Shown here: positions 1 through 33,358 of the stretch, piece by piece | How positions within the stretch are numbered: position 1 is the stretch's first letter | Layout: each line of letters opens with the position of its first letter | Virus record (IMG/VR): IMGVR_UViG_3300020472_001715 | Span: 1-33,358 of that record | Length of the DNA: 33,358 nt | Origin: a virus | Direction: 5' to 3' (one strand) | The notes under the pieces: generated by a model | The model's input: the letters and a program-made list of their open reading frames with translations, nothing else | Database searches by the model: none | Told to the model about the DNA's origin: nothing | Program-made: the position numbers and the translations under genes

Positions 1-531
1 GATAAGACTATTAAAGATACAGCTGAACTATTAGCACAAGGAAAGATAGTTGGATGGCATCAGGGACATGGAGAAGTGGGTCCTAGAGCATTAGGTAATA
101 GGAGTATATTGATGAGACCTGATGAACCAGAAGGAAAGGAATGGATTAATGGTAAAGTTAAGAAGAGGGAACCATATAGACCATTTGGTGCTTCTGTATT
201 AGAGGATAAGGTATCTCAACATTTTTATTGGAATGGACCTTCTCCTCATATGTTATATGTTACAGATGTATTGGAACCAGAGAAATACCCTGCAATTACT
301 CATAATGATGGAACATGTAGAATTAATACAGTATCTAAAGAACAGGAGTATTATTATGAATTAATTCTTAAATTTGAGAAGCTTACTGGGTTACCCGTAC
401 TTTTGAATACTTCTTTAAATGTAAATGGAAAACCAATTGCAGGCAGGGTTATTGATAGTTTAGAGACTTTTTATAAGAGTGATTTGGATGTTTTGGTATA
501 TGGTGATACACTAAGACAAAAGGATATATAA
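1..531 (+). CDS. Carbamoyltransferase, C-terminal part (5' truncated by the window)
   Basis: The frame is open from base 1, so the gene begins outside the window and only about 176 C-terminal residues are visible. The segment GPRALGNRSIL followed by KKREPYRPFGASV is the C-terminal signature of the NodU/CmcH carbamoyltransferase family, and the later LPVLLNTSLN is also typical. These enzymes transfer a carbamoyl group from carbamoyl phosphate to a hydroxyl, usually on a sugar, and are common in T4-like cyanophages. The substrate here is unknown; modification of a phage or host glycan is a guess. A GTG at 76 is internal, because family homology continues upstream of it. The HNH gene follows after 8 bases. 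Confidence 0.9.
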   Translation, partial: DKTIKDTAELLAQGKIVGWHQGHGEVGPRALGNRSILMRPDEPEGKEWINGKVKKREPYRPFGASVLEDKVSQHFYWNGPSPHMLYVTDVLEPEKYPAITHNDGTCRINTVSKEQEYYYELILKFEKLTGLPVLLNTSLNVNGKPIAGRVIDSLETFYKSDLDVLVYGDTLRQKDI

Positions 532-539
532 TTTTATAG

Positions 540-956
540 TTGCTAGATTTGCCTTTGCAAGTTTTTAGTTCTCCTGACGATTATTTGTTTAATCTTCACA
601 CCTGTTCACCTGGCGAAGCTAAGAAAATATGGAAGCACTCTATTAAAGAACAATTTGATCATAAATGCGCTTATTGTGGATCAAGAGAGAATTTAACTCT
701 CGACCATTTAATACCAAGATATTCTGGGGGTACTAACGAGAATACCAATCTCGTGTGTGCCTGTTTTTTATGCAATAGTGATAAAGCCCATGAACCTTGG
801 CAAGAATGGTATCGGAAACAAGATTTCTACGATCCATATAAAGAAAAACGCATATTAAAGTGGCAACAACAGAATAAGAAGAAAGAGTATGATGATAGAG
901 CTGGGGTGATCCTGACTCGTAACAACTTCATATACAAAAAGTTAAAACATTATTAA
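540..956 (+). CDS. HNH endonuclease
   Basis: The 138-residue product has a compact HNH/zinc arrangement: CAYC near residue 44, LTLDHLIPRYSGG near 52-65, then NTNLVCACFLCNSDKA. The DH pair and downstream Asn are the catalytic bba-metal residues, and the two CxxC pairs probably bind zinc. It could be a free-standing homing endonuclease, which are frequent in T4-like phages, or a nuclease acting on host DNA. An in-frame TAG at 537-539 limits the N-terminus, so translation must start at TTG 540 or a later TTG (549, 555); no good ribosome binding site is visible. Function is confident at family level only. Confidence 0.85.
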   Translation: MLDLPLQVFSSPDDYLFNLHTCSPGEAKKIWKHSIKEQFDHKCAYCGSRENLTLDHLIPRYSGGTNENTNLVCACFLCNSDKAHEPWQEWYRKQDFYDPYKEKRILKWQQQNKKKEYDDRAGVILTRNNFIYKKLKHY

Positions 957-983
957 ACTGTATCAAAACGAACACCACTACTT

Positions 984-994
984 GCATATATAAT
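984..994 (+). promoter_or_regulatory. Possible -10 promoter element ahead of the riboswitch leader
   Basis: A perfect TATAAT lies at 989-994, about 25 bases before the riboswitch-like leader. No convincing -35 hexamer is seen 17 bases upstream, so this is a weak call supported mainly by position. A GTGTTA/TAACAC inverted repeat (1001-1016) follows. Confidence 0.3.
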
Positions 995-1018
995 AAAAGT
1001 GTGTTATTATTAACACAT

Positions 1019-1076
1019 ATCGTTCAACCTGATACATTCAGGTCGCAAGTAAGCCGACTCGGAACGGAATCGTTCA
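1019..1076 (+). promoter_or_regulatory. Glutamine riboswitch-like leader (glnA / Downstream-peptide class)
   Basis: The parts expected of this class are visible in order. CGTTC (1021-1025) can pair with GAACG (1062-1066) as P1. ACCTGA (1027-1032) and TCAGGT (1038-1043) form a hairpin, followed by the core CGCAAGTAAGCCGAC (1044-1058) and GGAACGGA (1061-1068). Downstream-peptide RNAs are known from marine cyanobacteria and their phages, lie ahead of very short ORFs, and belong to the glutamine-binding class. That matches the 54-codon ORF at 1081. ATCGTTCA is repeated at 1019-1026 and 1069-1076, so GAACG can pair alternatively with 1071-1075, just before the start codon. That is a plausible switching helix. 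Class assignment is from memory of the motif, not a covariance search. Confidence 0.75.
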
Positions 1077-1080
1077 TCCC

Positions 1081-1245
1081 ATGTTTCATCTAGCAGTTAT
1101 CGCAACCGCCTTTACTTGTATCGAAGCTCAGACTCTTTTAGATAAGATGAATGAGTTTAAGATAGATGAAGAGACACGAGCTGAGATGATCAGCGTAGTG
1201 ATAGAAGAAACACCTCATTGTGAGTGGGACGCAAAAGCCGACTAA
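1081..1245 (+). CDS. Small peptide downstream of the riboswitch-like leader (54 aa)
   Basis: The ATG lies five bases after the riboswitch-like structure and the ORF runs to TAA at 1243-1245. The product starts with a hydrophobic stretch (MFHLAVIATAFTCIEA) that could be a short amphipathic or signal-like helix. A charged helix and an acidic C-terminus with CEWD follow. I do not recognise a functional domain. Its position after a glutamine riboswitch-class RNA is the hallmark of the peptides that gave Downstream-peptide RNAs their name, so a role in nitrogen-status signalling is a reasonable but unproven inference. There is no Shine-Dalgarno sequence at normal spacing, which fits control by RNA structure. 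Confidence 0.65.
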   Translation: MFHLAVIATAFTCIEAQTLLDKMNEFKIDEETRAEMISVVIEETPHCEWDAKAD

Positions 1246-1254
1246 AGGAACGGA
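1228..1254 (+). other. Partial second copy of the riboswitch core, spanning the peptide's stop codon
   Basis: The segment CGCAAAAGCCGACT...GGAACGGA closely matches the core at 1044-1068 (CGCAAGTAAGCCGACT...GGAACGGA). It is preceded by a small CTCA/TGAG hairpin (1214-1224). No upstream CGTTC strand is seen to close P1, so it is probably degenerate or coincidental. It lies just before the DUF4278-like gene. Confidence 0.25.
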
Positions 1255-1288
1255 CTTAAAAAACCCAACTACTTTAGGAGTAAATCCA

Positions 1289-1408
1289 ATGGCACAAGTC
1301 ACATACCGTGGTGTTAAGTACGACACCAATGATCGCAAGCAGACAACACCTTCTAAGACAGAGATGTCTTATCGTGGTGTGAAGTTCCAAAAAGAACTTG
1401 TTGCTTGA
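1289..1408 (+). CDS. YRG-repeat small protein (DUF4278-like)
   Basis: The 39-residue product carries two copies of a short motif, TYRGVKYD near the N-terminus and SYRGVKFQ near the C-terminus. That is the pattern of the cyanobacterial DUF4278 family (small proteins with a repeated YRG core), whose function is unknown. The start at 1289 is favoured because AGGAG lies at 1277-1281 with good spacing; the frame is open further upstream, but that part overlaps the preceding ORF and lacks family features. A strong terminator follows directly, so the riboswitch leader, the 54-aa peptide and this gene probably form one short transcript. Host origin is likely. Confidence 0.7.
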   Translation: MAQVTYRGVKYDTNDRKQTTPSKTEMSYRGVKFQKELVA

Positions 1409-1432
1409 TCGAACCCTTGCACTCAAGACACT

Positions 1433-1458
1433 AAAGAGACCCTAGGGTCTCTTTTTTT
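1433..1458 (+). terminator. Rho-independent terminator
   Basis: A perfect 22-base palindrome (AAAGAGACCCT / AGGGTCTCTTT, 1433-1454) runs into a T tract ending at 1458. It closes the riboswitch, peptide and DUF4278-like unit. Confidence 0.9.
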
Positions 1459-1459
1459 G

Positions 1460-1468
1460 TGTTATAAT
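1460..1468 (+). promoter_or_regulatory. Extended -10 promoter
   Basis: TGTTATAAT (TGn plus perfect TATAAT at 1463-1468) lies directly after the terminator and 25 bases before the next ATG. No -35 element is seen, but an extended -10 can act without one. Confidence 0.45.
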
Positions 1469-1493
1469 ATATAAAAAAGACTGCTATTCTCGG

Positions 1494-1676
1494 ATGAAAA
1501 CAGATGAAGTGATGGGACATCCATTGTGGATGTTACCAGTCATGTTACTATCAGTTCTTTTATTGATAGAAGGTCTTCATACTTCTGCCCATTTACATCA
1601 AGAGATTGATGTTCATGGTATTTGCAGACAAAATAAAGAATTTATTCAAAGTTTAGAAGAAGGTGACGATTACTAA
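1494..1676 (+). CDS. Small membrane protein (60 aa)
   Basis: The product has one strongly hydrophobic segment at about residues 11-27 (LWMLPVMLLSVLLLIEGL), then a soluble, His-rich and acidic C-terminal half. It has the layout of a single-pass inner-membrane protein. I do not recognise a family. It sits alone between a terminator with an adjoining promoter upstream and another promoter-like region downstream, so it may be independently transcribed. No strong Shine-Dalgarno sequence is visible. Confidence 0.55.
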   Translation: MKTDEVMGHPLWMLPVMLLSVLLLIEGLHTSAHLHQEIDVHGICRQNKEFIQSLEEGDDY

Positions 1677-1691
1677 TAAATATGATATAAT
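1675..1691 (+). promoter_or_regulatory. Candidate late (TAAATA-type) or sigma-70 -10 promoter
   Basis: AATAAATA (1675-1682) resembles the T4-like cyanophage late promoter NATAAATA. An overlapping region carries a perfect TATAAT at 1686-1691 with a weak GTGACG 17 bases upstream. Either could drive the small genes from 1706. Which one is used cannot be told from sequence. Confidence 0.4.
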
Positions 1692-1705
1692 ACACGGAAC
1701 AAATA

Positions 1706-1843
1706 ATGGCTGATACACCTAGACCAGCTACCGAATATGATCCAACAAAAGATGATCGGATTTCTCGTCCTACGAGTGACTCTGTAATTAAAGGAGCATA
1801 TGATCCAAAAGCTGACGATAGAATTACTAAACCAACAAAATAA
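1706..1843 (+). CDS. Small repeat protein (45 aa)
   Basis: The ORF encodes a hydrophilic peptide built from two copies of one motif: YDPTKDDRISRPT at residues 11-23 and YDPKADDRITKPT at 32-44. The conserved parts are YDP, DDRI and a closing PT. I do not recognise a family. The duplication at protein level and the compact position before the next gene (8-base gap) support a real gene. It contains no cysteine or membrane segment. Confidence 0.55.
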   Translation: MADTPRPATEYDPTKDDRISRPTSDSVIKGAYDPKADDRITKPTK

Positions 1844-1851
1844 GAAAAACT

Positions 1852-2163
1852 ATGACAACTTCATATAACTATGATGGCACCGAATTTATTGGTGCTGGAA
1901 GTACTGCTTCCTATGATGCTACTACTATTCATAATGTATCCATTGATGATTATGCAGCTACTGTTGATTTTAATGTAGATACTATGAATACAGGTACTAC
2001 ATATCCAGTTCCAACAGCAACTGTTGATTTATCAGAAGTTCTTGCTAAACTAGACGATCTTAGTACTAAAGTAGAACATTTACTTGAACATGCTCATACA
2101 CCTTTGAGTGGTTTTATTCATTTAAACCCACCAACTAAGACAGGTGCAGGGACAACCGAATAA
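1852..2163 (+). CDS. Conserved-type cyanophage protein of unknown function (103 aa)
   Basis: The first two thirds are rich in Thr, Asp and Tyr with alternating hydrophobic residues, suggesting beta structure. A short amphipathic helix follows at about residues 65-83 (LSEVLAKLDDLSTKVEHLLEH), which looks like a small coiled-coil trimer or dimer. Such a layout occurs in small virion decoration or fibre-like proteins, but no family is recognised. Together with the 45-aa gene 8 bases upstream it probably shares the TAAATA/TATAAT promoter region at 1675-1691. Confidence 0.6.
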   Translation: MTTSYNYDGTEFIGAGSTASYDATTIHNVSIDDYAATVDFNVDTMNTGTTYPVPTATVDLSEVLAKLDDLSTKVEHLLEHAHTPLSGFIHLNPPTKTGAGTTE

Positions 2164-2219
2164 GTATAAACACGCCTTTAAGAATTGTTTAGATATCGCT
2201 GAATTTGAGGGTTTCCTGA

Positions 2220-2226
2220 CTAAATA
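2220..2226 (+). promoter_or_regulatory. Candidate late promoter CTAAATA
   Basis: GACTAAATAATGG resembles sites seen ahead of several structural genes in this window (18602-18609 minus, 19569, 20393). It lies in the 145-base gap before the gene at 2309. The evidence is motif resemblance only; that gap holds nothing else I can identify. Confidence 0.35.
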
Positions 2227-2308
2227 ATGGTAGAATCGAAAGGAAACAAGATGCACTGAAAATCCATCTAAATTATGGTTTCAATTGTTCTTTATGGAGG
2301 GCCCCAGT

Positions 2309-2488
2309 ATGCGTAACCTAATGTCACATAATCAAATGGCAGAATGGATACACCACGAAGATAGTCTGGACACACTAAGTTTTAGTGATTCCGATCAACG
2401 TATGGATGAATATTTCGACTGTCTCATAGATTGTGATGACAATGCAAACCAATCGTGTCGAAGAGTGTGTAGCGATATCTTACGATAA
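2309..2488 (+). CDS. Small twin CX3C protein (59 aa)
   Basis: The ATG at 2309 is chosen because GGAGGG (2296-2301) lies at good spacing; the frame is open a little further upstream. The mature sequence is acidic and helical and ends with two CxxxC pairs (CLIDC and CRRVC) separated by nine residues. That spacing resembles helical-hairpin CX3C proteins that bind metal or form two disulfides. No family assignment can be made. A terminator follows, so the gene ends its own transcript. Confidence 0.65.
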   Translation: MRNLMSHNQMAEWIHHEDSLDTLSFSDSDQRMDEYFDCLIDCDDNANQSCRRVCSDILR

Positions 2489-2523
2489 CAATTTAATAGT
2501 AAACCCGTCTGTTTAAAAAATAG

Positions 2524-2550
2524 AACCCCGACCAAAAATCGGGGTTTTTT
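2524..2550 (+). terminator. Rho-independent terminator
   Basis: An AACCCCGA / TCGGGGTT stem (2524-2531 with 2539-2546) with a seven-base loop is followed by a six-T run. Confidence 0.92.
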
Positions 2551-2551
2551 A

Positions 2552-2580
2552 TTGACAAAACAGTCAAAATACAGTATAAT
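2552..2580 (+). promoter_or_regulatory. Perfect-consensus sigma-70 promoter
   Basis: TTGACA at 2552-2557 and TATAAT at 2575-2580 are separated by exactly 17 bases. It starts two bases after the preceding terminator and should drive the membrane-protein cluster from 2602 using the host RNA polymerase. Confidence 0.88.
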
Positions 2581-2601
2581 CGAGCCCTAATTAAAAGTAT
2601 C

Positions 2602-2691
2602 ATGCCTTTTCTAATAATACCTGCCGCTCTGGCAGTCTATTCTGCATGGGTTATAATTAAGTATGACCCTAACTCTCGTTTTAACCTATGA
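2602..2691 (+). CDS. Very small membrane peptide (29 aa)
   Basis: The first ATG after the consensus promoter opens a 29-codon ORF. It encodes one hydrophobic helix (residues 2-19, PFLIIPAALAVYSAWVII) and a short polar tail ending in NSRFNL. Its TGA overlaps the next ATG (ATGA at 2688-2691), which supports translation. It resembles the size class of small photosystem or holin-like subunits, but no family could be recognised. Confidence 0.5.
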   Translation: MPFLIIPAALAVYSAWVIIKYDPNSRFNL

Positions 2692-2876
2692 CGGAAGACG
2701 AAAAAGCTCAGATGTTCTTGGATGAAGTTCAAGAACAGGCAGGACTACCAAAGATTAAATTGAGTCCTACTGGGAGTTGTTACAACTATAACCGACTTAA
2801 AAAAGAAGGTTTAGTTGATCCATCAGAAGATGATGACGAAACTGAAGCATATGATAAGATTCCTCCTAGATATTGA
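2688..2876 (+). CDS. Hypothetical acidic protein (62 aa)
   Basis: The start overlaps the stop of the 29-aa ORF as ATGA. The product has an acidic helical N-terminus (TEDEKAQMFLDEVQEQ), a central basic/aromatic segment with YNYNRLKKEG, and an acidic C-terminus. It has no membrane segment and a single cysteine. No family is recognised. It is translationally coupled in the operon that begins at the 2552 promoter. Confidence 0.6.
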   Translation: MTEDEKAQMFLDEVQEQAGLPKIKLSPTGSCYNYNRLKKEGLVDPSEDDDETEAYDKIPPRY

Positions 2877-2898
2877 GTAATCTAACTAAATATAGATT

Positions 2899-3225
2899 AT
2901 GACCCCAAATATACATGACATACCTGGCATAGGAGGATTCTACACTAAGAAAGAAGTAGATGAAATGATTGCTGCTGCCCTTGATGAAGCAAGAAGAATA
3001 GATGAAGCATCTATGGCAGAACATAATTTTAAAGCAACGATTATTAGTATGATCCTTGGTTTTACATGTCTTGCTTTATTTCTTGATGGAACTTTGAGAT
3101 TATTGGGTATAATCCCACCGTTCATGGATATTGATATAAGTATTATTGATAAGGTTGCTGATAAAGTTGAGAATGAGATTATGCCATTAGTAAATCAAGC
3201 AAAAGGATACATACCAAGAATATGA
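2899..3225 (+). CDS. Membrane protein of unknown function (108 aa)
   Basis: The N-terminal 40 residues are soluble and helical (KKEVDEMIAAALDEARRIDEASMAEHNF). A hydrophobic segment spans about residues 48-75 (IISMILGFTCLALFLDGTLRLLGIIPP), and an amphipathic C-terminal helix with acidic residues follows. This is a single-pass topology, possibly with a re-entrant turn at the prolines. It overlaps the next gene by ATGA at 3222. No family is recognised. A CTAAATA motif (2886-2892) lies only six bases before the ATG and there is no clear Shine-Dalgarno. Confidence 0.65.
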   Translation: MTPNIHDIPGIGGFYTKKEVDEMIAAALDEARRIDEASMAEHNFKATIISMILGFTCLALFLDGTLRLLGIIPPFMDIDISIIDKVADKVENEIMPLVNQAKGYIPRI

Positions 3226-3482
3226 TTTTTCTATCAAACCCCTCAGTTTATACACTACCTAGTACATGGGAGAAACAACCCTTGATTGAGCCAGGTCTTG
3301 CTATTCCAATATTCATAGGAGCAATTGTTATTGGATTATTAGGTTATGGTATATACATGACCTTTGGTGCAGGTAAGGAAGGACTTAGAGATGAGATCGA
3401 TGAACATTCTAAGATGCATGAACTTGGAATTGCTCATGGACATGAAGGTAGGAGAGCATCCATAAAACACAGTCATGATTGA
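3222..3482 (+). CDS. Membrane protein with His-rich tail (86 aa)
   Basis: The start overlaps the previous stop. A hydrophobic helix lies at about residues 26-47 (GLAIPIFIGAIVIGLLGYGIYMTF), and a charged tail with several histidines (KMHELGIAHGHEG, IKHSHD) follows. The tail could bind metal, but no known metal-site pattern is evident. It overlaps the next 34-aa ORF by eight bases. Membership in a run of coupled membrane proteins suggests joint action at the inner membrane. Function unknown. Confidence 0.65.
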   Translation: MIFLSNPSVYTLPSTWEKQPLIEPGLAIPIFIGAIVIGLLGYGIYMTFGAGKEGLRDEIDEHSKMHELGIAHGHEGRRASIKHSHD

Positions 3483-3579
3483 CACTTCATGGGAATCAAT
3501 ACGATTGTTTCTTATTATAGTGTTGGGTGTTGTTTGGTTTTATCTTTTGAATGTAGAACTTAGGAGTGGAGACGATTAA
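3475..3579 (+). CDS. Very small membrane peptide (34 aa)
   Basis: The ORF starts inside the end of the previous gene and its TAA shares a base with the next ATG (TAATG at 3577-3581). It encodes a short N-terminal polar part, one hydrophobic helix (about residues 10-25, RLFLIIVLGVVWFYLL), and an acidic tail ending SGDD. Tight overlap on both sides supports expression. No family recognised. Confidence 0.55.
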   Translation: MIDTSWESIRLFLIIVLGVVWFYLLNVELRSGDD

Positions 3580-3902
3580 TGGCAATATTTTTTATAATTA
3601 CTTGGTTTGTTTTATTGTTCTATGCTGTTAGACTAATATCACAAGGATGGTCTGCTGCAGCTGATTTATCTAAACCAGTTATAGAGGAAAAGAAAAGGAC
3701 GGTTCAAAGACCAATGCATCCAGAAATGGCAGAAGTTAAGACTGGTGATGAACTTTTAGTGGTTAATTTTAATAAACAACCTGAACCCCAAGACCCATTA
3801 TATAAGTCCTTACAGGATCGTATGGATACTGGTCAGGTAGAAGATCCTTGGGATGAAGAAGAAGATGATGATGATGGGGATATAGTAATCGGAAGAAGAT
3901 AA
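3579..3902 (+). CDS. Membrane-anchored acidic-tail protein (107 aa)
   Basis: The N-terminus is a hydrophobic anchor (residues 2-20, AIFFIITWFVLLFYAVRLI). A long soluble region follows and ends in an extremely acidic run (EEEDDDDGD). GAGTGGAGACGATTA just upstream provides a GGAG ribosome binding site. The protein ends the membrane cluster of the 2552 transcript. No enzymatic motif was found. An N-terminal anchor with a cytoplasmic acidic tail could recruit a partner to the membrane, but that is speculation. Confidence 0.65.
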   Translation: MAIFFIITWFVLLFYAVRLISQGWSAAADLSKPVIEEKKRTVQRPMHPEMAEVKTGDELLVVNFNKQPEPQDPLYKSLQDRMDTGQVEDPWDEEEDDDDGDIVIGRR

Positions 3903-3905
3903 ATA
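3898..3905 (+). promoter_or_regulatory. Candidate late promoter GATAAATA
   Basis: GATAAATA fits the T4-like cyanophage late motif NATAAATA and lies directly before the capsid-targeted protein gene at 3911. With T4 spacing the transcript would begin at or near the ATG, so the message would be almost leaderless. The evidence is motif only. Confidence 0.45.
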
Positions 3906-3910
3906 TTTCT

Positions 3911-4480
3911 ATGAAAGATATTTTCCAATTTCTGTACGAAGCACGTTCTAAAGAGGACGCTGAAGTTATGCGTCAGAAAAAGGATAATCCTGATGAATGG
4001 GTTGTAAGAAATAAGGGATATGGACATCATGCACTCAATAGAAAATCTTCTTTAAAAGGACAAGCAAAAAGAAGAGGGAGTGTGATGAAAGGCCTCACTC
4101 AACAGGAACTTGAAGATCATGGAAAAAGAAATCTTCAACCTGATTATAAAAAAACTGCTAAAGCAGCATTGAGAATTGAGAGAGGAAGGAAGAAAGCACA
4201 GAGAGATGAAGCTCAAAAGAAATCAAAGGAAACTGGACAACAGTATGATGTAGATCATATTAGCGGACAGAAAAATAGAAAGAAACATAAAGATAGATGG
4301 CACAAGTTTCATCCAGGCGATGCATCTGATAATCGAAGAGTTATTTCACAGGCAGATAACCTAGTAAAGAACTCTAAAGATCCTGATGATGGTATTAAGA
4401 CTATTACAAGGTCAAAAGCAATTAGAATGGCTTTAGATAGAGCCAGACACGAGGCACAAGTAAAAGCTAAGAAAAAGTGA
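3911..4480 (+). CDS. HNH-like protein with T4-style capsid-targeting N-terminus
   Basis: The first ten residues, MKDIFQFLYE followed by A, align without gaps to the capsid-targeting sequence of T4 internal head proteins (MKTYQEFIAE then A). A Glu at position 10 and an LxE pattern match sites cut by the gp21 prohead protease. The rest is strongly basic (189 aa), as expected for a DNA-packed internal protein. Around residues 113-160, YDVDHISG, then W..FHPGDASDNRRVISQADNLVKN, looks like an HNH nuclease core (DH, then N/R and H). The inference is an internal head protein, possibly injected with the DNA. Catalytic competence is uncertain because the zinc cysteines are absent. Confidence 0.65.
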   Translation: MKDIFQFLYEARSKEDAEVMRQKKDNPDEWVVRNKGYGHHALNRKSSLKGQAKRRGSVMKGLTQQELEDHGKRNLQPDYKKTAKAALRIERGRKKAQRDEAQKKSKETGQQYDVDHISGQKNRKKHKDRWHKFHPGDASDNRRVISQADNLVKNSKDPDDGIKTITRSKAIRMALDRARHEAQVKAKKK

Positions 4481-4923
4481 TTAAGACTATAGGTGATGAT
4501 TGTTTAAGGGTGATGTCTGAAGAAGTTAGTATAATTGATGATACTATTCATCAGTTATATGATCAGATGTCTGATGCCATGTATAAATACGAGGGCATTG
4601 GTTTAGCCGCACCACAGATAGGTATTAACAAACGTGTTATTACTATTGACGAAGACGGAAAAGCGTATATGATGATAAATCCAAGGATAACTTGGAAGAG
4701 TAAGGAGGAGTGTCTATTTGATGAAGCTTGTTTAAGTGTTCCTGATGAACATGGAGAAGTTTCAAGACCTAAAGAGATCAAAGTTAAATTTCAAGATAAA
4801 TCAGGAAAGTATAAAGCATGGAAACTTACTGATTTACCTGCAAGGGTTGTTCAACATGAGATTGATCATTTAGATGGTATCCTATTTGTAGATTATTTGG
4901 AGGAAAATGAACACAGTAACTAA
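4477..4923 (+). CDS. def: Peptide deformylase
   Basis: All three deformylase motifs are present: GIGLAAPQIG at residues 40-49, EACLSVP at 83-89, and QHEIDHLDG at 126-134 (HExxH). The metal ligands are C85, H127 and H131. The enzyme removes the formyl group from nascent proteins. Cyanophage versions are thought to help mature D1 and other photosystem proteins. The second motif has Ala where EGCLS is usual. At 148 residues it is short, lacking the C-terminal helix of bacterial enzymes, as is common for phage forms. The start is GTG 4477, overlapping the previous TGA (GTGA). Confidence 0.95.
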   Translation: MIKTIGDDCLRVMSEEVSIIDDTIHQLYDQMSDAMYKYEGIGLAAPQIGINKRVITIDEDGKAYMMINPRITWKSKEECLFDEACLSVPDEHGEVSRPKEIKVKFQDKSGKYKAWKLTDLPARVVQHEIDHLDGILFVDYLEENEHSN

Positions 4924-5149
4924 ATTTCATTTGGATGAAGCGCAGAAGCATTTACGCAAAGCACTTGGTTATTCATCCGATGAAGAAAATTCACAAGAAT
5001 TACAAAAGATGACAGACATCCTTAGCACCTTGGAAGGGTGGAAGGGTGACAAACCTGTTAAACATGTATTAAACAATTCAGGATTAAGATGGGATAATGA
5101 ATATCATTTTTTCCCCTCTTTACAATCAGAAGATTCTGATGTACAATAA
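4907..5149 (+). CDS. Hypothetical protein (80 aa)
   Basis: The gene begins inside the last 17 bases of the deformylase gene, with GGAGG (about 4899-4903) just upstream of the ATG. The product is hydrophilic, with an N-terminal helix (FHLDEAQKHLRKALGY) and a segment HVLNNSGLRWDNEYHFFPSL. No family recognised. The coupled position suggests it is made with deformylase. Its 3' end overlaps a promoter-like region for the heme oxygenase gene. Confidence 0.65.
   Translation: MNTVTKFHLDEAQKHLRKALGYSSDEENSQELQKMTDILSTLEGWKGDKPVKHVLNNSGLRWDNEYHFFPSLQSEDSDVQ
5119..5147 (+). promoter_or_regulatory. Sigma-70-like promoter ahead of heme oxygenase
   Basis: TTTACA (5119-5124) and TACAAT (5142-5147), each five of six consensus bases, are separated by 17 bases. 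They lie 23 bases before the ho1 ATG. The element overlaps the end of the preceding gene, as do the other promoters in this window. Confidence 0.55.
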
Positions 5150-5169
5150 TATTATTACTCCTTAAGGAT

Positions 5170-5892
5170 ATGGCAGTAGTTGATTTTGCAAAACAATTAA
5201 AAGAGGGTACTAAAACTTCACATACAGCGGCCGAAAACACTAAATTTGTTAAGGGTTTTCTTAAAGGTTGTGTTGATAAGGATAGTTACGGTCAATTAAT
5301 TGCTAATTTTTATTTCATATATCATGCTTTAGAATCTGAAGTAGATAGATTGAAAGAAGAAGACCAAGTAATATCACAGATTGCATTTGACGATCTAAAA
5401 CGTCATGATGCACTTGCAGAAGACTGTAAGTATTACTGGGGCGATACTTGGCAAGATAAGATACGTCCGACTGTAGAAACACAGAAGTATGTTGATCGTA
5501 TTAGAGAAGTAGCTCATAAAGATCCATATCTTCTTGTAGGACACCATTATACGAGGTATCTTGGAGATTTATCTGGAGGACAGATTCTTAAGGGAATCGC
5601 AGAAAGAGCTTTGAATATTCAAGTTGGTGATGGTGGATTGGATTTCTATGAATTTCCAACTATCTCTGATAAGAAAGAATTTAAAACAAAATATCGTGCG
5701 ACATTGGATTCTTTGCCTATTGATGAATCACAGGCAAATGCTATTGTTGCCGAGGCAAACTATGCATTTCGTTTGAACATGTTTATGTTCGATGAGATAC
5801 AAGGTAATGCAGGTAAATCGTTCTTACAATTATTGAATAGTTATTTTCAGGACTTTGTTCGGGAGATGACAGTTTCGGCTAGATATAGATGA
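5170..5892 (+). CDS. ho1: Heme oxygenase
   Basis: At 240 residues this matches cyanobacterial and cyanophage HO1. The signature LVGHHYTRYLGDLSGGQILK lies near residues 122-141, and the proximal heme ligand is the His in TKTSHTAAE (H18). The enzyme opens heme to biliverdin IX-alpha, CO and iron using ferredoxin, the first step to phycobilins. Many cyanophages pair it with pebS or pcyA; neither is present here. The biliverdin may therefore go to host reductases or to genes outside the window. A ribosome binding site AAGGA (about 5163-5167) and its own promoter-like sequence precede it. The next gene overlaps by ATGA. Confidence 0.96.
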   Translation: MAVVDFAKQLKEGTKTSHTAAENTKFVKGFLKGCVDKDSYGQLIANFYFIYHALESEVDRLKEEDQVISQIAFDDLKRHDALAEDCKYYWGDTWQDKIRPTVETQKYVDRIREVAHKDPYLLVGHHYTRYLGDLSGGQILKGIAERALNIQVGDGGLDFYEFPTISDKKEFKTKYRATLDSLPIDESQANAIVAEANYAFRLNMFMFDEIQGNAGKSFLQLLNSYFQDFVREMTVSARYR

Positions 5893-6158
5893 CTTTTTTA
5901 TTGATTCTAATTAGTAACTTGATACTATATGCAGTATTGAGAATACATCTAGTTAAGAAGTTTCGTAATACTTATTCAATCTATCTTAAGGATAGTGAGG
6001 GTAATAGACAAACCCTATCAGATACTATTGCATACATACTGGAACAGAGAGATATTCTTGATCAGAAAGTAATGTATGTTGCTGGTGAGATGGAAAAGCA
6101 GTGGCTTGAAATCGAAAAGGTCAAGATGGTAACTGGTACAGACAAATTCGATACTTAA
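5889..6158 (+). CDS. Membrane-anchored helical protein (89 aa)
   Basis: The start overlaps the ho1 stop (ATGA). An N-terminal membrane helix (residues 2-17, TFLLILISNLILYAVL) is followed by a long charged helical region with a heptad-like pattern (residues 45-75). It looks like a membrane-anchored coiled coil. No family recognised. Translational coupling to heme oxygenase means they are expressed together, not necessarily that they interact. Confidence 0.65.
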   Translation: MTFLLILISNLILYAVLRIHLVKKFRNTYSIYLKDSEGNRQTLSDTIAYILEQRDILDQKVMYVAGEMEKQWLEIEKVKMVTGTDKFDT

Positions 6159-6159
6159 T

Positions 6160-6351
6160 ATGAACGATAGATTATCCCTAGATGATAACGAGTCATTTGA
6201 AGAGAAAAGAGATCGTGCAAAATCTCTATTCTTAGAATCTCTTTATAAAGCAGATCATGACCTTAGAGGATGTGCTCATAACCAAAAATGTTTCCATGAA
6301 CTGATGCAGATCAGAGAAGAAATCATTGAACATGTTCGGGGCATGAAATGA
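6160..6351 (+). CDS. Hypothetical helical protein (63 aa)
   Basis: A hydrophilic, helix-rich product with KADHDLRGCAHNQKCFHELMQIREE in its C-terminal half; two cysteines near histidines might bind metal. It starts one base after the previous stop and overlaps the next ORF by ATGA. No family recognised. Confidence 0.6.
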   Translation: MNDRLSLDDNESFEEKRDRAKSLFLESLYKADHDLRGCAHNQKCFHELMQIREEIIEHVRGMK

Positions 6352-6539
6352 CCCTATTAGAGAGACAACTCCTAGTAGTTCAGAAACTCAGATCTTCCAT
6401 GCCTGATGTTGATCGTACGTATTTCTACTTAAGTGAATCGCTAAATATAAAAGCACACTTGAGGAATACGAAGGAACAATTTAATGTTAGAGGAAGCTCG
6501 GAGAAAGGATTTGAGGAAAACCGCAAAAAGATTAATTAA
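6348..6539 (+). CDS. Hypothetical protein (63 aa), C-terminal end overlapped
   Basis: The start couples to the previous stop by ATGA. The first 40 residues (LLERQLLVVQKLRSSMPDVDRTYFYLSESLNIKAHLRN) look like a genuine helical protein. The last 18 residues overlap the next ORF in another frame and look less protein-like, so that tail may be recent or due to a frame change. No family recognised. Confidence 0.5.
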   Translation: MTLLERQLLVVQKLRSSMPDVDRTYFYLSESLNIKAHLRNTKEQFNVRGSSEKGFEENRKKIN

Positions 6540-6651
6540 GATTGCAAAAAAACACCCAGAATGGTATACTGATTCTGAGGTTAGATACGCTAAGATGATA
6601 AAGCGTGAAAACAAAAAACCCAAGAAAACTAACGATGAAAATCTTCCTTGA
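6484..6651 (+). CDS. Small basic protein upstream of talC (55 aa)
   Basis: The ORF starts at ATG 6484 behind AAGGAA (6471-6476). It encodes a very basic N-terminal helix (EEARRKDLRKTAKRLIKIAKKH), then PEWYTDSEVRYAKMIKRE. The composition suggests a nucleic-acid or acidic-partner binding helix. It overlaps talC by 17 bases and the previous gene by 56. Gene reality is supported by the ribosome binding site and the coherent sequence. No family recognised. Confidence 0.6.
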   Translation: MLEEARRKDLRKTAKRLIKIAKKHPEWYTDSEVRYAKMIKRENKKPKKTNDENLP

Positions 6652-7285
6652 TACTGCCGACTTTGACCTGATTAATGAAAGGGTACAGACAGGTCTTATA
6701 GACGGTGTGACAACAAACCCAACACTTATACTAAAAAGTGGCGGAGACCCAATAGAGACGATTAAGAAGATCTCTGGAGAGTTTCCTTATTTCGAGTCCA
6801 TCTCTGCTGAGGTAGTTGCAGATAATGCTCCAGAGATGATTGAACAAGCACAAGCATTCAAAGATCTTAAGAATGTTACTATTAAAGTTCCATTGACAAC
6901 TGAAGGATTAAAGGCATGTAAAATTCTTACATCTGATGGATTCACGGTTAATGTAACATTATGTTTCTCAGTTGCACAGGCAGTTCTTGCTGCAAAAGCA
7001 AATGCCACTTATATTTCACCATTTGTGGGTCGGGTTGATGATAATTCCTTTGATGGTGTAGGGTTGGTTAAGGACATTTCCTCTCTATATAAAGAACACC
7101 TATCAAGGACACAAGTTCTTGCAGCATCTCTCAGGAATGTAACTGATGTTGCTAAGTGTTTCTCTGTGGGAGCAGATGTAGTAACAATGCCTCCTACAAT
7201 TTTCGATAAGATGTATAATCACATCTTAACCGATAAGGGACTTGAATTGTTCCAAAACGATTGGAATTCTATTAATACAAAATAA
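6635..7285 (+). CDS. talC: Transaldolase-like protein TalC
   Basis: The 216-residue product matches the small TalC/fructose-6-phosphate aldolase-type transaldolases of cyanophages. Key residues seen are D6 in FLDTAD, the TTNPTL loop with N28, and the Schiff-base lysine K84 in VTIKVPL. It acts in the pentose phosphate pathway. Cyanophage TalC is thought to help divert host carbon from the Calvin cycle toward NADPH and ribose production during infection. The CP12-like gene at 26054 is its usual functional partner. The start at 6635 (MKIFLDTA) is chosen because family proteins begin there; the upstream extension overlaps the 55-aa gene. Confidence 0.96.
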   Translation: MKIFLDTADFDLINERVQTGLIDGVTTNPTLILKSGGDPIETIKKISGEFPYFESISAEVVADNAPEMIEQAQAFKDLKNVTIKVPLTTEGLKACKILTSDGFTVNVTLCFSVAQAVLAAKANATYISPFVGRVDDNSFDGVGLVKDISSLYKEHLSRTQVLAASLRNVTDVAKCFSVGADVVTMPPTIFDKMYNHILTDKGLELFQNDWNSINTK

Positions 7286-7497
7286 TGGCATTATCGACAC
7301 AAGTAGAAGAGGGATTACGAGCTGCTGAAAAGGAACTTCGTGAGACTCTCGCTTTTGCTGCTAGAGCAGAAAAACCTTATATTGTTAGAGAGATTGGAGG
7401 TATGATTTCTCATATCGATAATTTACTCTCAACAGACAATCTGTTTGACAGAATGGATAAAGTCATTAATGATCTCGAAAAGGAGAGAGATGACTGA
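7285..7497 (+). CDS. Hypothetical helical protein after talC (70 aa)
   Basis: The start shares a base with the talC stop (TAATG). The product is helical throughout, with charged heptad-like pattern and a central GGMISH. No enzymatic motif or membrane segment. Coupled to talC and overlapped by the next gene by eight bases. Confidence 0.65.
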   Translation: MALSTQVEEGLRAAEKELRETLAFAARAEKPYIVREIGGMISHIDNLLSTDNLFDRMDKVINDLEKERDD

Positions 7498-7687
7498 TTG
7501 GAGGTACAATGATGAACGTATGAAAATACGTCAAGAATCTTTTTTAGCCCTTAAAAATTACAATGATTTAGATCATGTCAGGTTCCTCTATGAATTTTGC
7601 CACCTCTGGGTATCGCAGGGGAAACAGGACACAATCGGAATCGAAGACAGTTTTCTTAGATTCTGCGAAAACTCGAAAAATCCGTGA
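7490..7687 (+). CDS. Hypothetical protein (65 aa)
   Basis: ATG 7490 overlaps the previous gene's end and is preceded by AGGAGAGAG, a strong ribosome binding site, so it is preferred to the longer frame opening at 7445. The C-terminal part (HVRFLYEFCHLWVSQGKQDTIGIEDSF) has the mixed aromatic content of a folded helical protein. Its last ~98 bases overlap the next ORF in a different frame. No family recognised. Confidence 0.6.
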   Translation: MTDWRYNDERMKIRQESFLALKNYNDLDHVRFLYEFCHLWVSQGKQDTIGIEDSFLRFCENSKNP

Positions 7688-7892
7688 GGATTCCATAGTA
7701 CGAGTTCCCGATGCTCTAAGTTGCGGTAATGCACTAGAAGGTCGGGTTCTTTTTATAGGTGACCGCACAAGTCGTGCCTTAAACGGAACAAAACATGCGA
7801 CCTATCTTACTGTTTGTATCAACGAAAACTCCCTTACAGGCCTTTTAGTATTTGAAAACGAGTGGCCCACTTTAGAAGTCGTTAAGTATTAA
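7590..7892 (+). CDS. Hypothetical protein, long overlap with upstream gene (about 100 aa)
   Basis: The first half is basic and polar (RRGNRTQSESKTVFLDSAKTRKIRED). The second half, VRVPDALSCGNALEGRVLFIGDRTSRALNGTKHATYLTVCINENSLTGLLVFENE, looks like a small beta-rich domain. The start is uncertain: ATG 7590 or 7575, both inside the previous ORF, or a later non-ATG start. If 7590 is right, nearly 100 bases are read in two frames. No family recognised. Confidence 0.6.
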   Translation: MNFATSGYRRGNRTQSESKTVFLDSAKTRKIREDSIVRVPDALSCGNALEGRVLFIGDRTSRALNGTKHATYLTVCINENSLTGLLVFENEWPTLEVVKY

Positions 7893-7896
7893 AATT

Positions 7897-8130
7897 ATGT
7901 TTACAATATACGGAAAAGAAGGATGCAGCGTCTGTAACAAACTTATAATGGTTATGGATATGATTGGGAAGGATTATGAGTATAAACTTCTTGGTGTGGA
8001 TTACACTGAAGAAGATTTTGAAACTAAATTTCCTAATAAAAATATGTTCCCCCAAGTAGAATTGGACGGTGAATATATTGGAGATTGTAAAAAGACTATT
8101 AATTATTTAAAAGAACATAGGGTCATTTGA
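7897..8130 (+). CDS. nrdC: Glutaredoxin-like protein
   Basis: A 77-residue thioredoxin-fold protein: N-terminal strand MFTIYGKEGC, redox motif CSVC at residues 10-13, the cis-proline region NMFPQVELDGEYIGDC, and a C-terminal helix. This layout matches glutaredoxin/NrdC-type proteins of T4-like phages, which reduce ribonucleotide reductase or other proteins. The active site is CSVC rather than the usual CPYC, so its redox potential probably differs. Ribonucleotide reductase genes are not in this window. The symbol is assigned by family analogy. Confidence 0.85.
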   Translation: MFTIYGKEGCSVCNKLIMVMDMIGKDYEYKLLGVDYTEEDFETKFPNKNMFPQVELDGEYIGDCKKTINYLKEHRVI

Positions 8131-8131
8131 T

Positions 8132-8284
8132 ATGACACTTGGAGACATCGACATAAATAAGGGCGTTGAACTTTTACTAAAAGGAGAACCCAAGAAACCA
8201 GAACCCAAAAAGACTTTTGAGTTAAGATTTGAAGTCCTGAACAGGGAAGTCAATCTTTCTCTAGACATTAAAAAGAAGACATAA
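8132..8284 (+). CDS. Hypothetical basic peptide (50 aa)
   Basis: The ORF starts one base after the glutaredoxin stop. It has a Lys/Pro-rich linker (KGEPKKPEPKK) followed by a predicted beta pair (TFELRFEVLNREVNLSLDIKKK). No ribosome binding site is obvious. No family recognised. Confidence 0.5.
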   Translation: MTLGDIDINKGVELLLKGEPKKPEPKKTFELRFEVLNREVNLSLDIKKKT

Positions 8285-8299
8285 CCACGGAGAGGAGCT

Positions 8300-8542
8300 A
8301 TGGAAGCTACAGCACTTGTTATAATGACTTTATTGTGCGTGACATTTTTGATGATTGGTGGTATAATAGGCTGGTTAGCACAACAAAATAAATTACTCTA
8401 TTCTCATCAATATGAACAGGTTGCATATGCACATCCAGAAATGTTTGATGAACATGGTAATTTGATCCCAGATGAGATTTTAGCACTTCGATTTGAAAAC
8501 AATTATGACGACAGCGAAGAAGACACCGACGAAGAGGAGTAA
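8300..8542 (+). CDS. Membrane-anchored acidic-tail protein (80 aa)
   Basis: GGAGAGGAGC (8289-8298) directly before the ATG is a strong ribosome binding site. One membrane helix spans about residues 4-26 (TALVIMTLLCVTFLMIGGIIGWL). A soluble domain follows with HPEMFDEHGNLIPDEIL and an acidic tail (SEEDTDEEE). Its 3' end overlaps the next gene by 38 bases. The N-anchor/acidic-tail layout resembles the gene at 3579, but no clear homology is visible. Unknown function. Confidence 0.7.
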   Translation: MEATALVIMTLLCVTFLMIGGIIGWLAQQNKLLYSHQYEQVAYAHPEMFDEHGNLIPDEILALRFENNYDDSEEDTDEEE

Positions 8543-9092
8543 AACTACAGCTACTCGTAAAAGGGCTACTACAAAGAAGCCCACAGCTACACGCAAACCA
8601 AGAACAGTGGCAGTTAAAAAACGGGAACTGCCACCCAACCCCTTGGTTAATGAGATCCTAGAAGCAATTGATTCTGAAAGGGTTCGTACTAAAAAGGTAG
8701 ATCTAATTAAGACTCATTGTAACAATGATGGCATGAAAATGCTTTTCATTTGGAATTTTGACGAAAGTGTCATATCCATGCTTCCAGAAGGACCTGTTCC
8801 TTATCAACCAGTTGATGGTGATCAACAGGCAGATCCAGAAAAGGGAATGCCTCAGAGGACTACTATTCGTAATGGTGGAAGACAATTCTATCGTTTTGTC
8901 AAAGGTGGTGATGATTCTCTGAATAAGATAAAGAGAGAAAGTATGTTTATTAATTTACTTGAAACTCTTCATCAAGAAGAAGCAGAAATTCTTATATTAG
9001 TTAAGGATAAACAACTAGGTTCAAAGTACGGTGTTACTAAAGAACTAGTTGCAGAAGCTTTTCCAGAGATTACTTGGGGGAACAGAAGTTGA
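8505..9092 (+). CDS. DUF6433-like T4-phage protein with basic N-terminal tail
   Basis: The first 40 residues are a low-complexity Lys/Thr/Arg tail with repeated KRATTKKPTATRKP-type units, likely disordered and nucleic-acid binding. Residues 45-195 match the pattern I associate with DUF6433 of T4-like phages: EILEAIDSERVRTKKVDLIKTH, IWNFDESVISMLPEGPVPY, RQFYRFVKGGDD, KRESMFINLLETLHQEEAEIL, and VTKELVAEAFPEI. The function of this family is unknown. ATG 8505 is favoured over the upstream TTG 8493. The family assignment is from memory and needs a profile search. Confidence 0.75.
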   Translation: MTTAKKTPTKRSKTTATRKRATTKKPTATRKPRTVAVKKRELPPNPLVNEILEAIDSERVRTKKVDLIKTHCNNDGMKMLFIWNFDESVISMLPEGPVPYQPVDGDQQADPEKGMPQRTTIRNGGRQFYRFVKGGDDSLNKIKRESMFINLLETLHQEEAEILILVKDKQLGSKYGVTKELVAEAFPEITWGNRS

Positions 9093-9391
9093 AGATAATT
9101 CACGAAAATTGTGATCCTAAACTAGCACAGGATAAGAAACTTCCTTATACAGCTTATCTTGTTGAATATCGTAATGAGGATAAAACTTGTTACGATATTG
9201 CTTTAGGTGATAGTACGGTTGAGATGTTTGACTATTATTATGATAAGTACAAAAATGTCGTAGGATGGAAACAATCTGATGGTCAGGTTAATCCCAAATT
9301 GTGGAGAGAGACTATGATTAAGCCAGAACCCAAAGCACCCGAAAGAAAGACTAGAAAAAGAAAACCAAAGGATGGGGAGGAGAAAAAATAA
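9089..9391 (+). CDS. Hypothetical protein with basic tail (100 aa)
   Basis: The start is probably TTG 9089, overlapping the previous stop as TTGA and preceded by GGGGGA (9076-9081); a TTG at 9074 is the alternative. The body contains AYLVEYRNEDKTCYDIALGDSTVEMFDYYYDKYK and ends in a Lys/Arg-rich tail (PERKTRKRKPKDGEEKK). T4-like phages often carry such a protein next to the DUF6433-like gene. No known domain recognised. Confidence 0.65.
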   Translation: MKIIHENCDPKLAQDKKLPYTAYLVEYRNEDKTCYDIALGDSTVEMFDYYYDKYKNVVGWKQSDGQVNPKLWRETMIKPEPKAPERKTRKRKPKDGEEKK

Positions 9392-9597
9392 TGGGACAAA
9401 AGACTATTGTATATCGTATCCGTCAGGATGGTGTAGTTGAGGAAAGAGTAGAAGGAGCGTCTGGCCAAGAATGTGAAGAGCTCACTAAGAACATAGAAAA
9501 TAAGTTAGGAGATGTTTCTTTTAGACAACATCAACCACAGTATTATCAAACAGTTACCACAGAAGAAAATGTCACACTTAAGCACCATCAGGACTAA
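9391..9597 (+). CDS. DUF2997-like small protein
   Basis: The 68-residue product has the features of cyanobacterial DUF2997: an N-terminal strand (TIVYRIRQDGVVEERVEGASG), a conserved Cys in GQECEELTKNIENKLG, and a C-terminal region with QYY. The function of the family is unknown. In cyanobacteria the DUF2997 gene usually neighbours ycf35, exactly as here. Its start shares a base with the previous stop and its end overlaps the Ycf35-like gene by 29 bases, so the pair is translationally linked. Host origin of both is the simplest explanation. Confidence 0.75.
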   Translation: MGQKTIVYRIRQDGVVEERVEGASGQECEELTKNIENKLGDVSFRQHQPQYYQTVTTEENVTLKHHQD

Positions 9598-9952
9598 GAT
9601 TAAAGATAAGGATGCTTTGTTGCAAGCTCTTCAAGTACTCAATTATGAGGTTGAAGTTGATAAGACTATGGTAAATCCTGCTAATCATCAACATGAAGAA
9701 TTGACTGTTCATGTTACAGCTGGAAAGGATATTGGATTTAGATTGAATCCAGCAACAGAGACGTATGAATTGGTAACAGATCTTCAGACATGGAATCAAC
9801 CTATTCCTGTTGAGAGGTTCCTTGATAAATTGTCACAACAATATGCAAGGACTATATTACATGCAGCTGTTAAGGAGGAAGGATTCCAAATTGCAGAAGA
9901 ATGGGAGATGGATGATAATTCCATCGAACTTACAGTTACGAGGTGGGATTAA
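9569..9952 (+). CDS. ycf35: Ycf35-like (DUF1257) protein
   Basis: The 127-residue product starts MSHLSTIRTKIKDKDALLQAL, the characteristic opening of Ycf35/DUF1257. It continues with the DIGFRLNPATETYELVTDLQTW and QQYARTILHAAVKEEGF segments of that family. Ycf35 is encoded in cyanobacteria and some algal plastids; its role is undefined. ATG 9569 is chosen because homology starts there. Together with DUF2997 it reproduces a host operon in the phage, suggesting an auxiliary metabolic or photosynthesis-related function. Confidence 0.82.
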   Translation: MSHLSTIRTKIKDKDALLQALQVLNYEVEVDKTMVNPANHQHEELTVHVTAGKDIGFRLNPATETYELVTDLQTWNQPIPVERFLDKLSQQYARTILHAAVKEEGFQIAEEWEMDDNSIELTVTRWD

Positions 9953-10155
9953 TGGATGAAGTAAGACAAGATCATGTTGGCCAACAAGGTAAGGTTGATA
10001 TCAATGCCGAAGAATATAAGAAGGTAATGAAGAAGTATAAGAAGATTAAGAAATATATGAAGTCCTCGATATTTGCCGTGAAAACAATGGATGAGACCGA
10101 AACTTTGGTATCTGGTCTATTGAAAGAGGCAGGTGACATCCAAGATGAAGTATGA
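9952..10155 (+). CDS. Hypothetical Lys-rich helical protein (67 aa)
   Basis: The start shares a base with the Ycf35 stop (TAATG). The centre is a highly basic helix (EEYKKVMKKYKKIKKYMKSS) with Tyr/Lys repeats, followed by an acidic C-terminal helix. It might bind nucleic acid or membranes. Overlaps the next gene by 11 bases. No family recognised. Confidence 0.6.
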   Translation: MDEVRQDHVGQQGKVDINAEEYKKVMKKYKKIKKYMKSSIFAVKTMDETETLVSGLLKEAGDIQDEV

Positions 10156-10624
10156 ACTAATTGATAATTTTCTGTCAGAAGAACAATTCCGACCAATCTA
10201 CGATGCCTTTATGGGTATGGAGATATTTTGGCATTGTTACGATGGTATAGTAATGCCTGGTGATGGAAAGATTCAATTTGTTCATCCTTTATATTCGGAT
10301 TTTCAACCACAGAGTCCATATTGGATGAAGTTACAACCTATATTTGATAAACTGGAACCAGTTTCATTTGTTAGGAGTAAAGCTAATCTAAATATGAAAA
10401 CACCTGTTCACGATGAACATTCCTTTCACAGTGATGTTGACGATTGTATAACTTCCATTTACTATATTAATAGTAATAATGGATATACTGAATTTGAGGA
10501 TGGCACTAAAATAGAGAGTGTTGAAAACCGTATGCTTGTTTTTAATTCAAATTCTAAGCATAGAGGGGTAACCTCTACTGATACCTTGAAAAGGGTGTTA
10601 ATTAACTTTAACTACTTCATATAA
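10145..10624 (+). CDS. 2OG-Fe(II) oxygenase
   Basis: The 159-residue product carries the full iron and 2-oxoglutarate site of the prolyl-4-hydroxylase-like fold: HSD (H95, D97), a distal histidine H139 in KHRG, and the 2OG-binding R150 in LKRVLINFNYF. Such small oxygenases are abundant in T4-like cyanophages. Substrates are unknown; hydroxylation of proteins or modified bases is often suggested. ATG 10145 is chosen over the upstream frame opening because the fold begins there. It overlaps the preceding gene slightly. Confidence 0.88.
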   Translation: MKYELIDNFLSEEQFRPIYDAFMGMEIFWHCYDGIVMPGDGKIQFVHPLYSDFQPQSPYWMKLQPIFDKLEPVSFVRSKANLNMKTPVHDEHSFHSDVDDCITSIYYINSNNGYTEFEDGTKIESVENRMLVFNSNSKHRGVTSTDTLKRVLINFNYFI

Positions 10625-10625
10625 T

Positions 10626-10793
10626 ATGGAAAAGGAAAAACTTAAAGCCGTTGTTAAAAACTTGAAATCTCTGGTAAATGTGTTAGAATCGGAAGTCTAT
10701 TCTGATATAGATGCATACACCACTAAGATTACTGATCATTTAAAGGAACCACATTATGGAAACAGTGAAGACGACGACGGATACACCGACTAA
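10626..10793 (+). CDS. Hypothetical helical acidic peptide (55 aa)
   Basis: The ORF opens one base after the oxygenase stop. It has an amphipathic N-terminal helix (KEKLKAVVKNLKSLVNVLESEVYSDIDAYTTKI) and an acidic end (NSEDDDGYTD). Its last 38 bases overlap the thyX gene in another frame. No family recognised; reality supported by position and coherent amphipathic pattern. Confidence 0.5.
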   Translation: MEKEKLKAVVKNLKSLVNVLESEVYSDIDAYTTKITDHLKEPHYGNSEDDDGYTD

Positions 10794-11457
10794 CTGTATG
10801 GCGAAAAATGTATCTTTAGTATCAGTTACCCCTGATGCGGAAAAACTGATGGCTTATATTGCCCGAGTTTCTAATCCGTCCAATCAGGATAACGATAAGT
10901 TTGCTGGTTTGCTCAGATATTGTATCAAGCATAATCATTGGTCAGTTTTTGAACAGTCCTCTATGACACTGGAGATCGAGACTACTCGTGCTATTGCTGC
11001 ACAGATATTACGTCACAGGTCTTTTACTTTCCAAGAATTCTCTCAGAGATATGCTAGTACAAGTGAGTTAAAAGAGATTGAACTACCAGAACTCAGGAGA
11101 CAGGATTTAAAGAATCGTCAAAACTCGACAGACGATTTGGATCCTGACGATGTAGAGAAATTAAATAGACAGATGAATACTCTGTTTAGTTCTGCAACTA
11201 ATCTGTATCATCAGATGTTGGAATTGGGTGTTGCTAAAGAATGTGCTAGAATGGTATTACCACTCTGCACTCCTACTAAGATCTATATGACTGGATCTTG
11301 TCGTTCTTGGATACACTATATAAATTTACGTTCTGCACATGGAACACAGAAGGAACATATGCAGATTGCAGAAGCATGTAGAGATGTTTTTGTTGAAACA
11401 TTCCCAATAGTGTCGGAAGCTTTGGAATGGATTACCACTGAAGAGGAACAAGATTAA
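10756..11457 (+). CDS. thyX: Flavin-dependent thymidylate synthase
   Basis: The ThyX signature RHRx7S is at residues 86-96, within RHRSFTFQEFSQRY. Conserved HWSVFEQ (61-67) and a C-terminal TGSCRSWIHYINLR segment are also present, as expected for the 233-residue family. ThyX makes dTMP from dUMP using methylene-tetrahydrofolate and FAD, supporting phage DNA synthesis. ATG 10756 is preferred because AAAGGAA lies about seven bases upstream; ATG 10798 (MAKNVSL) is a possible alternative. The next gene starts in its stop codon (TAATG). Confidence 0.96.
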   Translation: METVKTTTDTPTNCMAKNVSLVSVTPDAEKLMAYIARVSNPSNQDNDKFAGLLRYCIKHNHWSVFEQSSMTLEIETTRAIAAQILRHRSFTFQEFSQRYASTSELKEIELPELRRQDLKNRQNSTDDLDPDDVEKLNRQMNTLFSSATNLYHQMLELGVAKECARMVLPLCTPTKIYMTGSCRSWIHYINLRSAHGTQKEHMQIAEACRDVFVETFPIVSEALEWITTEEEQD

Positions 11458-11732
11458 TGGCTACTTATCCTGTAAAAAATACGGAAACTGGGGAGACAAA
11501 AGAAGTTATTATGAGTATTCATGATTGGGATAAGTGGAAAGAGGAGAACCCCCTTTGGATTCGTGATTTCTCTGATCCTAGTACATGTCCAGGCGTTGGA
11601 GAAGTTGGTGAGTGGAGGGATAAACTTCACAATAAGAATCCTGGCTGGTCTGAGGTCTTGAAGAAAGCAGAGAAGTCTGCTGGTATTCAAGGAAGACTTG
11701 CAGGTCGTGGTATTAATACGAGGAACGGATAG
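11457..11732 (+). CDS. FmdB-like conserved phage protein without zinc cysteines (91 aa)
   Basis: The product begins YPVKNTETGETKEVIMSIHDWDKWKEENP and continues with DPSTCPGVGEVGEWRDKLHNKNPGWSEVLKKAEKS. The layout (beta hairpin with a TETGE turn, a MSI..W..ENP helix, then PGW.EVL) resembles phage FmdB-type proteins in which the zinc-ribbon cysteines are replaced. Function unknown. It starts inside the thyX stop and precedes phoH by one base. The resemblance is by eye only. Confidence 0.6.
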   Translation: MATYPVKNTETGETKEVIMSIHDWDKWKEENPLWIRDFSDPSTCPGVGEVGEWRDKLHNKNPGWSEVLKKAEKSAGIQGRLAGRGINTRNG

Positions 11733-11733
11733 T

Positions 11734-12498
11734 ATGGCAAGAAGGAAAAGAGCATCAAGTAACTCTGATCCTATTGGAGTGGGAATGACTGCGAAACAAA
11801 TGCGTCGCAAGAAACCTATTAATGATGGTATGTTGGTTCCTGTAGAACCAATTACTGATAATCAGAAGATTTTATTTGATTATTATGCCAAAGGTAAGAA
11901 TCTTTTTGCCTATGGAGCTGCTGGAACTGGTAAGACATTTATCAGTCTATATCTGGCCCTTAAGGACGTTCTAAATGAAACTACGCCTTACGAAAAAATT
12001 TATATTGTTAGGTCTCTTGTTAGTACCCGTGAAATTGGCTTTCTTCCTGGCGATCATGAAGACAAGTCCTCACTTTATCAGATACCTTACAAAAACATGG
12101 TGAAGTACATGTTTGAGATGCCTACAGATGCAGACTTCGAGATGCTCTATGGGAATCTTAAAACACAGGAGACTATTTCCTTTTGGAGTACTTCATTTAT
12201 TAGAGGAACAACACTTGATAATTGCATTGTCTTAGTTGATGAAATGCAAAACTTGAACTTTCACGAGTTAGATAGTATAATAACAAGAGTAGGAGATAAT
12301 TGTAAAATAGTATTTTGCGGTGACTCTACTCAAACGGATCTTACGAAATCCAATGAGAAGAATGGCATATTAGACTTTAAACGTATCATTGAAATTATGG
12401 AAGATGATTTTGGTGTTGTTGAATTTGGTCTTGATGATATTGTTCGATCTGGTTTAGTGAGAAACTACTTGGTTACTAAACTCGCTCTTTCTTTATGA
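11734..12498 (+). CDS. phoH: PhoH-like P-loop ATPase
   Basis: A 254-residue PhoH-family protein with Walker A GAAGTGKT (residues 61-68), Walker B CIVLVDE (164-170), and the sensor-like FCGDSTQTD. PhoH is one of the commonest genes in marine phages; its biochemical role is unsettled (possibly RNA-related). It is historically linked to phosphate starvation, though no pho box is apparent here. ATG 11734 with upstream AGGAA (11721-11725) is chosen; an open extension to 11698 overlaps the previous gene. Overlaps the next gene by ATGA. Confidence 0.95.
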   Translation: MARRKRASSNSDPIGVGMTAKQMRRKKPINDGMLVPVEPITDNQKILFDYYAKGKNLFAYGAAGTGKTFISLYLALKDVLNETTPYEKIYIVRSLVSTREIGFLPGDHEDKSSLYQIPYKNMVKYMFEMPTDADFEMLYGNLKTQETISFWSTSFIRGTTLDNCIVLVDEMQNLNFHELDSIITRVGDNCKIVFCGDSTQTDLTKSNEKNGILDFKRIIEIMEDDFGVVEFGLDDIVRSGLVRNYLVTKLALSL

Positions 12499-13184
12499 CG
12501 TTTGTTCATTTAAATAAACTCGGTGATTTTGAGTTAGAAGCCAATCATATTGATGGAGTGAGGTATTATACCCTTCCCAGTGGGAAGAAAGCTCCATCAA
12601 TCACTTCAATAACAAGTTTCTATAATCGTCAAATTTTTATAAATTGGCGTAAGAAAGTTGGTGAAGAAGAAGCGAATAAGATCACTAAAGTATCTACGGA
12701 CAGAGGAACTAGATTCCATGAGTTGGTTGAAAAATACCTTTTAAATCAGGACATAGATACCTTAGACGATGTATTGCCATCGACCAAGGCATTGTTTATT
12801 GCCGCTAAGGATTCCTTAGATAAAATAAACAATATTCACGCTTTAGAGAAGCCACTATATAGTGAGTACTTTGGTATTGCTGGTAGGGTCGACTGCATTG
12901 CAGAGTATGATGGTGGATTAGCCATCATTGATTTCAAGACTTCTAAAAAAATCAAACCAGAGAAGTGGATTCAACAGTACTTCGTACAAGAAACCGCTTA
13001 TGCTTGCATGTATTATGAGATGACAGGCACTGTAGTTGATAAAATTGTAACTATAATGGTCGCTGAAAATGGCGATGTGAAAGTCTATGAAAAGTCGAAC
13101 AAACGTGACTATATTAAACTTCTTACAAAATATGTCGAAGAATTTGTCACAAGTAAGCTCGGGGAATATGGAGAAAGACGTTGA
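12495..13184 (+). CDS. PD-(D/E)XK exonuclease (RecB/Cas4-like)
   Basis: The 229-residue product shows the PD-(D/E)XK nuclease core. A GTRFHELVE helix (residues 71-79) comes first, then GRVDCIAEYDGGLAIIDFKTSKK (130-152) with D133, D146 and K148. The RecB-type QxxxY motif QETAY follows (165-169). This architecture fits phage exonucleases used in recombination or host DNA degradation. A C-terminal zinc/iron-sulfur cysteine set as in Cas4 is not present. Start overlaps the phoH stop by ATGA. Confidence 0.88.
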   Translation: MTFVHLNKLGDFELEANHIDGVRYYTLPSGKKAPSITSITSFYNRQIFINWRKKVGEEEANKITKVSTDRGTRFHELVEKYLLNQDIDTLDDVLPSTKALFIAAKDSLDKINNIHALEKPLYSEYFGIAGRVDCIAEYDGGLAIIDFKTSKKIKPEKWIQQYFVQETAYACMYYEMTGTVVDKIVTIMVAENGDVKVYEKSNKRDYIKLLTKYVEEFVTSKLGEYGERR

Positions 13185-13434
13185 TGTACTGCTCAAAGAG
13201 AAATTCCTTTGTCAGAATAAGTTTACTAGTGACATAGAATCACTTGTACAACAATCTAAGAACGGAACCGAATTAAATTATATTGAAGCAATAATTAGTT
13301 ATTGTGAAGATAATAATATAGAATTTGAGTCAGTAGGTAAATTAATTACCAAACCCCTTAAGGATAAACTTAAGGCACAAGCTACGGAACTAAATTATCT
13401 TAAAAGGACTTCTAGATCTAAACTACCAATATGA
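13168..13434 (+). CDS. 33: Late promoter transcription coactivator gp33
   Basis: The 88-residue product aligns by eye with T4 gp33. Shared features are a helix with IESLV.., then NYIEAIISYCEDNNIEFESVGKLI and KPLKDKLKAQATELNYLKR; the T4 counterpart has YLEATTAFLEENSIPETQFAKFI and a similar closing helix. gp33 bridges RNA polymerase, the sliding clamp and the late sigma gp55, enabling late transcription. Its place shortly before gp32 matches T4 gene order (33-59-32), although gp59 is not evident here. ATG 13168 is used; upstream GGGGAA is close but usable. Confidence 0.82.
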   Translation: MEKDVDVLLKEKFLCQNKFTSDIESLVQQSKNGTELNYIEAIISYCEDNNIEFESVGKLITKPLKDKLKAQATELNYLKRTSRSKLPI

Positions 13435-13724
13435 TTTTTTGGATTGGGTTTATAATAATGTTCCTCAATGAGGGGTTCGTTATGATGAGACACGTATCAC
13501 CATTCTTTGCAGAACAAAGAGATAAGTTGATCGAAAGATTTGGTGAAGGGTGGCAGTATTTTCATGGACTGCTAGATTACTTGTGGGTAATTGTAGTAGT
13601 TCTTGGGTTTATATTTTCACCACATAGGGTTGCTCATTTGGTTGTTTTTACTACCTTTTGGAGTGCTGCCCTTTTCGGAATTTACGTCCCTATGTGGGTC
13701 AAAAATAACGCTAAACCCTTATAA
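13431..13724 (+). CDS. Polytopic membrane protein (97 aa)
   Basis: Three hydrophobic segments are visible: residues 1-18 (IFWIGFIIMFLNEGFV), about 47-63 (LLDYLWVIVVVLGFIF) and 67-86 (VAHLVVFTTFWSAALFGIYV). They are separated by a charged loop (AEQRDKLIERFGEGWQYFHG). This is a small multi-pass inner-membrane protein. Size and topology would allow a holin, but position next to replication genes and lack of adjacent lysis genes do not argue for it. ATGA overlap with gp33. No family recognised. Confidence 0.65.
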   Translation: MIFWIGFIIMFLNEGFVMMRHVSPFFAEQRDKLIERFGEGWQYFHGLLDYLWVIVVVLGFIFSPHRVAHLVVFTTFWSAALFGIYVPMWVKNNAKPL

Positions 13725-13727
13725 ATA
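13720..13727 (+). promoter_or_regulatory. T4-type late promoter TATAAATA
   Basis: An exact TATAAATA, identical to the T4 late -10 box, overlaps the end of the membrane-protein gene and lies 26 bases before the DUF1825-like gene. In T4 this box is read by gp55-RNA polymerase with gp33. Confidence 0.6.
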
Positions 13728-13753
13728 CCTATAGTTGAAAGCTAGGTTTAACC

Positions 13754-14101
13754 ATGAGTGAATTCTTTAAATCACCTGTTGTTAGAGCCTCAATGGCCGA
13801 AATACAGACATTACAAGAAGACTTAATGGATGTTATGGCAAAGCAAGGATTCAATCCTTATTCGCCATTTACCAAAAATCATCTTGACTTGATGAAGAAA
13901 CTTGTTGAAAAACAAAAGAACTTCATGTTTAGATTATCACTTGAAAAAGACGATCCTGATGCTCAGAAGATGAGAGATCAAGCTCTCGAATCTGCTAAGT
14001 TTCTAGGCCTCCAACCAGGCCAGAATGTTGATGCTTTCTTCGATCATTTGTCCCAAACACTAGAACGATTAGAGAGTCAGATCCCCAAACAAGAGGATTG
14101 A
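13754..14101 (+). CDS. DUF1825-like protein
   Basis: The product (115 aa) matches the pattern of cyanobacterial DUF1825: FFKSPVVRASMAEIQTLQEDL at the N-terminus, LDLMKKLVEKQKNFMFRLSLEKDDPDAQKMR in the middle, then LGLQPGQNVDAFFDHLSQTLERLESQI. It should be an all-helical protein. The family is conserved in cyanobacteria and has no assigned function. Acquisition from the host is likely. It has its own late-type promoter, and its stop codon overlaps the -35 box of the gp32 promoter. Confidence 0.72.
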   Translation: MSEFFKSPVVRASMAEIQTLQEDLMDVMAKQGFNPYSPFTKNHLDLMKKLVEKQKNFMFRLSLEKDDPDAQKMRDQALESAKFLGLQPGQNVDAFFDHLSQTLERLESQIPKQED

Positions 14102-14126
14102 CAATCTTAACTAATACGATTATAAT
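14098..14126 (+). promoter_or_regulatory. Perfect-consensus sigma-70 promoter for gp32
   Basis: TTGACA (14098-14103) and TATAAT (14121-14126) with a 17-base spacer precede gp32. The -35 box overlaps the TGA of the preceding gene. A leader of about 40 bases follows, rich in CAATAC/AATACGGA repeats, ending before the ATG at 14172. Confidence 0.9.
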
Positions 14127-14171
14127 AATACGGACAATACAATCCAAATACCAAAATACGGAGAATATTAA

Positions 14172-15071
14172 ATGTCATTTGCTGACTTAAAAAAACAGTC
14201 CCGCTCTGGGTCTCTCACAGAGAGATTGATGAAGAAAGTTGAGAAACTCAACGAGAAGGGCAATAATACTGATGAACGTCTGTGGAAACCAGCTGTAGAT
14301 AAGGCAGGTAACGGTTATGCCGTTGTTAGATTCCTTCCTCAACATGCTAACATGGATCTTCCTTGGGTTCAGGTTTGGAGTCATGCCTTCCAAGGACCAG
14401 GCGGTTGGTATATTGAAAACTCTTTAACCACAGTAGGTAAAGATGATCCTGTTGGAGAACTAAATCGTAGTCTCTGGAACAGTGGTCGTGAATCGGATAA
14501 GGATATTGCACGTAAGCAGAAGCGTAAGCTTTCTTACTATGCAAATGTATATGTTGTTAAGGATGCTTCCAATCCTGAGAATGAAGGTAAAGTTTTCATT
14601 TACAAGTTTGGTAAGAAGATCTTTGATAAGATTACTGCTGCAATGCAACCAGAATTTGAGGATGAGGATCCAATCAATCCATTTGATTTCTGGAAAGGTG
14701 CAAACTTCAAGTTGAAGATCAAACAGGTTGCTGGATTCTGGAACTATGATAGTTCAGAGTTTGGTAAGGTAGAAGCACTACTAGATGATGATAAGGCACT
14801 TGAAGGAATTTATGATAAGGTTAATGACCTAAGTGAATTCGTTGCTCCTGATCAGTTCAAGGACTATGAGGCTCTTAAGAAGCGTCTTGATACAGTTCTT
14901 GGTGCTAAACAGAGAGTAGTGCCATTTGTAGAAGAAGAGGACAATACTCGTGAAGAGGCTGCTCCTGTTGCAACAGATGATGAACTAAGTAAAGTTCCTG
15001 TTGCTGCTACTGCAAATACAGATGAAGAAGATGATGCGCTTAAATACTTCCAGCAGTTAGCTGAGGAGTAA
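14172..15071 (+). CDS. 32: Single-stranded DNA binding protein gp32
   Basis: At 299 residues, nearly the T4 gp32 length (301). The N-terminal basic segment (SFADLKKQSRSGSLTERLMKKVEK) serves cooperative binding. The core contains RFLPQHANMDLPWVQVWSHAFQGPGGWYIENSL, the T4 gp32 OB-fold signature, and the C-terminus is acidic (TNTDEEDDALKYF). Notably there is no cysteine anywhere, so the T4-type zinc site is missing. gp32 coats single-stranded DNA in replication and recombination. It has its own consensus sigma-70 promoter and a terminator downstream. Confidence 0.96.
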   Translation: MSFADLKKQSRSGSLTERLMKKVEKLNEKGNNTDERLWKPAVDKAGNGYAVVRFLPQHANMDLPWVQVWSHAFQGPGGWYIENSLTTVGKDDPVGELNRSLWNSGRESDKDIARKQKRKLSYYANVYVVKDASNPENEGKVFIYKFGKKIFDKITAAMQPEFEDEDPINPFDFWKGANFKLKIKQVAGFWNYDSSEFGKVEALLDDDKALEGIYDKVNDLSEFVAPDQFKDYEALKKRLDTVLGAKQRVVPFVEEEDNTREEAAPVATDDELSKVPVAATANTDEEDDALKYFQQLAEE

Positions 15072-15218
15072 ATGGAGCTAAAAAAACCGCTGATGCATGT
15101 TAGATTGCACCAGCTTGGTTTCTTCTACTGGGATCCTAGGATAGATCCTAGAGAACCAGAATATTGGGGCCCCGATGGGGGCTCCTTTTTTTATGCTCCG
15201 CTAAGTCTTGGATTGTGA
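15072..15218 (+). CDS. Possible small ORF spanning the gp32 terminator (48 aa)
   Basis: An ATG directly after the gp32 TAA has a good ribosome binding site (GAGGAG in the end of gp32). It opens 48 codons encoding an aromatic-rich peptide with FFYWDPRIDPREPEYWGPDGG. The composition looks protein-like. However, the last third lies over the terminator hairpin and the end of the opposite-strand gp53 gene. Real translation is possible but unproven. Confidence 0.35.
   Translation: MELKKPLMHVRLHQLGFFYWDPRIDPREPEYWGPDGGSFFYAPLSLGL
15166..15192 (+). terminator. Rho-independent terminator after gp32
   Basis: GGGGCCCC (15166-15173), loop GATG, GGGGCTCC (15178-15185), then a seven-T run. It separates gp32 from the convergent gp53 gene. 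There is no T run on the minus-strand side, so it acts mainly in one direction. Confidence 0.88.
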
Positions 15219-15958
15219 GCTTGTTTTAAGTAAGTTGTTTTGAATTGACTGGACTGTTTATATTTGAATATTTTCTTCATATCATTATATACAACATCTA
15301 AGTAATCTCTCTTAAGAACTTTAATTCTCCTCTTAGAATTATTAAGGTCAGTCTCATAATCCAAATTTGTTACTTTTTTAACATTATTATTTCTAATAAC
15401 ATTTCCAGAAGCATCCTTTGCAGTTCCTACTGAATCTACAGATGCTGCAGCAGGTACATTTGTATTTGCCACACCACTACTATAACTTAATTCTTGTTGG
15501 TAAGAGGCATTATATGCAATGAAATTAAAGTCAAAGTTTGAATCTACTGTTAATCCAGATGGTATTACTATTCTGGAATAGTTATCTACCATATAGAGGG
15601 TTTCATAGTGATGTACTTCGTTTAATTTCTCATCATTACCATACTTATCCATTAGAAAGTTTCTAAAGTCATTACTTCCTAATGGCCATTCATCTCTGAT
15701 ACTAATTATATTATTGCAAGTTAGAACAACCCAATCAAGTCTAGGATCTCCATAGAGTTCATTTGCAACTTGTGATGGTCTAAGATCTTCACCAACAACA
15801 TAATCATTAAATGCAGTAAATACTGAACTTAAGTCAGAACGAAGTCTGCCTCTCTTAAATAAATTCTTTACCTGAATAAATTCATCATTAGAACTTCTGT
15901 CAGTCGTTCTAGAGACATAGTTTATATTTGGTAAGTGTGAAAAGTATCCTCTAGCCAT
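15191..15958 (-). CDS. 53: Baseplate wedge subunit gp53
   Basis: The 255-residue product carries the gp53 signature VANELYGDPRLDWVVLTCNNIIS, matching T4 (LANAIYGNPQLYWVLLMCND). It then continues with DEWPLGSNDFRNFLMDKYG. T4 gp53 joins wedges into the hexagonal baseplate. A C-terminal extension of about 100 residues beyond the conserved part is longer than in T4 (196 aa). It is the last gene of the minus-strand operon gp4, unknown, gp48, gp53, one base after gp48. Confidence 0.9.
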   Translation of the reverse strand: MARGYFSHLPNINYVSRTTDRSSNDEFIQVKNLFKRGRLRSDLSSVFTAFNDYVVGEDLRPSQVANELYGDPRLDWVVLTCNNIISIRDEWPLGSNDFRNFLMDKYGNDEKLNEVHHYETLYMVDNYSRIVIPSGLTVDSNFDFNFIAYNASYQQELSYSSGVANTNVPAAASVDSVGTAKDASGNVIRNNNVKKVTNLDYETDLNNSKRRIKVLKRDYLDVVYNDMKKIFKYKQSSQFKTTYLKQAHNPRLSGA

Positions 15959-15959
15959 T

Positions 15960-17648
15960 TTAGTAACCTACGTCTGAACTTGATGGAACGTCTTGTTTTA
16001 CAATGCTGATTGGCATTAAATCTCCAAGAGAGTTTGGATCACTAGGATCAAATGCTCTACCTTCTTGAACCTTGTCACTATAATCAGTATTATATATTGG
16101 TTCTAGTTCTGCAAATTGTAGATCCATAGTTACAGATATTGGTTGCCCACCATCATAGGCATTCCATGTATTGTCTGGTGTATATACCACAGATATACCA
16201 GTTAGAGCGCATGGTTTAAACTTATTTGCTCCTAATATAGTTCTTCCACCACCAGTCATATACCTCAGTCTGAAGACGTTTGGAGTACCTAGGAAGTATG
16301 ATGGAGATCCAGCTCTACCTATGGTATCTCCAGCTTGTTCTCCTGAATTTAGTTTTACTAGTTTTCTAGGAGCAGACCATTGTTTAAATGCACGAATAAT
16401 CATTCTTATATTATGAGCTTCCATTTCGTCTCTTGGAGTCATTCTCCAATTAAAACCAAATGATCTTAATTTCACTCCAGAGAACATAAGTTCAGTATTA
16501 GAGTTGGCAACAACACCACCAGCTCTACTTAATATTGTTTCTGGTGTTATATCGTATCCGAGTTTTCCAGTTAATTGACTTAGTAAGTTAGCACCTATTT
16601 CTCCTCTACCTGCTTCTTTAGTACCTATAGCTGTATAGATTGCTGCTTGACCAGTTAATCTATTAAAAGCATCTGCTGTGTTGATGCCTCTCATCATATC
16701 ACCAGTTATAGTACCACCGATTGCACCTGCTAATAGAGTTCCTGCTTTACTGGTAAATGTTTTATTGACATGTTGTAAGGCTCCCATTGCCATGGTTGAC
16801 ATATTATCATCAACCCATTGAGTTTCATTTTTATCAGCAACCATGTTGGGCATTGGTAATATTATTCCTGCTCCCAATCTCTTTCTATATGGTGATTGTC
16901 TTGATAATCCATATCCAAGACTAGTTTCTCCTTTATCATCACCAAAACTTCTTTCCATAGAAGCTTCATATGGAGGTTGATATGAATAACAATCAATCTT
17001 CATATAGTCTTGTTGAGGTGATATATCCATAGGGTATGCTACGACCCTTTTCATAAATGAATCATTATCAACATCATAACTTCCACCTTGTATTCCAGCT
17101 TTTTCAACAAAAGATGCTGGTCCTTCTGTTATTAATTGCCATCCTACTTGTGCAGTTTGAACAGTACCCTTTACAAAATTAGCACCCCACCTTATAGGTG
17201 GTGGAACAACATGGTTCCATAAGAAAGAACCTAGATTGAATCCAGAAGCTTCATTATCTGCTACGCTCTGTGCTATTTGATTATTTGTAGTTGCAACTCC
17301 AAATCCTTGTTGATTTGAATCAGCCCATTGTGGGACTTCTTGATTTGTTCTAGTGGTATGTTCTCTTACTCCTGTTTGTACTTTACCATGAATAACTTCT
17401 TGCGTACTATCATCTAATCCTTCAAATTGAGTTGTATCCCATACTCCGTTTGTGTATATTGGTTTAGCGTCTATTAATATTTCTCCAGCTGAATCTACTG
17501 GTAATACTTGTGCAGTTCTTGTATCACCAAAATAAAATAGTTTATAGTTTTGGGTTTTATTTGTATTACTATTAGTTGCTACAATACCTGGCGTACCATC
17601 AGGTCCGATATAGTTTGGGTTTACTTCTTGTCTTAGGGCTGATGACAT
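15960..17648 (-). CDS. 48: Baseplate tail-tube cap gp48
   Basis: The C-terminal third holds the conserved tube-cap region: FGFNWRMTPRDEMEAHNIRMIIRAFKQWSAPRK, then FKPCALTGISVVYTPDNTWNAYDGGQPISVTMDLQFAELEPI. This is the tail-tube-like fold shared by gp48/gp54. At 562 residues it is longer than T4 gp48 (364 aa). The extra N-terminal half includes Gly/Ala-rich hydrophobic stretches around residues 300-340. gp48 caps the baseplate hub and starts the tube with gp54, encoded just across the divergent start. Assignment to gp48 rather than gp54 rests on order and length. Confidence 0.8.
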   Translation of the reverse strand: MSSALRQEVNPNYIGPDGTPGIVATNSNTNKTQNYKLFYFGDTRTAQVLPVDSAGEILIDAKPIYTNGVWDTTQFEGLDDSTQEVIHGKVQTGVREHTTRTNQEVPQWADSNQQGFGVATTNNQIAQSVADNEASGFNLGSFLWNHVVPPPIRWGANFVKGTVQTAQVGWQLITEGPASFVEKAGIQGGSYDVDNDSFMKRVVAYPMDISPQQDYMKIDCYSYQPPYEASMERSFGDDKGETSLGYGLSRQSPYRKRLGAGIILPMPNMVADKNETQWVDDNMSTMAMGALQHVNKTFTSKAGTLLAGAIGGTITGDMMRGINTADAFNRLTGQAAIYTAIGTKEAGRGEIGANLLSQLTGKLGYDITPETILSRAGGVVANSNTELMFSGVKLRSFGFNWRMTPRDEMEAHNIRMIIRAFKQWSAPRKLVKLNSGEQAGDTIGRAGSPSYFLGTPNVFRLRYMTGGGRTILGANKFKPCALTGISVVYTPDNTWNAYDGGQPISVTMDLQFAELEPIYNTDYSDKVQEGRAFDPSDPNSLGDLMPISIVKQDVPSSSDVGY

Positions 17649-18142
17649 TACTTTTTCCAGTTCCAGGCTCGGTGTTTAGGATATTTCATTCCCCGTGGAT
17701 CATAAAACTTTTCTGTTGGAAGAAGAGATATCTCTTCCCAATCTTCAGTGTCTGGGACTTTATATAAGTTACCTATACCTTCGTAGAGGTATTTGTGTAG
17801 GGTATTTTTTGGTACAGTAGTACCTCCTCCACTATTTAGAAGACTTTTTGCAACTTGGTCTCGCCACTGTGGATTTATATAGTGTAAGTTGCATCCAAGG
17901 AACCCATCTTTGTAAAAACTAAGAGCAACTGCTAGTGGTTGTATATCCCAAAATTCATATCTTTCAGGGTATTTTGCACCATATGAAAAGAAGAACATAT
18001 CCCCAATTTCAATTCCACCAGTATCAGTAGAACTGATGTCTCTTTCTTGTAGAGGACCTAAAGCGGTTTCTAATTCAGAGATATACCAGTCTCCGCTTAA
18101 ATTCTTTTTACCAGCCTTTTGTCGTATTTCTGCTCCAATCAT
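17648..18142 (-). CDS. Conserved T4-like phage protein, virion-type (164 aa)
   Basis: The protein contains GDMFFFSYGAKYPERYEFWDIQPLAVALSFYKDGFLGCNLHYINPQWRDQVAKSLL. This is a pattern (G.mffF.Y.aK....yWD..PL....y.dGFLG.NlHYi.p..R) that recurs in T4-like phages next to gp4. Some annotations call relatives DNA-end-protector or structural proteins; I cannot verify either. A C-terminal TEKFYDPRGMKYPKHRAWNWKK is basic. It sits between gp4 and gp48 with ATGA-type overlaps, so a role in head or baseplate completion is the contextual guess. Confidence 0.6.
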   Translation of the reverse strand: MIGAEIRQKAGKKNLSGDWYISELETALGPLQERDISSTDTGGIEIGDMFFFSYGAKYPERYEFWDIQPLAVALSFYKDGFLGCNLHYINPQWRDQVAKSLLNSGGGTTVPKNTLHKYLYEGIGNLYKVPDTEDWEEISLLPTEKFYDPRGMKYPKHRAWNWKK

Positions 18143-18576
18143 ATTCCTAGATCATCCTCGGTCATGATTTTGAACTCATACTTTCTATCATCACAGTAGT
18201 TTTTTGCTGCTTCCCACTTTGCTTGATTAATAACGTATGTTTGTACTTCATATGCCCATGATTTAGTTCTCTTCTTTGGGTTCTTTTTGGGCATTAGTAA
18301 TTGTTTCTTTGGTTTAACTTCAATTACAACAGATCTTTTTTTACCTTTAGCATCCTTGTATTTGATAAAGAAGTCTGGGAAGTACCTATGCGTCCTATTA
18401 TCTATGGGATTCTTGTATGGAATCCAGAATTCTTCAGACTGCCATTGGCTTATACTTTCATTTAGATCACAATATTCCATGAACTTTCGTTCCCATAATG
18501 ATCTATAAATGATCTGTGTTGGGTCGCCTTTATACTTCTTGGTATGTTTTGGTCTGTATTTCCCCTTGTAAGCCAT
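18139..18576 (-). CDS. 4: Head completion protein gp4
   Basis: The product (MAYKGKYRP...) contains the gp4 signature: KYKGDPTQIIYRSLWERKFMEYCDLN, then SEEFWIPYKNPIDNRTHRYFPDFFI and VIEVKPKKQ. The E...PDF...EVK arrangement is that of a PD-(D/E)XK-like nuclease fold. T4 gp4 is needed to finish heads so that tails can join. MAYKGK at 18576 is chosen as start; an ATG two codons upstream (18582) is equally open. It is the first gene of the minus-strand operon and has a late-type CTAAATAA motif upstream. Confidence 0.9.
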   Translation of the reverse strand: MAYKGKYRPKHTKKYKGDPTQIIYRSLWERKFMEYCDLNESISQWQSEEFWIPYKNPIDNRTHRYFPDFFIKYKDAKGKKRSVVIEVKPKKQLLMPKKNPKKRTKSWAYEVQTYVINQAKWEAAKNYCDDRKYEFKIMTEDDLGI

Positions 18577-18601
18577 ATACATAGTATGTGGGGTTCAACC
18601 A

Positions 18602-18609
18602 TTATTTAG
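18602..18609 (-). promoter_or_regulatory. Candidate late promoter CTAAATAA for the gp4 operon
   Basis: Read on the minus strand, CTAAATAA lies 20-27 bases before the gp4 start codon. That is suitable for a late transcript covering gp4, the unknown gene, gp48 and gp53. It directly abuts the gp54 start codon on the other strand. Confidence 0.5.
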
Positions 18610-19572
18610 ATGTCGGCAAACAATTTAGTAGATAGGAATTTAGAAGCTAATCCTACCGTAGCTGCGCTTGATGGTGCTGCTGCAGCTCAATCTTTTCAAA
18701 ATTTCTTATCTTCTCCTGCTCTTTCCAATACTTTTAAAGTATCTTTAGGTCTTGGTCAAGCTGGAGGAGATGCAGATAAAGATTTGAGTGCTTGGCTCAC
18801 TAGTGCTGGAGTATTCAGACAATCTTCCCCAGAAAGGTATAATTTTCTATGTTCTGATGCAAGTTTGCCTGGAACTAATCTATCTTCATTTGAAGAGACT
18901 GGTGCTAGACAAGGTGTAACAGAATTCTTTGCAAATAATAGAGCATATGTTGATCTGAATTTAAAATTTTATCTTTCATCTGATTATCAAGTTCTTAAAG
19001 TATTTCAAGAGTGGATTAACTTTATTAATCCAATATATGCTGCTAATGGTGGTATGAGAAATAGAGCTGGTAATCCTAAAGGATATGGTCATCAAGCAGA
19101 ACTCAATGGATTTAAGAGGTTTAGATATCCTAATAGTTATAAGAGAACTATTATGGTTACTAAATTTGAGAGAAATTTAGATGTTAAGGGTAGAACTACG
19201 AAGGATACTTTCTATCAACATTCTTCAGGACTGACAGCAACAAGGTCTGGAGTAGCAGCACCAATTCAACCACCTGATAAACCAAATCCATTAACATATA
19301 TTTTCACCAATGCATTTCCAGAGAGTGTTGATAGTATTCCATTATCTTATGGTGATGCTCAGATTCTTCAGGTAACTGTTAATTTTAAATATGATAGGTA
19401 TGTTATATCACAACCAGAGAATGATGGAGAGCCACCTGAATTTCAAAGTGCAATAGCTCGGGGTAAAGACGGATCTATTAATTTATCTGGAGCATATGCA
19501 GATTTGCCTGCTTGGTGGAACAATGGTGTGGATACGACAGGCCATACTTTACAAAACGAAGTTCAAATCTAA
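18610..19572 (+). CDS. 54: Baseplate tail-tube initiator gp54
   Basis: The 320-residue length equals T4 gp54. The tube-like fold is indicated by FLCSDASLPGTNLSSFEETGARQGVTEFFANNRAYVDLNLKFYLSSDYQVLKVFQEWINFI in the N-terminal half. The paired strand region VDSIPLSYGDAQILQVTVNFKYDRYVI closes the fold. gp54 sits on gp48 and starts polymerisation of the gp19 tube. The tail-tube protein gp19 shares this fold and is the main alternative, but it is usually much shorter (about 160-210 aa). No Shine-Dalgarno is visible before the ATG, where the divergent promoter lies. Confidence 0.78.
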   Translation: MSANNLVDRNLEANPTVAALDGAAAAQSFQNFLSSPALSNTFKVSLGLGQAGGDADKDLSAWLTSAGVFRQSSPERYNFLCSDASLPGTNLSSFEETGARQGVTEFFANNRAYVDLNLKFYLSSDYQVLKVFQEWINFINPIYAANGGMRNRAGNPKGYGHQAELNGFKRFRYPNSYKRTIMVTKFERNLDVKGRTTKDTFYQHSSGLTATRSGVAAPIQPPDKPNPLTYIFTNAFPESVDSIPLSYGDAQILQVTVNFKYDRYVISQPENDGEPPEFQSAIARGKDGSINLSGAYADLPAWWNNGVDTTGHTLQNEVQI

Positions 19573-19575
19573 ATA
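19569..19575 (+). promoter_or_regulatory. Candidate late promoter CTAAATA
   Basis: TCTAAATACTAGTG overlaps the gp54 stop codon and closely resembles the T4 late promoter plus its downstream bases (TATAAATACTATT). It lies 31 bases before the capsid-targeted gene at 19607. Confidence 0.5.
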
Positions 19576-19606
19576 CTAGTGTGCCACATTACAAAGTGTC
19601 CATAAT

Positions 19607-20137
19607 ATGAAGACTTTTCCCGAATTTATGTTAGAATGTAGTTCTCTTAATGAGGGTGGAATGTCTCGTGTGGTTTCTCATTCTAAGAGTCGCAACACGG
19701 CAGTTCTAACTGCAACAAGAGGTGATAAGTCAAATAAGGAGAACAAAAAGAGTAACAAGGAGTTACGCAAGAAGATCCGTAGTCACGGCTATGGATATAA
19801 AGAAGTTAAAGGAGAGTATCCTGAGAAGGATGATAAAGGCAACAAAAAAACAGTGAGCGAACCATCTGTTGTTGTTAATGCTCCTAAGAAAAAGTATAGA
19901 ACTTTTAAGAAACGGATGAAACGTCTTGGTAAAGAATACAATCAAGATTCAGTAATCACAAAGAAGGGTAAAGGTAAAGCAACTTTACATCCTACTGCCA
20001 AGAGATCTAAAAAGACTTCAACTGGAGTTTCTAATAAAGGTTCTAAACTCGGACAAGTAAGGCCAGGCAAAACTGGCCCCTATGGACACACTAAAGTTGG
20101 GAAAAAAACTTACACCTATGAACAAACCACCATTTGA
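19607..20137 (+). CDS. Basic protein with T4-style capsid-targeting N-terminus, DUF3293-like body
   Basis: The N-terminus MKTFPEFMLE then C lines up with the T4 internal-protein leader MKTYQEFIAE then A, with Glu at position 10 where gp21 cuts. The remaining 166 residues are very basic. Residues 20-125 show a pattern close to DUF3293: TATRGDKSNKENKKSNKELRKKIRSHGYGYKEVKGEY, then EPSVVV, then RLGKEYNQDSVI. DUF3293 has no assigned function. The inference is a protein packed into the prohead, trimmed, and perhaps injected. Late-type promoter TCTAAATA lies upstream. It overlaps the next gene by 20 bases. Confidence 0.65.
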   Translation: MKTFPEFMLECSSLNEGGMSRVVSHSKSRNTAVLTATRGDKSNKENKKSNKELRKKIRSHGYGYKEVKGEYPEKDDKGNKKTVSEPSVVVNAPKKKYRTFKKRMKRLGKEYNQDSVITKKGKGKATLHPTAKRSKKTSTGVSNKGSKLGQVRPGKTGPYGHTKVGKKTYTYEQTTI

Positions 20138-20375
20138 TGATTCTAATTGGAGAGAAGAGTATAAAGGTTATACCTCTAGCAGGTATGAACTAGATCTACT
20201 TGAGAACGGACCTCGTAGTCTTGCTCAGTCGTGGATGATGGGTGCAATGCATGGAAAATGGAGAAAGATGAAAGGATATAAGTACCCTGAACCACCTGAT
20301 TGTCAATCAAGCATGAGTGAGTTCTTTACGAAACAAGATGAATATACACAGAAAGGTGATCAAGCACAGGGATAA
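20118..20375 (+). CDS. Hypothetical protein (85 aa)
   Basis: ATG 20118 is chosen (MNKPPFDDSNWREEYKGY); the frame is open upstream but that part is shadowed by the previous gene. The product is hydrophilic, with Trp/Tyr/Pro-rich segments (SWMMGAMHGKWRKMKGYKYPEPPD), and could be a small virion or assembly protein. No family recognised. It overlaps the preceding gene and so is probably co-translated with it. Confidence 0.6.
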   Translation: MNKPPFDDSNWREEYKGYTSSRYELDLLENGPRSLAQSWMMGAMHGKWRKMKGYKYPEPPDCQSSMSEFFTKQDEYTQKGDQAQG

Positions 20376-20392
20376 AAGTCCCAAAAAACCGT

Positions 20393-20399
20393 CTAAATA
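20393..20399 (+). promoter_or_regulatory. Candidate late promoter CTAAATA for the baseplate hub operon
   Basis: GTCTAAATAACTTTAG lies in the 55-base gap before gp26, 31 bases upstream of its ATG. Together with sites at 19569 and 18602-18609 (minus) it forms a consistent TCTAAATA set ahead of structural genes. Confidence 0.5.
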
Positions 20400-20430
20400 A
20401 CTTTAGAATGAAATGACTTGATTACTTATC

Positions 20431-21150
20431 ATGCCTTTACCAAAGATTAGTACTTCTCAACATGAGCTGACTTTACCTTCTACTGGAAAGAAGATAAAGT
20501 TTAGACCATTTTTAGTTAGGGAAGAGAAGATTCTAATTCTCGCTTTAGAATCACAAGACCAAAAACAAATATCAAACGCAGTCAAACAGGTATTAAAAGA
20601 TTGTATTATTACTAGAGGGATCAAAGTTGATCACCTTCCTAGTTTTGATATTGAGTATATCTTTTTGAATGTTCGTGGTAAATCTGTTGGAGAACAGATT
20701 GAGATTATTGTTACTTGTGGTGATGATGGTGAGACTCAAGTTCCTGTATCAATTGGTATTGATGAAGTACAGGTTAAGACTGATCCCAACCATACTCCAG
20801 AAATTCAATTGGGAGAAGGATATACTTTAAAAATGAAGTATCCTTCATTAAATCAATTCTTAGAAGATAATTTCTCAGAAGAAGATGAATCTGGTGTAGA
20901 GAAGTCTTTCCAGATTATAGCATCTGCTATTGATACTGTTTATAATGAAGAAAATGTGTGGGGTGCGACTGATTGTACCAAGAAAGAACTTGTAGAATGG
21001 CTTGAATCTCTGACATCAGAACAGTTTAAGAAGATTGAGTCTTTCTTTGAGACAATGCCTAAACTTACTCATGAAATAGTAGTTACTAATCCCAAGACTG
21101 GTAAGGATAATACAGTAGTATTGGAGGGATTGTCCGATTTTTTCGCCTAA
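20431..21150 (+). CDS. 26: Baseplate hub subunit gp26
   Basis: The 239-residue protein starts MPLPKISTSQHELTLPSTGKKIKFRPFLVREEKILILALES, a typical opening of cyanophage gp26. It has a long acidic helical C-terminal half (FLEDNFSEEDESGVEKSF). In T4, gp26 is required for hub assembly. It is followed after two bases by gp51, reproducing the T4-type 26-51 pairing. Confidence 0.85.
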   Translation: MPLPKISTSQHELTLPSTGKKIKFRPFLVREEKILILALESQDQKQISNAVKQVLKDCIITRGIKVDHLPSFDIEYIFLNVRGKSVGEQIEIIVTCGDDGETQVPVSIGIDEVQVKTDPNHTPEIQLGEGYTLKMKYPSLNQFLEDNFSEEDESGVEKSFQIIASAIDTVYNEENVWGATDCTKKELVEWLESLTSEQFKKIESFFETMPKLTHEIVVTNPKTGKDNTVVLEGLSDFFA

Positions 21151-21152
21151 GT

Positions 21153-21341
21153 ATGGCTCATGTAGATCTTGAGACATACTTCCGAATTAATTTTGCTTTG
21201 ATGCAGTTCCATAAATATTCATTGACTGAAATAGAGAATATGGTTTCGTGGGAACGAGACATTTATGTTGGATTGCTCAGACAACATATTGAGGATGAGA
21301 ATCTAAAAGCACAACAAAAAGCAGCACAACAAAGGGCTTAG
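21153..21341 (+). CDS. 51: Baseplate hub assembly protein gp51
   Basis: The 62-residue product has the conserved gp51 core FALMQFHKYSLTEIENMVSWERDIYVGLLRQHIEDEN. gp51 is thought to act catalytically in T4 hub formation and is not part of the finished virion. It is tightly packed between gp26 and the following large tail gene (no gap), so it is translated from the same message. Confidence 0.85.
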   Translation: MAHVDLETYFRINFALMQFHKYSLTEIENMVSWERDIYVGLLRQHIEDENLKAQQKAAQQRA

Positions 21342-22952
21342 ATGGCAGTATTATCTTCTCCAATTAGATCTAGAAATTCCCTTGCAAGAAAGCAGAAAAC
21401 TGAGGGAACAGTAAAAGGAGCGAATTCGGTACTTAAAGCTTCTTCTAAGAAGTTGCAATTACCAGAGAATGATGATACTCCAGTAACAATAACTAAAGTC
21501 AATAAGATTGTAGAGACTAAGGTTAAGAGGTTACAACCAAAGATAACTAAGAAGGTTCGTTCTGCAATAAAACCATTTGATCCAAGAAAGATGTTATCTG
21601 ACATCTTTAAAGGTGGTTTGGGACAATTAGAGAAATTTGCAAAGAGTTTAGCTGGTCTTAAGAAACCACTTGGAGAGATATTTAAGTTTATTAACAAGGC
21701 CAAGAATATATTCCTTAGTCTTCTTAAGAAACTTACTAAGATAAAGTTAGCTCCTAAGACTGAGCCTGGCAAGAAAGAGAAGAAAAAGAAAGGTGGTTTG
21801 ATTGGAAACATACTTAAGGGTGCTGCAACTCTTGGGTTAATTGCATTGACAAGTTGGGGTGTTAGTAAATTATTGAAGAGAGGTAAAGAAGATAACGAAG
21901 TTAAACCTGGCCAGAGTACAGTAAAATCAGTAGAACCGTTAGAAGGAACTGAATTACTTAATAAGAAGGAAGTAAAGAAATTTAATAAAGCTCTTAAAGT
22001 TTTCCAACAAGCTCTTTGGGATTTTGAAGAACAAGTAAAGAAAGCTGCTGATTCAAAACCAAAGACAGAAGAAGAGACGACAGAAGATAAACCCAAAACT
22101 GATAATGAGAAGGTTCAAAGTTTAGCAGGTACAACACAAACTGCTTTGATTCCAGGCGACATAGCACCATCAGAACTTAATGTTTTGGTTCCTCAGACGG
22201 AAGCCGCAGGACAGACTACAGATCAATCTACAACTCAAAATACCGAAGAAACAGCAACAACGGCTAATAGTACAAGCACAGTAATACCAAAAGACGCTGA
22301 TCATGGTACTACGGGTGGAACAACTACAGGTGGTACTGGTGATGGTGGTGGTGATGGTACTACTGCAACTGCTAAATCAAAACCTCTTGGAACAGAAAAT
22401 GTAACTAGTACGACTGAAGGCGATAAGGGATCACAAGGCACTGAGGGATCTAAAGGAGCTAGAGGAGAATCAGGACCTCAAGGTTTTATGAGATTCTTGG
22501 CTGGTACTGGAGATGTTCTTACAGCTAATATGTTTGATCTTGATAAGAAGAATGTTGATAAAGATACACCAGAAGGAGAAAAACCGAAAGGTGTTTTGAG
22601 ATGGCTTGCTGGTGCTGCTGATGCTGTTACTGGAGATACTTGGAATCTCGATAAAAAGAATCAAACAAGAGTGGATCCAGCTAAAGATGAATCTGATTTA
22701 AGAAGAGAAAATTCTCTTGGAGTTTCTAGAACAGTTGAAGGCGAATCTCCTCCACAAACAACTGAGACTGTTATTAATGTTCCGCCTGGAACATCTACTG
22801 AAGATGCAATACCAAAATCTGGCAACAATGTAGCTAGAACTCCTGATGATGCTTCGGCATCAGTAAGAGTTCCGTTTTATATTGCTGTTGATGGTAGTAA
22901 TTTTGCGTTGTTGCATAGTAAGAGTCAGTATAATATAGTGGATGCATTATGA
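21342..22952 (+). CDS. Large tail-associated protein with collagen-like segment and two DKKN modules
   Basis: A 536-residue modular protein. Residues 1-150 are basic and helical. Residues 151-177 form a hydrophobic helix (GLIGNILKGAATLGLIALTSWGV), and 240-355 are Thr/Gly-rich and probably disordered. A collagen-like run of seven GXY triplets follows (360-381, starting GDKGSQGTEG). Two copies of a module then end in DKKN: FMRFLAGTGDVLTANMFDLDKKN-type at 382-404 and VLRWLAGAADAVTGDTWNLDKKN-type at 418-440. Its place between gp51 and gp27 suggests a hub or tape-measure-related role, in the position of T4 gp29. No direct gp29 similarity is visible. Confidence 0.6.
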   Translation: MAVLSSPIRSRNSLARKQKTEGTVKGANSVLKASSKKLQLPENDDTPVTITKVNKIVETKVKRLQPKITKKVRSAIKPFDPRKMLSDIFKGGLGQLEKFAKSLAGLKKPLGEIFKFINKAKNIFLSLLKKLTKIKLAPKTEPGKKEKKKKGGLIGNILKGAATLGLIALTSWGVSKLLKRGKEDNEVKPGQSTVKSVEPLEGTELLNKKEVKKFNKALKVFQQALWDFEEQVKKAADSKPKTEEETTEDKPKTDNEKVQSLAGTTQTALIPGDIAPSELNVLVPQTEAAGQTTDQSTTQNTEETATTANSTSTVIPKDADHGTTGGTTTGGTGDGGGDGTTATAKSKPLGTENVTSTTEGDKGSQGTEGSKGARGESGPQGFMRFLAGTGDVLTANMFDLDKKNVDKDTPEGEKPKGVLRWLAGAADAVTGDTWNLDKKNQTRVDPAKDESDLRRENSLGVSRTVEGESPPQTTETVINVPPGTSTEDAIPKSGNNVARTPDDASASVRVPFYIAVDGSNFALLHSKSQYNIVDAL

Positions 22953-24667
22953 AACCTACTGTTGCTGTTCTTAAAGTAGAAAATAAGGTAAAGAAGACTG
23001 TTAAAAGAGCTGATGATCGTATCAAATCTTTTAACAAGTTTATTACTGGTAAGACTATTGATTTTAAGAAGATAAAGTTACCAGAACCTATTATTTTCTT
23101 TAAAGCTAAATCCTTTATTAAGAGTCTTGATAGACTTCAAGGTGCTAAAGGATCAGGTGGAGGTGGAGGTGGTAACCCTATGGATAAATTGTTACCTATT
23201 GCTGCTGGTAGTGCAATAATTACTATGGGAGCATTAATTTTTTCTCCTAACGCAAAGGCTGGAGAAAGTCAAAATGCAACTGATCAGGTATTGCAAGAGC
23301 AATATGGTGGTGATAAGAATAAGATGAAGAGTGATCTTAAGAAAGAGAAGAAAGAAGCTCAAAAAGGTTCAGATGAATATAAAAAAGTTGCAGATCAAAA
23401 AAAGAATGATATAGACAAGACAGTAGATAATTTATCAAAGAGTACTAGTACTACTGGTGTTATGGGATCTGGAGCATTACCTAAACCAGAAGAAGAATCT
23501 GGTATTACAAAGAAAGAGAAGTTAGATGTTAATAAATTTAAAAATCTATCAGATCAAGTCTATGAACTTGTTGAAAGTGGAATATTAAAGAGAGCAATGG
23601 GACCATCATTCTGGGAATGGTCTGGGGATAGGGCGAGAGATATGTGGGAGGGTACTAAAAGAGCTACTGGTGGTACTTTGGATTTACTTACATTTAATAT
23701 ATTTGATTTTGATAAGAAGAATGAACCAGAGAGAACAGTTGATGAAGATGGATTCCCTCGTTCTGATGGGGCTCTTGATGAGGAGAAATTTGCGAAGATT
23801 AAATTAAATTATGTCAAAGAAGAACTTTTGACTGAGAAACCACAAACTACATTCCGACCAACGACTGAATTTGTACCTCAGAAGGAAATATTGATCGCTT
23901 CTACAAATCTTTCTGGTATGGGAATAGAACCTACTGGATCTACATTTGGATCTACCGATGGTGGAACTGGAAGAGTTGATAATGCTGCTGGATGGGTTCA
24001 TGGACATTTCCAAACTAATACTGGTACTGTTGATGATCTTATTAAGGATGTTACTCCTATAGTAGAAAAATTAATATCACAAGATATACCAACAGAATTG
24101 AGTGGTGGCCAGAAGTTTAAGAAAGGAATGAGTAAAGATGAGATTGTTGAATTGATAAAAGTAGGTATTCAACAACATGGACATAGTGGTGATGGTAGGT
24201 CTGTAGATATATTTGTACCAGAAGGTACTAAGGTTCCAGTTTCTTTAACTGATGTGAAAGCTTATGGTGGTGCGGAAGGAGTAAGTGGAATATTGCCTGG
24301 CACTGGTCACACTTGGGTTGGTCATTTAACTCAAGATTCAAAGTCTGGTATGCATGTGCCAGATCATATGGATGTTCCTAATCAGGAAGTAGTCCCTCCA
24401 TTACCTCCATTAAATAGTCAGGTACTACCATCTACTATTGAGGGTATGGAAGTTCCAGAGGTTTATCCTTCATATAACACTAAATCAAATGTGGTAAATA
24501 ATATAGCATATCTTGTTCAACAACCAAGTGCTGGTAATGTTGGAGGAGATAAGGTAGTTATTAATCAAGGTAGTGGTGGTCACACAACAATGATGTTACC
24601 TAGTAGTGGAGGTGGTCCTGGCGATGTCCAGCAAGTATTTACTTTACATAGATTGAGTGGAGCATAA
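22949..24667 (+). CDS. Large tail-associated protein with DKKN module and M23-like region
   Basis: A 572-residue protein that looks related in layout to its upstream neighbour. It has a basic N-terminus (KTVKRADDRIKSFNKF), a Gly-rich linker, a hydrophobic helix near 78-98, a charged helical stretch, and one DKKN module at 236-258. Residues 400-470 contain HGHSGDGRSVDIFVPEGTKVPV and later GHTWVGHL, resembling a degenerate M23 peptidase fold. The rest is Gly/Ser/Pro-rich. It overlaps both neighbours (ATGA, TAATG). A tape-measure or hub-tip role is inferred from position next to gp27. Confidence 0.6.
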   Translation: MKPTVAVLKVENKVKKTVKRADDRIKSFNKFITGKTIDFKKIKLPEPIIFFKAKSFIKSLDRLQGAKGSGGGGGGNPMDKLLPIAAGSAIITMGALIFSPNAKAGESQNATDQVLQEQYGGDKNKMKSDLKKEKKEAQKGSDEYKKVADQKKNDIDKTVDNLSKSTSTTGVMGSGALPKPEEESGITKKEKLDVNKFKNLSDQVYELVESGILKRAMGPSFWEWSGDRARDMWEGTKRATGGTLDLLTFNIFDFDKKNEPERTVDEDGFPRSDGALDEEKFAKIKLNYVKEELLTEKPQTTFRPTTEFVPQKEILIASTNLSGMGIEPTGSTFGSTDGGTGRVDNAAGWVHGHFQTNTGTVDDLIKDVTPIVEKLISQDIPTELSGGQKFKKGMSKDEIVELIKVGIQQHGHSGDGRSVDIFVPEGTKVPVSLTDVKAYGGAEGVSGILPGTGHTWVGHLTQDSKSGMHVPDHMDVPNQEVVPPLPPLNSQVLPSTIEGMEVPEVYPSYNTKSNVVNNIAYLVQQPSAGNVGGDKVVINQGSGGHTTMMLPSSGGGPGDVQQVFTLHRLSGA

Positions 24668-26031
24668 TGTCAACACTACAAGATATCACAATTAAAAAGG
24701 CAATTCTCACTCCATGTAAGGGTAGTGAGGAAGGTGCTAAAGCAGCAGATGGTATTGGTATAGAGAGAGCTGTAGTTAAAATAGATTATTTTGAAGATAT
24801 ATTATCTCCCAATGTAACATGTTACCTAAAGATTAATAGTTCATCCAATGTTTATGGCAAGACTCCATTAAGGGGATTTGAAAGACTTGATCTTAATGTA
24901 GGTACTGGTAATGGGGATCTGATTTTTGATGAAACAGAAGAGAGACCTCCTCTTTATGTTTCTGCTGTAAAGGATTTAATACAGTCGGAAGGAAATGAAT
25001 CATTCACTTTAGTCTGCAAAACTAAAGAATGTTTTGATAATGAGGTTAGTAGGTGTGGTAAGAGATATGGTAAAGTGCCTATTAGTGCTCATGTTAGAGA
25101 TATATTGACAAATACATTAAAAGTAAAGAGTGATAGAATAAAAGAAATTGAGGATTGTGCTACTTCATATAGTTTTATGGGTAACATGAAAAAACCTTTT
25201 CATACTTTGGTTTGGTTATCACCTAAAGCATCGGTTGCAAAACAGGGTACTAGTGGTACTTCTGGAAAAGGTAAAGAAGCAAAAGCAAAAGGAACTTCTG
25301 GATATTTCTTTTATGAGAATTATGATGGATTTCATTTCAGATCTATTGAGTCTATGCTTTCTGGAAAGAAGAATGTAAAATCAGCAGATGATAAAGTTAT
25401 ACCTCAATATACTGCAACTAGTGTAGCTGATAGAGATACTACAAATAGACAGATCATTCATTTCTTTATAGATAAGAACACAGATTTACAGAAGAATCTT
25501 AGAATAGGATTGTATAATAACTTACAATATTTCTTTGATCCTATTAATTGGCAATTAGATGCTATTAGATTTCAATTGAAAGATGAAAGAGATAAACTTG
25601 AAAAGACTGCTGGTCAGTCTTCATATATACCTCTTCCAGGCGAAGGGGATGATGCTTCATTGACTAATTTTTCATCAAGAATTATGTCAAGAATTGGCGA
25701 TACAGGTATGTTGGATGGTAGTGTAAGTGAGGATACCCAATCAGCAGGTAGGGATCCCTCGGATATGTGCAAATCATTTTCGAGGTATAATTTACTTCTA
25801 ACACAGTCACTAAATATAGTGATACCATGTAACACTGCATTGAGGGCTGGTGATTTAATACACATTACCCTACCCTCTTCGACTCCCACTGAAGGAAACT
25901 TAAAGGAGGCGGATAAAGCTCAAGGTGGAAACTATCTAATAAGATCGCTTCGACATCATTTTGAGATTGCAGGTGGTACTAATACTACATCATTGAATCT
26001 CATTAGAGATTCATATGGTACTGAAAACTAA
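24667..26031 (+). CDS. 27: Baseplate hub subunit gp27
   Basis: The 454-residue product begins with the hub tube-domain pattern (ITIKKAILTPCKG...VVKIDYFEDILSPNVTCYLKI...GFERLDLNV). It contains HVRDILTNTL and a long second tube domain ending in THIT-like LIHITLPSS and NYLIRSLRHHFEIAG. That fits T4 gp27, whose trimer forms the hub cylinder with gp5. An insertion with repeated TSG units (GTSGTSGKG, KGTSG) near residues 195-215 is probably a flexible loop. At 454 aa it is longer than T4 gp27 (391). Confidence 0.82.
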   Translation: MSTLQDITIKKAILTPCKGSEEGAKAADGIGIERAVVKIDYFEDILSPNVTCYLKINSSSNVYGKTPLRGFERLDLNVGTGNGDLIFDETEERPPLYVSAVKDLIQSEGNESFTLVCKTKECFDNEVSRCGKRYGKVPISAHVRDILTNTLKVKSDRIKEIEDCATSYSFMGNMKKPFHTLVWLSPKASVAKQGTSGTSGKGKEAKAKGTSGYFFYENYDGFHFRSIESMLSGKKNVKSADDKVIPQYTATSVADRDTTNRQIIHFFIDKNTDLQKNLRIGLYNNLQYFFDPINWQLDAIRFQLKDERDKLEKTAGQSSYIPLPGEGDDASLTNFSSRIMSRIGDTGMLDGSVSEDTQSAGRDPSDMCKSFSRYNLLLTQSLNIVIPCNTALRAGDLIHITLPSSTPTEGNLKEADKAQGGNYLIRSLRHHFEIAGGTNTTSLNLIRDSYGTEN

Positions 26032-26053
26032 ACCTATAGACGAGGTTACTATT

Positions 26054-26281
26054 ATGAAAAGTATAGAAGATCACATTAAAAAAGACCAAGAGATCTTACA
26101 AGATCCTCAAACAAATCCTCAGATGCGTAGGCATGTTGAAGGCGAATTGCATGATCTAGAAGATTATGCTTCTCACCATGCAGCAGAGATAGCAGCAGGG
26201 GATCATCATGATCCTAATACAATAGAACTATTTTGTGACCAACATCCAGACGAGCCTGAGTGCCTAGTATACGACGATTAA
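26054..26281 (+). CDS. cp12: CP12-like Calvin cycle regulator
   Basis: The 75-residue product ends with LFCDQHPDEPECLVYDD, which matches the C-terminal CP12 motif (YCD.NPDAPECRIYDD), including the cysteine pair that forms the redox-sensitive loop. The middle is acidic and helical (RRHVEGELHDLEDYASHH), and the N-terminal cysteine pair of full CP12 is absent. CP12 binds GAPDH and PRK and shuts down the Calvin cycle; cyanophages carry it together with talC. Oddly, the gene lies inside the baseplate cluster, between gp27 and gp5, suggesting late expression. ATG 26054 is preferred over 26015. Confidence 0.8.
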   Translation: MKSIEDHIKKDQEILQDPQTNPQMRRHVEGELHDLEDYASHHAAEIAAGDHHDPNTIELFCDQHPDEPECLVYDD

Positions 26282-28792
26282 ATGATTGATAATTCCCTAT
26301 TTACTACCAATTATGTTGGTAGAGACGGTTTCGTCTGGTGGATCGGCAAAGTTGCCGATGCTATCCACTGGAAAAATAGTGCAACCGATTTGGAAAAGGG
26401 ATGGGCGTATAGATGTAAGGTCAGAATTATTGGTCATCATCCATTTGATGAGGCTGAGTTGCCAGATAAAGATCTGCCTTGGGCTCATGTGATGGTTGAT
26501 GCTACCTCTGGTTCTGGCCAGTCATGTTATGGTGAGAGTTCTAGAATGGTAGGTGGAGAAACTGTATTTGGTTTCTTCATGGATGGGGAGGATGCACAAC
26601 AACCCGTTGTATTTGGTGCATTAGCTAGAAGTGTTAATGACACTAATTCTCCAACTAATGTATTAGCATTATCTACAGAAGGTAAGAAAGCTGAGTCTGG
26701 TGCTTTTGGTACAATATCTGGAAGATTAGCAGGTGGATATGGTGCAACCACTCAACCAATAACTAAAGAGAAACCAGTTGCAACTCCAAAAGGAAATGCA
26801 GAACAGAAAGCAGGGGAAGATGGTGATACAGGAGAGAAAGAGGGATTAAGAAGACAAACTAAGGGTGATGTAGAATTTGGTAATATCACTGCTGATCCTC
26901 ATACTGCTTCTAATGGTTGTGAAGATGATGCAATATCTACTATAACTCACACCATAGGAAGTTTTATTAAAACTATTAACTCTCTAACTGAGTTTGCTGG
27001 AACGTATATTGATGCTGCTCAAAACTTTGTTGCTGATTTAAATAGACTTATTGGTAAGGCTACAAGAATAATTCTCGGTGCAATTAAGAGTATCATTAGA
27101 AGACTAAGAGATAAAGTAATGAAGTATCTTGGTAAGATATTTCGTAACTTAATAGGTCTAATTGTACCAGAACCACAAAAGAACCCTATCATTCAAGCTT
27201 TCAAGAGAATCATGGATTTGATTTTCTGTCTCTTCGAGAAGGCTGGTTTTGATATTATGGGTTTCATTAAGGGTCTTTTGAAAGATTTGATTGGAAAAAC
27301 TCTTAACGCAAGTGTCTGTGCTATTGAACAGGCTATCTCTTCAATACTTGGTAAGTTATTAGGTACTATTTCTAAACTCCTAAAACCAATTCTAGACGGA
27401 TTAGATTGGTTATCTGGGATGCTTAATAATGTTATGAGTCTATTCAGTAAGATAACTTCTTATATGAATATGATTTTGAGTTTCTTATCTTGTGATTCCT
27501 TAAGATGTAAGGAATATGATGATTGGACACAGGGTATGGGATTGAATACCAAAGGTGCTGGTAAGATGTCCAATGTTCTTAAGAATCTTGATTACATAGA
27601 CAATCTAACTTATGAGGCTGGGGATGGATCTCTATCCTTCTTAAGTCTGCTTGGTGGTGATTTGGATCAATTCTTTGATTGTACTGAGAAAACTAATAAT
27701 CCTAAGACTCAAGATGATATTGGAAATAGTATTCCGCCAGGATTTATATTCCCTAAATGTGTTCCACCAAAAATAGAAGTATTTGGTGATTGTACTAAGA
27801 AGGCGGAATTGATACCAGTAGTATCTGCTGTTGATGGTAGTATTTTAACTATAGTTATAGCTCAGGCTGGTCTTGGTTATGAAGATGCCCCAAGTCTTAG
27901 TGTTATTGATAAAACCAATCATGGTGGTGGAGCAATTGCTAGAACAGTTATTGATGATAAGGGAAGAGTAGTTCAAGTTTATATGCTTCGTGGTGGTAGT
28001 GGATATTGTCAGACGAATGGTATTATACCTCCTAAGTTCCCTGTTACGGAAGAACCTATAGATGATGAATCACCATATATTACATTTACAACACCTGCTG
28101 ATAATGCAGTAGGTGTTCAGACTTCTGTATCTCTATCTGTTACATTCAATGAACCTATTATTAGAGGAGAGGGTGATTTAGTTATCGTTGAATCTGCTAG
28201 TAATGCTATTCATGAGACTATACCTGTAGATGATAGTAGAATATCTTTCTTATCTTCTTCTATAATTAAGATTGATCCATCACTTGACTTAAAACATAAT
28301 ACAGAGTATCATCTTACTATAACCTCTGGTGCATTTGAAGATTTAACTGGTAATATATTTGCTGGAATTGCAAGGACAGATACTTATAACTTTACTACAA
28401 GAGGTGTTGCTGGTATAGGAAGTGAGCCTGTTGGTATAGTTACTGATATTAGACCTGAAAAGCCTGGAATTGGTTATACCTCTGGTGATAATGGTCAGGT
28501 TGGTAATTGTAGTTTCGATTTAGTTACTACTCCTGCTGGATCGATTGTCGGTGTTAAGAATATCAAATGTTCTGATAAACACAAGACTATTCCTCCAGTA
28601 ACAATTAATACTACAACAGGTAAAGGTGCTGAGTTGTTACCAGTTATTTCATATTCACCAGACTTTGTACAAGACATTGGTGAGAAACCAAATCAATATG
28701 ATGAGAATGGAAATAGAATTTATGGTCCTGACGGAAAGGCTCTTGTCATTGATGTCATTGACTGTGTTGGTAAGGAGGTAATCAGAGAATAA
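26282..28792 (+). CDS. 5: Baseplate hub/spike protein gp5-like, without lysozyme domain
   Basis: An 836-residue multidomain protein. Residues 1-120 form a gp5-type OB fold (WAYRCKVRIIGHHPFDEAELPDKDLPWAHVMV, VFGFFMDGEDAQQPVVFGAL). About 205-400 is a long hydrophobic/amphipathic helical region without clear parallel. 500-575 is a cysteine-framed beta domain with GYEDAPSLSVID. Residues 598-706 match a bacterial Ig-like Big_5 domain (SPYITFTTPADNAVGVQTSVSLSVTFNEPI...). No T4-type lysozyme motif is seen, so cell-wall digestion must come from elsewhere. Position after gp27 supports the gp5 assignment. Confidence 0.78.
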   Translation: MIDNSLFTTNYVGRDGFVWWIGKVADAIHWKNSATDLEKGWAYRCKVRIIGHHPFDEAELPDKDLPWAHVMVDATSGSGQSCYGESSRMVGGETVFGFFMDGEDAQQPVVFGALARSVNDTNSPTNVLALSTEGKKAESGAFGTISGRLAGGYGATTQPITKEKPVATPKGNAEQKAGEDGDTGEKEGLRRQTKGDVEFGNITADPHTASNGCEDDAISTITHTIGSFIKTINSLTEFAGTYIDAAQNFVADLNRLIGKATRIILGAIKSIIRRLRDKVMKYLGKIFRNLIGLIVPEPQKNPIIQAFKRIMDLIFCLFEKAGFDIMGFIKGLLKDLIGKTLNASVCAIEQAISSILGKLLGTISKLLKPILDGLDWLSGMLNNVMSLFSKITSYMNMILSFLSCDSLRCKEYDDWTQGMGLNTKGAGKMSNVLKNLDYIDNLTYEAGDGSLSFLSLLGGDLDQFFDCTEKTNNPKTQDDIGNSIPPGFIFPKCVPPKIEVFGDCTKKAELIPVVSAVDGSILTIVIAQAGLGYEDAPSLSVIDKTNHGGGAIARTVIDDKGRVVQVYMLRGGSGYCQTNGIIPPKFPVTEEPIDDESPYITFTTPADNAVGVQTSVSLSVTFNEPIIRGEGDLVIVESASNAIHETIPVDDSRISFLSSSIIKIDPSLDLKHNTEYHLTITSGAFEDLTGNIFAGIARTDTYNFTTRGVAGIGSEPVGIVTDIRPEKPGIGYTSGDNGQVGNCSFDLVTTPAGSIVGVKNIKCSDKHKTIPPVTINTTTGKGAELLPVISYSPDFVQDIGEKPNQYDENGNRIYGPDGKALVIDVIDCVGKEVIRE

Positions 28793-29382
28793 TGCCAGAA
28801 GAAATTCCACCACAGTCGGTACAGACTAAAGAATATATTGCTAATTATCCTGGCTTTCGTATTCATTCAGGTATAACAGTTCCAGATGGAGACATGAAGG
28901 GTCGTGTTGTTGATCTTTCAATGTATACCGATGAAGGTCAAGGATGGGCATATTATAAAGATGGATATCACAAACAGATCGTGATGGGTACATCATATGA
29001 TTTGAGTGGTGTTCAACTTGTTAATAAAGGACCTGTTAATGTATTTGCAAAGATAATTACAGCTGTCCAAGGGCATATATTACTAGATGCTCAGGATGGT
29101 GATGTTATTTTAAAGGGACATAATGTAAGATTGGAAGCTACTGGTGGAGATGGTGAGATTACATTAAAGAGTACTAAGTTTATTCAACTTGATGGATCTG
29201 TTCTTAACTTTAGAGGTACTAATATCAATGTGCTTGCAACAAATAATATAAGTATGGGTGGAAACTTCATTGAATTATCTGGTGGTGTTGGTGTTGAAGC
29301 AGGAACACAGACTGATATATTCCAAGCACCATTCTTTGGTTCTATTATGAAATTCCTAGACAAATTTAAAGACTTCTTATAA
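28792..29382 (+). CDS. Beta-helical spike-like baseplate protein (196 aa)
   Basis: From residue 85 to the end the sequence alternates in a beta-helix pattern: ITAVQGHILLDAQDGDVILKGHNVRLEATGGDGEITLKS, then VLNFRGTNINVLATNNISMGGNFIEL. This is like the triple-stranded beta-helix at the C-terminus of T4 gp5 and VgrG proteins. It may be a separate gene for the needle part that in T4 is fused to gp5. Its N-terminus (IANYPGFRIHSGITVPDGDMKGRVVDL) looks like an adaptor. Starts in the gp5 stop codon (TAATG) and overlaps the next gene likewise. Confidence 0.65.
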   Translation: MPEEIPPQSVQTKEYIANYPGFRIHSGITVPDGDMKGRVVDLSMYTDEGQGWAYYKDGYHKQIVMGTSYDLSGVQLVNKGPVNVFAKIITAVQGHILLDAQDGDVILKGHNVRLEATGGDGEITLKSTKFIQLDGSVLNFRGTNINVLATNNISMGGNFIELSGGVGVEAGTQTDIFQAPFFGSIMKFLDKFKDFL

Positions 29383-30227
29383 TGGCATTTACCGCATCCA
29401 TCATAATGGCAGGTGATAAGGTAGTCATTGGCGCCTTGGATATGTCATTCCTTTCTGCTACTAGTAGATTATTTCCAGGCACGTTAGTTGCTAATGGTCC
29501 CTGTTACTTTGGTACTGCAATTTCGCCTGGCATACCTACTGCCACAGTGATGATTGGCCCTCCTATGGGTATATCTGCACCATTATCACTTAGATGTGAT
29601 GGTATTGCTAACTTTCATGGTATAGTTAATGTCATTGCAGTCAGTACATTTATGGGATTATGTACCAAACTTGGTACTACCATTAAGAATGCTCTGAGTC
29701 TCAAGAATGGTATTGAGATTAAAAATGCATTGTCTGTTGGTAATGCAATAGCACAACAGAATGGTAATTTGAATGTCTCTGGGTTTGTTACTATTCAGGG
29801 ATTGCTTGCAGTTGGTGGTAATATAACTTGTGCAAAGATATTTTCAGGTTTTGGTGCTTTTGCTGCTGTCGCTGCACCGTTTAAGAAATTTGATATTCCC
29901 CATCCTACTAAAGAGGGTATGAGACTTAGACATGCTTGTATTGAGGGTGCAGAGATTGGTGTATATCATAGAGGTACAGTAAAGGGGAATGTAATTAATC
30001 TACCCGAATACTGGAAAGGATTAGTAGATCATGATACAATAACAGTTACACTAACTCCTATTCAAACCTATCAAGAACTATCTTATGAGGTAGTTGATTG
30101 GGGTACTAAGATTAAAGTTTTAAATAGTGCTGGAGGTCCAGTAAATTGCAGTTTCGTTGTGTATGGAGAACGAAAAGATGTTGATAAACTACAGATTGAA
30201 TACGAAGGTGATGAAATTCAACCATGA
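29382..30227 (+). CDS. Virion protein with LRHACIEG tail-fibre domain
   Basis: The N-terminal half (residues 1-160) is rich in Gly, Ala and Ile with a repetitive pattern suggesting beta-helix or fibre. It then carries FDIPHPTKEGMRLRHACIEGAEIGVYHRGTVKG, followed by LPEYWKGLVDHDTITVTLTPI and SFVVYGERKDVDKL. This is a C-terminal domain that recurs in marine phage tail fibres, often before intramolecular chaperones. Its function is unknown, likely trimerisation or attachment. The gene lies between the spike-like protein and a second virion protein. Confidence 0.65.
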   Translation: MAFTASIIMAGDKVVIGALDMSFLSATSRLFPGTLVANGPCYFGTAISPGIPTATVMIGPPMGISAPLSLRCDGIANFHGIVNVIAVSTFMGLCTKLGTTIKNALSLKNGIEIKNALSVGNAIAQQNGNLNVSGFVTIQGLLAVGGNITCAKIFSGFGAFAAVAAPFKKFDIPHPTKEGMRLRHACIEGAEIGVYHRGTVKGNVINLPEYWKGLVDHDTITVTLTPIQTYQELSYEVVDWGTKIKVLNSAGGPVNCSFVVYGERKDVDKLQIEYEGDEIQP

Positions 30228-31864
30228 CTAAACCAAGAGATATAACAAAAAGACTTAGAGAGTCTAGAGAACAGAAGAAGGATCAAGTTGATCAGATGCA
30301 AGAGCAACTGACTATAATTGATGCTGTCGTTGATGAATATGATGAATTGATTCTTAAAATGGATGGAAAGATTCCTCCATTAATTAAACCAATTAATGTA
30401 GATATTACAAATATAGAGATTGCTTATAAGAATAGAATTTCTCATGGATGTAGGTCTGATCTGACTTGGCAACAGAATTCTCTTTGGGATGACGATGATG
30501 GTAGTAGTTATCAGTCATGGACTGTAGTAAAAGATCCAAGTACTAGAGTTACTATTGGATATTATGGTGGAAAGTATTGGAGATATCCTAAGAATATGGA
30601 GTATGGATCCAATGTAGTTACTGATATAACCAGTGCAAGTGTTGGTATTCTGTCAGTCACCAGTGGTGGTGAGTGTCCAATGGCGATATTTGATACAAGA
30701 GGTCCTCAATTTACTGGATTCAATACTGATGGACAACCTAGTGGATATAATGCAGTAATTAAAGTTGGTGATTATGTAACTGATGCTCTTGAGAATCCTT
30801 CCATCTATACTACTGGTAACCTTCCAACTGTTGTTGGATTAGGAACTACATCTTGGCCTGGAATGAGATATGCTTTGAGTGGATTCTGTACATCTAGTGA
30901 TAATAAGATATATGGTGATAAGAATGTTGGAATATTCACTCATGCTAATATAGGAGATTTTGTTTATGACAAGGATACTACAGGTATTACCTCATTCAGT
31001 ACTGGTGGAGTTTTACCAAATGGAGCAAGGATAACAGGATTTGGAACTGCTGTGGGAATTAAGACAGTAGTTAGTGCTGGTGGTACTAGTATTGGTGTTC
31101 CTGTGGTATATGATTACATGACTCTTAATAAGACAGTTACCGCAAGTATTGCTGCAACAACTGGATATACATTCAATGTTGGTATAGTATCTACATATAA
31201 TGCTTTATTCTTAAGTACAACAACATCTATTGGTGCTGCACTTAGTTCTTTCTTGGTTGTTCGTGGTCCTGATAATAGTGATCTTGTTTTTGACTCTACT
31301 AAGAACCCGATAGATCCTGTTGAAATAGGTATGTTGAATGAATATAAGGTTGGTAGAGGACATAAGTTAGAACTTATTAATAATAAGGATCCAGATATTG
31401 TTGCACAGTGGCATGAAGTACAACAGGATCCAGAACCATTAGTTGGGGCTGGATTTGCAGAGTATTGGGTGGGTGATTTAAATTGGCCAATCTTTGACGA
31501 TGATGGTACTGAATCTTATGTGTATGAAGGACAAACAATATCTTTTGCTAGTACAGCAGGTAATATTGGATACAAACAAGTTCCTCCAAGTGGCAGTATT
31601 CCAGGCGATTGTGGTGATTTTGATCAGGCAATAGTAGAGGCTGAAGCAAAACTGAGTACTAGACTTGCAACTGATCTTCCAAAGATTAGACATTATATTA
31701 ATGGTGCATCCTCTCTTAGAGAGATAAGAAATGATGATGAAACGCAAGCATGGTCAATGTTGCAGGGAATTGGTTATATAAATGAGGATAGAAAGAATTT
31801 AAAAATAAGAGCTGATCAAATTGATGACTTCGATTGGAAAGGAGTTGGTGTTGACAACGACTGA
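30224..31864 (+). CDS. Conserved cyanophage virion-type protein (546 aa)
   Basis: The first 50 residues form a coiled coil (ITKRLRESREQKKDQVDQMQEQLTIIDAVVDEYDELIL). The body is Gly/Ser/Thr-rich with repeated short beta segments (SVGILSVTSGGE, GITSFSTGGVLPNG), and a C-terminal helical domain (QAIVEAEAKLSTRLATDLPKIRHYI) is acidic at its end. This layout fits a trimeric tail-fibre or baseplate-decoration protein. No known family could be named. It ends the long structural run begun at 20431, and its final codons contain the -35 box of the next promoter. Confidence 0.6.
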   Translation: MTKPRDITKRLRESREQKKDQVDQMQEQLTIIDAVVDEYDELILKMDGKIPPLIKPINVDITNIEIAYKNRISHGCRSDLTWQQNSLWDDDDGSSYQSWTVVKDPSTRVTIGYYGGKYWRYPKNMEYGSNVVTDITSASVGILSVTSGGECPMAIFDTRGPQFTGFNTDGQPSGYNAVIKVGDYVTDALENPSIYTTGNLPTVVGLGTTSWPGMRYALSGFCTSSDNKIYGDKNVGIFTHANIGDFVYDKDTTGITSFSTGGVLPNGARITGFGTAVGIKTVVSAGGTSIGVPVVYDYMTLNKTVTASIAATTGYTFNVGIVSTYNALFLSTTTSIGAALSSFLVVRGPDNSDLVFDSTKNPIDPVEIGMLNEYKVGRGHKLELINNKDPDIVAQWHEVQQDPEPLVGAGFAEYWVGDLNWPIFDDDGTESYVYEGQTISFASTAGNIGYKQVPPSGSIPGDCGDFDQAIVEAEAKLSTRLATDLPKIRHYINGASSLREIRNDDETQAWSMLQGIGYINEDRKNLKIRADQIDDFDWKGVGVDND

Positions 31865-31879
31865 GTTATCAATTAAAAT
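31851..31879 (+). promoter_or_regulatory. Near-consensus sigma-70 promoter
   Basis: TTGACA (31851-31856) and TAAAAT (31874-31879, five of six) have a 17-base spacer. The element overlaps the end of the virion gene and drives the oxygenase-like gene, and possibly read-through into the tRNA/tmRNA cluster. Confidence 0.7.
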
Positions 31880-31899
31880 GTAATCACTAGGGCAAAATT

Positions 31900-32502
31900 A
31901 TGGATCAAGGACCTGCACCGAATTTGAAACAGATATTCGGTATTCCCATATTTGAAGATACAGTAAATTTAGATATATTCAAAATTCCTGATGAACCAGC
32001 GGAGGATTTACAACCTACGTGGGATTCTCAACTCCAGACAACTTTTAATACTAAATTAGAGTTACCTCAACCAGTTTGGGAACATCTAGGGGAAATTATT
32101 GGTAATAATCTAGGACCTGTTGGATTAATGGGGTTGGAACCACATATAGGACATGTGTGGAGGAATAGATATCGGGAACATGATTATCAGGATCCTCATA
32201 TACATCCTAATTCTCAATGGAGTTTTATTGTATATGAAACTGTAGAAAATTCTAGAACATCGTTCTTTAATCCTTCTATGGGTTTGATTCAGAATCAACT
32301 TGGTAATTGTAGTGGTGCATTTCCATTAGATTATAAACCAAATCTCAAAAAAGGTGATATAATTATATTCCCATCCTTTTTAATGCATAGTGTTAATTCT
32401 GGTCAGGTGGGAACTACTGTATCTGGTAATGTTTATATGAAGTATCAAACTCCAGAAGAAGAGGGTGTAGTTCGTATGGAAAGGGAGGAACAAAATGGAT
32501 AA
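31900..32502 (+). CDS. 2OG-Fe(II) oxygenase-like protein
   Basis: A 200-residue protein with PHIHPNSQWSFIVYETVENSRTSFFNP (H100 and H102) and later KKGDIIIFPSFLMHSVNSG (H163). The pattern follows a family of putative 2OG-Fe(II) oxygenases (HxHP, then FPSxLxHxV). The first metal motif is HxH rather than HxD, and no arginine for 2-oxoglutarate is seen in the last strand (TVSGNVYMKY). Activity is therefore doubtful, or the cosubstrate may differ. The promoter at 31851 precedes it. Overlaps the next gene by eight bases. Confidence 0.7.
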   Translation: MDQGPAPNLKQIFGIPIFEDTVNLDIFKIPDEPAEDLQPTWDSQLQTTFNTKLELPQPVWEHLGEIIGNNLGPVGLMGLEPHIGHVWRNRYREHDYQDPHIHPNSQWSFIVYETVENSRTSFFNPSMGLIQNQLGNCSGAFPLDYKPNLKKGDIIIFPSFLMHSVNSGQVGTTVSGNVYMKYQTPEEEGVVRMEREEQNG

Positions 32503-32752
32503 AGAAGAGTATCAAAAAAGATGTGATGCAGTAGAGGATACTGCATATGCTGAACAAGGTAATCCTCAAGCCTTTGGAAATGAATTACTACTTCAGAACA
32601 TAGATGCTTTTGGAGCGGCAATAGCCGATATTCATCATCGTGTTAAGAAACTAGAGGATAAATTCCGTGAGATGGAAATAAATCAATCTCTCTTGGATAC
32701 AACTGTAAATGATCTAATTAAGGAGAAAGATGATGGTACTAAGAACGTTTAA
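32495..32752 (+). CDS. Hypothetical coiled-coil protein (85 aa)
   Basis: The start lies inside the end of the oxygenase-like gene with AGGGAGGA just upstream, a strong ribosome binding site. Residues 35-78 form a probable coiled coil (IDAFGAAIADIHHRVKKLEDKFREMEINQSLLDTTVNDLI). No family recognised. Overlaps the next short gene by 20 bases. Confidence 0.65.
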   Translation: MDKEEYQKRCDAVEDTAYAEQGNPQAFGNELLLQNIDAFGAAIADIHHRVKKLEDKFREMEINQSLLDTTVNDLIKEKDDGTKNV

Positions 32753-32888
32753 AAAGATCGACAAGAAAGGTCGTGAAGAAGAGTGGAGTTGGGAAGAGAC
32801 ACCTGAACTTGCTGCATTTATTGCTAAACAAACAGGGAAGCCTCATCTTAATGAACGTCCTCATAAGAAAGACGACGAAGCTGGGTAA
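32733..32888 (+). CDS. Small charged protein (51 aa)
   Basis: ATG 32733 (or the adjacent in-frame ATG 32730) lies seven bases after AGGAG (32721-32725). The product is basic at the N-terminus (VLRTFKKIDKKGREEEWSWEE), then has TPELAAFIAKQTGKPHLNERPHKKDD. No family recognised. It is the last protein gene before the RNA cluster, with only ten bases between its stop and tRNA-Thr. Confidence 0.6.
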   Translation: MVLRTFKKIDKKGREEEWSWEETPELAAFIAKQTGKPHLNERPHKKDDEAG

Positions 32889-32898
32889 CCTTTCCCAC

Positions 32899-32970
32899 GC
32901 CATCATAGCACAGTGGTAGTGCAGGGCTTTTGTAAAGCCAAGGTCGGAGGTTCAAATCCCCCTGATGGCA
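32899..32970 (+). tRNA. tRNA-Thr (TGT)
   Basis: A perfect seven-base acceptor stem (GCCATCA with TGATGGC) encloses a D stem GCAC/GTGC, an anticodon loop TTTGTAA with TGT at 32931-32933, and a T loop TTCAAAT. Two mismatches are seen: the first pair of the anticodon stem (G-A) and the middle of the T stem (A-C). CCA is not encoded. A 13-base hairpin (TCCCCTTTGGGGA) follows directly. Confidence 0.85.
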
Positions 32971-32983
32971 TCCCCTTTGGGGA

Positions 32984-33037
32984 TAGGTGATGTCACCTAC
33001 ATTCTGGACAGGGGTTCGACTCCCCTCACCTCCACCA
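32984..33037 (+). ncRNA. ssrA: tmRNA acceptor piece (permuted two-piece tmRNA)
   Basis: The segment ends with a T arm (AGGGG / TTCGACT / CCCCT, 33010-33026), the 3' acceptor strand CACCTCC (33027-33033), discriminator A and encoded CCA (33035-33037). The strand CACCTCC has no partner upstream but pairs with GGGGGTG at 33116-33122, leaving a G3-U70 wobble, the alanine identity element. CTGGACAGGGGTTCGA matches the 3' part of tmRNAs. Two-piece permuted tmRNAs with the acceptor piece first are known from alpha-cyanobacteria. The exact 5' end is uncertain; a TAGGTGA/TCACCTA hairpin (32984-32999) leads it. Confidence 0.8.
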
Positions 33038-33038
33038 A

Positions 33039-33114
33039 TGCTCCTTAGCTCAGTTGGTAGAGCGGTTGACTGTTAATCAATTTGTCGCTGGTTCGAGCCC
33101 AGCAGGAGCAGCCA
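33039..33114 (+). tRNA. tRNA-Asn (GTT) located between the two tmRNA pieces
   Basis: A complete tRNA: acceptor TGCTCCT with AGGAGCA, D arm AGCTCAGTTGGTAGAGC, anticodon loop CTGTTAA with GTT at 33072-33074, T arm GCTGG/TTCGAGC/CCAGC, discriminator G33111 and encoded CCA (33112-33114). It starts one base after the tmRNA acceptor piece and ends one base before the coding piece. End processing of this tRNA would therefore also free both tmRNA pieces. Confidence 0.93.
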
Positions 33115-33115
33115 T

Positions 33116-33320
33116 GGGGGTGCCAAGGTTTCGACAGGGTATAAGGAACATAACTGAAAACCTGCTTGGATAAGCAAACACAGATGCTAAAGACATCGAC
33201 ACCGCTGCGAATAACATCGTAGCATTCTCTCGTGTTCTCACAAGAGAATTCTCCCGCACTAGCGAACTCGCTACTGCCTAAGGGGAGATGGGGGTTTAGA
33301 TCAACCTTCTTAACCAACTG
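33116..33320 (+). ncRNA. ssrA: tmRNA coding piece (permuted two-piece tmRNA)
   Basis: The piece begins GGGGGTG (5' acceptor strand), followed by CCAAGGTTTCGACAGGG, the conserved tmRNA 5' segment. A GCTT/AAGC hairpin precedes the resume region. The reading frame from GCT/GCG at 33204-33209 encodes A-ANNIVAFSR, the same beginning as cyanobacterial tags (ANNIVxFSR). It runs on to ...LATA and TAA at 33279-33281. Downstream G-rich and complementary segments probably form pseudoknots. The 3' end is uncertain (placed before the terminator). Confidence 0.8.
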
Positions 33321-33326
33321 ATCCTT

Positions 33327-33349
33327 GGGGGTGTAATGCCCCCTTTATT
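33327..33349 (+). terminator. Terminator after the tmRNA coding piece
   Basis: GGGGG (33327-33331) pairs with CCCCC (33339-33343) around a seven-base loop, followed by TTTATTA. It plausibly ends the tRNA/tmRNA transcript. Confidence 0.6.
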
Positions 33350-33358
33350 ACTATATTT

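Follow-up and report, generated by a model that had tools for sequence, protein, structure and literature searches.

The ocean cyanobacterial virus described here has its own two-piece ribosome-rescue RNA (tmRNA), the gene of which surrounds a complete tRNA gene. The window, which is the whole stretch of DNA that was analysed, corresponds to a viral record in IMG/VR and is 33,358 bases long. By gene content it is a fragment of a T4-like cyanophage, with a gp32-like SSB, PhoH, transaldolase, thymidylate synthase, baseplate genes and a 2OG-Fe(II) oxygenase.

A permuted tmRNA gene enclosing a tRNA gene

With Rfam covariance models, we identified a permuted tmRNA in two pieces, complete and of cyanobacterial type, at ~32971-33342. 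The cyano_tmRNA model (RF01851) matched end to end over 32941-33342 with 111.9 bits (cut-off 70, E 9.7e-30), and the tmRNA_permuted model (RF04321) scored 83.9 bits (cut-off 47) in the window. ARAGORN reported a permuted tmRNA with a 31-aa tag, a tRNA-Asn(gtt) and a tRNA-Thr(tgt). On the + strand the order is tRNA-Thr, hairpin, tmRNA acceptor piece, A, tRNA-Asn with CCA, T, coding piece and terminator-like hairpin, as follows.

32899-32970, +: tRNA-Thr(UGU), from ARAGORN, 10 bases past the stop codon of the upstream ORF at 32730-32888
32971-32983, +: hairpin TCCCC-TTT-GGGGA at the 5' end of the acceptor piece, from the sequence and the MFE fold; the first hairpin of the cyano_tmRNA model
32971-33037, +: tmRNA 3' acceptor piece, from RF01851, RF04321 and ARAGORN, with a putative 5' end
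33010-33026, +: T-arm of the acceptor piece
33027-33033, +: acceptor strand CACCTCC, followed by A73 (33034) and CCA (33035-33037)
33035-33115, +: intervening sequence of the permuted tmRNA gene, 81 nt
33038 and 33115, +: a single A and a single T, the bases flanking the tRNA-Asn and its CCA
33039-33111, +: nested tRNA-Asn(GUU), RF00005 68.7 bits (cut-off 29); 33039-33114 in ARAGORN, anticodon gtt
33112-33114, +: CCA 3' of the tRNA-Asn, from the sequence
33116-33342, +: tmRNA 5' coding piece, the RF01851 match reaching 33342
33116-33122, +: acceptor strand GGGGGTG of the coding piece
33135-33155, +: P2 strand of the coding piece
33186-33281, +: tag reading frame AKDIDTAANNIVAFSRVLTREFSRTSELATA and TAA, from ARAGORN; the AANNIVAFSR core is kept in relatives
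33327-33343, +: 3' hairpin GGGGGTG-TAA-TGCCCCC, then a T-rich tail, terminator-like; the last hairpin of the RF01851 model

The acceptor piece lies upstream of the coding piece, the acceptor stem comprises seven pairs including G3-U70 (G33118:U33031), and the tag frame at 33186-33281 has an alanine resume codon and a stop. An earlier note on this DNA had proposed exactly these halves (CACCTCC-A-CCA to 33037, GGGGGTG from 33116, seven pairs with G3-U70), and all of them are in the sequence; the covariance check that it suggested placed both models over their cut-offs. The region that it gave, 32984-33320, contains these elements but is too narrow, as the acceptor piece starts further upstream with the hairpin at 32971-32983 and the coding piece extends to ~33342. 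The Rfam match and the surrounding T4-like cyanophage genes bear out its view that a cyanophage carries this tmRNA.

As an Rfam search keeps only the best of overlapping clan members, the tRNA is masked in the joint search, and it was scored by a separate RF00005 search. An intact tRNA-Asn(GTT) with an encoded CCA, one base from each piece, is present in the window as had been noted. The CCA, on the other hand, is particular to this contig; in five relatives that carry the same tRNA-Asn in the gap, the letters at this position are TCAT or TCAC. Since the encoded CCA varies among relatives, it is no part of the design.

Nested tRNA genes in other viral sequences

The earlier note had suggested searching for the same order in other cyanophages, and 13 further viral contigs with tRNA-Asn or tRNA-Tyr were found. 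With the window included, a tRNA lies inside the intervening sequence in 14 of the 90 cyano-type permuted tmRNAs from viral records, seven with Asn and seven with Tyr. Three different tRNA genes are involved: one tRNA-Asn in six contigs, another tRNA-Asn in L308, and a tRNA-Tyr in seven. RF01851 scored over its cut-off in 12 of the 13 further contigs, the thirteenth match ending at a contig edge. The L308 contig (L524) has psbA and virion genes, and L452, L456, L446 and L441 carry cyanophage genes such as those for CpeT, transaldolase and 2OG oxygenase. The spacers between the nested tRNA and the tmRNA ends are 2-5 nt on each side and total 7-9 nt in the Asn cases and 6-8 nt in the Tyr cases, which is about the full spacer length in un-nested relatives. 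In the partial contigs checked, among them all but ~2 kb of the 76 kb of G002, the nested gene was the only one found for its isoacceptor. The anticodons of all 14 nested tRNAs are GUN (Asn GUU, Tyr GUA), possibly by coincidence; a reported archaeal case, described below, has tRNA-Ala. GUN-anticodon tRNAs are the class able to carry queuosine.

In a complete IMG/VR scan with a cyano-type pattern and a gap of 77-107, 25 contigs matched, of which 13 had a tRNA in the gap and 12 had none; a complete scan for gaps of 12-42 matched 78 contigs. A gap of 108-138 gave eight matches, none with a tRNA, and a pattern search for a tandem pair of nested tRNAs gave no match. Among 148 viral permuted tmRNAs with a gap of at least 70, a tRNA was present in the same 14 only and absent from ~134; the 28 viral rows of alphaproteobacterial type, distinguished by eye from the cyano-type rows by their sequences, included no nested case. 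The sample is biased and the counts are minimum values (at least 14 nested cyanophage sequences), since the pattern fixes several bases (GGACAG, TTCGA, GGGG and part of the coding start) and one scan listed its matches in part. A looser pattern, GTTCGAYTC-gap-GGTTTCGAC, was dropped as too unspecific. In isolated phages, a similarity search did not find the nested arrangement, no phage record covering 80% of any of the three queries; isolate tRNA-Tyr genes that match the nested tRNA-Tyr are located in ordinary tRNA arrays. As judged from these sequences, the tRNA-in-tmRNA architecture is real and recurrent, neither an artefact nor unique to the window.

The other 76 of the 90 cyano-type phage tmRNAs have a spacer of 4-9 nt and no tRNA. 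Three isolates, S-SSM7, Sf-FS3 and S-CAM3, carry cyano-type permuted tmRNAs (109-143 bits) with no tRNA in the intervening sequence. The neighbourhood in Sf-FS3 is that of the window (2OG oxygenase, tRNA-Thr, tmRNA), with the tRNA-Asn placed after the tmRNA and not inside it. Closely packed tRNA arrays of comparable spacing are commonplace in these phages. The isolate records annotate no tmRNA feature, and hypothetical proteins are placed across the permuted tmRNA or at its margin (S-SSM7 SSSM7_025, L003 2504-2722; S-CAM3, L004 2422-2562; Sf-FS3, L002 2836-3045).

Among 386 genomes of the cyanobacterial phylum, 56 had tmRNAs over the cut-off and none of the 56 was nested; their spans of 274-317 bases are too short for a nested tRNA. 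The intervening sequence was 11-13 nt in the 10 hosts read. RF01851 scores were ~110-160 bits for phage tmRNAs and 284-329 for those of hosts. In four cyanobacterial genomes, the 3' part of the permuted tmRNA is matched a second time, incompletely, at a distance of 1-13 kb from the full gene (G376 C17, 75621-75907 and 81337-81432; G305 C1, 375812 and 384865; G253 C1, 145433 and 158396; G151 C1, 1444990 and 1443871), as would be seen if an integrated element were flanked by attachment repeats.

Phage tags are longer than host tags, with the front part A[KN]....AANNIVAFSR, and many end in ATA, VTA, ATV or VAV, as against VAA in the 10 host tags read. The altered ends may change the degradation of tagged peptides. 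L524 (L308 contig, 14594-16174) has its nested tmRNA immediately upstream of psbA, and the tag, ANNIVSFSRQRVPVAA, is host-like, unlike those of the other nested genes.

Apparent maintenance of the tmRNA

The base pairs formed across the two pieces (acceptor stem and P2) were examined in 12 nested genes. Standard pairs made up 96.2%, compared with 87.8% (sd 1.8) when partners were swapped, and none of 1000 swaps was as high; in un-nested phage genes the values were 95.3% and 85.0%. As the relatedness of the sequences inflates this test, direct compensatory changes weigh more. All four Watson-Crick forms (CG, TA, AT and GC) occur at acceptor pair 5-68, and each of the 68 rows is paired there. 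Among the Asn-nested genes, the G5-C68 of the window is replaced by A5-U68 in L094, and L453 has C-G at a P2 pair that is U-A in the others. The search patterns required G3-U70 and several flanking bases, and the invariance of G3-U70 in the collected set is therefore no evidence of conservation. Because the pieces still pair (96%) and covary across the insert, the tmRNA appears to be maintained in the tRNA-bearing genes. The architecture, its recurrence, the covariation and the intactness of the tRNAs can all be read from the sequences themselves.

Gain and loss of the nested tRNA

A tree of 73 tmRNAs, calculated without the intervening sequence, separated the 10 hosts from the phages (100/100) and needed eight changes of the nested state. 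With well-supported branches alone, at least five changes remain for Asn and at least three for Tyr; the exact count should not be trusted, as the RNA is short, some branches are long and phage recombination could add changes. Some near-identical sequences differ in the presence of the tRNA but agree over the remainder of the locus (L383/L450, L334 versus L446/L306, and L363/L444). The spacer of the un-nested L363 and L360 is CCTTTGCAA, which has CCTTTGC in common with the nested form at its beginning, CCTT-TGCTCC. The first three tRNA bases seem to have been left behind by a deletion, although the resemblance is only suggestive, and loss may therefore be as common as gain in that group. The spacers of the un-nested L363, L360, L460 and L332 (CCTTTGCAA, CCTTGCAA and CCTTGCAG) resemble fused ends of the nested tRNA-Asn (TGC...GCAG) and are possible deletion scars.

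Proposed processing and alternative explanations

In the predicted fold of the precursor, the closed tmRNA acceptor stem encloses the acceptor stem and T-arm of the tRNA. The local fold was no more stable than shuffled sequences (z -0.8); the whole transcript was more stable (z -3.85). Promoter-like sites were found just upstream of the acceptor piece in L446 and L524 (L308 contig), as consensus matches only; a search of the window gave no such site upstream. If those sites are real, the nested tRNA of these two contigs could be obtained only from the tmRNA precursor. RNase P and tRNase Z are believed to process the precursors of two-piece tmRNAs (PMC3985003), and the Prochlorococcus tmRNA consists of two RNAs (PMC1242208).

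We infer a single transcript containing tRNA-Thr, which is presumably cotranscribed with the tmRNA, the acceptor piece, tRNA-Asn, the coding piece and the terminator. The two tmRNA strands would pair to form the acceptor stem, whose loop would hold the entire tRNA-Asn. RNase P would cut 5' of the tRNA-Asn (33038/33039) and 5' of the coding piece (33115/33116), and 3' processing, with CCA addition where CCA is unencoded, would complete the 3' ends of the acceptor piece and the tRNA-Asn; the 5' end of the acceptor piece may be fixed, wholly or in part, by 3' maturation of the tRNA-Thr. With these enzymes at work both on the tRNA and on the tRNA-like domain of the tmRNA, three RNAs would be released, giving a usable tRNA-Asn and a two-piece tmRNA that could be charged with alanine and, in infected cells, would act on stalled ribosomes to tag phage-made peptides. 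Within dense phage tRNA arrays, the intervening sequence would be a permissive site where tRNA genes come and go with no tmRNA base removed. We regard this account as a whole, a nested tRNA in one transcript, cut by tRNA enzymes from a permissive spacer, as probably correct.

Whether the nesting is selected or tolerated was then considered. Maturation of the nested tRNA by RNase P and 3' nucleases would free both internal tmRNA ends, and a selected processing module of this kind would couple the supply of tRNA-Asn or tRNA-Tyr to that of the tmRNA. The occurrence of three different tRNA genes at this one site, on several branches of the tree, the short spacers on either side and the lack of a second isoacceptor gene in the sequence examined are in accord with this possibility. 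Most cyano-type phage tmRNAs, however, do with a spacer of 4-9 nt, host tmRNAs contain no nested tRNA, the tRNA is often gained or lost, and the spacing is that of ordinary tRNA arrays in these phages, so that we consider a selected module rather unlikely. We are similarly doubtful that cyanophages have repeatedly taken a tRNA into the spacer so as to free both tmRNA ends through its maturation and to link provision of that tRNA with ribosome rescue under phage control and with a tag specific to the phage. That the tRNA is so often gained or lost speaks for tolerated rather than selected nesting. With most relatives lacking the tRNA and the state changing frequently, the simplest account is a spacer, set in a tRNA array, that permits such insertions. 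The processing through the tRNA proposed in the earlier note would be an obvious route to both internal ends, but its suggestion that processing is built in as a purpose is weakened by the 76 tRNA-free genes and the repeated gain and loss.

Three other explanations were also weighed. Insertion of the tRNA could have broken the tmRNA and left a decaying pseudogene of which only the tRNA is used, and the phage tmRNAs indeed score far below those of hosts (~110-160 versus 284-329 bits); un-nested phage relatives nevertheless fall in the same range, and the nested genes keep their pairing, covariation and tag frame, which makes decay very improbable. An assembly chimera or misplaced tRNA might be suspected from the fact that the nested cases found are all from IMG/VR contigs and none is from an isolated phage. 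The same junctions, however, recur in contigs of different samples with differing substitutions, some of them compensatory, and three tRNA genes are involved; the probability of a chimera is negligible. We give equally little credence to a remnant of a host ssrA attachment site acquired by a temperate phage. Although ssrA is a common integration site and partial second tmRNA copies lie near the gene in some cyanobacterial genomes, nothing is missing from the gene in the window, which has both pieces, a tag and a terminator-like hairpin. Its carrier is a T4-like cyanophage of the lytic type, the phage tmRNAs and those of the 10 hosts fall on separate sides of the tree, and lytic isolates such as S-SSM7 have an intact tmRNA distinct from that of hosts. 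Assembly artefact, pseudogene and attachment-site remnant were rejected on the recurring junctions, the kept pairing and tag, and the complete gene. Tolerated nesting is the reading that we favour.

Comparison with known tmRNAs

The permuted two-piece tmRNA of marine Synechococcus and Prochlorococcus (RF01851) was found as two separate RNAs by Northern blot (PMC1242208). The phage genes share with it the gene order, T-arm, acceptor stem with G3-U70, P2 helix, ANNIV tag core and 3' hairpin. They differ in being phage-borne, in having a spacer of 4-9 nt or a whole tRNA rather than 11-13 nt, and in a longer tag that often ends in ATA, VTA or ATV rather than VAA.

Two-piece tmRNAs are also known from phages, for example the methylophage Melnitz, and 53 such structures, 50 of them aquatic, have been described in phage genomes (PMC9004378). 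Melnitz, S-SSM7, S-CAM3 and Sf-FS3 resemble the window in that the phage has its own permuted tmRNA, of the cyano type in the last three. These three isolates differ from the window in having no intervening tRNA, and Melnitz-type genes are of the alphaproteobacterial type. A tRNA-Ala in the intervening sequence of a permuted tmRNA was reported in 2025 for the nominally archaeal GCA-2688965__sp002688965.2, as 'unique' among 97,179 tmRNA sequences (PMC11915505). It shares with the window an intact tRNA gene within the intervening sequence and differs in being a single, possibly misbinned case with tRNA-Ala, a comparison made by description only. The statement in the earlier note that no tmRNA organised in this way had been described is contradicted by this report, and two-piece tmRNAs in phages had likewise been described (PMC9004378).

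The recurrence in cyanophages, the two kinds of tRNA and the compensatory evidence for a maintained tmRNA were not found in a literature search that reached a minority of subscription papers. They turn a single reported oddity into a recurrent architecture, in which one stable RNA is enclosed in the gene of another in a widespread group of marine phages, and they are further evidence that ribosome-rescue RNA with altered tags is supplied by cyanophages themselves. At one and the same place the tmRNA and tRNA searches are both right, and annotation pipelines that keep only the best overlap hide such cases. The pairs with and without the tRNA provide a natural experiment on the processing of permuted tmRNA precursors and on what their spacers can contain.
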